Shown one piece after another: positions 1 to 64,000 of a stretch of 64,000 nucleotides of DNA. Both the position numbers and the translations under genes were made by a program. The first letter of the stretch is position 1; the number at the start of each line of letters is the position of its first letter. The stretch is from Benincasa hispida (Eukaryota; Streptophyta; Magnoliopsida; Cucurbitales; Cucurbitaceae). The notes under the pieces are model-generated. The model was not told the DNA's origin. It saw only the letters and a list, made by a program, of their open reading frames with translations, and did no database searches. The stretch covers positions 55,753,422 to 55,817,421 of the forward strand of contig NC_052351.1 in the NCBI RefSeq assembly GCF_009727055.1, written 5' to 3'.

Positions 1-185
1 GGGCCACGATCTTATAGATTATACATGGAAAAACCCTAAAATTGAATACAAACAAAGAATGATGACGTAAGGAAAACATTAGCCAAAATTAGGTGTCTTA
101 TTGAGAGGAATCCATAAACCATAAGTAATTTTAAAGAAGCCACCTGTACGATTGATTTGTCACACTGAGAAGAGCTGAAAACTAC

Positions 186-193
186 TATAAATA
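186..193 (+). promoter_or_regulatory. TATA box of the gypsy LTR (U3)
   Basis: TATAAATA is followed about 30 bases later by an A/C-rich likely start region. It is a plausible core promoter of the LTR. There is no evidence that it drives a host gene. Confidence 0.4.
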
Positions 194-610
194 GGACCCT
201 TTGCTGAAGATTAACCCATTCTCAAACAAATCTCAGTAACATAGTATCGTGTGAAAAAGTAAGTGTGAGTGAGGAAGTTCTGTGAAGAAGAGAAAAGCTC
301 GGGTAAAGTGCTGCCCAAATTTCTTCTTTTGATTTAAAAAGGGAAAACTCTGCTGATAAAATCATAAAGAATAATAAGGAATAATTAGATCACAGTCAAG
401 GTAAGTAGTTTATCTCACCCTCTCTTTAAATGTTCTATGGTAGTGTACCTTTATTATATTGCATGGTTATGTTAATTGTTATATTGCATTACATGTTTAG
501 AACACGTTTCTCTACAAGGGCCCCATGCATTATGTTTGTTCACGATTACGTCAAAACCAAGTTTTAATTAGGTGTAAATTATGCTTTCAGTCTAATCTTA
601 TGGTTAGTTT

Positions 611-1007
611 AATGGTTGATGTTGGATGCGATTCTGGCCCTACTGACTGCATGACCGCTAATCATCAGATGCGTTAGTTTTCGCTTAAGTCCTCATCTTC
701 CTATCAGGGCGGAAAGATTTATATTGGAAGCATAACGTTTATGCTAATGGTTGATGTTGGATGCGACTCTAGCCCTACTGACTGCATGACCCGCTAATCA
801 TCAGATGGGTTAGTTTTCGCTTAAGTCCTCATCTTCCTATCAGGGCAGAAAGATTTGTGTTGGAAGCATAATGTTTATGCTAATGGTTGATGTTGGATGC
901 GACTCTGGCCCTACTGACTGCATGACCCGCTAATCATCAGATGGGTTAGTTTCGCTTAGGTCCTCATCTTCCTATCAGGGCGGAGAGATTTATGTTGGAA
1001 GCATAAC
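611..1007 (+). repeat. Tandem repeat, about 135 bp x 3, inside the LTR
   Basis: Units begin with AATGGTTGATGTTGGATGCG at 611, 746 and 882, so the periods are 135 and 136 bases. Copies differ by scattered substitutions and single-base indels. The third copy ends near 1007 at GAAGCATAACC. Confidence 0.9.
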
Positions 1008-1431
1008 CGACCACCACATGTTATTATACGTTTTCGGTCCCAATCATATGTTTTCATGACATGTTGCTTGTGATTGTGCATTTGGTCACTACCCTACGTG
1101 AGAACTACTTACTGGGTATATTATGTACTCATCCTATATTTTTACAGACTTTGTATGTAAGAACACAGCGTAGAGGGCAGAGTTGGACGTCACTCAAATG
1201 GCCAACCATCAAACTCACTATTATAGGCACATGCATTTTGTACCACCACGCTAATGTTTTTATGGATCCTAGTGTTTTGATAAATAAATTTCTATATAGT
1301 TTTTCTATCTAATTAATAAAATTTAGATATATTTCTTTGAAATTTCAACCAAAACTCATCTCATGATAGAAAAGTCTAAGTATGCATGTCGTAGCAGTCG
1401 GAACATAAGGTTTAAGGATCCGGGCGTTACA

Positions 1432-4029
1432 GAATTTTTTTTTTAGGCTAGGAATTGACCAAGGATATTCATTGATAGCCTCCTAAAAGAGCTATTTTTT
1501 TCGATCTAACTCGGATAATTTTTTAAAATTTAATGTTTAATTGTATTTTTTGATAGGTAATCGAGCAAAGGAGGCCGTTGAGATGTTACGGATACAAAAC
1601 GGATCAAAAACAGAGCAAATAGCAAAAAAAAAAAAAAAAAAAAAAAAAGAAAAAGAGGTCCAAAATGAGCAAAGTAGCCCGTAGAGGGCATCACCACATA
1701 GCATTGCGGCCGTAGCACGCATGCGTGCGATAGCATCCCAGTGCTACGGGAGAAGATCTTGACCATAAACTTAGATATTTAAAATATAATTAATGAGATT
1801 TATTTAACCTTTCATCAAATAAATACAACAAATATGTTTTTATCTAATTTAATAAAGAACATCTCTTTTAACTTTTAATACACAAGAAAAAACTCATAAA
1901 ATATTAAAAAAAAAATGTAACAACAATATCATTGTAACATTCAATTCAAATAGAATATGTAGAGTCTGCATGAGACAAAAAGATTTAGTTTACCAAAGCT
2001 AGAGCATAATTCATTTAAATAACGTATATCTTTGATTATGAGGTTAAAAATCCAAATTCCTTCGAATTATACAATTTCCAATACAAAACATCCACTAGTT
2101 GGTTATCTTTTAGAGAAATATTTATATCCATATCTTTATTCTTTAAAATTTTAAATTAAATTACAAATTTCGTCTCTAAACTTTGAAGTCTATGTTTTTG
2201 TTTTCTTGAACTTTGAAGTAATTTGTATCTATTTAGTCTCTGAACTTTCAAAGTACCTAATATGTTCCTAAATTTTTTTCACCTTTATGTCTAACATATG
2301 CCCTTATTTTAAAAGTTATGGTTATAATTTTTTAATTTTTATATCTAATAGAATTCTTAAACTTTCAATTTTGTGTCTAGTAGTTCGTGAATTTTAAAAA
2401 ATATTAAAGTTCAAAAATTAAATTGATAAATTTAAAAGTATACATTTTAAAAATTATTATAAAAACATGAACAATAGAGTATACCATCTTATTATGAATA
2501 TTATAATAATAAATAGATGGCCATTGCTTAGTATCCCAAAAGCCATGTGTCACTTGTCCATATGTCTTGTAATTATTTATGTTTGGTGTTCATGTAAGTC
2601 CACATCCTACTTGTCATTCTGTTTATAAATAGTGAATTTTGGTGGATCTTAAAATCACACATACATTAGTGAGAATTCCACTTCAAAATTCCACCAATTT
2701 TCATATTATCCAATTTTATAATTTTAGTTATTTTATTTTATATCATATTATATATATTTAATATTATTATATAAATATATTATTATATTATATTTTTTCT
2801 ATATCCGTGTTTCTGTTGTGTTCCTCAAATTCACAACACATCTAATATAGTTGAGTGGGATATTACCAAAACAAACCCTAAAAAACAATAGGAATGGCGT
2901 AATTTATATGTATATAATATGTATTTATGAATGTTAAATGTTGTTTTGAAATCAAATAGTTGGAAATTTTATTTGGTCATATTTAACATGTGGGTTTAAT
3001 ATACCACACCATGTGTTTTTAGTCTGTCATTGAGATAGATACTAAAAGTATGTATACAAACCAATCTAGACACTCAATTATTGAAAAGAAATAGAATATG
3101 TAACTTTGATGAAAATTGTTACTTAAAGAGACATTTTCATTAAATATAGTATGAATTCATAAGGTAAGAGACGTTTCGTTACATTAAGAAAATATATATT
3201 AAAATTATCGCTTCAAAAAAAAAAATTCTTTTAAAAGTGATATGTGAGATCTTTTTTATTTTAAAATCTATCGTATTTAATTTTCGAAACAAGTAATGGT
3301 TGGAACTATATACTTTTCAAATTTGTTTTATTTCCACAAACAATCCAACATCAAAAATTACTTCACACAATGACACCATATACTCTCTTCTACATTTATT
3401 GGAAATGATAAAGATGGGCACTTATATAAAGATTAAGTGTCCTTTTACCAATATTTTGATTTCACAAATATGTAAAGGATGGGAGAGTTGTATGTTCAAA
3501 GTTTTCACCCACTTGATTGTGGGGCTACAATGATTGGGACAGAAAAACAAGGCATGCCTTGATGAGGGAGGGTTCTTATTTTGAATGGTTTGGACTATTA
3601 AGACTATCTAATGGTTGCTTTCAAATTTTCCTTTTTCTTTTCCTTTGATTCAAAGATTTTGTGCTTAAGGTTTTGAGATGAAATGTTCTTTCTTTTTTAA
3701 AAGGGTCATGAGTTTTAGTGATAGGACATTAAGGGAAAGACAAGATAAAGATGGTCCAAAACCTACCCAAGATAAGCCTTGTGTATAACAATGACATGCT
3801 ATGAGAGGCAAGAATTTGTAGTGGACATGACCACCTAATTAGTGGTATGACCACTTTTACAATACTTAACTCTCATCTAAAAAAATCCAAAGGAAAAAAT
3901 TTGTCTTATTATGAGTAAAGTATTTTTTAATAAATAAATAAATAATAAAAATGATGGTTTAAATCTTTAATTTTGGCATCATAAACTTTGATTGATTTAT
4001 ATTTTGATCTCTTAAATCTTTCCTAACTT
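1432..4029. other. Intergenic, AT-rich, no gene seen
   Basis: No convincing coding region is present; short open frames are low-complexity. A run of 25 A lies at 1624-1648, beside a GC-richer patch (1680-1760). A TATAAATA-like motif near 2624 and a short inverted repeat (TGTTGTG at 2814-2820, CACAACA at 2832-2838) resemble an eroded LTR but cannot be assigned. The stretch 2160-2420 repeats phrases of the type 'CTAAACTTT', and similar phrases recur at 55410-55720. Confidence 0.6.
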
Positions 4030-4034
4030 TAGAA

Positions 4035-4290
4035 TCCCGCATATTTCTTAGGAAAATTTTTAGGAAATAACTTAACATAAAATTGCTTCAAGCTAAAGAC
4101 ACTTAACTTTAGAGTTTCTATGATCTAAACCACCGAAAAAAGGTGCACCTTATTGATATAAGTAGTAACTTTCAATTCTTTTTAAATCTTTCACTTTCAT
4201 GTGCTTAAAATCTCTCTCATTCGAATGTGATCTCAGTTTATTTATGTATCATTTCTAAACTTGGGTCTTTATCGTTTCAACCATTAGGAA
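4035..4290 (-). repeat. 5S-rRNA-like remnant, copy 1 (Cassandra-type candidate)
   Basis: Read on the minus strand, 4040-4122 aligns with the internal promoter half of plant 5S rRNA: an ACTC-then-AGTTAAG block (box A), then CTTGAAGCAATTTTATG in the place of the box C region, then a degenerate TTTCCTAA stretch. The 3' flank (4123-4290) matches the flanks of copies at 7080-7308 and 54630-54820. Cassandra TRIM elements carry 5S-like sequence in their LTRs, so this is the preferred family. No paired LTR or primer-binding site was found. It is far too diverged to be a functional 5S gene. Confidence 0.5.
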
Positions 4291-4310
4291 AATTATTTTA
4301 TGTCCATGCC

Positions 4311-4357
4311 ATATATATATATATCTATATATATATATATTAATATATATATATATT
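4311..4357. repeat. AT dinucleotide microsatellite
   Basis: (AT)n with interruptions (CT, TA) over about 47 bases. Shorter AT runs occur near 5026. Confidence 0.9.
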
Positions 4358-4429
4358 TACCAACAAAGTTTGACATAGCTAAACATTAAGTTCACTTGTT
4401 TAAGCCACATGAACAAATATTTAAAATCA

Positions 4430-4991
4430 GGGGAAAATCCTTTGGATTTTGTTTTCATTTGGTATTTAAGTTTCTAAATGTTATACTTTTAGTTCTTAAA
4501 TTTTGAGACTGATATCAATTCAGTCCCTAGATTTTAAAATGATATAATTTTATCCTTAAGATTAGAATTTTTTTTTTCAATTTGATCCCTATGTTTAAAG
4601 ATTTACATTTTTAACCTTGATTTTTCACTAAATATTCACTTTTAGTCTTTAACGTTAATGTCGATTAATTAATTTTATGATGTGGAATTTTTTAAATCTT
4701 AATTTTAATAGTGATGAAAAATACTCCAACTTAATTATTTATTATTCTTTTAATTCCTTTACATTAATATTAAAGATAGGAAGTGATTAGTGAAAAAACG
4801 AAGTTAAAAGTCTATACATCAAATTGAAACAAACTAACTCAAATCTCAAAAGTAAAATTGTAAAATTTTGAAACGTAAGGACTAAATTGAAATCAAACTC
4901 AAAACTTAAAAACTAAGTGTAACATTTTGAAAGGTATGAATCAAATAAAAACTAAACCCAAAATGTTGGGACCAAAAAGATACTTTTCTCG
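4430..4991. repeat. Imperfect long inverted repeat (foldback/MITE-like)
   Basis: The left arm (4430-4600) and right arm (about 4830-4991) are imperfect reverse complements. For example, the left 'TTCATTTGGTATTTAAG' pairs with the right 'TGAATCAAATAAAAACTAAA' region, and CAGTCCCTAGATTTTAAAAT pairs with GTAAGGACTAAATTG. The outer ends begin GGGGAAAA and end TTTTCTC. No transposase or clear target-site duplication is visible. It is likely a Mutator-type or foldback non-autonomous element; the class is inferred. Confidence 0.5.
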
Positions 4992-5256
4992 AAATTATAT
5001 TAGTAAATTAGGTTCAATGCTCCAACTATATATATATATGAACATTTTTTGTGTTGAATATAGTTAATGAAAATGATAAGAATAAAGAGTGAAATAATAC
5101 AATGACTAAATCATTAGAGAAACTCAAAATACATGAAAGTTTAAACATAAAACTAGAGGAAGAGGAGAAAGTGAGAAATAGTTTTTAAAAAAACAAAAAA
5201 GTTATCAATTTTGAATAGTTAGTATGAATAATACTATTTTGAGGAGGTAAATATAT

Positions 5257-5530
5257 GGGTAATTGCAATTGATAGCATTTTTAATAATAATAACCAAGTG
5301 TATAACATCATTTAAAAAACTTGTAAATAAAAACAAGTCTATCAGCGTAGACTTCTATTGTTGATAGACTTTTACCAGTGATATGGTTTGTCACTAATAG
5401 AAGACTCCTACCAATGATATGGTATATTACTGATAAACTATTTAAATTTGGTCATATTTACAATTTTTTTTACATCATGTTATATCTACTAATACTTTGA
5501 GTTTAATGTTTGTATTTGTAACTGTTCCTA
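5257..5530 (+). repeat. MITE-like repeat with 'TGATAGAC' phrases
   Basis: It starts GGGTAATTGCAATTGATAGC and contains repeated TCTATCA/TGATAGA and CACTAATAGAAG phrases. It ends near GTAACTGTTCC, a weak inverse of the start. It resembles non-autonomous MULE-like repeats common in plant genomes. The terminal repeats are decayed, so the boundaries are approximate. Confidence 0.35.
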
Positions 5531-7059
5531 AATATATTTACTTAAGTAAATTAAGATTTGCATTATCCTTTTGAATTTTTGATAGGGATATATGTATTAT
5601 GTAAAAGATAAATAGATTGGAAAAAGAAATGATAATATAGTTTGATTACAAAAGTAAACTCTCTTTAGTGGAAAACATGACAATATTTGCCTAAAGTAAT
5701 TACTATTAGAAAGGGAGGAAAATGGGTTCTGATTTGGTTCCAATCCAAATTTATTGGATTTGCAACTAACACCCAACAATATTGTTTTGAAATGATTTTT
5801 TGAACATATAAGAACCCTCCAAGAGGAAGCAAAATGGGATTTATTTATTTATGGATAATATTGGTGAATGTGACAATAAAAGGGTACACGTGGCACAAGC
5901 CCACCTAGTTCAACATTTTTGCCACATGGACCACCTGTCAGCATGTTTTGCCATGTGGACAATTAGAGTTATTTCTATATTAATTTATTAATAATTGAAG
6001 CCTTCTTCTCTATCTTGTTGCTCATCAATTGGGAATAATTTTCCCATCTTATCACTAACCCACTACCATTATGTCTCCCAATTAAATGAATTTTAGCAAA
6101 TGAAATATTTTTATATCTCTGCAAAAAAACATTTGAATATTTAATCAGATTTTAAGAGAAAAATTTTCTATTTATATTTTTAAATTTATAAAATTTGAAA
6201 AGATGCTCTTAGATAGTAAATAACAAAACAAAGCAAAAAAATCGTGTGGAGAAGTAGTAGTTATAAGATCATTTTTATAATTCAAATACTGAAAATAAAA
6301 TTATTATCAAATGGGATCTAACGCATTTGTTTTTCTCTAATTTTGATACTTCTTAGGGTTTAAGTGGAGCGAAAGAGAATTGAAATATACATTGATATTG
6401 ATATTTTATCGACAACTTCATATTCATAAAATTAAAATTTTGATATCGATATCAATGCCAATATTTTAGTTATCTTTGAGTATATACTTTTACAATTTGA
6501 GTCATGATCTTCCAATTCTCAAGGTTAATTATTTTGTTTTTGCGAATAATCTTATGATGTTTTGATTTCGGTAAATTTGCGAACTAGACGATCATTAGAT
6601 TTGGCATACACAACCACTAACAAATTTCTCCATTTCCATTTAAAAGGGAAGGAAAAAAACACACACATCAACGGCATAGTTCCAAATGGCTTGAAATGCT
6701 AGCTCATTAAAGTTTACTCTTTTTTTTATTATTATTATTATTACTACTTGAACAACTAGTGAGAAGTTTCGAACCTCTAAACATCTTGATAGATATATGT
6801 CTTAATCAATTGAGTTGATAAATATATACTTTAATCGGGTAGATGCTATCAGTAGATTTAGTCTTAGACTATTGGTTGGAGAGATGATTTTAAGTTGACG
6901 CATATACACCTGCCTACTCAAAGGTGGGCAAATCAAAGCTCTTCCTCTTTTTCAAATGCACAAAGATGTCTACCTCAACTATATCATATTGAGCTATTCT
7001 CCCGATATTGGAATATGGATTGGGAAGGGAGTTCATCTATATCACCTAGAAGACTTAGA
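5531..7059. other. Intergenic, AT-rich, no gene seen
   Basis: No supported coding region. A (TTA)n run lies near 6725-6743. Paired CCACATGG/CCATGTGG words occur around 5925-5965. Confidence 0.6.
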
Positions 7060-7308
7060 GTAATGCCCCAAAACCAAGATTTAGACCAGGATTCAGTACA
7101 TGATGGCTCCAACATTTACAACATAGAATTGCTTTAATCTAAGCATGCTTAGCCTTAAAGTTCATATGATTGAGTCACTGGAAAAGGAGGATGCACCTTT
7201 GTTGTTATAGATATTGGCTTTCAACTCTTTTAAGGCTTTCTTAACTATATTTCCATTTCCTCAGGTTCCCCTCTCATTTAGATGGGATCTTGGTTCATTC
7301 ATGTCCTC
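7060..7308 (-). repeat. 5S-rRNA-like remnant, copy 2 (Cassandra-type candidate)
   Basis: On the minus strand, 7080-7170 reads GAACTTTAAGG...AAGCATGCTTAG...GCAATTCTATG, in the same order as 5S box A, intermediate element and box C. The flank 'AAAAGGAGGATGCACCTTTG...CTTTCAACTC' matches copies 1 and 3. It abuts the start of the gypsy LTR at 7309, which probably inserted into it. A short open frame at 6895-7137 overlaps but is not a credible gene. Confidence 0.5.
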
Positions 7309-7874
7309 TGACATCCCAAAATTTTTATAAAATTTAAATTTGGTTATCTTGTAATATTTGAAAATTATTTGGATTTTGAGGTCAAATTGAATTGTTGTAA
7401 AAAGATAATTCAATTTGAAAATTTTGCTCCAGTCAAAGAATTTTGGAATTTCAATTTAAGGAGAATTTAGGATTTTTGTCAATTTTAATTTAATTTGGGA
7501 AATTGAATTAAAATTGGGAGATTTGGTTTTTTTTTTTTGGTTTAATTTGGAGTAGATAATAAAGTTAAATCAATTTAGTGGGTTAATTGATTTAAATTTA
7601 AAATCCAAAAAGGATTTGGATTTTTTGGAGTTGGAGAAAGAACAGATGGAGATTTTTTTTAAGAGCTTTAAATATATATGGGTTGGGGTTAAGTTAAAAA
7701 GAATAGAAGGAAAAAAATAAATTAAAAAAAAAATCTCTTTTCCTCTACACGCCACGCGAAAAAAAAAAACGCTTTAGCGTTTCCCGATTCGCGCAGACCT
7801 CAAGCCATTTGCACTAGCCACCGACTGCCATTCCACCACCGTTCACATTGTCAGCCACCGTCAAGAGCTCCACC

Positions 7875-9716
7875 TATAGGATTTATCAACAATAGCAGAA
7901 GCACAACAATCATCTAAGCACTAATTTTGGCAAAATATAAAGCATGCTTTTACATAAACAAGTGAGTTTCAAGACATACCTCTTGTAAAACTTCTTCAAA
8001 GCTCCTTCACCAGCTACTATCTTCTCCAAATCTTATTGTAGACCACCTGAAGATCTTCCCCACTATTCTCTTGATGCTCTAGATTGAGTTGTGGAACTCA
8101 AAACAAGCTTGAATCAAGGGTAGAAGGACAAATGCTCACTGCAGAAAACTGGCTGAAGAACTCTTTCTTCAAACCAAAATTTCTCTCAAAATCTCTATAG
8201 ATTGCATCCTCGTTTTTCACTCCAATCTCTTCACTATATTGCAATTAACATGCAAAGGAGTGAGTTGCATGAGTTGCAGCTCATGCTTGGAGAAGACAAA
8301 GACAAAGCAAATGCTTCATGTGTGAGCAACTATAAAGATTGATAATGGAAAATCTCTTTTTTCCATTTTAGTGTTTTTTTGTTGTTTTTTTCTCTTTTCA
8401 ATTTTATCATAAAATCAAATTTTGATTTTAAAAAATATATTTTTATTTTAAAAAAGAAAAATTAATTAATTTCATAAATTAATTATTAAATAAAACATAA
8501 TTAACTTAATATCAAATATTAAATTAATTTTAACATATATCCATCTTTATATATTTAAATCAGATTTAAATATATATAAATTCTCCCATTCCATTTAATT
8601 CTTAAATTAAACATGTAATTATATCTCATATAATTACTAATTCCCTTAATTCTAATTTGAACGATTCAAATTAACTTATCACGCTATTCTAGAGCTAGTC
8701 CGTTACAAGCTACCTCGCGGACCTACAGATCATGGGCTCCAATGATCCAAGATTAATTGGCTAAACTCATTAGACCAAATTAATCTCCATTCGTTAAGTA
8801 ATAGGTTACTCCACTAAAGACCATAGTTGCACTTCCCTCACTGTAGATATAGTATGCCCACATGATTTAATCATAATCAGCAAGTCGACCCTTCATAGGT
8901 TGTTCGTAATAACGGCTGGGTCAAATATATGTTTTACCTCCGAGATTACATCTTATTCCTTAAGTCCCTACTGATCCTCTAATGAACAACTTGTTTGTGA
9001 TCCAATCACTAAACCAAACTCTCTCAACCCAGTGAGAGGGTGGGGCTCCTTGTTCAAGACCTGGATTCAGTACTTGAGAGAACAACCTTTCTCCTACCTC
9101 TAAATCGGGTAGGCATGAACTCCATCTTGCACCCTATGTCCCCAGCTATCTATTCAGTCTTACCCCTAAAATGGAAGTCTTATTAAGCTAGCATTGTTGA
9201 GTCAACCCTCAACTATGCAAATCTAAGGGTAATCCTGAATAAACAGGAGTTCATAGTTAGCTTAAGATTAAGATTGACTTACCTAGGTCATCTAGGTGAA
9301 ATAGTCAGTCTTATACAGTAAACAGTGTTATAAAGTAAGAGTGACTTATTTCTTGGTCCTGATCTAATGCAAACTCATTGCATAGGACGCCCCAATTCCT
9401 CATGCCGTAACATGGATGAATTAGGATCATATCGTATGTAGCACTTTACAACTCTTTGTAACAATTACAGAGTAGGCCGCATCCAATGGTGTTACCAGAA
9501 TAAGTACCCAACCTCATTCATGTACCATAGATCATTTTGACTATTTACTCGAACCCGATCCATTCTTATGTCTCCACATAAAGTTCAAATATTCATACAA
9601 TAGTCATGGGTCTTAGTTTATTTTATACAATTTATGAGATCAATAACAAGTATATTGATTATAGAAAAATTTTATTATTTTATAAACTGTGAGTTTTTAG
9701 TATATAAAACCCAACA
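7875..9716 (-). mobile_element. Solo Ty1/copia LTR inside the G1 5' LTR
   Basis: A perfect 5-bp target-site duplication, CCACC, flanks it at 7870-7874 and 9717-9721. On the minus strand it begins TGTTGGGTTTTATATAC and runs through the same U3/R landmarks as the copia LTRs at 14700 and 51186 (ATGGATCGGGTTCGAGTAAA, then GGATGCGGCC). Its far end reads CCTATA rather than the expected CA, so one terminal base is mutated. There is no internal coding sequence, so it is a solo LTR formed by LTR-LTR recombination. Confidence 0.85.
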
Positions 9717-10536
9717 CCACCAACCTTCTTCGCTATCGTTCCCGTCCGCTGCTACACTATATCAGATCCAACGCTTAACTACCCAGCAACGTGAGCTTCT
9801 TCTGGCCACCGCTCGTCGCACCACTGCTGAAGCCCACGACCACCCACATCTGCTCAGATCTGGAGCCGCCAGTCTTCACCTTGCTATCAACTTAGCCGCC
9901 TTACCCGTCTCGTTGGCCAGTCGTACATCGATCTGCTCACCGGTGTCATCGCCGTCACTGAAGCATTTTTTTTCCTTTACGACCTATACAGTAGCTTTAA
10001 CGTCGAATTTCATGGTTACATTGGTAGGTGATTTAAGTCTTCCAAGGTTGTGATCAACGGGATTAACTATTTTATCAATTTTTGTTGGCCAACAGAATTG
10101 AGTTTTAGAACTAATTTTGGACCAAGCCATAATCCCGGTAATTTAAATTGGAGACATTTAAATAAATCTTGGTTAATTTGGTGATTGGAACGTTTTAGTA
10201 TTTAGATTTAAAATTTGGTTGATGTTTAGGCTTGATTTAGTATTCAAGATTTTTACGAAGTTTGAATTTTCTTGGATTAATTTTTGGGCTTTATTTGTGG
10301 TAAGTAGCTTTACTACTAAAACCGCCTTTGTGCCAGCCAAAATTGTTTTAAAATATTTTTTTGGTTTTTGCCAAATAGTTCTTAGAAAATATGTTTCCAT
10401 TGTTGAAGAGATTTTAGTTATGCATGGTATGAGTTTATGAGATGTTATTCAATGAATTCATGAATGTATATGATGTTATGTTATGATTTCATGAAAAAGG
10501 ATCATTTTATTGCATGTTTCTTGAAAGACCAAATTA

Positions 10537-10740
10537 GTGACAATTGCCCTCCTACCTGTAGCTATGTATACCTCAGATTCAGTTATGTGCGCCTTTAGGT
10601 TCACTAGCGCACATCAGTTTATGTGCGCCTTTGGGTCCACTAGATATGTATACCTTCAGGTCGCACCTTCGAGTCCACCAGATATGTGTGCCTTTGGGTC
10701 CACCAGTTATGTGTTCCTTCAGGTTCGCTAGTTAATATAA
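10537..10740 (+). repeat. Degenerate tandem repeats in the G1 LTR
   Basis: The phrase TATGTGYGCCTTYGGGTYCAC recurs with TATGT words at 10565, 10585, 10621, 10646, 10684 and 10709, giving a higher-order spacing of 61-63 bases. The same LTR position in the antisense gypsy LTR (36926-37110) also has tandem repeats, with a different 33-bp unit. Confidence 0.7.
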
Positions 10741-11301
10741 GTACATCTCACCATGGTAGGGCGGGTTAAATTGTTCACTCAAATGACAGTTCATGTATAG
10801 CTTTAGTACTTCATATAAGGTCCCACCAGCTAAGAATGTTGAGTTCATGTTGCATTTATTGGACATAAATGCTTAGCCTGACCCCAGTAGTGGGGTTACT
10901 TACTAAGTATTTTATACTCATTATTTCTCATGTTTCTTTCTAGGAAAAGGTAAGGGCATGCTGGCGAATGACAAGTGAAATTCGTGCTCGAGCCACTAGG
11001 ATCAGTCAATGCTTCCACTCATGTTTTCTAGATTTATGTTTTTTTTAAATTTCTAGTCTTGATGTTTGAACTCGAAGTTTTGGTATTTGTGCTTTTAAAA
11101 TTTTTATGAGAATTTTCTAGTTTTTCTTACGATTCTAAGGGTACTTTATTAAAAGAATTTCAATAATTTACTTTTATTAAAGTTATCTATTTCATGTATT
11201 TAGTTGGTTTTTACCAAATCATGAAAAAGTGTCGATTTAAAATGGATGCATGCATGTAGTAACGGTCTAGTATAAGTCCTAGAGAGCCAGGTTGTTACAG
11301 T

Positions 11302-11313
11302 TGGTATCAGAGC
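11302..11313 (+). promoter_or_regulatory. Primer-binding site, initiator Met tRNA
   Basis: TGGTATCAGAGC, two bases after the LTR end, is the usual sequence complementary to the 3' end of plant initiator Met tRNA. It fixes the plus orientation of G1. Confidence 0.85.
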
Positions 11314-11502
11314 GTAGGTTTTGGATTCTAAAGACTGACTTACTATGTAAGTCTAAATATTCCCAGCCCAGTAACGGATTCTTCATCATCATCAGGTATA
11401 TCCTACAAGCAAAAGTTTTTAGTATATTATACATGACATTTAATTTGTTTTAATGCCTTAGTAAATGTGTTTTATGTTGAAAGATCTCGTGAGAGCTGAT
11501 CT

Positions 11503-12045
11503 TTGGGTACATGTCAAGGAATGACACCTAAACTTAGAGTAGAAAGGAAGGTTAGAGGAGGGGTTCAGTACCCCCAAGTGCAGGATCCACAAGTCCAGGA
11601 CCCTTTCGTGTCGGGAGTCCAAAAGGATGGAACCAGTGAGAGTCAGAATGTTTCAGTAGCTCTAAACCCACTTGGGGCTCAAGTTGATGAGGAGGCAATG
11701 GCAGCCTGAATTGGGGAAGATGTTACATTATCCTTGATGAGGAGGATACAAGGACTGATTCGCATCATAGTGGCAGAGCAGGCAGCTCAAACGAATCAGA
11801 CTCAGCAGGAACCAATACCACTCGTGCAAGTGCAACCGAACCAACCCTAGAACCAGAACGTGTAGGACTTGTCCCTTGAAGGTAAACACTTGAGGGATTT
11901 TAGGAAATTCGATCCTCGTACCTTCAACGGGTCGTTAAAGGATCCTACAAAGGCAGAGATGTGGTTGTCCTCTATCGAAACAATCTTTTGTTACATAAGG
12001 TGTCCACAAACTCCGATCGGCAGTTTTTATGTTGACAGATAATGC
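11503..12045 (+). pseudogene. Gypsy gag fragment (G1)
   Basis: An N-terminal frame runs from 11503 to a stop at 11709. After it the reading continues in other frames with typical Del/Tekay gag phrases: LRDFRKFDPRTFNGS, DPTKAEMWLSSIETIF, and, after a frameshift, AVFMLTD. In intact elements these belong to the capsid-like gag domain. The sequence stops matching gag at about 12045, where copia integrase begins. It is truncated and frame-broken, so it can make no gag protein. Confidence 0.75.
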
Positions 12046-14560
12046 AGAAATATCTTGAGGCTAAAATGACCAAAAAATCTTTTACAGGAAAAGGTCTAAC
12101 AGCCAAAGAACCTCTAGAACTTGTGCACTCAGATATTTGTGGTCCGATGAATATTAGAGCTCAACGAGGATCTGAATATTTCATCAATTTTATTGATGAC
12201 TATTCGAGATATGATTATGTTTACCTGATGCGTCATAAGTCCAAAACTCTTGAAAAGTTCAAAGAGTACTAAGTAGAGGTTGCGAACTTATTAGGTGAAA
12301 AGATTAAGACACTTCGATCATATCGAGGTGGTGAGTATATAGATTTACAATTTCAGAACTATTTGATAGAACATGGAATTCAATCCCAACTTACTGCATC
12401 TGGTACACCACAACAAAATGGTGTAGTAGAAAGATGAAATAGAACCCAGTTAGACACTGTTCATTCGATGATGAGTTACGCCCAGTTATCTCAATCCTTT
12501 TGAGGATATGCAGTATAAACTACAGTATTTATTTTGAAAACGGTTTCCTCGAAAAGTGTTTCAAAAACACCATACGAGTTATGAAGAGGGTGTAAAGGTA
12601 GTTTATGTCCCTTCAGGCTTTAAGGATGCCCAGCATGTGTTGGTGCAAAATCCAAAGAAATTGGAACGATGTTCTAAAGTATGTCTATTTGTAGGATACC
12701 CCAAAGAAAAAAAAGGTGGTCTGTTTTATGTTCCTCAAGATGATAAAGTGCTTGTATCGACAAACGCTGCATTCTTAGGAAAAACACATAAGAAATCATC
12801 AGCCTTGCAGTAAACTAGTATTGAGTGAGATGTCAAGAGAAACTACAAACAAATCAACAAAAGTTGTTGATCAGGTTGGTCCTTAAACTAGTGTGGTTGA
12901 TGAAACTGATCTACCATATCCTTCTCAAGAATTGAGAATACCTCAATGTAGTGAGAGGGTTGTTCAACAGCTTGACCGATACATAGGTGTAACAGAAACT
13001 CAAGTCGTTGTACCTGATGATGGCTTAGAGGATCCATTGACCTTTAAACAAGCAATGAAGGATATAGACAGAGACCAATGGATAAAAGCCATGGACCTTG
13101 AAATGGAGTCTATATACTTAAATTCAGTTTGAGAACTTGTAGATCAACGGGGTAAAAACCTATTGGTTATAAGTGGATCTACAAGAGAAAACGAGACCAA
13201 GCTAGTAAGGTACAGACCTACAAAGCTAGACTCGTAGCAAAAAGATTTACCCAAAAAGAGGGATTAGACTATGAAGAAACCTTTTCTTCTGTTGCCATGA
13301 TCAAGTCTATTAGAATACTTTTATCCATTGCGCCTTTTATGATTATGAAATATGGAAAATGGATGTCAAGACAACCTTTCTGAATGGCTATCTTGAAGAA
13401 AGTATCTGCATGTCTCAACCAGAACGGTTCATTGAACAGGGTAAAAAAACAGAAAGTTTGCAAGCTTAAAATATTCATTTATGGGTTAAAACAAGCATCT
13501 CGATCTTGGAATTAATATTTGACATCACGATCAAATCTTATGGCTTTGAACAGAACATTGACGAACCTTGTGTTTACAAGAAAATTGTCTACAAAACTGT
13601 AGCTTTTCTGGTACTATATGTTAGTTATATCCTACTCATTGGGAATGAGATAGCATTCCTTATTGACGTCAAGAGATGGCTAGCATTGCAATTTTAAATG
13701 AAAGATTTAGGAGATGCACAATATGTTCTTGGAATCCAAATAGTTTGAACACTAGCACTTTCTCGAGCATCTTATATAGACAAGATGTTGCCTAGATATA
13801 AAATGCAAAATTCTAAAAGAGGTTTATTATCTTTTAGATATGGAATTCATTTATCTAAAGGAACAGTGTCCTAAGACACCTTAAGAAGTTGAGGATATGA
13901 AAAGAACTCCTTCTGCATCAGTAGTCGGGAGTTTGATGTATGTCATGTTGTGTACACGTTCAGACATACGCTTTGCAGTCGGAATAGTCAACAGATTTCA
14001 GTTCAATCCTAGATATAGTCATTGGACTGCCGTTAAGAACATCCTCAAGTATCTTCAGAGAACAAGGGACTATATGCTCGTGTATTGCTCTAAGGATTTG
14101 ATCCTTACTGGATATATTGATTCTTATTTTTAGACTGATGTGGATTTTAAGAAATCTACTTAAGGATCAGTATTCACTCTAAATGGAGAAGCTATAGTAT
14201 GGAGGAGTATTAAGCAAAGTTGTATTGCTGACTCCACCATGGAAGAAGAATATGTAGCTACATGTAAAGCAATCAAAGAAGCAGTATGGCTTAGAAAGTT
14301 CTTGACCTATTTGGAAGTGGTTCCAAATATGCATCTATCAATCACCCTCTATTGTGATAACAATGAAGCAGTTGCAAACTCAAAAGAACCAAGAAGTCAT
14401 AAGCGCGGAAAGCACATCGAGTGCAAGTATCATCTTATTAGGGAGATAGTACACCAAGGAGATATGATCGTCATACAGATAACCTCATAAGGAAATTTAG
14501 CTTATCCATTTACGAAGGCCCTCACAGCTAAAGTGTTCAAGGGTCACCTAGTGAACTAGG
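12046..14560 (+). pseudogene. Ty1/copia pol remnant (element A): integrase, RT, RNase H
   Basis: Order of homologies: integrase core from 12046 (LVHSDICGPMN, FIDDYSRY, RGGEYIDL, TPQQNGVVER, then a stop); the capsid-proximal 'NPKKLERCSKVCLFVGYP' block at 12640-12700; reverse transcriptase from 12893 (DQWIKAMDLEMES, then KARLVAK, FLVLYVSYILLIGNE); and RNase H with the 'ADSTMEEEYVA' and 'LYCDNNEAVANS' blocks to about 14490. The RT catalytic YVDD has become YVSY. Multiple stops and frameshifts interrupt every domain. It is colinear with the better preserved copy at 47216-51020. The 5' LTR, gag and protease are missing. Confidence 0.9.
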
Positions 14561-14699
14561 ACTACGAGCTTCATAAATCTAGGGCAAGTGGGAGAATTCA
14601 TGGGTATATTAGATGTCCTAGTTTATTGTATTTATTCTCTTATACTCAACATTGTATATTATATTTGAACCCACTGGAGTTTTAGTCCAAGTGATAGTT
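14561..14699 (+). other. Copia A 3' untranslated stretch with purine tract
   Basis: It contains AGGGCAAGTGGGAG near 14581-14594, a polypurine-type tract, then the same short spacer seen before the LTR of copia B at 51056-51185. Confidence 0.5.
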
Positions 14700-16572
14700 T
14701 GTCAGGTTATATGTTCTAAAACTCGTAGTTTTTAAACATTAAACATGTTCTATTTGCAATAAAGATGTTATTGAGTTTTTTTTCAATAAAGTTGTTATTG
14801 AATTTTTAAATTCTTAAATCCAATAAACTAACGAACCCATGGCTATAACATGAATACTTAAACTTTATGTAGAGACATAAAAAAGATCAAGTTTGAGTAT
14901 ATAGCTAAAACAGACTATAAGTATATGGATAGAGTTGGGTATCTTATCCTGGGGACATTATGGATGTGACCCACTTTGTATATTGATACAAACGATGTGA
15001 TCCCCAAGTCGTTCATGTGAAGATATGTGAGTTGGGGCATCCTATGGAAAAGATGTTTGCATAAGACCGGACCACGAAATAGTCACTTTTCTTCATAACG
15101 ACCGTTTATTGTTAAAAATTGACTATTTCAACTCGATGACCTAAGGTAACTTGATCTTAATTCTGAGTTAGCTATGAACTTCTGTTTATTCGGGATTGTC
15201 TTTTAATCTACATGAGTGAGAGTGACTCAACATTGCCACTCAATAAGCCTCCCATTTTAAGGGTAAGTCCGAATGGATAGCTGGAGACATAGTCCTGCAA
15301 GACAGAATTCAGTCCTACCTATTTTAAGGTTAGTAGATTAGTTGTTCCCTTAATTATTGACTCTTGGTCTTGAACAAAGTGGCTCGCCCTCTCTATGGTC
15401 GAGAGGGACTTGGTTTATTGGTAGTACCATAAACCAATTGTTCATTAGAGATTCAGTGGAGACTTAAAGAACAAGATGTATTATAGGGGTGAAACAGTAA
15501 TTTTGACCTAGCTGTAAATACGAATAATCTGTGAATGATCAACTTACTAATTATGGTTAAATCAAGTGGACAAAAATACATCCCAGTAAAGAGAGTGCAA
15601 CTATTGAGCTATAGTGGAGTGTCTTGGTAGTTAACGAATATTGATTAATTCGATTTAAAGAGTTTAACCAATTAATCTCAAATCGTTGGAGCTCATGATA
15701 TGTAAGTCCATTAGGTCCCTCTACTAGCTCTTAAAAGGATTAAACCTTATAATAGCATGTTGAGAGAATTTGAAATGTTCAAATTCAGTTTAGGATTTGG
15801 ATTATTATATTCGATATAGTTAAGTGTTTAATTAACGAACTAAATGGTATTGGAGAGATGTAAATATTTATATAAGATTTAAATATTAATTACATGAATA
15901 GGATTTCATGTATGGATTTGGCGTTTCGTTGATTTAATATTTGATATTAAATTATTTATTAAATTAATTAATTAAATTTGTTTAATTAATTATTTATAAG
16001 TATTTTGAATTTGAAATAATAAAATTCATAATTAATTCCTTTTTTATTTACTTGATTTAATATGAAAATTAAATTAAAATTAAAAAGAAATTAATTTTTG
16101 GGAAAGTGGGATTTTCCCACTTTTCCCATTATAAATTACACCTAATCTATGATCCTAGTGGGAAATTGAGTGTCAATTACCTATTAAATTAAGTTGCATG
16201 ATCATTCTCAATATATATCAATTTTATTTTCAGTGAAATTCTTCATGCAAAACTATTTTGAAGGTAAAAAATTCTCTGTCAAACCTATTTTCTCCAACTC
16301 TCCAATTTCACCCTAAAAAATCTCTCAGTTTGAGTTTCACCACTCGATCGAAGGTCAGAGATTAGTAGAGAAGACTCTTGTGGTGGTCTACTACTAAAAT
16401 TGAAAGAGAAATTCCAAGAGATTTGGAGCAATCAAGAGGATTCTTTAAAGGTAATTCACTGAAACCCTATTACTGTTGTTGTTATGAATATGCATGTTTC
16501 TTTGCTAAAATTAATGTAATTAGAGTGTTTAAGATTCTAATTGCTTTCGTTGGTTGAATGTCAACTCCATCA
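14700..16572 (+). mobile_element. 3' LTR of copia element A
   Basis: It starts TGTCAGGTTATATG and ends CCATCA. It is colinear with the 2.0-kb LTR at 51186-53188, sharing ATAAAGATGTTATT, AACTCGATCTT-like segments and the TTTGATATTAAAT block near the end, though with many differences. No matching 5' LTR exists, so no target-site duplication can be tested. Confidence 0.8.
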
Positions 16573-17241
16573 ATTGTTTGTGTTCATGTTCCCATATATT
16601 CATTCATGTCCTTAGTTTGTAAAGTATGCTAAGTTAGTATCAAACTGTTAGGCCATGTTTGCTCCATTTTCCCTATGCAAAGTTATTGTTTTGGTATGCA
16701 AATAGAAGATGGCATGTTAGGTTCGCTGGTGTGATGAATGATAGTTGTAACCTCAGTAGTTTTGGACATGTAAGGTTTAATGTCATTTAGTCATAGATTG
16801 GATAGTTGAGAACCACATTAGTATAAACTGTTTCTATAAGGAGAGTGGCTTAGCTCTTACGAAAACAAGTTCTACATGTGAAGGTGTCAAAACTAAAGTT
16901 GGCCAAAATAGCATCATATATAAGAACAAGACAAATTATCGACCAAGATGCAAAAAGCCTATTTGGTCAATATGATTAATGAGGAATGCACTGAAGTCAC
17001 ATAGTTGTTAGTACCAATTGATAGGGATATGTTAAACCATTTAACTTATGACTTGGAACTGACATTTACTTTGAAGATTTGAAGATGTTACTTATGTATA
17101 GAAAAAGTATAGATCTTCACATACCATAAAAGTTTGGAGTACTTCTACACATGGATGATGAATCAGTTTGGAATCCAAAGAATGAGATGAAGGCCTAGTA
17201 CCTAGAGTTTTTTTAGGAATAAACTTTCGAGGACGAAAATT
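16573..17241 (+). other. Uncertain internal remnant, probably G1 3' region
   Basis: Between the copia A LTR and the G1 polypurine tract I recognise no protein domain. The last bases read in the pattern of a gypsy pol end (an NFRGRKFLKEGRM-like reading). By position it should be the 3' part of G1. Confidence 0.3.
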
Positions 17242-17258
17242 TCTTAAGGAAGGAAGAA
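17242..17258 (+). promoter_or_regulatory. Polypurine tract of G1
   Basis: The purine-rich TTAAGGAAGGAAGAA lies immediately 5' of TGTAACATC, the start of the 3' LTR. This is the standard position for second-strand priming in Ty3/gypsy elements. Confidence 0.65.
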
Positions 17259-17640
17259 TGTAACATCACATACAAATTTGATAACAATCACATAATAATC
17301 ACATAGAAATCAAATAGCAATCAAACTTTCAGTGGAAATTTTTTGCCATATTTGCAAAAAAAAAGTAAAACTTAGGTTCACAACCTACTTTTCAATTTAT
17401 TTTTTATTAAAGTTGCAATTTCCCCAAAAATAAATACTAAAGAATATCTTTTCCTCTTCAGGCGACATGAAAAAAAAAAAAAAAAAAGAAATGCTTCAGC
17501 ATTTCCCGATTTGCGTAGACCTCAAGGCATCTGCCCTAGCCGCCAACTGCCTTTCCACCACTGTTCACATCGCTAGCCACAGTCAAGAGCTCCATTGGCC
17601 TTCTTCTCTGTCGTTCACGTCCGCTACTTCTGATATTAAG
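17259..17640 (+). mobile_element. 3' LTR of G1, truncated
   Basis: It begins TGTAACATC and from 17450 closely follows the 5' LTR (A-run, 'CAGCATTTCCCGATT', 'GAGCTCCA', 'GTCCGCTACT'). It breaks off at about 17636, where antisense gypsy coding sequence begins. The 90-aa frame at 17467-17739 is LTR sequence. Confidence 0.7.
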
Positions 17641-18882
17641 CTACCTGGAAGTAACCTTTTACTTCCTACAAATAATATTTTCTGTTCACCCGATCTTCTG
17701 AGCAGTATTTCTTTCCTAAAGCAGTCAACAAATGCATAATGTTTACTCAAGAAATTCATGCCTAGAATAACATCAAATTCCAGTAATCTAATGGAATCAA
17801 ATCAACCCATAAACTCTAACTTCCAATAACTACCTCATAATTCTTGTAGTACTCACGCACAGCTAGAACATCTCCAATAGGCGTTGAAATAAACAATTCC
17901 ATAAGCATATTCTCAAGCATTATATCCATATGCAATGCAAACATACTAGATATGAATGAATGTGTAGCACTAGGATCAAATAATACATAAGCAGACTGGT
18001 TACATAGAGTTACTGTACAAGTCATGATGTTTGGAGACTTCTCTGCTTCCTGATGAGTTACTATATAAACTCTACCCTGTTGTTAGGATCGTCTTGCTAC
18101 CTCTTTCTGCTTTTCTCCACTGGAACCCTCATCTCTGACTTCAATCATTCTAGGCGGATCTACTGTCTAGGAAACAACTTTCTGAGCTACTTGGGCCTCA
18201 AGCATTAGTTGAGAAAAATCTCTCTTAAAGTGTCATGCATGTTCGCACTGGAAACAGACATTCCTGCCACTATAGCACGTTCCTAAATTATGCGTCCCAC
18301 AACTAGCACATAGGGGTTTCCTACCTGTACTAGCCACGGACTCACCAGTATGTCCAGCTACTGATCTACTAGCTGACCTACCTATAGGCCTTGATCTTTT
18401 CCTACTTGAACCTTGCTTGCTCGCATTTCTCTATCCCTTTATAACTAACTGCCTAGAGAATGAAGGCCTAAAACTCTTACCTATAGATTCTGTTGGAACT
18501 CCTTGTTGTTTTTCCTTAGTTCTATGTCCGCTAAGCTCCTCTCAACTCTGATAGTTGTCTCAACTAACTGAGTGAAATACACCTCAACCCATTCTCAAAT
18601 CTCTAATATATGTCCTCCTCTTTCGCTATAATCAAAAGAGCATACTGGGACAGCTTTATGAACCTCTGCTCGTATTCATGACCGTCATCGATCCTGGACT
18701 AATTTGACGAATTCATCTCTCTTAGCTTCCCTGAAGGAGCTATGATAATATTTTTCTTCAAAAACTTTTCTAAACTTTGGCCAAGACAAGGCCTCTGAAC
18801 CACTCCTTCTAGCGTCCACCACTTTCCACCATCTCTTAGCTCCTTTTTATAACACGAACACTGCCAATCCAACCTTATGGTC
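17641..18882 (-). pseudogene. Gypsy gag-protease remnant (G2)
   Basis: Read right to left it shows a gag capsid segment near 18700-18870 (WWT..., LGQSLEKFLKKN, APSGKLREMNS), a zinc-knuckle-like Cys region near 18240-18300, and a retropepsin at 17816-18025 with VLFDPSATHSFIS. Family members usually have D-S/C-G-A-T-H, so the catalytic Asp is kept but the Gly is Ser here. The downstream ILGM-type segment is visible at 17640-17815 with frameshifts. RT and later domains are absent. The element is cut at 18882 by an Athila-like LTR. Confidence 0.75.
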
Positions 18883-19633
18883 TGATGCGTAGGGGACATT
18901 TTAATTTTATTTGCATTAATGGATATGCATTGATGGTCATGCATTGATCATGTGTTAATATGAAGAATATACATTATGCATTAATCGTGTATGCGATGGC
19001 CATGCATTCTGTCACAAGTTTTCTCGCTCTCTCGCCAAATATAACGAGATCACAAGTTTCTCGGAATGATTCGAGGTCGAACACAGGGACTTGCAACTAA
19101 AATTTGATTGTAAAGTAATGCATTTAAGGCAGAGAATGAAAATGAAAAGAAAGAAGCCGATTACTATGCACTACTCCTACTCCTAGCTAAACAGACTGAA
19201 CAATTGAAGTTTGACTACGAGAATCAATAGAGATGCGGCAACTGTTAATGCGTAATAAGATGCATGGAGAAGTAGAGTTGTGGAGGAGATATCACCAAGT
19301 CCTTAAGTTTGGTCGTAAGGGTAATCTCAGCTCGCCACATTAACGCATCGTACACCTCTCGGTGTTCAGCCACATGCTTTATATCACAATAATGCATGGT
19401 TGCGTTGAGCATGAGGTTATTCCTATCACTAGGAACACTTCTTACTTTGCTTAGTGAGTTTCACTACTTACCCTCTCAGGCAGTTGGTTATAGCTATTCC
19501 ACTCATAGACAAGCATTGTGATAGCCTCGCACTAAGCAAACAGGATTGACTCACTATACTCGCGCAACGCACGCCTCTCAGTGGTTTGCTACATGAGTCA
19601 TATCTCTATGTTGCATGATTGAGTATGCGATAA
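18883..19633 (-). mobile_element. Athila-like LTR of element E0, left part
   Basis: The plus-strand edge starts TGATGCGTAGG. This LTR continues at 33032-33909 after removal of element E1 and one 5-bp duplication, giving about 1.62 kb. Colinearity with the solo LTR at 44732-46763 proves the join: both read GCATGATTRAGTATG-GATAACTCT...TGCGGTGAAAG-like across the split. In minus orientation it is a 3' LTR, because element 3' internal sequence follows at 33910. It inserted into the gypsy remnant G2; TGGTC (18878-18882) would be its target site. Confidence 0.75.
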
Positions 19634-21320
19634 TGATGCATTCTTTTATGTGGTGAAATTAATGAAATGAATTGTGGTGACGAGAATGCATTAAGCAATA
19701 AGTTTTCTCAGCAGAATCCAAGTATAAATCCCACTGAGTTTCCTGGTATATCCAGGGTCGAACTCAAGGATTAGGGAAAACGGTATGCGGTGATAATTTT
19801 TAAGAAGACTTTGGGGTAACCAATAAATCAAAGAGTTGTTTTGGGTTGTTGTTTGTTGTATAAAAAGAATGTGGCGATTTAAGAAAAGATGATTATACGG
19901 TAGATACACTGAGTATGCGGAGGTTGAGAAGGCCTTTAGCTAGCATTTCCCGAGAATGCGTCAATTTATGCGATCATGCTACACTTATGCGACAGCAAAT
20001 CATTTTCCAATACAAATGTGGTGCTCCCAGTTCTAGGACGCATGCGATGAATGCGATAATGTCCATAGAGCTTATTCCTAAGTCTCTACTTTTTGCCTGT
20101 GTGATGATGCGATGATGCAAGATGCACACAAAGACAAGGTGACCGCACACAATCATAACCTATCTCTAGGATGCATGCGATGTGTTAATAGCAAACAATG
20201 CTTATTCCTAAGCTCCTATCTCTTGATTATACGTTTTAATCTAACTCTCCCGAGCCTAGATTCTATTCTGACTTTTCCAAGCCTAGATTCTGTCCTTAGA
20301 CTACCATTCCGAGTATCTCTAATGGACGAATGATGCATACATAATACAAGATAATCGCATAGAATGAAGATCCCCAGTTATGCTAGCTAAGTGCTTCTCA
20401 ACCCATTCGACAGATTTAGCTACTCATGCATAGTAAACATAGAGTGAACAGATATAAAGAAGTAAATTCCATTTCTATAGATAAGTTTAAGTACAAAATG
20501 ACAATGGAAGATAAGGATAGAGAGTCTGGTAGCAATCCCTTGCTTCTCAAGGCTTTTACACTGTTAACTCTATTATGTTCAAAAGATATTCCTGCTTCCG
20601 CAGGAGTAGGAATCTCTCTGATCTTGACGCTTCCAGTACTCTTCCAAGTTCACCGGAACGATCTCTCGGCACAATCTTGCTTGTCTCGCTTCTGCCTTAA
20701 ATAAAAGAAAAACTAAGAACAAGACTATTTCTAACTATGGCGAAAATTATCTAACTGTCGAACTAGACGAACCCCTTCACTGAAGATTGCCTTTGGTATT
20801 TGTAGAGCTTCGGGGTGAAAGGCTTATTCTCTCTTATGATTGCACTGATGGGATGACATTAATTCTCTGTCTGATGCGTCGAATATTTGTCACCGAAAAG
20901 TTGAGTATACTTGCTACAGTAGTTCGTTGTGGCTTGTCAACTTAATTCGAAATCGATCGTCATCAGTTTTCTGTCCCATTGTGATTTATTATGCTTTTCA
21001 CCCAGATGCGCCCACCAAGTTACGTCGGCTCTATGTGGCAATCCTTCTTGAGCAGATATTTGCGAGCACAAATCAGCACAAAGCCTTGTAGTAACGTTGC
21101 GCTCGATCGTTGCTTTCTTGTGAACACATTTTACGTCTTGCGTCAACGCATATTCTGCACAAAAATACATAAGTTAACTGTTTTCATGCAATGGACGCAA
21201 TGCGACCGCAATATTATGAAATTAATGCTTTTTGGACGCAATTATATATATTTTATCAACGCAAACCTTCATTGTTTAATAACTTAGTACTGTAATAACA
21301 TGCATTTCTGCCTGTTATCA
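19634..21320 (-). mobile_element. E1 3' LTR (1687 bp)
   Basis: The plus-strand edges are TGATGCATTC and CTGTTATCA (TG...CA). It matches the 5' LTR over 32254-32935 and 32936-33026, for example the run with AGCAGAATCCAAGTATAAATC. About 900 bases (roughly 20320-21220) have no counterpart in the 5' LTR, which is therefore internally deleted. Confidence 0.9.
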
Positions 21321-21353
21321 CTACCCTATCACAGATGGCACATGGGCCAGCCC

Positions 21354-21391
21354 CTGTCTCTTATACACATCTAGATGTGTATAAGAGACAG
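21354..21391. other. Nextera mate-pair junction adapter (two Tn5 mosaic ends)
   Basis: The 19-base Tn5 mosaic end AGATGTGTATAAGAGACAG at 21373-21391 is preceded with no gap by its exact reverse complement at 21354-21372. The two form a perfect 38-bp palindrome. This is the circularisation junction of Nextera mate-pair libraries, not plant DNA. It yields the tell-tale false peptide start MCIRDR. The bases on either side may come from fragments far apart in the genome, so the join is suspect. Confidence 0.98.
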
Positions 21392-22255
21392 GATCGCGAT
21401 TCCTACCTTCGTTTTGGCTTGCCCCCACGTGTGTCATGCGGACATCCAACTACGAGTAGAATCCGATCGCAACGTTATGATTTTTTTTAAAGAGCTAAAA
21501 ATAGCAAGGTCGAAAATAAATACCTCACCTCCAAATTTAAAATGCGGCAATGTCCTCATTGTCAAAAGATTGAAAGAAGTCATGCGATATTCTTAGGAAG
21601 TTTGGTAAAGGGTCAGTTTGAAAGAAAACTAGTAGACCACTAACTTCTAGAAATATTTCATGAGGTGACTGTCCTAAAATTAAGTTGACTCTAGTGTACA
21701 TGAAAAAATAGAAGCATGTGTTTCATCATTGAAATCATAATTGGCAAAGAGAAAGCATGCGGTGACTTACTAAATTGATCAATGTTAAATGATTGCGGTA
21801 ATCAAAGAAGATGCAGTGATAAAAAATTTTAAAATCAAAATGCCATGCGATAGTGCAGAATTTGGAATAAAGTCAAGGAAAAATACAACCCCCAAATTTG
21901 TGTTGTCGCCCGCATTATTTGTTGATGCATCCTGCTTTGCGGCAATCTACTTTCTTTGGATTGCGGTGACGAAATAAAGTAGTTGCGTCTTCATGTAGTG
22001 CCTGCGCAATCGTTTACCTCGATTGTTTACACAGAAAATATTGAGAGGTTCAATTAATAAAAAAAACGAAGTTAACAAAATTTTTCTCTCTTTTTCTTTT
22101 TTTAAGAGAAGTAAAAGGCAGATAGATAAATGATAATTGAAACATCATAGTAGTGAGAGTTCATAAATCATAAGTAAGCAAAAGGATACTCCAGAAGACT
22201 TGCGCCCCAGATGATTTTCTATCACATGCCAGTGTAGGGGCCACTCCATTTTCCT
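21392..22255 (-). other. E1 3' spacer between pol end and 3' LTR
   Basis: Non-coding in both directions. The phrase TTTTGGCTTGCCCCCACGTG with 'GTCATGCGGACATCCAA' recurs at 34240-34275 in the 3' region of E0, so the two elements are related. No envelope-like frame is seen, although some Athila elements carry one here. The minus-strand bases before the LTR (TGATAGGGTAG) are the likely but weak polypurine tract. Confidence 0.6.
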
Positions 22256-22842
22256 TCATTCCAGATTTCTCAGGTCTACCAAGGTCTTTTCTCGAAGAAA
22301 ATCACCCCTGCAATATGCCTTGACTCTTTTCCCATTAACCTTGAATGTACAGGTCCCTTCTTCAGTAATCAGCTCAACCGCACCATACAAGAATATTTCT
22401 TTAATTATAAAGGGTTCGGACCAGCGCGACTTTAACTTGCCAGGAAAGAGCCGTAACCGTGAATTGAAGAGTGAGACCTTTTGTCCAACATGGAGATTTT
22501 TATCGCATAGCCAACGTTTTGCTCGTTCTTTGTATATTTTGGCATTTTCATAAGTTTGCGTTCTCCACTCATCAAGCTCGATCAATTGTAGTTTCCTTGC
22601 TTCCCCTGCTGCTTTTAAGTCGAAGTTAAGCTTCTTCACTGCCCACAGTGCTTTGTGCTCCAGCTCCAATGGCAAATGACATGCTTTACCGAATACCAAC
22701 GCATACAGAGACATGCCTATTGGTGTTTTATAAGCAGTCTGATATGCCCACAGCGCGTCGTCCAACTTTGTTGCCCAATCTTTTCGCGAAGGTTTTACCA
22801 CCTTCTCCGATATCAACTTAATTTCTCAGTTGGACACTTTAG
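22256..22842 (-). pseudogene. E1 integrase C-terminal half
   Basis: On the minus strand this continues the integrase after removal of the solo LTR 22848-24533. The joined reading is NGQAKVSN, then a stop where Arg is expected (CGA to TGA), then EIK with the catalytic Glu. The open part from 22816 shows [22 protein letters not shown], the standard segment after the DDE core, and the [18 protein letters not shown] block, ending at a stop at 22256. It is preserved better than the rest of E1. Confidence 0.85.
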
Positions 22843-22847
22843 CCTGA

Positions 22848-24533
22848 TGATAACTGTTAGAAATGCTAGTTATTATAAGCATTTTATTTAGAATTATGAG
22901 GGCTAACAGATAGAAAACGCAGTGATAATACTTAGAATTTGTGAAAAATTGAGTTTTGTGTCGATAAGCACCTAAAACCTCACTAACCCAATATTATGCG
23001 TTATTCTGTGCCAAAGTGTCTATTTTTGTAGCTATCGCAGGAATCAAATGCATGCGTTTGTAATAAGCATTCACAGAAAAATGCATGCGCTGAAGCCAGG
23101 CGGCCGCAAAAGACGAACGCAGACGGCAACTCCATGTGTCTAACGCATGGAAGATGCAGTAATCGCATGCGTCCAACGCATGGAGAATGCAATGAATAAA
23201 TAGAGATTGCGGTCATGGATTGACAGCCATAATAGAAGATCGTAAGATGGGTAGAACGGGTTGATAACTTCAGCTAAATTCAGCTCGGATGCATACCTTG
23301 AGAGTATCAACAAGATAAGGCAATGTGACAATGCCCATACCGCAAGAAAGCAACAGTGAGCCATACCTCCATCATTACAGCTGTCGACGTCCAAATTCTA
23401 TAAATAGCCCTTGAGACCTTCATTTTGAGACATCCGAGCTTCTGCCTCAAGGCAGAAGTTTGTGATCACAGATGAGAGCTTGAAAGAGATTTTTAGTGAG
23501 AATTCTTCATCTCCACAACCCAGATCGAGTGACCATCGGAGCATTTGCCAGAGATAGAGCTCAAGAGAGACATCTCCACCATTCAACCATGGCACCACCC
23601 CCAGCCTTGACGCAGAGTCCTTCATCTCCCTTCTAATCTCTGTATTGTATTACATTTTAGATTGAGATATTAAGATATTTTGTGATCAATGCAAATCTTA
23701 ATTCCTTCATTACCGTCTTCTTCAACATCTTCATCTCTATCATAGTTTTTCTTCAGCATTTATTTATCAAAGTAAATCGCATGCTTAATCGTGTAGCCTA
23801 GAGATAGGACGCATGTAGCAACCCACCGAGAGGTGTGCGTTGTGCAAGTATAAGTGAGTTAATCCTCTTTGCTTGGTGAAAAGTTGTGGCAATGCCTATC
23901 TATGGGATGTTGCATTGCTTGTCTATAAGTTAAATAGCCGCATCTAACTACCTGAGAAGGTAAGAGATGGAACACATTAAGCAAAGTTCGCATTGTTTCT
24001 AGAGATAGGCATATTCTTAAGCTCGATGCAACCATGCACTATAGAGATATAGTCATGCGGCTGACCACCAAGAGGTGTGAGGCATTAGTGCAATGAGCTG
24101 GGATTACTCGGGCGATTTAAGATAGTAAACATCACTATGCATTACTGGTTGTTGTGTGTGTTTCTACCTATTCTCATTGTAAACCGCCTATTGCTCAATC
24201 TGTTTAGTTAGGAGTAGGAGTAGTGTATAAGTCATTTAAACTTTCTTCACTTTCACAAATATTATTGAGTGACAAGTCCCCGTGTTCGACCTCGGATTAC
24301 CCGAGAAACTTGCGTTTGTGTTATACTTGGCGCAAGCGTAAGAAAACCTGTGATAGAAACACGTGGTTATTGCATGCTAAGATTAACGCATCATCATTCC
24401 GACGCATGACCTTAGACGCATGGGAGCAAACACATCAGTTATGTCTAATGTATGATTTCATGTTTAAACCCATCCGTCCTTAAATAAAAAATAAATAAAA
24501 CAAAATAAAACGTGTCCATAAATTATCCCAACA
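22848..24533 (+). mobile_element. Solo Athila-like LTR inside E1 integrase
   Basis: A perfect target-site duplication CCTGA lies at 22843-22847 and 24534-24538. The edges are TGATAACTG and CCCAACA. Removing it and one duplication restores integrase codons. It contains the R/U5-type block (CCGAGAAACTTGCG...ACTTGGCGCAAGCG) also seen at 42040-42090. On the minus strand it has the TAATACAAT block shared with 33160-33190 and 45900-45930, so its orientation is opposite to those LTRs. Confidence 0.9.
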
Positions 24534-24538
24534 CCTGA

Positions 24539-24804
24539 CCATTCGTCTGTGGATGGTATGCGGTGGCCACTTTGTAGAGGATATTATATTTCAGCAGCAG
24601 ATTTTTGATAGAGTAATTAACAAAGTGGGAGCCTTCGTCACTTATTATGGCACGTGTAGTGCCAAAACGCGTGAAAATATTTTTTTTCAGGAATTTGGAG
24701 ACTACTGTCGCATCACTTGCGGGGCATGCTACTGCTTTTACCCACTTGAATACGTAGTCAACGACTAACAGAATATACTTGTGACCATTCGAAGGTGGGA
24801 ATGG
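24539..24804 (-). pseudogene. E1 integrase catalytic core fragment
   Basis: The minus-strand reading has FPPSNGHKYILLVVDYV (first catalytic Asp), AIISDEGSHF (second Asp) and ATAYHPQTNGQ just before the solo LTR. The third catalytic residue, Glu, lies across that insertion. The frame is open within this piece. Confidence 0.85.
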
Positions 24805-27654
24805 TGTCACACCCCGTCCCAGACTACCCTCTGAGCCTATGAAAGGACATGACTGCAGCAGTTATCAACCCTTTTGCTCACACTTACTGTCTAATAACTC
24901 TTGCAGAAATAATTCGGATACCAATATATAAACTCAAATACAGTGGATTCCTCTTAGGCCAAAATTTATTAATTAAAAAACACAACATATTTAAAGTGAT
25001 TACATTACTAGTTTCACATGTCCCGATGCCCAAAACCCTAGTCCCTATATGAACAACTGTAACATGTTTACAATATTTACAGTAACCACCTAACAGACGG
25101 GTTACAATATCTTTGTCCTGTAGTGGCAGATCAGATGCAGAGCTATCTCCTGAGGATTTGACCACTACCTAGGGGAAAAGGAAAACATTTGAAAAAGGTG
25201 TGAACTTGCTAGCCCAATGAGTGACTTAAGAAAGAAAACCGATTCTCATGCAATAGTCTCAATAAAGAGATTTAACTGAAATATAAACTTTTACAATAAC
25301 CTTGTACTGCTATATAAACATTTTCCAAGCATAAAACATATAAAGCTATTTTTAGCAGAAAACATTAAAACTGTTCCTTAGTTGAGAATAACCCTGTTGT
25401 GGTTAAATCTCAACGTCAACTGCTAGTCAGGATTGAACCCTTTTACTCAATCTCTGAATTTAACTACCTACATGCACGGGACCATACTAAGTACCATCAT
25501 ATTTTAGGTACTTCTGCTCAGACACCTTCTCTAAACTTGTCCTTCAGTATCGAGTTGCTCAGATACCTTCTCAACTGTCCTTCAGTATTGCGTTTCAAGT
25601 AGAACTAGTTATAAATGACTTTCTCTTTAAAGTATGTAAATTATAATGCATAGAAAACATGTCTTCAAAGATACTAACGCATGTTGGGTGTATTTAAACA
25701 CACATAAATAGTTTTTCAATAAACTTTTCATACATGCATGCATTTGAAACATAACTCATGGTTTGCTTGGAAATTACTTTGTAAAACTAACTGGCATGAG
25801 AATAATCTTTCTTTAAAACATGCTCTTTAAAATATTGTAAATATTTAGTCAAATATTTTAGTCACTCACCTCGATCGTCTAGGAAATTTTCTTTCTAGAA
25901 GTTCTTTGTTTACCTCGGCTCCCTTTTGAACCCTAAGATCCTGAATCAATTTAAAACTCGGATTACTCATAGTTATAAGCCTTATTTTGAGGTAATTCCT
26001 TCTACAAACATGCTATAAAATATCTCAGGAAGCTTACCCTAAAATCTGAGCTCAGAACTTCTCGTGGTTTGGCCGAAATCACAAGATCTTCAAGACTGGC
26101 CCAAGCTTACCCGACAGCTTAACCCTTCTGTCTTTTCCTCAGTATCCAGCCCAATACCTTGAAGCTTCTTCTCTGGCAGCCTTACCCTGAAAACTAGACT
26201 CACGGAGCTTTCAGGTGGCTTTGGAATCACTCCAAAGGCACGAGTATACTGAGAGAACTCCTCGTCTCAAGTTGATGCTATTTCCAGACTTCACTGTCCA
26301 ACTGCGTCTCCTCTTGAAGCTTTATGTCCGACGCATGGATTTGCTATCGATGCATAGTTTAATCAGCTTTCACACTCTTCTTACTGTTCTTTGAATTATG
26401 ATCTGAAAAGAAGTCCTTGGCCCTATTTATAGGTGTCCAAAAACTCTCCAAGGTCGACACCTCCTACTTGGCCGCATGTCCAAGTTCCCGACACTATCAA
26501 CGCAACCTTCAAATCACCACAATCTAATGTGTCTTCTTCTTCCTTTGCCAACACAAGATGCTTAAATTTGCATGTCCTCTTGTGCAACCACCTCATTTGC
26601 TTAAGGCTTAAGATTTCTTCCCAATAAGCCACATGTCCGGATGACGACCTTGCATGCGTCTATCCAATCTCATATGCGGTCATCTAACCACACATGAGCC
26701 CATCCAATTGCCGCAACCTTCTTATGTCTAGACACCATCAATCGACGCATGCGTCCATTCAATCTTACCTTGTGTACTAATCGACGCAACTTAGTCACAT
26801 ATGTTAGATGCTCGCAAAGCTCATCTTTGGCTGCATATCTTCTCTTTCGCATGGCTTATCTTTGCTCTATACACTCAACTAGGATAATGACCAACACTCC
26901 TTCAACGCATACTACTAGCTTGTCCTATGCGCCCACATGCCTTCGGATGTCCAATGCATAGCACATGTCCAACGCATAGCACATCACCAATGCATAGTGT
27001 TGCAGCATACCATTACGTAGCACTACCGCATCCATCGCATCCATTGCCGCATACCATCACATCCATCGTGTTGCATCGCCGCATACCATCGCGTAGCACT
27101 GCCGCATCCATTGCCACATGCCTCCATTGCCGTATGCCTCCATTGTCATATGCCTCCATCGTTGCATGCCTCTATTTCCACATGCCTCTATCGCCGCATG
27201 CCTCTATCACCGCATGCCTCTATCACCGCATGCCCTCGCATCCATTTTGTAACACTGCTCCTTGATCAACCAGCGCGTGCAACTCCAATGCCCAGCGCCC
27301 TTGTCCGCGTAACTTGAGGTTGTCGCATGCGTTGTTTTAACCTCTCAAGACATTGGCTGCCGCATGCGTTTCTCTTGTCCACACTTTGGCTTCCTTCAAC
27401 GCCCCAAATAACCTCTAAATGAACAAGGCCAATGCATGGACAACACTTAGTCAATTTTCTAGCTTCCAACGTATGGGTTATACTTAGCCAATTTTCCAAG
27501 TTTTACCCAAGAGTCAAGCTTTCAAATTCACACTTTTCTTCTAATTTTTCACCCTTTTCTCTACAATTACATTAGTTTCCACATCAACCTACTCACCATA
27601 TTGGTCTCAGTAGGGAACATACTCAAGTAGAGAAATTAGGGTCCAGGGTTCACA
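24805..27654 (+). mobile_element. Solo LTR-like insertion of family Z (TGTCACACCCC)
   Basis: It starts TGTCACACCCC and ends GGGTTCACA. The flanking 5 bases are AATGG (24800-24804) and GATGG (27655-27659), four of five identical. Removing it restores the integrase phrase GIDFMGP-FPPSNGHKY. It is 2.85 kb with no coding domain. Its first 1.2 kb matches 62758-64000, and its last part matches 35320-36555. It is interpreted as a long solo LTR; the autonomous parent is not in the window. Confidence 0.8.
26640..27300 (+). repeat. CGCATGC-rich block with short tandem units
   Basis: Dense ATGCG/CGCAT words throughout. From about 27110 to 27240 a 14-16-bp unit of the type GCATGCCTCTATCACC is repeated about eight times with variants. 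Overlapping plus frames (26927-27265 and 27111-27317) are low-complexity translations of this repeat, not genes. Confidence 0.75.
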
Positions 27655-27659
27655 GATGG

Positions 27660-28229
27660 TCCCATGAAATCAATGCCCTAGAGGTCGAACAACTCCAGTT
27701 CTAAAATGATGTTCATGGGCATCGCATGTTTCCATGAAATGTTACCCGTGTGCTGGCACCGATCACACTTTATCACATAGTCTCTGGCATCCTTAAATAG
27801 TGTCGGCCAATAGTACCCACTTTGTAGTACTTTCGCTGCGATGCGCTACCCTCCAATGTGTCCACCATATGGTGAATCATGACATTACGATAATATGCGT
27901 TGATGAGCAGTATCTGGTACACACAGTCGCATAATCTGGTCCAACCCCCTCTTATATAGATTTGGCTCATCCCAATAATAATATCTGCATTCATGCTTGA
28001 GCCTCCTCTTTTGGTGGTTGGTATACTCTTCGGGAAATTGCTTGCAAACCAGATAATTAACTATGTCTGCATACCATGGCAATTCTTCAATTTGAAATAG
28101 CTACTCGTCTGGGAACATTGCGCTCACCTCTGACTCATTGCGGTCAACCTCAGGATTTTCCAATCTGGATAAATGATTCGCAACTTGGTTCTTCGTCCCC
28201 TTGCGATCAATTATTTCCATATCGAATTC
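27660..28229 (-). pseudogene. E1 integrase N-terminal zinc-binding region and RNase H-integrase linker
   Basis: The minus strand reads NHLSRLENPEVD (linker after RNase H), then WYADIVNYLVCKQFPE, then the HHCC zinc finger with HQRILSKCHDSPYGGHIGG, an in-frame TAG, and GYYWPTLFKDARDYVIKCDRCQ. It ends at GIDFMGP at the solo-LTR junction. The stop lies between the His pair and the Cys pair. Confidence 0.8.
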
Positions 28230-28949
28230 CTAGAGGAGGAGAACCCATCTAATCAGCCTCGGCTTCGCGTCCTTCTTTGTTATCAAATATTTTATCGCCG
28301 AATGGTCAGTATGGATGACTACTTTTGTTCCCAGCAGATATGCTCTGAATTTCTCTAACGCAAATATTATCGCAAGCAGCTCTTTTTCTGTGGTGGTGTA
28401 GTTAGTCTGAGCAGGGTTTAAAGTCTTACTTGCATATGCGATGGGATGTAGTATTGTTTTTATCTTCTGTACTAGCACTGCTCCCATCGCATACCCGCTC
28501 GTATTGCACATTACTTCAAAGGGAAGAGTCCAATCTGGCGCGATCAATATGAGCACAGTCATTAGTGCGTTCTTTAAAATCATGAATGTGTTGCGGCATT
28601 TATCATCAAAGTCAAATTTCTTATCGGCTTTCAACAACGCACTCAGTGGTCGTGCTATTTTTGAGAAATATTTGACAAAACGTCTGTAAAATCCGACATG
28701 CCCCAAGAAACTCCTTACAACCTTTACACTTGTTGGAGGTGGGAGCTTTTCAATTGCTTTCAATTTTTTCCTTGTCACCTCCAAACCGTCCCGAGATACC
28801 TTGTGCCCAGCACAATGCCCTCCTTCACCATAAAATGCATTTCTCCCAGTTAGAGACGAGGTCTGTCTCCTCACATTCTTTTCAATATTCTTCTCCAAGT
28901 TGGCAAGACAGACTTCGTACGTGTACCCATATACAAAGAAGTCGTCCAT
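28230..28949 (-). pseudogene. E1 reverse transcriptase C-terminal part and RNase H
   Basis: This is the longest RT/RNase H open piece (239 codons). It begins at MDDFFVYG, containing the catalytic DD, and runs through [15 protein letters not shown] (RT connection) into RNase H with TEKELLA (catalytic Glu) and HTDHSA (catalytic Asp). The first RNase H Asp is lost: CNTSGYAMG stands where related elements have C-D-A-S. The block after the catalytic DD is also scrambled. It is inactive. Confidence 0.85.
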
Positions 28950-28987
28950 GAATATTTCTACAGAGTCATGAATATTTCTACAGAGTC
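28948..28987. repeat. 20-bp perfect tandem duplication in E1 RT
   Basis: ATGAATATTTCTACAGAGTC occurs twice back to back (28948-28967, 28968-28987). The duplication adds 20 bases and breaks the RT frame just 5' of the catalytic DD. Confidence 0.9.
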
Positions 28988-29362
28988 TTCAAGATATTCT
29001 GAAAGGATAGCCATCATGCACCTTTTGGAAAGTGCTCGCGCATTACAGAGGCTGAACGGCATGCGGTTGAAAAGCAAAAGTTCCATACGTGCAGAATGAA
29101 TGTGGTCTTTTCCTGATCTTCGGAAGCAATCATGATCTGATTATAACCGCATACCCATCCAAAAAAATAGTAGAAGTCATTTCCAACTAGCCGATCCAGC
29201 AATTTGGTCAATTGAAAGTGTAAAGGGAAATGATCTTTCTTCGTTGCCGCATTCAGCATTGCGGTAGTCCCATGCAAATACGCCATCCGATGATGATTCT
29301 TTGCAGTATCAACTCGTTATTTACGTTGGGACTACCGTCATCCCACCTTTTTTCGGCACGCA
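28988..29362 (-). pseudogene. E1 reverse transcriptase N-terminal part
   Basis: The minus-strand frame 29286-29014 reads ATKKDHFPLHFQLTKLLDRL and GYNQIMIASEDQEKTTF, the fingers/palm segment of Ty3/gypsy RT. The piece between 29287 and 29362 shows VNNELI and GWRICM in shifted frames. Frameshifts separate it from the protease and from the DD-containing part. Confidence 0.8.
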
Positions 29363-30514
29363 CTACACGGGGCTAACCCACGTGCTGTCTGCTATTGGAT
29401 AGATGATGCCCGCATCTAACCACTTGATTATCTCCTTCTTAACGGCCTCTTTCATCACAGGGTTGAGTCTGCGCTGATGTTCGATCGATCCTTTGTGGTT
29501 TTCTTCGAGACGAATTTTATGCATATAGTATGCGAGGCTAATTCCTCGAATGTCTGCGAGCGTCCAACTAATTGCTTGCACATATTTTCTCAGAATGCTC
29601 AGCAGCGCATTCTCTTGGTTTTCATTAAGTTCAGTGGAAATGATTACCGGTAACTTTTTATTCTGCCCCAGAAACGTATACTTTAGGTGGTTAGGAAGGG
29701 TCTTCAGCTCTATTATTGGTGGTTTTTTTAAGGACGGTTGCATTATTTTTCTTTCTTCATTTACTGTTGGCTCTTCTTCCTGGGTTGCGATCATCTCATC
29801 TTCCTTGTTTGTTTTTTCTATGATTGCATTGCATGCGACAATGGATGTGATCGCATCCTCATCTTCGTTTTCGTCTTCAGGCTTTTCTTCTTCATTCAAA
29901 CTTTGTTCTTCGTCAGATTCATTCAGGTCTTCTTCATCAGGATACTTCATGGCAAGGATAATGTCAAACTTTAGCTTCTGTCCATTCGCACTCAAGGTGA
30001 TCTCTCTTTTGTGCACATCAATCTGGGCATGCTCGGTTGATAAAAATGGTCGCCTCAGGATGATTGGCACATCCTTGTCGGCTTCGTAGTCCAAGATGAT
30101 GAAGTCGACTGGTAATATAAATTTGTCAATTGTGACCAACATGTCCTTCACCTTCCCCTCTAGATGCACCAGAGATCTATCGGCTAATTGGAGAGTCACT
30201 GTCGTAGGCGCAAGTTGCCCCACATTTAGCTGCTTAAAAATTGACAGCGACATCAAGTTGATGCTGGCTCTAAGATCACACAACGCTTGCCCGATGTACA
30301 ATCCTCCAATGGAGCAAGGTATAGTAAAACTCTCAGGATCGCGCATCTTCGGTGGGATTATCGATTTTAAGCTCTGCGTCAAAGCCACCGTGACAAACTT
30401 ACCAGTGCCTCTCTTCTTGGTCACCATATCCTTGAAAAACTTCGCATATGCGGGCATCTCCTCAATCGCTTCAGTGAACGGAATATTAATATGCAATTGT
30501 TTTAACATAGTCAT
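29363..30514 (-). pseudogene. E1 protease and linker into RT
   Basis: Open for 383 codons on the minus strand. It contains ALCDLRASINLMSLSIF in the place of the retropepsin active site. Related elements have D-L-G-A-S, so the catalytic Asp is kept but the Gly is Arg, which is expected to cripple the enzyme. Downstream are an acidic Glu/Asp-rich linker and the start of RT (WLDAGIIYPIADSTWVSPV). Opposite-strand open frames over this stretch are shadows. Confidence 0.85.
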
Positions 30515-30577
30515 GAAGCATTGGTACTATACCTCGTCATTCTTCTTCTTTCCGAGTCGCTGTGGGAAAGGTGGCAA

Positions 30578-32231
30578 CTATACTCTCACGGTCCCCTGTT
30601 CTTTTGGCTCTGAGGTGGATGCAATCTCTGGCTCTATCGCTTCTTTTTCTTTTTCTTCTTCTTGAGTCACCGCAATCTCAGGTTCCAATGCAATTGGAGC
30701 AGTCCGGCTAGGCTTCTTCTTCTCCCCTACCACAGTCTTTCCACTCCACAATGTCATGACTTGACATTTCACTTTACTCGTACCCCCTGGGTTGCGTGGG
30801 ACTTTTGTTGAACTCGGCAGGGCCCCTTGCGGTCTGTTTCTTGAGTTCACTAGCAATCTGACCCATCTGTAGTTCCAGTTGCGAATAGACATCGCCTGGT
30901 TTTGAAGCACAGTTTCGTTCTTCTCGATATATTGCTTCAAAAAACTTTCCAAGGAGGAAGATTGTAGTGGTTGCGAACTGCTGGCTTGACTACTCGTCTG
31001 ATCGTTATTTTGCGAGAAAAATCCAGATGGCCCTTCTTTTTGCGCCACTAATTGGAAATTTTGCTGCTGGTTTTTCCACGCAAAGTTGGGGTGGTTTCTC
31101 CACCCAGGGTTGTAGGTGTTAGAGAATGGATTATTTTTCACAAAATAAATAGACTGTGGATTTTGCGGGCATTCCTTCATTACGTGTCCTTCACCGCAAG
31201 TTGTACATCTTGCAGTAGTCTGATTAACTGCATTCACTTGCCCACTATGCGGTGTTGGGCTGTTGATTGCGATTCCCTATATTAAGTTCATCATCGCAGT
31301 CATCTGACTCTAAAGTGATGCAATAGCACTATTAGTTGCATCATTATCCTTTATTCTCAATCTCTGATCACGCTCTCTAGTCCTCGTGATTTTTAGAGAT
31401 GTGATCCAGGATGTTCTTGGCCTCATCATACATTTTGTTTAGAGATGTGATCCAATGATTGCCGCATTGGCAACGGTCTACGAAACAGAGTTTAATCCGT
31501 GATAAAAGATATCCATTTGCAAGCAGTCTAGTAATCCGTTGTGTGAACAATCCCTTATCGGCCTCTTAAACCTCGCCCAGGCATCGTTGAGCGATTTGTT
31601 CATGTCCTGATCAAAATTGGTTATTAATTTCCTTCTTCGGGCATTCTCAGTTGGTGGGAAATATTTCTTCATAAACTTCTCTACCACTTGTTCCCAGGAA
31701 GTGATCTTCCCTGGTTCGAGAGAATACACCCATTTTCATGCTTGATCACACGGAGAAAATGGAAACAGAGTTAGTCGAACTTCTTCGATAGAGATATTTA
31801 GGAACACAAAAGTGTTGCAGATTTCTATGAAGCTCCGGAGGTGGGCATGTGGGGTCCTCGCACACGCTTTCTTTCAAACTGTCCAGCTGTTTGGATCATT
31901 TGCAGCATCAACAGTTTCATTTCGAATCGAGATCCATCAAGGGCAGGCCTCATGATCCTGTGGAGAAATCGTAAAGGTTGACGATGCATAGTCCTGAATG
32001 GGCCTATTACGGTCGTTTTCCAGTAGGATTGATTTTCCATGACATTATTTTCATTTGGTGCTCCGTTTCCAGGCTGCTCCACCATATCTTCTTTATCTGG
32101 TTGTTGTTGTTGGCAGCTATCTCTCAATCTTCGTCAGAACATCCTCTTAATCTCCCGGTCGTAATTCGCCAGAGATTGAGAGCTGCAAAGAAATCAGAAA
32201 AATTACCGTTAGCACACTCAATTGCCGAAGA
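30578..32231 (-). pseudogene. E1 gag remnant with zinc knuckle
   Basis: There are three shifted open pieces on the minus strand. The piece 32127-31825 has an RP-LDGSRFEMKLLMLQM-like gag start. The piece 31729-31478 has the retrotransposon gag domain (WEQVVEKFMKKYFPP, ARFKRPIRDCSHNG). The piece 31237-30578 carries a CCHC knuckle, CTTCGEGHVMKEC, followed by a Gln/Ser-rich tail. Stops at several points mean that no intact gag can be made. Confidence 0.85.
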
Positions 32232-32248
32232 CCCCGACAACGGCGCCA
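32232..32248 (-). promoter_or_regulatory. Primer-binding site of E1, Asp tRNA type
   Basis: The minus strand reads TGGCGCCGTTGTCGGGG five bases after the LTR end. This is the primer-binding sequence typical of Athila/Tat elements, complementary to the 3' end of Asp tRNA. It fixes the minus orientation. Confidence 0.9.
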
Positions 32249-32253
32249 AAACT

Positions 32254-33026
32254 TGATACGTTCTTTTATGTGGTGAAATTAATGAATGAATTGCAGTGAC
32301 GAGAATGCATTAAGCAATAGTTTTCTCAGCAGAATCCAAGTATAAATCCCACTGAGTTTCCTGGTATATCCAGGGTCGAACTCAAGGATTAGGGAAAACG
32401 GTATGCGGTGATAATTTTTAAGAAGACTTTGCGGTAACCAATAAATCAAAGAGTTGTTTTGGGTTGTTGTTTGTTGTATAAAAAGTATGTGGCGATTTGA
32501 GAAAATATTGATTATGCGGTAGATACACTGAGTATGCAGAGGAATGGGTTGAGAAGGCCTTTAGCTAGCATTTCCCGAGAATGCGTCAATCTATGCGATC
32601 ATGCTACACTCATGCGACAGAAAATCATTTTCCAATGCAAATGTGGTGCTCCTAGTTCTAGGACGCATGCGATGAATGCGATAATGTCTATAGAGCTTAT
32701 TCCTAAGTCTCTACTTTTTGCCTATGCGATGATGCAAGATGCACACAAAGGCAAGGTGACCACACACAATCATAACCTATCTCTAGGATGAATGCGATGC
32801 GTTAATAGCAAATAGTGCTTATTCCTAAGCTCCTATCTCTTGATTATGTGTTCTAATCTGACTCTCCCGAGCCTAGATTCTATCCTGACTTTTCCAAGCC
32901 TAGATTTTGTCCTTAGACTACCCTCCCGAGTATCTTTTTGGATGCAATTATATATATTTTATCAATGCAAACCTTCATTGTTTAATAACTTAGTACTGTA
33001 ATAACGTGCATTTCTTCCCGTTATCA
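32254..33026 (-). mobile_element. E1 5' LTR, internally deleted (773 bp)
   Basis: The plus-strand edges are TGATACGTTC and CCGTTATCA. It is close to the 3' LTR over both ends but jumps at about 32936, from GAGTATCT straight to TTTTGGATGC. About 900 bases present in the 3' LTR are missing. Confidence 0.9.
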
Positions 33027-33031
33027 GATAA

Positions 33032-33909
33032 CTCTTGCAATCTGCACTTAACTCATTGCGGTGAAAGAAAAAAAAATGATAAAATAGAAGAAGATGATGA
33101 AAATGATGTTAAAGGAATTAAAGTGATGCATTGATTACAAAATGTATTAATGTCTTAAGCAAAAATGTAATACAATCAAAGGTGAGAAGAGAGATGGATG
33201 GCTAGATGTAGGCAATATCTTGCTTCCATCAGATGTGTGTCAAGGCTGCCGGTGGTGAAATGGATGGGCAGTGGAATAGTCCCTCTCAAGATCTATCTCT
33301 GGCAAAACTCCAGTCGTCAACCGGAGGAAGTTGTGGAAGTGAAGAACTCTCAAATACTTTCTTGCTCATGCTCCCATCTGCGATCACAGGAATCTGCCCA
33401 AGAAAGAAGTCTCAGATGCTTTGAATGTTGGCTTCAAGGCTCTATTTATAGAGCTCAAACGACGACAGCTTTGATAATTCCGCTCTGAATCACTGTCATT
33501 CCTGTCACAGTAGGTGAAATGTCATCATGATCTTATCTCTTTGATATTTCCGAGGTATGTGTTCATGATTGTTTCTTCTAAAGTACCAACGCATTACACC
33601 CACTTTGTGATCGTCCTTCTATCATGGTTATCACTGTAGTTGGACATTTCATGCGACCAACTTGTCTTCATTAAGATCAACTTTGCGATGGTTTGGGATC
33701 AATTCATGCGATCAATTCCTACAACAACTACAAAGTAGACATTTTGACGCAAAATAACGCATGATATAGGGTTAGCGGGGATTTTTAATGCCGATCAATG
33801 CAAGCTCATTATTCCACATGAATTCTTAGCAAAAGTAATGCATGTTCTGCTCATCGACCCTCATAATTCCAAGTAAAAGGCTGCAAGCTTGTATTTCTAC
33901 AAGCTATCA
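33032..33909 (-). mobile_element. Athila-like LTR of element E0, right part
   Basis: Continuation of the LTR begun at 18883. On the minus strand it starts TGATAGCTTGTAGAAATAC, the same beginning as the solo LTR at 40554 (TGATAACTTGTAGAAATAC). The short open frames at 33198-33488 are LTR sequence. Confidence 0.75.
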
Positions 33910-34850
33910 CACTCCCAAATTTAGAATCATGCTTGTCCTCAAGCATGCCTTATACTAAGGAAACTCAAAACTTGCCCTCTGACTTTTCCTTTGCGTTGAT
34001 CAGCTTCTCAGAATATAATCCACATGCACTTCTAGCCTGGGTAGCAACATTTTCCTCTAACTTAGCCACTTCTTCTAAGAAATATTGTCTAAGTTTTAAT
34101 TCTAGCAAGCCTCCACTCAAAACTTTTTACTCATCGCAGACAACTTTACTTTTAGCTTTTTACAATGCAAACGTTCAAAACGATTTAAAACTTTGCGACT
34201 CATTATTAGATTAAGGCATTGAACCTGGCTATGCTCTTCGCTTTGGCTTGCCCCCACAGGTGTCATGCGGGCATCCAATTTCAGTTGCGTGCCATATTCA
34301 ACTCAATTCTTATCTTAGCTAAATTTAATTTACGTCAAAAAGAAGAGTTGTCATTACGCGTTAATTCTGGTCACCTACTTTCATTTTGACTTATCTGCAT
34401 GGGTGTCAGGCGAAGTATCCAACTATGGGTAGGTACCTTTCACAACTTAACTCTTATCAGCTTGGATTTCTCGTTTGTGCTAACAATGGAGCTGTTATTA
34501 TGATCATTTTTTTAAGCCTTATCGCAATGTTTATATTGAATGCATTTGCTCGATCCAATCCCACCCCCAAATTTAGAGAGTGGCAAGGTCCTTGCCAGAA
34601 AGCTAAAGACAAAATTGTTTTGAGATGCGGTAAAAGAAGTTTGAGCAGAGGTCTGCACACAATAAAATTTAAGACTGACAAACTTTGAAGAAGCTACTAA
34701 AGCGAGGTGAGCCATGCGACCTTTAGTGAGTGGATTTAGTGAATTTACATAAGTATCATGCAAGGATTTACTCTTTATTTAGGATTCCTTCATCCCAACG
34801 CATACCTTAGGCATTCAATACTTAGATCTTTCTTTGAATTGTATGTCTCA
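33910..34850 (-). other. 3' internal remnant of element E0
   Basis: The minus-strand sequence next to the LTR is CTAAATTTGGGAGTG, a plausible polypurine tract. The phrase CTTTGGCTTGCCCCCACAGG with GTCATGCGGGCATCC matches the E1 3' spacer at 21410-21445. No pol is seen; the element is cut off by the family Z fragment at about 34850. Confidence 0.6.
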
Positions 34851-36555
34851 ACTACGCGGCCAACAAGCAACATCAATGCCCATACCATGTGTCAATGCAT
34901 AGCCCAAGCGCCTGTCTAGCCGGTCACCCATGCAATGCTTCCCAGCCTAAGCGCTCAACGCTCATCGCACATGCCCGCTTAACCTGATGCATGCCTTCAG
35001 CCCCCTTGCACACAGCCTGGCGCCTTCACTTGCACAGGGCTTTGCGTTGATCAATTCTTAAGCGCGAACTGTCTTCAATGCGTCCAAGCCTTCAACACAT
35101 GTCTGCAAAATGCATTGCGTACTCCCCACACAACTCAATGCTCAGCCTGGCCACTTGCACGCGTGTCAGGCCTTAGCTACCTATTTATTCAGCCTAAGCA
35201 GTTGTCTACTTGTTCAAAATTTCCACAATCAAGTTATAATTCAAATAACTCATTTTCCAAGCCTTTTCTCAGAAAATATCCTTCTAAAACTTGTTCAAAA
35301 TCATCTTAGCATTCTTACCTGAAATTTTGAGCTCAAAATTCCTTGTGGTTTGGCCAGAATCTTCAAATCTTTAACACTGGCCCAAATTCACCTGAGATCT
35401 CAGCCTTCTTGCAAACTCTTCAAATTTTAGCTCGATACTTATAGAGTTTCCTTCCGGTGGGCTAGATCATCAACTAGACTTATAAAGCTTACAAATGGCT
35501 CTAAAATCACCCTGATAGCACAAGTGAAATGGTCCAACCAACCTTCTAAATTTGGCCATCCCTTATATACCATAGACTGCATGCCTTCCCTTAGTTTTCA
35601 GGCTGCCACCTCATTCCACTAATTGAAATTAGATGATCTGATCATGACAGCTAGCCACTTAAACAGTGGTTAAGCTGCTTCCTTTAGCCATCAACGTAAG
35701 GCTCATACTCCATGTCATAAGCCATCGCTTGCTACCTCTTGGTCGCATGCCCCTTCAAATAGTGCACCACCTAGCCTTAGCCAATGCATAGCTTAATCCC
35801 ATTGCATCACCAACTAGGGCACGCCTTGGCCATTGCATGTTCTTACTATCGCGCGTTACCACCAACCAATGCATACACGCACGCCTCAGTGCATACCTCA
35901 CCCTCATCGCGTAACATCCAAGTAATGCATGCCTCTTGTGCCTTGCGCCAACGCCATTAATGCAACCCAAGCACACACTCGATCTTCCAGTACATAGGAC
36001 CTTCATGCCACACCCGCCTGCCACTCAACGCTAGAACACATATTCCGACGCAGCTTCTTTCCTCACATAGGTCCGTGGCCAACGCATAGTCTCACTATCG
36101 CACACTGGTCAGTGTGTACGCCCAGCCTCAACGCCTAGGCTACCTCAGCCATGCCATGCGCTTGATGCCTCGATAACCTAACGCCTACACGCCCTTGCCT
36201 TGTTGCACGCATCAATAGCCTCTCAAGGCTTTGATCACCGTCGGCCCCTTGTTAACGCCTAACAAACCCTCGGCTAATCCCTTAACCTTGGCTGCCTCAC
36301 ACTACATACTCCATGCACCCATGCTTCATAAGCTTCATCGTAAGGCTACACTTGACTTCAATACTTAGCCAAATTTCTACTTGCTAAACCAAACACCTTA
36401 CTACCTGAGACCTCAATTCTCAAACTCAAGATTCCTCCTTTCTTCTTTAATATCTTCATGCCTTTCCCTACAAATATAACATTATTTCATACTTAACTTA
36501 CTTAACACATTAGTGAACATACTTAGGGAAAATAGAATTTAGGGTTTATATTATG
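34851..36555 (+). mobile_element. Fragment of family Z LTR
   Basis: 35320-35480 matches 26030-26230 (for example TGTGGTTTGGCCAGAAT against CGTGGTTTGGCCGAAAT). The end at 36520-36550 matches the tail at 27600-27650. CGCATGC-rich sequence lies between, as in the full copy. The 5' portion (34851-35250) is diverged and the first kilobase of family Z is absent. The boundaries are approximate. Confidence 0.55.
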
Positions 36556-37172
36556 TATTCCTTTGGGTTCACCAGTTAATATGAATACATCTCACCTATG
36601 GTAGGGCAGGTTAAGTTGTTCACCTAAAACATTTGCAAAGAAAACATTCACAACAATAAAATATTCTGTCTAACACGAAATCCTAACTTCAAAACAGTCA
36701 CATAACTAAAGACATAGACTAAGTGGAATCGATTTCTTTTGTCCTTATATGGCTCTGTTATGGGTCTCGTCTATCACTTGCCGGCATGTTTCTGACATTA
36801 TCTATAAAAATACATAAAGTAAAGAAAGGTGAGTATGAAATACTCAATAAGTGACCCACTACTGGCCCTCTAGGTAACATATTAACCTTCCTATCTAGGT
36901 GTTGGTGTACAACTCATAGCATACCAGTCATGGTGAACCTAAAGGTTCACAAATTAGTCATAAATGTGATCCCGAACAAACACATATCAGTCATAGGAAT
37001 GTATCCCCAAGGTACACATATCAGTCATAGGCATATTCCCAAAGATATACAAAATAGTCATAAGTGTGAACCCGAGGGTGCACAAAACAGTCATAGGTGT
37101 GAACTCGAAGGAACCCACAACCAGTTGTAAGGTGTACACCACCCAAATAAAAAGGTTAACAGATACCATAAA
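36556..37172 (-). mobile_element. Antisense gypsy LTR G3, left piece, with inverted tip
   Basis: 36780-37172 on the minus strand matches the G1 LTR at 10880-10970 (AGTAGTGGGTCACTTATTGAGTATTT). In contrast, 36556-36640 matches 10700-10785 in the plus orientation (TACATCTCACCTATGGTAGG). The LTR continues at 53189 after copia B. Confidence 0.65.
36926..37110. repeat. 33-bp tandem repeats in G3 LTR
   Basis: AGTCATAGG-type words recur at 36926, 36956, 36989, 37023, 37056 and 37089, with spacing of 30-34 bases and variable spacer sequence. Confidence 0.8.
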
Positions 37173-38686
37173 TGTTGGGTTGTATGTCCTAAAACTCACA
37201 GTTTGTAGAGTTAAACATTTTCTATTATCAATAAAGATGTTATTCAACATTTCTTCAATAAAGTTGTTATTGATCTTTAAAGTGCATTCATAAAGTCTAA
37301 ATCCAATAAACTAAGATCCATGGCTATTACATGAATACTTGAACTTTATATAAATACATAAAGATGGATCAAGTTCGAGTAAATAGCCAAAAATGGTCTA
37401 TAGTATATGAATAGGGTTAGGTGCCTTATTCTGGTAACACTGGATGTGGCCAACTCTGTAGAGGTTACAAGTTGTTGTAAAGGTGCTACAAACGAAATGA
37501 TCCTGATTCGTTCATGTATTGACATGTGGAGTGGGGGCGTCCTATGCAATGAGTTTGCATAAGATCGGACAAAGAAATAAGTCACTCTTACTTTTTAACG
37601 TTGTTTACTGTTTAAGACTAACCATTTGCTTAGATGACCTACGTAATTCGATCTTAATCCTAAGCTAACTATGAACTCATGTTTATTCGGGATTATCCTT
37701 AGATTTGCATAGGTGGGGGTTGGCTCAACAGCACTGGCTTAATAAGCCTCCCATTTTAAGAGTAAGACCGAGGTAAAACAACATATTTTTTATGGTTAAA
37801 TCATGTGGATACAAATATATCTTAAGGAGCAAGATGTAATATTAGGGGTAAAACAACATATTGCCCAGCCATTATTATGAACAACCTGTGAAAAGTCGAC
37901 TTATTGGTTATGGTTAAATCATGTGGACACAAATATATCTACAGTGAGGAGAGTGCAACTATTGAGTTATAGTGGTGTGACTTGATAGTTAATGAATACT
38001 AATTAATTTGGTCTAAAGAGTTTTAACCAGTTAGTCTTAAATCATTGGAGCTCATGACCTGTAGGTCCATAAGGTCCCTCTTCTAGCTTGTAAAACATGA
38101 ACACCTTGAATTATTAAATTGAGTGAATTCGGAATGATATCAATTTGAATTGTTCAAATTGAATTTAAATTTGAAAATGTTCAAATTGGAATTAGGATTT
38201 GAATTTGAATAAGTTCTAATTCAAGTTAAGGTTTGTATAATTATATTTGATATAATTAATATTTAATTTGATAAACGAAATTGAAAAGTTTATAATATTT
38301 AAATATTGATTTAAATATTAATTACATAAATGAGATTCATGTCTAAAATTAGGTGTGTGGTTAATTTAATATTTGATATTAAATTATCTAATTAATTCAA
38401 TTTGTTTAATTAATTAATTTCCAATTTTAATTACAATTTAAGAAATTGGATTTTGTAATTTTAGATTTGATTAATTATGAATAATTAAATCATTTTTTAA
38501 TTAATAGAATTAATTGGAAAAGAAATAAATTGGAAATTGGGAAATTGGAGGTTGAAAGGGTTTTTACCACAAAAACACCAAGTATGAGGTGTTTTTCTTC
38601 TAAACACACACAAATCCCACCATGTGGTTGAAGTAGATGCTGGCAATCTTGTTGTTGGTGAGTGCCTGCATGGTGAAGAATAATAA
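37173..38686 (+). mobile_element. Copia B 5' LTR, left part
   Basis: Starts TGTTGGGTTGTATG. It is clearly the same sequence as the 3' LTR (51186 on), with scattered differences. It continues at 42560-42916 after solo LTR C. At 37771-37822 about 190 bases present in the 3' LTR are replaced by about 52 bases copied from further downstream. The minus frame at 38497-38808 is not a gene. Confidence 0.92.
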
Positions 38687-40189
38687 TGTTGAGGATGATT
38701 CCCTAAACTCTCGTTGGGTCCAGTAGTTTGTAAACACAGTTTTGAATAATATATGATATTTTCTTCACTTTTGTCTATGAATATTGGATGTTTTATTTGC
38801 TTTACCACAAACCAATAAACTAAGATCTCTGGTTGTCATTTGTAACTTAAGCATGTATGTGGAGACATACAGGTGGATCAGTGATAACCAAAATGGTCTA
38901 TAGTATATGGATATAGGAGGGAAACCTTATCCTGGTAACGCTACGGATGCGGTCCGCTTTGTAGAATTGTTACAAGTGTTGTGACATGCTACAGATGGTC
39001 TGATCCTGATCATTCATGTGGAGACATGTGAGCGGGGGCATCCTATATAAAGGAGTTTGTATAAGATCGGACCACGAAGTGTTTTTAGTCTCATTATATA
39101 ACGTCAATCATGATAGAGACTTCACTTCACTAGGATGACCATAGGTAACATGACCTCAATCCTAAGAGAGTTGGGAACTCCTGCCTTTGAAGGCGGTCAT
39201 TTGATTTGCATGGGTGCGAGATGCCAGATCGCCGACTCAAACCTACCACTTTGGGGATTCGTCTGATTTGGGAGTTGAGAACTCAGCTACACAAAATGGA
39301 ATTCACTCCTTCCCCGAAGTAGGGATAAGTAGATAGATTGCTCCTTTAAGGGCTGATTTCGGGGCTTGAACGATGTGGCGCCACACACCTTCTCATAGCC
39401 CGAGAGGTGTCCACACATAATAGGACTATGTTGTATTGTTCATTAGAGGGATTAGTGGTACTTACGGAGTTAGATATAACGATAGGGGCAAAACGGTAAA
39501 TTGGCCCAACTGTACTTACGAGCATCTCTGAAGAGTTATTATACTGTTTATTGGTTATATCTAATGGACACAGAAATATATCTGTGGTGAGAAGAGTGCA
39601 GTTTTCAGTCTTTAGTGGAATACCTGGTAGTTAACGGATGGTGGATCTCCTGGCTAAAGAGTTTAGTCAGCTATTCACGTATTGTTGGAGCTTTGAGCCA
39701 TAGGTCCATAAGGTCCCCTTGGTAGCTCAATGGATTCAAGTTGATAATCAATTTTTGGGTCAATTTGAAGTGTTCAAATTGACAAGAGGGAGTTCAATTA
39801 TATATTATATGATTAACTGGTTAATTATATATCATATGATTGACTTGATGTATAAGATATATTAATTGGAGGAAAATGATATATATATGATTTATATCTA
39901 ATAGAGGAGAAAATGACTATGGTTCATATGTTGCATTTGATGTGATATTAAACCATAGGTTAATGAATATAATATGATTATATTTATTATTTAATTTTGA
40001 TGATTATAGGATAATTGTGCCGGCTTTTTCTCCGTAACTGAATGATAGTGGGAGGTTACATTCAGTTTTCGTAATTGAAGGATAAAATGAAAATTGTTTT
40101 CATTTTGCATTGTAGATCAGACATTCGCTCATTTTTAGTGTATACTGTCGATCACATAGCAAACCGAGATCCTACACTATAGCTCAACA

Positions 40190-40380
40190 TTTCTAAACGA
40201 TCATATACATGCGCAGTTTACTAAACGATCACATAGGATTTGCTAAAACGATCGTCTAGACTTTTCCTAAATGATCGCACGCCTGAGCGTTTACTAAACG
40301 GTCGTCTATATGATCGCGGCCCTTTTACTAAACGAACGTGTACCTCTTCCTAAACGATCAAGCATCATCTATACGATAGA
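40190..40380 (+). repeat. Repeated CTAAACGATC motif in LTR C
   Basis: CTAAACGATC or one-base variants occur about seven times (near 40193, 40221, 40243, 40268, 40293, 40329 and 40351), spaced 22-36 bases. They lie upstream of the solo LTR D insertion. Confidence 0.8.
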
Positions 40381-40553
40381 CACATATATTCTCCCACTTT
40401 CTTGGTCGTGGATATGATCTTCTCTTCCTCTTTCCTTCTACCAAATCCAATGGAGCCCACACCTCTTGGATTCTCACATCGAGAATACCGAGGGTTCTAA
40501 GTGGTAGTGTCTGCCTTGCTATCGAGTTCGTGAGGAGTCCGTTCGTGGGTAGA

Positions 40554-42317
40554 TGATAACTTGTAGAAATACAAGTTATTTATACCATCTTATTTAGAAT
40601 ATGCGGCAAAAAGAAGGAAAAAGTTGCGTCGAACTTATAGAAATTAGTTTAGAAACGCAAAAGTTGCAAAGTGTCGGAAGCACGCCCACTAACCCCATTG
40701 CGATGGCAAAAAGGGATGTCCAAGTCTTTGTTTTTTAGGAAACAGGTCACCACATGCGACAATCGCTCAAGGACAAAAAAAGCAACGCATTCGCACCGAA
40801 TGCGACGGTCGATCGTGAACGAAAAAATCAACGCATTTGCACCGCATGCGACGATCGATCATGAACAAAAAGATCAACGCATTTTCATCGCATGCGGCGA
40901 TCAATCGTAGATGAAAAAGAGCGACGCATTCATGGGGATTTATGAAATTGTACAGCTTTTCTATTGTACGATTTGACAAATTGAATGTAGAGCAAAGTGG
41001 ACGTTTCCACCAAGTCGTGGCAGAAAAAGTAACTTTTCAGAGTGGGACCACTGACGAAGGAGGTACTAAGGTCTATAAATAACTATATCAATTCCAAAGA
41101 AAGAAGGCTGGTCTGAAGAGACACTGAGAGAGAATTCACAGTAGGCTGGTCTGAAGAGACATTTTAGAGAAAATCCCGAAGAGAAGCTCTGTGCAAAGAT
41201 CATTCCGACCTGGGAAACTAGCCTGAGAAGGAATTTTTCCATCACACTCCTCCTACATGTCGGCAAGCAAATCGTCTCCGATCGGGATCCATATCAAGAC
41301 ATTGACACGCTTTCCTTATTTGTTCTCACTTTCTATTCATCAACTGTTGTTTATTTCTAATCTTCATTCATTGATCTGTAACAAATGCTTATCTTTAGCT
41401 TTTAATATCATTATCATATTCATCTTCATCTCTCTGTTTTCCACCATACATCCATCTTCCATTTCTTTCACTATGTGTAACTAATCCCCTAGGGTAAGGG
41501 GGAAGGATTGAGTGAGTAAGTTAATCCTTGTTGAAGAAATCGGCTAAGTTTAGCTAACGCATACTCAACGGCATCTTCACCTGTGAGAGCAGAAGTGAAG
41601 ATGTTAATCCACCTCTCAAAAGAAGGTTGGAAGAATGCGTTAACTAAAGTAAGAAATATTTCCAGAGATGGAAACAACCTTGCGTTCGCAACGTTCATCC
41701 TAATTCACCATAGAGATATGGGAACGCGGCCGATCACTGAGAGGTGTAAACCAAGGGGGAAAGTGGAACCTTAGTTGCATCCTCAACAGGATTAACGAAC
41801 TTGCGAGGTCCTTTCCCCCAACCCATTCTCTTTCTAACACATTTCACAAGACTTGCCTTCGCATTCCATCAGATACTTGCACTTCATCACAGACAGTCAT
41901 TTATTTGTTTGTTTATTTGTTTATTTATATACTTGTCACCACATTTTACTTTTCCAATACAATTCATTATTATTTTGTTTTTGGCCGCATATATCACATT
42001 AGTATCGCATTGATCATCGCAATCCCCGTGTTTGACCTCAGATCACTCTGAGAAACTTGCGTTGGAATTATACTTGGTTATAGCGCAAGAAAACTTGTGA
42101 CACGCATGTACTACATGAACGCATACTACGAACGCATATCAGTAGCATCGCATTAATTATTTCAGAATGTAGTATCGCATTTATTATCGAGAAGTGTGAT
42201 TCATCACCGCATACACATCATCCACACGTCATCATCATCAATTCATTTCCAATCCTTGCGGCAGCATTACATTACATTCCGTCCGCCGCAATTCCATTTC
42301 ACAATTTCAAATCAACA
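40554..42317 (+). mobile_element. Solo Athila-like LTR D inside LTR C
   Basis: A perfect target-site duplication GTAGA lies at 40549-40553 and 42318-42322. The edges are TGATAACTTG and AATCAACA. It shares the AAACTTGCGTTGG...GCGCAAGAAAACTTGTGA block with the solo LTR at 22848-24533, in the same orientation. It is the innermost layer of the nest. Confidence 0.92.
40737..40930 (+). repeat. 46-bp tandem repeat, about 4 copies, in LTR D
   Basis: CAACGCATT starts at 40783, 40829 and 40875, exactly 46 bases apart, with partial units on both sides. Each unit contains CGCATGCG-like and GATCGATC palindromes. Confidence 0.92.
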
Positions 42318-42559
42318 GTAGACAACTGGGTTTTGGTGGACAATTTGCTTGGACAATCTCAGCGAGAGTGAGAGGAGCAGTCCTTCAACTGGTACGTATC
42401 TCTTCTCCTTGTTGTTTAGTTTTCAAAGCATGCCTGTAATTTGTTGTATATTGCATAACTAGTCTGTTAGATTGTGAATGTGGTAATTCTATCACAATGA
42501 CTTTGGAATGATCTTGCTTCCACTCAGAGTTACTCTTTGATAAGAGTTCCTTCACATAA

Positions 42560-42916
42560 AACCTTCAAAATTGAAAGAAGAAAAAGATGAGAAAGCTGAG
42601 AAAATGGTTTTCTGGACACTTCATCTTCTCTCTATAAAACCCAGAAAAATACTTCACAAATTCACTCAAATTCGAGTTCCACCACTCAAATTCGAGGCTG
42701 AGAATAGTAGAGAAGATCTCTTGGTAGTTCACTGACGATTTGGAGTTGAATTCACGTGAAGAGTAGCCTGGATTTGGGAGAATTCATCAAAGGTATGTTG
42801 AACTTCAAACCCTCTTCGATTTTTCTTTTGAAGCATACTGTTAGAACTCAAATTAAATGTAATTAGAGTGCTTATATATTATGTTTGCTTCTGTTGCATA
42901 CTTGTATATCCTATCA
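42560..42916 (+). mobile_element. Copia B 5' LTR, right part
   Basis: Resumes with AACCTTCAAAATTG and ends TATCCTATCA, matching the end of the 3' LTR at 53188. Confidence 0.92.
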
Positions 42917-42918
42917 AT

Positions 42919-42930
42919 TGGTATTAGAGC
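42919..42930 (+). promoter_or_regulatory. Primer-binding site of copia B
   Basis: TGGTATTAGAGC starts two bases after the 5' LTR and differs at one base from the initiator-Met primer sequence TGGTATCAGAGC. Confidence 0.85.
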
Positions 42931-43199
42931 ATGATTCGAACACTTAGTTAGCGTTAATTTGAGTTTGGTGGGTGTTTTTTCATAAACTGTATGAAAATGA
43001 TGAACTGATATGGTTTTTCTGAGTTTTGGCATTGTTTTCTCTTCAATTATGTTGTTACTCTAGTAATTCACTCTTTTTTTATGGGCCTTAATATATTTTT
43101 AAGTGTCTGTAATTCGTTTGGAGTCATTAGAGTTGCAATTAGGATGTAATTGAAGAAAGAAATGAAGAAGATCGAGCAGCAAGAACAAGATTTTCAACA

Positions 43200-43500
43200 T
43201 CTGCTCAAAACTCGATGCTCGATGCTCGATGCTAAAAAACTCGATGCACAATGCCATACTTCATGGTAATTGATGCGTTTATTCGATGATATTTCATGAA
43301 ATACTTGATGCACGATGCCATACTCGATGGTACTCGATGCAACTCGATGCTATTTTGTGAAATACTCGATTCTCGATGCCATACTCGATGGTACTCGATG
43401 CAACTTGATGGTATTTTGTGAAATACTCAATGCTCGATGCCATGCTCGATGCTACTCGATGCAATTTGATGGCATACTCGATGCTTGATGATACTCAACG
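43200..43500 (+). repeat. CTCGATGC minisatellite, 61-bp unit
   Basis: GAAATACTYGAT starts at 43298, 43359 and 43420, exactly 61 bases apart. Within each unit the 8-10-bp word ACTCGATGC is itself repeated. The 5' part (43200-43260) has directly abutting CTCGATG copies. Confidence 0.92.
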
Positions 43501-44339
43501 GTTATTTGCCCGTGTTCAGCACAGTTTTGAGCATTGGGGGTCCGATTCAAGGTGGTTTGAGCGATCCAGAAGCGTTTTAGAGCCAGTTTTTGCTTCTTTT
43601 TTTTGTAATAATTAGGTTTTTGTTTACTTGTTAATTCCAAAACTAAAATCATATTAGTCTATGTTTAATTATTTATGCATATGATGTATGTCATAATTAA
43701 ATAAATCTTGTATGTACATAAAGTATGCCATGTAAATTTAAAATCTCACCATAGGAAGCATGTTACATGCATTAAAAGTCTGTTATAAAATGTTATAATA
43801 TATAGTATGCATGTATAAGGTTTCAAATGTTTTAATATAAATGTTATATTAAATATTGAATGCCTTTGATGTATGTTATGGATACTTAGCATGTCTAAAA
43901 TTTTGTAAAGTGATATAAATTGAGTTATACGTTTAAAATCCATAACAAAGATAAGTTGCATGCTCATGTAGGTTAATCACCTATTTTAATAAGTTAAAAT
44001 AGGTCGACATCTTGTAAAATGTGGTTACAAACTCAACTGGTATATAATCCTGTCTAAGGTTGGAGGTACTTAAGTTGACGGTCTATGGAACACCTCCTAC
44101 CTGGTGATTATAGCCGAATGATTGAGTGTTGTTAACCGGTTTTATAAACGTACGTGAGCGGTGTGAGGTAATAAAATGGTTTATCACCTAAACATCATAG
44201 GTTGAAATCCATTAGTAAGCGTTATATTTGGATAAACCACATAGACATGGGGTTGTTTAAGTTAGCTGAAATAAACCTAAGTACAAATTTACCCATTTTA
44301 AATGGTAGAACACTTCAGTGGGAGATTAATAACATATTT

Positions 44340-44650
44340 GATACGTTATTCTTAGCTCTCACGTCTCTAAGAGTTCACAATCGATATTTACACGGTACTT
44401 CGTGTCACCTTGGGAGTGACCTCCATTCGGAAAGTATTTGCATAAATCAAGATTCAGGTGAATAAGGGGAAGTCGTTCAAATAAAAATCAAGTATAAGAT
44501 ACATTGATTTCAACTTTCACGTCCCCACAAAGTTCACACCATAAGATTCATATGACGCTTCGTGTCACCCTGGAGTGACCTCCATTCAGAAAGTGTTTGT
44601 ATGAGTCAAAAACAAGGTGAATGGAGGAAGTAGTTCATACTAAGTGGGTG
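44340..44650 (+). repeat. 160-bp imperfect tandem duplication
   Basis: CTTCGTGTCACCTTGGGAG at 44398 recurs as CTTCGTGTCACCCTGGAG at 44558, followed in both by GTGACCTCCATTC and GAAAGT. The copies differ at roughly one base in eight. Confidence 0.8.
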
Positions 44651-44731
44651 AAGGATATGTGTCAACGTGTCCTATGGTCTGTTCCGTTAGTTTGGACCGT
44701 GAGATTCCTACGCTGATTTGCTTTAGGCGGC

Positions 44732-46763
44732 TGATGGTATGGGAAATGGAGGTAAATAAATATGCATTTATCATTCGTTCTCCATGTGTCGCTGGTCATG
44801 CGTTGGACTAAAGGATATGCAATATGCGTTTAAGAAGTTATGCGATAACCATGCGTTCCTGCCACAAGTTTTCTTGCTCTCTCGCCAAATATAATGAGAT
44901 CGCAAGTTTCTCGGATGATCCGAGGTCGAACTCAGAGACTTGTAGCTAAATGTTATGAAGTAATGTGTTTGCGGCGAAGAATAAAAGAATATTGAAGTTT
45001 AAGGGATATGCGCTACTCCTACTCCTAACTAACAGATTAAGCAGTGGAAGTATGACTACGAGAGATAGAGATACGACAACTGTTAATGCGTAATAACATG
45101 CATGGGAAAATAGATAAAATGGCGGGGATGACTTCACCGCAACACTAAGCTTGATTGCAAGGGTAACCTCAGCCAGCACAAGTTATGCGATTATGCTACA
45201 CACACTTAACAAAGACGCATGCGATGTATATGCAATAGTGTCGAGAGGCCTTATTTCTAAGTCTCTATTCCTGCTCACGTGCTCTCACACATAAACAAGA
45301 TGACCGCATACCACCATATCCTGCTTCTGGACGCATGCGTTGTCACCACATCCTATCTATAGGGTACATGCGCTGTGTAATAGCAAACAGAGCTTATATC
45401 TAAGTCTCTATTCTTGCTTATGCGATCCAATCTGACTCTCTCAAGCCTAGATTTGGTTTTTAGACAACTCTCTCAAGTATGCCTAAATGATGAATGATGT
45501 GCTCATAAGACAAGGTAATCACATAAACATGGTTGACATAAGATTATTCCTATCCCTAGGAACACTGCTTACTTTGCTCAATGCGTTCAACTACTTACCC
45601 TCCCGGGAAGTTGGTCGCTGTTGATTCTACTCATAGACAAGCATTGCATCCACTTATAGACAAGCGTTGCTATAGCTTCACACTAGGCAAATTGGATTTT
45701 CTCACAACACCAATGCAACGCACACCTCTTGGTGGTTTGCTACATGCTTCATATGTCTATGTTGCATGATTAAGTATGTGATACTCTAGCAGTCTTAATT
45801 AGAGGTGCAATGAAAGTAAAGGATGCCAAGTAAATGAAGATGGAGATGGAATCGAAGGAAAATATAGAAATGCATTGATCACAAATTGTATTAATCTCTT
45901 AAGCCATAATGTAATACAATACAAAGATATAAGAGATATGAAGGGCCAAATGAGAGCAATGTCTTGCTTCCATCAGATGTGTGTCAAGGTTGCCGGTGGT
46001 GCCATGGACGGGCAGTGGAGTAGTCTCTCTCGAGATCTAACTCCGGCAGAGCTCTGGTTGTCACTCGGAATGTTTGAAGGGATGAAGAACTCTCAAGACT
46101 ATCTTCTCACGCTTTGGTCTCGATCACAAGGATCTGCCCGAAGGCAGAAGCTTGGATGCCTTCAGGTAGAAAACCCCAGATGCCTTCAGGCAAGGAACCT
46201 TGGATACCTTGAAGTTGGGCTCTAAGGCTTCTATTTATAGAGCTTGATCACCGACAGCATTAATGGTCCTCTGAAATTCTGCAGCTAACGACGTGATAGA
46301 CCTGCTCTGAATCTCTGCTGCTAACGGTGTGGTAGGTGAAATGTCAACATCATCTTTTGATACTCCTGAGGTATGCATTTATGCTTGGTTTCCGGAGTAT
46401 CATCGCATTCCACCACCCTTGCGGTCATCCCTCTATTATGGTTATACTCTGTAGCCGCAACATCTATTCGATGGACGCATGCGGTTAATGGCCGCAACAA
46501 CCATGCGTCGAGCACATGCGATCGCGTATGTGACGCCTCTGCGATGGCGAGATTCACCGCATGCGATCGATTCTACGTTAGCTACAAAAATAGACAATTG
46601 GACATAAAGTAACGCATAATAGTGGGTTAACCGAGATTCTTAATGTCGATCGACGCAAGCTTGTTTTCTCATGAATTCTTAGTATAATCGCCGCATAATC
46701 TACTTAATAGCCCACATAATTCTAAATAAAATGCTTATAATAACGTACATTTCTCCCGCATCA
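44732..46763 (-). mobile_element. Solo Athila-like LTR inside copia B
   Basis: A perfect target-site duplication GCGGC lies at 44727-44731 and 46764-46768. The edges are TGATGGTATGG and CCCGCATCA. It is colinear with the E0 LTR (18883-19633 plus 33032-33909) in the same orientation, including CACAAGTTTTCTTGCTCTCTC and ATGTAATACAAT. Open frames inside (45875-46225 and others) are LTR sequence. Confidence 0.93.
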
Positions 46764-47215
46764 GCGGCCTTTACTAGTTATTTAACGACGGCTATCCCCT
46801 CGGAGGGTTGTAACATAGAATTCGGAACAACTCAAACTCTAGAAATGGATAAGATTTCTTAGGTCCATTCCTAACCTTGACTTTCCATTTCGGTAGCATC
46901 ATTGGGGCCGACCTCTGAGGTTTGAAAACGAAGGGTTACACCTATAGAAATACTAAAGTTTAGTAATTTTTTTATCAAAAATGATAACTAAACGACTATA
47001 GGAATAAGAGTTATTCTGGTGATAGTGTTTGGTCAAAATTGTTTTGCTTTAATGAAGGAATATTTGACTACCCCTCGGTAGCACTAATTCTGACTCATTA
47101 TAGTATCGTTGCAAATAAATAATAGTTATGGATACATTATTACTTTTTTTGCTAAAAATTGATTTTGGATTTAGGTGCAATTTTACTAAATTAGAATTCG
47201 TTTAAAATTTTCAGC

Positions 47216-47968
47216 ATGTCGAATTCTTCTAGAATACTCGCTTCTGAATTAGTTAACGGTAAAATCGATTCAACATACAAATTACTAGCAGTTGATGGTT
47301 CTAAAAGAGTTTTAAATAAGGATTGTCCTTGATCTCCCAACTCATCTAAAGTTTTGAACTCAATAGATGAGAAAATAAAATTCGAACAACAAGATAAATA
47401 TGATTTACTTGTTATCGGAGCGTGTTTTGTGGAAAATGATAAAACCTGGATAATAGATTCAGGTACCACTAATCATATCTGTACTTTCTCACAAGAAACA
47501 AGTTCCTAGAGACAATTTACAGAAGGTGAAGCAATCTTTAATATAGGGATCGGAGAGGTTGTTTCAGCTAAAGCAGTGGGAGATATGAAGTTACTTATAG
47601 GAGATAGATACATTTTACTTAAAAGTGTTGATTACATTCCTTCTATGAAAAGGAATCTAATGTGTATTTCTTGTTTGTTGGAACAAAATTATAAGGTTTC
47701 TTTTGAAAATGATGAAGTGTTCATTACTTCAAAGAATATCAAAATTTGTTCTGCAAAATTAGAAAATAACTTATATTTGTTAAAAGCGACTGAGGTAAAG
47801 GCCGTTTTGAACATAGAGATATTTAAAACAGCTGAAACTCATAATAAGAAAAGGAAAGTTTCTCCAAATGCCTATCTTTGGCACTTGAGACTTGGTCACA
47901 TAAATCTCAACAAGATTGAGAGATTGATTAAGAACGGTCATCTAAAACAGTTAGAAGATAGTTCATGA
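47216..47968 (+). pseudogene. Copia B gag start fused to pre-integrase region
   Basis: ATG at 47216 opens a gag-like start (MSNSSRILASELVNG). The bulk of gag and its zinc knuckle are absent. After stops the reading continues with WIIDSGTTNHIC, the copia protease motif with the catalytic D-S-G. An open frame (47576-47968) then follows through VDYIPSMKRNLMCISCLL to the zinc-binding NAYLWHLRLGHIN of the GAG-pre-integrase domain. Confidence 0.85.
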
Positions 47969-48900
47969 CCATCATATGAATCATGTCTTGAGGGTAAAAT
48001 GATTAAAAGATTTTTTTTTTTTTTTTGGGAAAAGGTTTTAGAGTCAAATAACCCTTAGAGCTCGTACATTCAGACCTTTATGATCCTATGAATGTTAGAC
48101 CTGGAGGAGGGTATGAATATTTCATCAGTTTTGTTGATGACATTCAAGGTATGGGCATATTTACCTAATTCATCAAAAGTCCGAAAAATTTGAAAAATTC
48201 AAAGAATATAAGGTTGAGGTTAAGAACCAATTAGGTAAAAGTTTAAAACACTTCGATTAGATTAAGGTGGTGAGTATATTGACTTGGAATTTCAAAACTA
48301 TTTTATAGAACATGGAATCCAGTCATAACTCACAGCCCCTGGCAAACCTCAACAAAATGGTGTGGCAAAAAGGAGAAACAGAACCTTGTTGGACATGGTT
48401 TGTTCCATGATGAGTTATGTTCAATTACCAAATTTTTTCTGGGAATACGCAGTTGAAACTACAGTGTACATTTTGAACATGGTTCCCTCGAAAAGTGTTT
48501 ATGAAACATCTTACGAGCTCTGTAGAGGACGCAAAGGAAGTTTACATCACTTCAGAATCTGGGGTTGCCCAGCACATGTGTTGGTGCAAAATCCTAAGAA
48601 GTTGGGACGTCGTTCAAAAGTATGCCTATTTGTAGGCTACCCTAAAAAAACAAAAGGTGGTAACTTTTACGATCCTCAGGAAGATAAAGTATTTGTGTCG
48701 ACAAATGCAACTTTCTTGGAGAAGGACCACATGAAGAATCATCAACCTCGCTGTAAGCTAGTAATAGAAGAAATGTCCAGAGAAACGACAAATCCATCAA
48801 CAAGAGTTGTTGGTGATACTAGTACTTCACATCCTTCTCAAGAGTTGAGAATGCCTCGACGTAGTGGGAGGATAGTGCAACAGCCTGTACATGGGTTTAA
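47969..48900 (+). pseudogene. Copia B integrase
   Basis: 47969-48361 is frame-broken: a poly-T run at 48010-48025, shifted YFISFVDD-like and GGEYIDLEF readings, with the first catalytic Asp in a damaged stretch. From 48362 a 180-codon frame is open: RRNRTLLDMVCSMMSY (region of the catalytic Glu), PSKSVYETSYELC, CLFVGYPKKTKGG and the Ser/Thr-rich linker into RT. Confidence 0.85.
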
Positions 48901-49925
48901 TTGAAACTCAAGTCATCATACTAGGTGATGGCTTAAATGATCCATTAACTTTCAAACAAGCAATGAATGATGTGGACAAAGACCAATGGATTAAATCCAT
49001 GGACCTTGAAATGGAGTCTATGTACTTCAACTTTGTCTGGGATCATATAGATCAACCTGAAGGGGTAAAACCCATCGGATGCAAATGGATCTGCAAAAGA
49101 AAAGGAGACCAAGCTAGTAAGGTACACACGTACAAAGCAAGACTTGTGGCAAAAGGGTTTACCCAAAGAGAGGAGGTAGACTATGAAAAAACTTTCTCTC
49201 CGGTTGCCATGATAAAGTCGATAAGAATATTCTTGTCCATTGTTGCATTTTATAATTATGAAATATGGAAAATGGATGTCAAGATAACCTTTCTTAATGG
49301 CTATCTTGAAGAGAGTATCTACATGTCTCAACCAGAAGGGTTTATTGAACAAGGTCAAGAGCAAAAAGTTTACAAGCTTAATCGATCCATTTATGGGTTG
49401 AAACAAGCATCTAGATCCTGGAATATGAGATTTAAAAATGCAATCAAATATTATGGCTTTGAAAAAAATGTTGACGAACCTTGTGTTTACAAGAAAATCA
49501 TTAACAAAATTGTCACTTTTCTCGTGTTGTATGTTGATGATATTCTACTCATAGGAAATGAAGTAGAATTTCTAACTGACGTTAAGAGATTGTTGGCTAC
49601 CCAATTCCAAATGAAAGATTTGGGAGAAACACACTATGTTATTGGGATTCAAATAATTCAAAACCGCAAGAACAAAACTTTAGCATTATCTCAAGCATCT
49701 TATATAGACAAGATGTTATCTAGATATAAAATGCAAAATTCCAAGAAAGGAATGTTGCCTTTCAGAAATGGAATTCATCTGTCTAAGGAACAAAGTCCTA
49801 AGACACCTCAAGATGTTGAGGTTATGAAACGAATTTCATATGCATCAGTAGTAGGGAGTTTAATGTACCATGTTATGTACTCGTCCCGATATATGCTATG
49901 CTTATGTATGGTACTAAGGATCTGA
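48891..49925 (+). pseudogene. Copia B reverse transcriptase, largely intact
   Basis: A 344-codon open frame covers most of copia RT: LTFKQAMNDVDKDQWIKSMD at the start, [46 protein letters not shown] and the catalytic box VLYVDDILLIGN. It continues to VVGSLMYHVMY, where an internal deletion of about 100 bases near 49895 joins to the RNase H entry (YGTKDLI-type bases out of frame). The RT fold itself looks complete, but it is not connected in frame to gag or integrase. Confidence 0.88.
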
Positions 49926-49952
49926 TCCTTACGAAATACACTGATTCTGACT

Positions 49953-50626
49953 GCGGTTATGCCACGATGTCCTTAAAGCCTATATGCGATGGATAGACTC
50001 CTATAACCATGACATATTTGCTTATTTGAACATAATTTCATTTCTTTCTGAAAGAAAAAGGAATGGTTAATTACACAAAAGAAATCAGTTTTTTTTTTCA
50101 CGAGGTAGAACTAAAAATTCCTATTTATTACTGAATCGACCATAGACCAATTCCGTATACGTCAGGAGTCCATTGATGAGAAGGGGCTCACCTCATACGG
50201 CTCCTTGAGGGCTTTAAATAAATCTAAAGAGCGTATCAGGATTATTTATCTTGATATGTCTTTTTTGTAGAATACTATAGGATAAAAATCTATCGTGTAT
50301 CCCCGAATTAACCCAATAAAATTCTGTCTGTTCTTGTTCTAATATAATAATAAAGAAAAAGGTTACTTCTGAATTGATCTCATCCTTTAAAAAAAAAAAA
50401 ATCTTTGTTGAGTAATAACTTAATTCTTTACTAAAATACTATTTATTATAAATATCAATAACCCATCTCAGTCTCATAGAATACTTCTCTCGTAGAATAC
50501 TGATAATTCTAGTCCGCCAATTTCATTTAAGACGCAAAATTTTAATGCTTTTCATTTTTATTATCTTCACTTCAATCATTGATAAGAACTAAAAGTCAAG
50601 GTTAATTCAAATTAATCACTTTGACT
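49953..50626. other. Organelle-like DNA insertion in copia B RNase H
   Basis: Comparison with copia A shows that RNase H sequence stops at about 49952 and resumes at about 50627. The 674-base insert is flanked by TGACT on both sides (49948-49952, 50622-50626). On the minus strand it contains GGAGCCGTATGAGGTGAG, resembling a conserved segment of plant organellar group II introns. Composition and style suggest plastid DNA; the specific source was not identified. It has no LTR edges. Confidence 0.45.
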
Positions 50627-51030
50627 AGATCGATATTGATTCAAGGAAATCAACTTCTGGGTCAATATTCACTCTAAATGGAGGAGTAGTAGTGTAGAGA
50701 AGTATCAAGCAAAGTTGTATTGCTAACTCCACAATGGAAGCTGAGTATGTAGCTGCAAGTGAAATAGCAAAAGAAGCAGTATGGCTCATAAAATTTCTGA
50801 CTGATTTGGAAGTGGTTCCAAATATGCACCTGCCAGTCACCCTGTATTGTGATAATAGTAGAGCAGTTGCAAACTCAAAGGAACCTTGAAGCCATAAACC
50901 TGGAAAGCACATCGAGCGGAAGTGTCATCTCATTAGAAAGATTGTACACAGAGAAGATGTGATCATCATGTAGATAGCCTCACAAGATAGCTTAGCCGAT
51001 CGGCTAAAGTGTTCGAAGGTCACTTAGTAG
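50627..51030 (+). pseudogene. Copia B RNase H C-terminal part
   Basis: Frames resume with GSIFTLNGG-like reading, then NSTMEAEYVAAS (catalytic Glu region) and VTLYCDNSRAVANSKEP (catalytic Asp region), with stops at several codons. The family's closing HLVELGL-type end is visible near 51020-51040. A minus-strand open frame at 50625-50912 is a shadow. Confidence 0.8.
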
Positions 51031-51171
51031 AACTAGGTCTATAAGATACTTATCACTAGGGAAAGTGGGAGAAATTTATGGGTATGTGATGCCCTAGTTT
51101 ATTGTATTTATTCTCTCAATGTAACTCAACATTGTATATATTTGTATATATTATTCCACTGGAGTTTTAAT

Positions 51172-51185
51172 CCAAGTGGGAGTAT
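51172..51185 (+). promoter_or_regulatory. Polypurine tract of copia B
   Basis: AAGTGGGAGTAT lies immediately before the LTR start TGTTGG. A similar purine tract (GGGAAAGTGGGAGAAA) also occurs at about 51058-51074. Confidence 0.6.
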
Positions 51186-53188
51186 TGTTGGATTGTATGT
51201 CCTAAAACTCGCAATTTGTAAAGTTAAACATTTTATTATCAATAAAGATGTTATTCAACATTTCTTCAATAAAGTTGTTATTGAATCTTTAAATTGCATT
51301 CATAAAGTCTAAATCCAATAAACTAAGATCCATGGCTATTACATGAATACTTGAACTTTATATAAAGACATAAAAATGGATCAAGTTCGAGTATATAGCC
51401 AAAAATGGTCTATAGTATACGAATAAGGTTGGGTGCCTTATTCTGGTAATACTATTGGATGCGGCCTACTCTGTAGCAGTTACAAGTTGTTGTAAAGGTG
51501 CTACAAACGAAGTGATCCTGATTCGTTCATGTATTGACATGAGAAGTGGGGGCGTCCTATGCAATGAGTTTTCATAAGATCGGACCAAGAAATAAGTCAC
51601 TCTTACTTTTTAACGTTGTTTACTGTTTAAGACTGACTATTTCGCTTAGATGACCTAGGTAACTCGATCTTAATCCTGAGCTAACTATGAACTCCTATTT
51701 ATTCAGGATTATCCTTAGATTTTCATAGGTGAGGGTTGGCTCAACAGCGCCGGCTCAATAGACCTCCCATTTTAGGGGTAAGATTGGGTATATAGCTGGG
51801 GACATAGGGTGCAATAAGAAGTTCACGTCTACCCAATTTAGGGATAAAAGAAAGGTTTTTCTCTTAAGTACTGAATCCAGGTCTTGAACAAGAGGCCCCA
51901 CCCTCTCATTGGTCCGAGAGGGATCCAGATTAGTGATTGGATCACAAACCAATTATTCATTAGAGGGTCAATGGAACTTAAGGAGCAAGATGTAATATCC
52001 TAGGTAAAACAACATATTGACCCAGCCGTTATTACGAATAACCTGTAAAGGGTCGACTTATTGGTTATGGCTAAATCATGTGGACACAAATATATCTACA
52101 GTGAAAATAGTGCAACTATGAGCTATAGTGGTGTGACTTGATAGTTAACGAATACTGATTAGTTTGGTCTAAAGTGTTTTAGCAAGTTAATCTTAAATCG
52201 TTGGAGCTCATGATTTGTAGGTCCATAAGGTTCCTCTACTAGCTCGTAATCATGAACGCCTTGAATTATTAAATTGAGTGAATTTGGAATGTTATCAATT
52301 TGAATTGTTCAAATTGAATTTCAATTTGAAATGTTCAAATTGGAATTAAGATTAGAATTTGAATAAGTTCTAATTCAAATTAGGGTTTGTATAATTATAT
52401 TCGATATAATTAACGTTTAATTTGATTAAACGAAATTAAAGAGTTTATAATATTTAAATATTAATTACATGAATGAGATTTATGTCTAAAATTAGGTGTG
52501 TGATTCATTTAATATTTGATATTAAATTATCTAATTAATTAAATTTGGTTAATTAATTAATTTCCAATTTTAAATACAATTTAAGAAATTAGATTTTATA
52601 ATTTTAGATTTGATTAATTATGAATTAATTAAATATTTTTTTAATTAATAGAATTAATTGGAAAAGAAATAAATTGGAAATAAGAAAAATGGAGGTTGAG
52701 TGGGTTTTTCCCACAAAAACATCAAGTATGAGGTGTTTTTCTTCTAAACACACACAAATCCCACCATGTTGTTGAAGTAGTTGCTGGCAATCTTGTTACT
52801 AGTGAGTGCCTGCATGGTGAAGAATAATAAAACCTTCAAAATTGAAAGAAGAAAAAGAGGAGAAAGCTGAGCAAATGGTTTTCTGTACACTTCTTCTTCT
52901 CTCTCTCAAAACCCAGAAAAATACTTCACAAATTCACTCAAATTCGAGTTCCACCACTCAAATTCAAGGCTAAGAATAGTAGAGAAGATCTCTTGGTGGT
53001 TCACTGATGATTTGGAGTTGAATTCACGTGAAGAGCAGCCTAGATTTGGGAGAATTCATCCAAGGTATGTTGAACTTGAAACCCTCTTCAGTTTTGCTGT
53101 TGAAGCATGCTTTTAGAACTCAAATTAAATTTAATTAGAGTGCTTATTGATTCTGTTTGCTTCCATTGCATGCTTGTATATCCTATCA
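51186..53188 (+). mobile_element. Copia B 3' LTR (2003 bp)
   Basis: Uninterrupted LTR, TGTTGGATTG to TCCTATCA, followed by the target-site duplication ATAAA. It provides the reference that proves the insertions and the 190-base replacement in the 5' LTR. Confidence 0.93.
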
Positions 53189-54629
53189 ATAAATACTTAG
53201 CATGCATCAGGCCACCTATATATCCTTTATCATAATCGCAATCACTTAACTCATGAAAGATTACCATAATGTCCTCAATCATCATGTCATAAATGTCAGT
53301 CAAAATAGTCCATAACATTAAATAAAATAGTCTTTTCATCATCATATAGTTGGAACTGCTGGTTCGAATGCAAACCAGTAGTAAGACACTTACCTCGGAT
53401 TGAAATTTAAAAATTAATCCAAGTAATCAATCTCCAACGGAAACTTGAATTAATATCCCTAACACAAAATCACAACATTCAATTTCATCCCAAATACCTA
53501 AAGTTTATATCAACCAATTCAAATTCATTCTAAAACTCTCCAATAACTTACCAAATGCTTAGTTTGCTCTAAATCTATTTCAAACTTTCACTCAAATATT
53601 CAAATATACACGTAAACCATTATTTAGGATTTAAAATCCAATTCCAACATTTATAGCTAATCCGAACAGTTTCATAATCTTAAGACTCATCAAAATACCC
53701 GCCACAATGATACGAATCTTGTTGGACAGTACACTATCGACTTTCAAAAACTTGAATCAATGCTCCAAACCTTAGGATAAATCAATTTTAGTCCAGAAAT
53801 TCGGTGCGTACTAAATAACTAATCAAGAAATCCAAAGAAAACCCATCAACAACTCATCAAATAAAAATCCAACGAGTAGCGGTGATCAGCAGACGCACAA
53901 CAGTGAACGGTGGTGGACACACAATAGCGAGTGGGGCAAACAAGAGCCAAAGACATCTGGCGGCACGTGGCTAGAAATGTGAACCGACGCTTGGGCGTCA
54001 GACAACGGTTGGAGCGCATCTGGGTTGAGTGGATCAAACGACTAGACAGGTGGCGCGGTGCGATCTGACAGGGGGGATGGCAACGTGGCTCGGGATGTCA
54101 ATGCGAGGAGGCTGACAGATGGAGCGACGCGTGGCTATGAGTTGGAGACGGTAGTTGAATGAATCTCGACGAAAAAGGCTGAATGTCTATCCTTACGCGT
54201 AAATGAGGGAGAGAGAGAAAAATAAATTTTTTTTTTTTTTTTTCTAAGTCAAATGAAACCCTAACTCTCATGTACATATAATTATTTTCCATCCTTTTCC
54301 TCCTTTAATTCCAAATCTTTTTTCTCTCTTTAATTCCAAATTCTTTTTCCCTCTTAAATTCCAAATTTCCTTTTCTAATTAATCTTAATTAAATTTAAAC
54401 CAATATCCCAAATCTTTTCCAAAGTCTTCCATCTCTTAATAAAAATTGCATCATCCAATTATAATAATCCAACTTTGGCCATAAGCGAAATGTAACTCCA
54501 GTTAAATCAAAGATATAATTGAACTGAGATTAATTTAGCATATTAATTAGATCTTGAATTCCAAAACCATCTATCCAAACAATTTGAAGATAAATTAATG
54601 AAAATTACATAAAAATTCAGGGTGCTACA
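53189..54629 (-). mobile_element. Antisense gypsy LTR G3, right piece
   Basis: On the minus strand it begins TGTAGCACCC at 54629. It passes a long T/A run (54226-54243) with GC-rich sequence beyond it (53870-54180), as in the G1 LTR at 7740-7870. It reaches the copia B insertion at 53193. The adjoining 5S-like remnant starts directly at 54630. Confidence 0.65.
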
Positions 54630-54960
54630 TAAGATCACATCCGAATAAGAGGGATCCTAAGAATATGAAAGTATAATTAAAAAATGCTTAAAAGAAATGA
54701 TAGTTACTATCTTTATCAATAAGGTACACCTTTTACGGTGGCATAGGAACTCCAATGTTAAACCTACTTAGCTTGGAGGAATACTATATTGGGTGGCCTA
54801 GGAATTTTTCAAGGATGCATGTGAGTAAGGACAAAACATGCTGAAAAGACCTATGTTGGTTTGTGGAGACAGCTTTGCCAAGTCGTAGGGGATCCAAGAA
54901 AATATCATGGCCAACAAGGAGCGTTACACTTAAACCATATCCACTTTAGATAGGTCGTCA
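54630..54960 (+). repeat. 5S-rRNA-like remnant, copy 3 (Cassandra-type candidate)
   Basis: This is the best copy. 54743-54820 reads GGAACTCCAATGTTAAACC, TACTTAGCTTGGAGGAATAC, TATATTGGGTGGCCTAGGAA and AAGGATGCATG, in the order of plant 5S rRNA box A, intermediate element, box C and 3' stem. The 5' flank matches copies 1 and 2 (reverse orientation). Too diverged to be an active 5S gene. Confidence 0.6.
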
Positions 54961-55800
54961 ACTCCTTTCACATGGGAGAGAATGAAATCCAAGTTAAATA
55001 CGAGTTAGATAGGTTTCAAAAACACTAATAGATAGAAAGTTTAGAATAGTGTTTTCTTAATGTTATAGTATGTGATATATGTTGTAATGTCCAGTATATT
55101 AAAAATTTTAAATTATCATCTACATCGCTAAATTATTGTTTTATTAACCTATTTCAACATTTGAACATGCCAACACTTGGATTCTACCTTGACACATGAA
55201 ATTCTAACGACCCGTTATCAAAATCTAATCCACCAACCCACAAAATTTATTTCTTCCCAGTTGGCACATGCACACACATCTAAATATATTAATAAAAGAA
55301 ATCATGACTCATTTGTTTATTAACAAACTTTATTAAATATTTTCGTGGAATGATCATACATTTAAGAATCAATTGATAACTTGAAAAATGATATGAAAGA
55401 ATGTTGACCCAAACTACAAGTTTAGTCCTAATTTTTAAAGTTCTAATCAGTTCCAAAATTTTGAAAGGTATTTAATAAGTTTCAATTTTGTTTCTAATAG
55501 ATCCTTAAATTTTAAAAATGTCTAGTATATCCTTGAATTTTTTATTATATATTTAATAGATTCCTAACATATTAAAAAATATTAAAATTTAACTCATATT
55601 ATTAGATAAAAAAATTTAGATTTTGTGATTTGAATATTAAACTTTCAATTTAAATGTCAATAGATCAAGAATTTATTAAACATAAATTTGAAAAACTAGA
55701 TACCCATTAAACAAGAATTTGAATTGTTAATGAACAAAGAGCAATGGGATAAACCATACCTAGCTAAGATGTTGCATATATAACCAAATTAAATATATTA
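54961..55800. other. Intergenic, AT-rich, no gene seen
   Basis: No coding region. 55410-55720 repeats phrases such as 'TCTAATAGATCCTTAAATTTTAAAAATGTC' in short variants and resembles 2160-2420. It is probably an eroded dispersed repeat. Confidence 0.55.
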
Positions 55801-55807
55801 CAAACAA

Positions 55808-55813
55808 TTTATT
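55808..55813 (-). terminator. Candidate poly(A) signal of FAX1
   Basis: AATAAA on the minus strand, about 270 bases after the FAX1 stop codon, followed by TTGTTTGTAATATA. Its position fits a 3' UTR of normal plant length. No transcript is available to confirm. Confidence 0.4.
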
Positions 55814-56084
55814 TCTACAAATTGCATAAATACATAGCTCAAAGCCATTGCGTTCAAAAACAAAATCCAAGCACCCATTGCCTTCAAGTAACATACTCTT
55901 CATGGATTCTACACCAAGCTCCTTCACAGATAATTACTCAAAGTACATTTTTCCCACCTCCTAAGCTTAAGACCTTCCCACACAACCCCCCCGCCCCCCC
56001 AACCTAACTCGGCAGGCTACATCATAAAGTAAAGTCTGTTTCTAAGTGTAATCAAACTCTGTAGGATTTGAATTCTTACATTCA

Positions 56085-59000
56085 TTAAGCAGCAGATGGA
56101 GAAGGCTTCAATTTTTTCGGTGGCGGATTTCCCCCAGAAATTACCACATATAAGTAGAAGCAGAGCATTGCAGCACTGTGAGAAACAAACCAAAACAAAT
56201 TTGTGTTGGGCGAATTTGATTAATCTGAAGTATAATTAGCAAACGAAGATATGGAAGTTAAGACTATCCAAAAAAAATGTTTACCTGAGGGCAGCATAGA
56301 AGGCGGCTGGAAACACATTTTTGGTCTACAATCACGAAAATAGTATAATCATAAAACTATGGCAATGATATCTATTCATTCAGGTCAAATATTAATATAG
56401 GAAGGTGCATACCAATGAGTACGTCTGAAAACTATTCCAGAAAAATGAGGCCGTAAATACTGCAAGGAACACAGTCAAATAGGGAACTTAGGCATAACTT
56501 TTGCGTTTCGAGCAATTAAAACATGTTATATCAATATGAATATATATTTTTTTCTATTTTTTCCGTTTAAAGACAGAGAACTTTCATTGAGATGGAATAT
56601 AAGAATACACAGGAGTACATGAAAATATAACCCACCCAGAGAGACCAAACAACTAATTGTATAAAAATGTCTCCATTTCACAATAATATGACCATTTTTT
56701 CCGAGGGGAATAAGAAATAATACGCGTTATATTGCATGTCTGAAGCACATTTAAATGAGATGCAACTGACTTAAAAGAGACAGAATCAATTACCTGCTTG
56801 TCCTAGAATGAATGGCAAACTGGACTTTCCCTGCCTCCAGATTTTCAAACTTAAGGTGCTCAAGGCCAGCAAAGCACCTCCAGAGATCAAACTGCTCAAT
56901 GCAGACGGGTTTCTCGAGAAAATAAAGCTAATAAGGCCACCACTTAGAACAATTCCACCTATTACCGATTCATAATCAAACTTTAGGGGGAAGAACATGG
57001 CACCACTAGTTCGTATTCTTACAAAGTTGAATGTACTACAAAGGAAGAAAAATTTCTGAAGTTATTTTGATTTTCCCCTATTTAAAATCCTCTAATTTAA
57101 TATCATCCCATAGATAATAATAGAGAAAACACATAATTAAGTCCCTCATTTTTCTCTACATTTCATCAAAACAGAACAGAATATAAGGAAAGTTGACCAA
57201 AGCATCAAACAAGAACAAGAACTATTTAGGGCAATTTGAGACAGCCAACATCTCATATCAACACATACTCTCACAAAATCTCACACATGTCACGATTACA
57301 TCAGACCTGATATACATACACGCAGTCTATATGATAGGCCTCAGCTTTCAATTTATTTATCAACAACCAAGGGAGAGACCGAGAGCTTCCTACCTCTCTA
57401 AAACCTCTCAAAGAGAATGTTTATAAAATCAATTCCATCCCATACAATTCCCCTCCTTACTGTTTATATACTTCTTACCCACGGCCCCCATCCTTTCTAA
57501 CTAACATTTCCCTCCTACACACTCATCCCCTCTCTTCGCACGTTTTCTTACATACACTTTAGCAATATGGGGCCTATCATTACCCATTCCCCAAAAAGCC
57601 ACCTTGTCCTCAAGGTGGAAATCAGAAAATTGTTCATTGATAACCGAAGTCGGCTCTCAAGTAGCGTCGATTGGCAGACAGTTCTCCCATCGAATCAAAA
57701 CTTCTAGAGCCCCCTCATCAGTTGGAGAATTACGGAGAACCAAAACTTCAGCTGGTTGCAAAACATATGTCAAATCTGGTGCTAAATTGGGGGGCAGTGG
57801 CAGCACAGGCAGATTGTGGCCAATTGCTTTCCGCAACAAGGACACGTGAAAGACGAGGTGGATACTTGTACCTGATGGTAAAGCCAGGCAATAAGCAACT
57901 TTCCCCACTCGGGCAATGATCTTATAGGGACCGACAAATCTTGGCACCAGCTTTGGATTAGTATGACGCGCCAATGAAGTTTGCCTATAAGGTCTGAGCT
58001 TTAAATAAACCCATTCGCAGCATATTCAACCTCGCGTCTTTTGGTATTGGCGAACAGCACCATTCATCGTTGAGTTTTTTTGTAACGTTGCCTTCAACTT
58101 AGCCAATACCTCATCTTGTGCTTTTAATTGCTGATCCACTTCACTGACAGCACACATTCCCTGTTCATAACACAACACCGGAGGTAGGAGGCGGCCATAA
58201 AGAACTTCAAAAGGAGTGAAGCCAGTAGAAGTATGATATGAAATGTTATGACTAAATTCTGCGCATGGAATCCATTTTGCCCACTGTTTTGGTGTCCCCA
58301 TGACGAAACACCTCAGGTACGTTTCAAGACTCCGGTTGACAACTTCTGACTGCCCATCCGTTTGAGGGTGATACGCTGTGCTCCAGTGTAGTTGGGTTCC
58401 TAAAGCCATGTAAAAATACTATTTCTTTGAAAACAGCTGCAACCATAAGCGCCATAAAGGGGTGTTTAAGGATAACAAAATGTGCGTATTTTGAGAATCG
58501 ATCGACTACTACCATAATCGTGTCATAACCATCAAATTTTGGTAAACCCTCCACAAAGTCCATCGTAATATCCTCCCATACCCTATCAGAATTGGCAACG
58601 CTTGAAGGACACCAAGTGGGGCTAAAGTAAGATACTTAGCTTGTTGGCATACAGCACAGTCAGCCACAAATGCTCGTACACGAGCCTTCATACCTGGCCA
58701 ATATACCTCTATAGCTAGGCATTGATATGTCTTAAAAGCTACCTGATGGCCACCGATGGGGTTATTGTGGAACTCTGAAAGTAACAAGGGAATAGTAGGT
58801 GACATCGTTGGTAGTACCAAACGCCCTTTAAAATACGAGAGGTCGCCACCTCTCATGGAGTAACCAAGGGGAGTCAGTTGCCCATCTCGCAATGCTTGAC
58901 AAATCCCCTTTAACGTATCATCGACCTCAACCTACACACGAAAAACGGCCGTATTCAAACCCCCCAAGATGCCAAGGACTCCAAGCTCCATAGTTGTTGG

Positions 59001-61852
59001 TAATCAAGATAGTGCATCGACAACTGAGAGTTCTCCATTCCCCATTTATATCCAACTTTCATCCTTTTTCTTGACTAGTAGAACAGGGCTTGAAAAAGAG
59101 CTTCGACTACGTTGTATCACTCCAGCTGCCAACATTTCTTTCACCAACCTTTCAATTTCATCCTTCTAGAACAGAGGTATCCATACAATCGCACGTTAAT
59201 CGGCCCAGCCCCATATTCCAACTCAATAGAATGATAATGTTCCCTGGTTGGCGGTATAGTTGTTATTGCAAAGAATACCTATTCATAGCATTCTAAGACC
59301 CCCTGGAGTTGTGTGGGTACACCATCAGTTTGTCGTGGCAATTTTCTATTGTTACCCTCTTCTGCCTCGGGTGCTAAGGCACTTAATTCAATTAGCAGCC
59401 CATGGTCCTCCTCCTCAAGCAACTTCATCATCGATCTCAAAGAAATCTAGGATTTAACCAAGCTTCGATCCCTTTGCAATTGGATTGTCGAATCCCCCAT
59501 GGTAAATCCTCTCTATCATCACGACGTCCAATTGTGACAAGATCAAGTTGACTTGCGCCTTGACCAACTGCATATCATTCGCCAACTCCCCAATCTTCCC
59601 ATTAATCTCATTGAGTCCTAAATCCACGGTAGTTTGCAGCACCTTCTATTTCTCGTTGACTTCCAACAGTTGCTCTTCCAATATTATAATTCTTCCTTCC
59701 ATCTTTCCTATCATGCCCATGATCTACGGCTCTAATACCAAAATTGATAGGCCTCGGCCTTCAATTTATTTATCAACAACCAAGGGAGATTTCGAGAGCT
59801 CCCTACCTCCCCAAAACTTCTCAAAGAGAATGTTTACAAAATCAATTCCATCCCATACAATTCCCCTTCTCACTGTTTATATACTCCTTACCCACGGGCC
59901 CCCATCCTTTCTAACTAACAATATTCCCTCAGGCCCACCTCAAACTAACATTTCCCTCCTACACATTCATCCCCTCTCTTCACACGTTTTCTTACATACA
60001 CTTTAGTAATACAGGGCCTATCACTATACTAACTCTTAGATGCTACATTTCCATTTCTACTCCTCCCTCCAGTAAACTTTCACTTTGAAGAATAGTCATA
60101 AGCCAATAACTTCACTAACACCCAGCAGCTTCATGACAAGGTGAAAAGAAAAGCAAACAGATACAGCTTCCAAAAGGTTGTAAAATGGAGAACATATCTA
60201 ATTGACAGTTTGGGAAATGGCAATTAGTTTTCTTCTTCGAGGCCCATGCCTACCAGACCAAAAAGAGTAGGCCATACTGAGTCAAACTTTCTTCCAATAC
60301 CATTGAGGAAGAAGTTTTCTTTCTTAAACTATTCTGAATGAGAGGAAATGCCAGGAAATGGGTACTGAAGAATTGAAGTACAATACCTCACCATTTTATC
60401 TGTGTTTCAAAATTTTTGTTGCATTCTACCTCTTAAATGAGTTCCTTAAAGATTACTATTTTACATTTACCAGAGCATTTTATGAAATTTAACCTCAACC
60501 AGGTAGGCTCTTCTTTCCTTGCTATTATGACTCATGTCATCTCACTCATTCTTGAACCTCATGGTCAAGGCACTTGGCGATCAATCCAATCATTCACATT
60601 TCAAACTGAATGAATGTGTGTATAGAAGTACTACTCATTTCTTATTTTTTTTTAAAAAAAGATACGTGTATGCAAAGAGAAAGGAGTTAGGCTTTAATCT
60701 GGTTATAGTATGGTTAGTAGCTACATCTAACAAAATAAACCATTATTCAACGTAATGCATTTGAGCTACAATCGTGATAAACAGTGTAAGTATAAGAAGG
60801 GAAGGAAGCACTCTCCTTCTCGAGTGAAAGACCAAGACCCCAACACAACTCAAGCAATAATGTTGCATTCTAACTGCAACTAGCAGCCGACGAGCATATA
60901 AATAAGGAAAGAATGCAAAACTCACCGAAAGGAATGCCAAAACAGAAATCATGAATTTTTGCTGTGCGTTTCGGCACAGTGCCAACATCATCAGGTTCCT
61001 GAAGCTTCTCATTCTCTAAATTTCCAACATCAGATGACTCTTCAACACCCGGATATGAATTTGTGACAACTTGAGATTCTGATGCATCAGTGGCGTAGCT
61101 TAAGGTTGTCTCAGTCTGGGAATCAGTAGTATTTGAAGCAGATCCTTCCAGGTTCATAACAATCGAATACTAAAGAAGGAAAATTCAAGTGCCAGATCAA
61201 CCAATTAGCCACTCAATGCCGTTGTGTTAAGCAACATTAACTTACGCCATTACTTAGACACAGCATAAGAATTAGGCACATTCAAGAAATCAACATTTCA
61301 AAACTTCAAAATCAAATGGGAACTGTCATATCTCTTGTCAATTCACTTCTAAGTTCTAAAACTGTACAAATGAAATATCCATGAAAACTTTACAAGTGAA
61401 CAAAGCGAGAACCAAAATCAAGCAGAGAAGCATAGAAATTCAACCAGCAGCAAGAACATAGCATTAAATCTGGTAGTTGAAACTCAAAAACATTCAAACA
61501 ACCAACAAAAATGCTATATCAGAATCAAGACATTCAAACGAAGGGGTGAAATATATCGAATTTAATATCAACTATCCGACTCTAAACTGATATAAATCAA
61601 ATCCCAAGCTTACGGAAAAAGGGTTTTCATCACTTATTCATAAAGCGAAACATACTCTCAATTCATCGAAATTCACTATAATTTCTTCAAATTTCCGGTT
61701 CATAGAGTTGCCAAACGAGAATACCGAAAGGAAACACAAACCTTAGGGAAGAAAAGAGAAGAGCGAGGGGCTAAGAATGAGCGGCGGTGTTGCAGGCGAA
61801 AGCCACGGTTGATGGCGGACAAGCACGAAAACTGAGACGCCGTCGCCGCCAT
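56085..61852 (-). CDS. FAX1: FATTY ACID EXPORT 1-like plastid protein, six exons
   Basis: Exons (minus strand): 61852-61742, 61169-60926, 56958-56794, 56459-56413, 56325-56285, 56175-56085; 699 nt, 232 residues. All introns are GT-AG and phases agree. Residues 1-37 are Ser/Arg-rich with few acids, a chloroplast transit peptide. Residues 42-105 are acidic and Ser/Thr-rich. The Tmemb_14 domain spans about 106-222, starting [13 protein letters not shown], with the family block [18 protein letters not shown] (about 152-172), hydrophobic helices, and the end [17 protein letters not shown]. Arabidopsis FAX1 is of similar length and moves free fatty acids across the inner plastid envelope for lipid assembly in the ER; this role is assigned by homology. 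The start AAAATGGCG has good plant context. Intron 2 (3967 nt) contains a decayed chromovirus. The coding sequence shows no damage. Confidence 0.93.
56540..56690 (-). repeat. Possible SINE/LINE-like remnant in FAX1 intron 3
   Basis: A T-rich run (56545-56560) is followed by CAGAGAACTTTCATTGAGATGG and a CCCACCCAGAG end. On the minus strand this would be a short element with an A-rich tail. No target-site duplication was identified. Confidence 0.2.
57332..57579 (-). mobile_element. Chromovirus 3' LTR (248 bp)
   Basis: The plus-strand edges are TGATAGGCCT and GGCCTATCA. It lacks about 29 bases (AATATTCCCTCAGGCCCACC region) present in the 5' LTR at about 59920-59950. Its likely polypurine tract is the minus-strand TTTTTGGGGAATGGG at 57583-57597. 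Confidence 0.92.
57605..57974 (-). pseudogene. Chromovirus integrase C-terminus and chromodomain
   Basis: On the minus strand: [25 protein letters not shown] (integrase C-terminal SH3-like segment), [15 protein letters not shown], then the chromodomain with [18 protein letters not shown] and a closing FHLEDKV. An in-frame stop interrupts between Thr and Trp near 57657. In chromoviruses this domain guides integration to heterochromatin. Confidence 0.85.
58026..58900 (-). pseudogene. Chromovirus integrase, broken core
   Basis: The piece 58892-58509 carries the HHCC finger ([18 protein letters not shown], then CAVCQQAK). The piece 58563-58324 holds [29 protein letters not shown] with the first catalytic Asp. 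The piece 58409-58026 holds [22 protein letters not shown] with the catalytic Glu. The stretch that should hold the second Asp is missing: IVFLHGF runs directly into ALGTQLHWS out of frame, a deletion of roughly 65-70 bases. Confidence 0.88.
59030..59180 (-). pseudogene. Chromovirus reverse transcriptase N-terminal scrap
   Basis: The minus strand reads [16 protein letters not shown] and [13 protein letters not shown], the opening of Ty3/gypsy RT. The palm with the catalytic DD, the rest of RT and RNase H are absent; the next recognisable piece is the integrase zinc finger. Confidence 0.7.
59454..59642 (-). pseudogene. Chromovirus gag N-terminal fragment
   Basis: The open piece [25 protein letters not shown] has heptad-like spacing typical of the coiled-coil opening of Reina/CRM-type gag, followed by [12 protein letters not shown]. 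The rest of gag is missing. Confidence 0.55.
59729..59740 (-). promoter_or_regulatory. Primer-binding site of the intronic chromovirus
   Basis: TGGTATTAGAGC on the minus strand, four bases inside the right-hand LTR. It is an initiator-Met type site with one change and fixes the element's minus orientation. Confidence 0.85.
59745..60023 (-). mobile_element. Chromovirus 5' LTR (279 bp)
   Basis: The plus-strand edges are TGATAGGCCT and GGGCCTATCA. Similar to the 3' LTR apart from one indel of about 29 bases and scattered substitutions. Confidence 0.92.
60029..60925. other. FAX1 intron 2, native part
   Basis: No coding or mobile-element signal seen. The frame at 60534-60755 on the plus strand is intronic chance. 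Confidence 0.6.
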
Positions 61853-62757
61853 TTTAGATCGGAGCAAGGTTAGAAGAAGAAATGGGAAAGAAGTATGAAC
61901 AACAAAATGGGGCAAATCGAGCGAAAATTCAAGAAGATGGATGTAAGATCGGATTAAAATTTGAATGTGATGTATGAACTGGGTGGAGAGGCTCCTTTAG
62001 GAAGAATCTGGATCGCCTCCACGTTTTCCAGAAGATTGAAAAAGTAGAATTGAAAAGAAAAGTCAATTGGGCCGAATGATCATTATCGAAATATTATAGG
62101 ACTGCTATGCAAATTGCAATTCTATTTCTTCCTTTCGCATTCAAATGAATAGAGTTAAAATATCATTTTGTTTCTACGGGTTAAAATTTATTTATTATTT
62201 TCTTTTTCAAATAAAACCTTTATTAAACCCCAATTATGAAGAGTAAGAGAATGAAAGTCTTTAAAAATGGGGAAAATATCCAAAATAACATGCTTTACTT
62301 TTCCCATTTAAAAAATAGTACGTTTTCTTAATACTCGTTAGATTAGTTTTTCTCGAACTTTCTCGGGCGAGATTGAGCCCGAGATTATATTAGTTTTGTG
62401 GATGTTTGAATATCAAATTTGATTGATGGAAAAGCAATTTTACGAATATGCCCTCAGTAATAAAAATATTATTATATTGTTATAACATCCCATTTTTTGA
62501 GAAATCTAATGATTTGCTTGCTCAACAAGTTTCTTAAACGAGTTACCCAAAATTTTCTCTAGTGTGGAAATTTTCAAACCCCCACATCTCATCTTTTTGC
62601 ATACAATCATGAAAAATAAGGTATATGTCAATATTGTCTTTTGTAAATTGTTAGTTGTTATTTGCATGTTGTTTAGCCAAATAATTTATGCTCTTGTGGT
62701 TGTTTACATAATATGGGTGGAAAAAATTAATAATCTCGGTCGCGATTTGTCACACCC
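61853..62757 (-). promoter_or_regulatory. FAX1: FAX1 5' UTR and upstream region
   Basis: CT-rich tracts (CTTCTTTCCCATTTCTTCTTC on the minus strand, 61865-61890) precede the start codon, typical of plant housekeeping leaders. No clear TATA box was found. A perfect 8-bp inverted repeat, TCTCGGGC and GCCCGAGA with an 8-base loop, lies at 62361-62384. Further upstream a family Z LTR begins at 62758. Confidence 0.45.
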
Positions 62758-64000
62758 CGTCCCAAACTACTCTCTAAGCCTAGGAAAGGATATGACTGCA
62801 ATAGTTATCAACCCTTTTGTTGACACTTACTGCCTAATAAATCTAGCGAAAATCTCTGATACCAACATGTAACTCATACACAGCGGATGCCTCTTAGGAA
62901 AAATTCATTAAGTTTAAAAACACAACATATTTAGAGTGATTACATTACTAGTTTCACAAGTCTCAATGCCCAAAACCTTAGTCCCTATATGAACAATTGT
63001 AACATGTGCACAATATTTATAGTAACCACCTAACCAATGAGTTACAATATCTTTGTCCTTTAGTGGCAGAGCAGATGCAGAACTATCTCCTGAGGATTTA
63101 ACCACTACCTGGGGGAAAGGAAAATATTTGAAAACGGGGTGAGCTTGCTAGCCCAGTGAGTGACTTAAGAAAGAAAACTGATTCTCATGCAAAAGTCTTA
63201 ATAAAGAGATTAAACTGAAATATAAATTTCTACAGTAACCTTGTACTACAATATAAACATTTCCAAGCATAAAGCATATAAAGTTGTTTCTATCAGAAAA
63301 CATTAAAACTGTTCCTTAGTTGAGAATAACGCTGTTGTGGTTAAATCCCAATGTCAACTACTAGTTAAGAGAGAACCCATTTGCTCAATCTCTCACTTTA
63401 ACTACCTACGTGCATGTGGCCATACTAAGTACCGTCATACCTTAGGTATTTCTACTCAGATACCTTCTCAAAACTTGTCCTTCAATATAGAGCTGCTCGG
63501 ATATCTTCTCAAATTTCCTTTAGTATCGAGTTGGTCGGATACCTTCTCAAATGTCCTTCGGTATCACGTTTCAAGTAAAACTAGTCATAAAATGACTTCC
63601 TCTTTAAAGCATGTAAAGCATAACGCATAGAAAACATGTCTTGAAAGATACTAACGCATGCTTGGTGTATTTAAACACACATAAATAGTTTTTCAATAAA
63701 CTTTCATACATGGCATACGTTTAAAATATAACTCATGGTTTGCTTGGAAATCACTTTGTAAAACTAGCTAGCATGAGAATAATCTTTCTTTAAAACATGG
63801 TTTCTTTAAAACATTGTAAATATTTAGTCAAATATTTAGTCACTCACCTTGGTCGTTTAGGAACCTTTCTCTCCAGAAGTTCCTTGGTTACCTCGGGCTC
63901 CCTTTTGAACCCTAAGATCCAGATTCAATTCAAAGCTCAGATTACTCATAGTTATAGGCCTTATCTTGAGATACTTCCTTCTGTAAACATGCTCTACAAT
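62758..64000 (+). mobile_element. Family Z LTR (TGTCACACCCC), runs off the window
   Basis: Starts TGTCACACCCCGTCCC and is colinear with 24805-26020 to the last base of the window, with frequent single-base differences. The 5 bases before it are CGATT. The far end and matching duplication are outside. Small open frames inside are not genes. Confidence 0.8.

Follow-up and report, generated by a model that had tools for sequence, protein, structure and literature searches.

A Nextera-type mate-pair junction adapter in a wax gourd chromosome, one of about ten thousand copies in the assembly

The genome assembly of Benincasa hispida (wax gourd) contains, at positions 21354-21391 of the stretch of DNA analysed here, a 38-base sequence that is virtually certain to be an adapter artefact. 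We refer to the whole stretch, 64,000 nt long, as “the window”. Untrimmed reads almost certainly brought it into the assembly as the junction adapter of a Nextera-type (tagmentation) mate-pair library, and it was very likely put on by tagmentation rather than by ligation. The join that it marks is probably not contiguous in the plant. A first-pass annotation, made from the letters alone, had recognised a Nextera mate-pair junction adapter here. That identification is borne out by a printed adapter with the identical 38 bases, by 9,991 copies across the assembly, by a Tn5-like bias in the flanks of those copies that were sampled, by short-circle duplications at copies elsewhere, and by the occurrence of the same 38-mer in bacteria.

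The sequence at 21354-21391 is exactly CTGTCTCTTATACACATCT followed by AGATGTGTATAAGAGACAG, i.e., a head-to-head pair of Tn5 mosaic ends (“mosaic end” is the name of the 19-base end of a Tn5-type transposon). Neither 19-mer half has a mismatch and no base lies between them, as expected for the perfect 38-bp palindrome of mosaic end and reverse complement that was originally described. When up to three mismatches are allowed, the two adapter halves are still the sole matches to the 19-mer in the window; shuffled controls (n=100) gave a mean of 0.04 matches and a maximum of 1, never two. Reading from the ATG at 21375 yields the peptide M C I R D R. The annotation had given this translation and had called the peptide a known false one; the translation is right, whereas neither MCIRDR nor MCIRDS was found in the literature searched. 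Features in and around the site are collected in Table 1.

Table 1. Adapter halves, flanks and retrotransposon features in the window, in order of position.
Feature	Coordinates	Strand	Basis or remark
Left LTR copy, piece 1	19634..20318	-	93% to 32254-32935
Left LTR copy, piece 2	21228..21320	-	95% to 32934-33026; homology stops 33 bases short of the adapter
Left flank, 75 bases identical to a copy ending at C3:9210146	21279..21353	+	same-assembly comparison
Putative Ty3/gypsy-type reverse transcriptase codons, YPITDGTWASP	21321..21353 (33 bases; codons read at 21322-21354)	+	joined to LTR piece of opposite orientation
Tn5 mosaic end, junction adapter half 1	21354..21372	-	exact match; reads AGATGTGTATAAGAGACAG on the minus strand
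Tn5 mosaic end, junction adapter half 2	21373..21391	+	exact match to AGATGTGTATAAGAGACAG
Right flank, high-copy repeat	21392..21461	+	70-base query; 1562 candidate places, 40 scored
RNase H	within 28230-28988	-	Pfam search
Retroviral-type protease	within 29363-30526	-	Pfam search
PBS-like motif, TTTTGGCGCCGTTGTCGGGG	32232-32251	reads leftwards	motif match
Right LTR copy, part pairing with left	32254..33026	-	pairwise alignment

The assembly carrying the window comprises 912,946,352 bases (912.9 Mb) in 1791 contigs. Screening it for the 19-base mosaic end, a check that the first-pass annotation had itself put forward, returned 10,766 forward and 10,764 reverse copies (exact matches only), against none for a control in which the 19-mer was read backwards. 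The complete 38-mer is present exactly at 9,991 places, equivalent to one per 91 kb. From base composition, ~0.013 copies of the 19-mer and 5e-14 copies of the 38-mer would be expected by chance in 912.9 Mb. With 9,991 complete 38-mers, 19,982 of the 21,530 19-mers sit in full pairs. Unpaired 19-mers in the loci that were fetched, which amount to 3 distinct cases, belong to pairs whose second half is altered or breaks off once 15-18 bases have matched. Copies also cluster: among the first 50 places listed, all of which are on contig C1, 9 of the 49 distances between neighbours are 300 bases or less, versus 0.12 expected; three of the nine belong to an array whose period is exactly 167 bases. 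At one locus on the same contig (L024, G000:C1:2861251-2861789), four complete adapters recur with a period of exactly 167 bases and an identical 129 bases in between, which is apparently an artificial tandem array produced when one short circle was read several times. Runs of N lie within 1.6 kb of the nearest adapter in L035 (1-2984) and L039 (6162-6786); the other 34 of the 36 stretches inspected have no N.

The bases immediately beside the adapter were compared at 40 distinct plant sites (80 flanks), these being the 46 sites in the window and loci L009-L043 minus 6 with repeated flanks; 39 of the 40 lie on a single contig, within its first 5.6 Mb. In these 80 flanks, G is found at position 1 in 44% of cases (background 18%), C/T at position 4 in 78% (background 50%), A/T at position 5 in 80% (background 63%), A/G at position 6 in 77% (background 50%), and C at position 9 in 38% (background 18%). 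At positions 1, 4, 5, 6 and 9 the plant profile thus agrees with the published Tn5 target preference, given as AGNTYWRANCT in the part of PMC3046479 available to us. The T at position 3 and the A at position 7 of this motif are not enriched in the 80 plant flanks (30% and 29%, versus a background of 32%). According to the same available part of PMC3046479, tagmentation data resemble the Tn5 motif only weakly. A very similar profile was obtained from 144 distinct bacterial sites (288 flanks), counted as those flanked on both sides by 40 bases or more among the bacterial stretches described below. Plant and bacterial log-odds are correlated (r 0.78 over 36 cells), and plant flanks scored with a matrix built from the bacterial flanks have a mean of 1.09, compared with -1.25 for random plant 9-mers (p 1e-23). 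With Tn5 scores at the 55th and 80th percentile, the two flanks in the window are unremarkable, so the bias belongs to the set of sites rather than to this one.

This bias bears on how the adapter was attached. Without any transposase, the same 38 bases could have served as a ring adapter joined by ligation to fragments from mechanical shearing. Exactly such a use has been published: the accessible portion of PMC7357533 prints the identical 38 letters as a circularisation adapter ligated to sheared fragments of ~4 kb. Shearing, however, should yield no target profile. Because a Tn5-like bias is present in both the plant and the bacterial flank sets, we regard a ligated ring adapter as ruled out in practice and give it only a very small chance of being correct; attachment by tagmentation is the reading that we retain.

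A second signature concerns the larger-scale arrangement of sequence around the adapter. In 12 of the 40 plant sites, the sequence that ends at the adapter recurs right after it (X-adapter-X) over 54-213 bases, with 98-100% identity in 10 of the 12 and 92-93% in the other two. No such recurrence was seen at any of 48 plant pseudo-sites located 900 bases away, from which those with insufficient clean flank had been excluded. Bacterial sites behave alike, with X-adapter-X at 27 of 144 sites (17-158 bases) and at none of 153 pseudo-sites. X-adapter-X is the form expected from reading once round a short DNA circle. At L029, L039 and L040, the right flank opens by repeating, at 88.5-99.6% identity, sequence whose start lies 437, 1080 and 671 bases, respectively, to the left of the adapter, an order that a longer circle would give. 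The remaining plant sites, the window included, lack both circle forms at the thresholds used, or show repeats that are no more than short or offset, and represent joins whose kind is uncertain. X-adapter-X was looked for at 21354-21391 and was not found. A circle of the 2-8 kb size class would place a copy of the right flank 2-8 kb upstream of C3:9210146, the candidate source of the left flank (see below). Such a copy was sought, and there was none among the 40 places scored out of 1562 candidates, which counts against a circle from that source. Near position 4479 of L037, a 112-base exact duplication lies at the adapter, and ~3.2 kb of sequence to its left and right are 87% similar.

The 38-mer is also found, letter for letter, outside plants. 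Bacterial genome contigs contain it in at least 120 stretches (L048-L167), with up to 4 copies in a single 8-kb stretch; the 80 stretches listed represent at least 17 assemblies, judged by accession prefix, e.g., of Enterococcus, Collinsella, Scytonema and Ideonella. Seven stretches of viral contigs carry it as well (L168-L174), and in two of these (L170 and L174) it lies 10 bases or less from the contig end. These occurrences bear on the idea that the palindrome is natural, i.e., that an inverted-repeat element of very small size, or a pair of Tn5-type ends on its own, has spread in the plant genome. Many copies at dispersed sites and Tn5-like bias in their flanks are what such an element would show, and searches for exact matches miss copies changed in both halves, so that they do not show how far the copies differ. 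An identical 38-mer in bacterial assemblies, at the density noted above, speaks against a plant element, as does its structure: with no base between the two ends, there is nothing to move. Nor is there the expected target duplication. An exact overlap of 4-39 bases between the flanks is absent at 39 of the 40 plant sites, the window included, the sole overlap being one of 10 bases at one site; specifically, no exact flank overlap corresponding to a 9-base target duplication was found at the window site. Lastly, duplications of up to 213 bases in the X-adapter-X form have no counterpart in simple transposition. Together, the bacterial 38-mers, the empty interior and the missing target duplication at this site rule out a natural palindrome or mini-transposon for our purposes, and we consider it extremely improbable.

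A junction adapter of tagmentation would arise and persist in the following way. Transposase would cut genomic DNA and add the 19-base mosaic end to each fragment end; when a fragment is circularised, its two ends would meet as the 38-base palindrome. If reads crossing this junction are used unclipped, those from very short circles would give X-adapter-X, whereas those from longer circles, or the ends of two contigs that overlap via the palindrome, would give a chimeric join. The adapter could have entered the assembly when jump reads were used to patch gaps or to join contigs, and at this site mate-pair reads may have filled a scaffold gap. What is published on the wax gourd genome can be set beside these steps. 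The B227 assembly, as described in the sections of PMC6856369 available to us, totals 913 Mb in 2197 scaffolds, with 397 of them placed on 12 linkage groups; it was built with ALLPATHS-LG, and gaps were filled with PBjelly. Its five mate-pair libraries (2 and 8 kb) were prepared by the “Illumina standard protocol”; the name Nextera does not appear in those sections.

The window site lies in a minus-strand LTR retrotransposon of Ty3/gypsy type. We infer the minus orientation of the LTRs from the PBS-like motif (Table 1; TTTTGGCGCCGTTGTCGGGG is presumably of the primer-binding-site type), together with the minus-strand protease and RNase H. Between its two alignable pieces, the left LTR copy has 909 extra bases (20319-21227) that are missing from the right copy (at 32934/32935). 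Elsewhere in the window there are tandem repeats at 43219-43465 and 610-1007, with units of ~61 and ~136 bases, respectively. The adapter had been described as sitting 34 bases inside the inner edge of an LTR. As a distance from the end of the alignable pair, at 21320, this is right; that 21320 is an inner edge is unsupported, because a 43-base segment on the other side of the adapter (21407-21449) aligns at 91% with 34236-34278, outside the paired part of the right LTR copy.

The 33 bases to the left of the adapter read as plus-strand reverse transcriptase codons and not as LTR. We base this reading on a motif match to the window's own pol, in which a similar reverse transcriptase motif, YPIADSTWVSPV, lies on the minus strand and ends at 29363. 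The same joint between LTR piece and putative reverse transcriptase is found without an adapter at C3:9209997-9210146, and there it continues into reverse transcriptase (copy L046, G000:C3:9210090-9210500). A Pfam search with the 59-residue reverse transcriptase piece of L046 returned no family, and a PDB search with the same piece returned only two matches, both of them weak (E 0.57 and 0.58); a reverse transcriptase is among the two. A tRNA primer-binding site was considered for the 33 bases and was dropped, since the C3 copy continues into reverse transcriptase. The joint of a minus-strand LTR piece to a plus-strand reverse transcriptase, at 21297-21353 in the window, may be a real rearranged element that is shared with C3:9.21 Mb, or it may be a second misassembly.

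The left flank also changes in character as it nears the adapter. The window and the C3 copy have 14 differences in 21156-21278 and none in 21279-21353. The 21278/21279 boundary was picked after the data had been seen; shifted by one base to the left, it gives p 0.011 in a test. Judging from the sequence, 21279-21353 was probably patched in as read from the C3 copy or from one identical to it.

Another view is that the adapter was simply dropped into an otherwise contiguous and complete sequence, with nothing lost between its flanks. The flanks, joined without the adapter, were compared with the assembly, and 40 of 6250 candidate places were scored, 39 besides the window. Touching flanks were found in none of these 39 scored relatives. 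In three of the 39, the left LTR piece and the right flank are arranged and oriented as they are in the window, as a simple drop-in would have it, yet they stand 86, 283 and 414 bases apart, versus 26-27 genomic bases in the window. The others have a single half, the left in one relative and the right in 35. The single copy that has the left flank in full runs on into putative reverse transcriptase, and the change from 14 differences to none against the C3 copy is likewise at odds with a simple drop-in. With 40 places scored out of 6250, a touching pair elsewhere is possible. Weighing these points, we consider a simple drop-in unlikely, although far less so than the natural palindrome or the ligated ring adapter.

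The right flank itself is highly repeated. Among the 38 scored relatives with the right half, 35 have an extra upstream copy of part of the right flank, mostly ~70 bases off (44-133); no such copy was reported for the window in the same comparison. The extra copies in relatives place the adapter in or beside a repeat array that would be hard for an assembler, and some repeat sequence has probably been lost at this site. The first-pass annotation had warned that the two sides may not adjoin in the genome, and both the relatives without touching flanks and the continuation of the full-left-flank copy into putative reverse transcriptase bear out that caution. The adapter at 21354-21391 is confirmed as an artefact, and its two sides are to be treated as non-contiguous.

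Because the same adapter occurs at thousands of other places in the assembly, joins across it cannot be trusted there either. On balance, we expect that perhaps 30% of the roughly ten thousand adapter junctions (12 of the 40 tested) are false tandem duplications and that the rest are joins of uncertain truth, the joint of left LTR and reverse transcriptase being a real rearrangement or a second misassembly. Gene models, the dating of LTR elements and counts of small duplications would then be biased once per 91 kb. This is a problem of assembly quality and not of biology, but it is a large one, at 9,991 places in a chromosome-scale assembly. Anyone annotating genes, dating retrotransposons by their LTR pairs or counting small tandem duplications will run into the adapter every ~91 kb on average. 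The two tests used here, for Tn5 bias and for X-adapter-X, can be applied to any assembly, and they separate tagmentation adapters from natural palindromes.

Three known systems share sequence with the site. Real Tn5-type transposon ends have the same 19-base end sequence, but here nothing lies between the ends and this site has no target duplication. The ring-adapter circularisation library has the identical 38 letters; its fragments, in the portion of PMC7357533 at hand, are sheared and ligated, for which no Tn5 bias would be expected, whereas a bias is present here. The Nextera mate-pair adapter, made by Tn5 tagmentation, agrees in its 38-base structure, a 19-base unit forward and then as its reverse complement, in the Tn5-like flank bias of the set, and in the short-circle form at other copies. 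As set out in the available text of NextClip (PMC3928519), Nextera mate-pair transposase adds a 19-base adaptor to the fragment ends, circularisation joins the two as one forward and one reverse-complement copy totalling 38 bases, and in the example given there unclipped reads lowered the scaffold N50. The sequence at 21354-21391 is thus an artefact of known kind and mechanism, and it is the scale that stands out: unlike Nextera adapters in reads, the copies described here, some ten thousand of them, sit in finished chromosome sequence.
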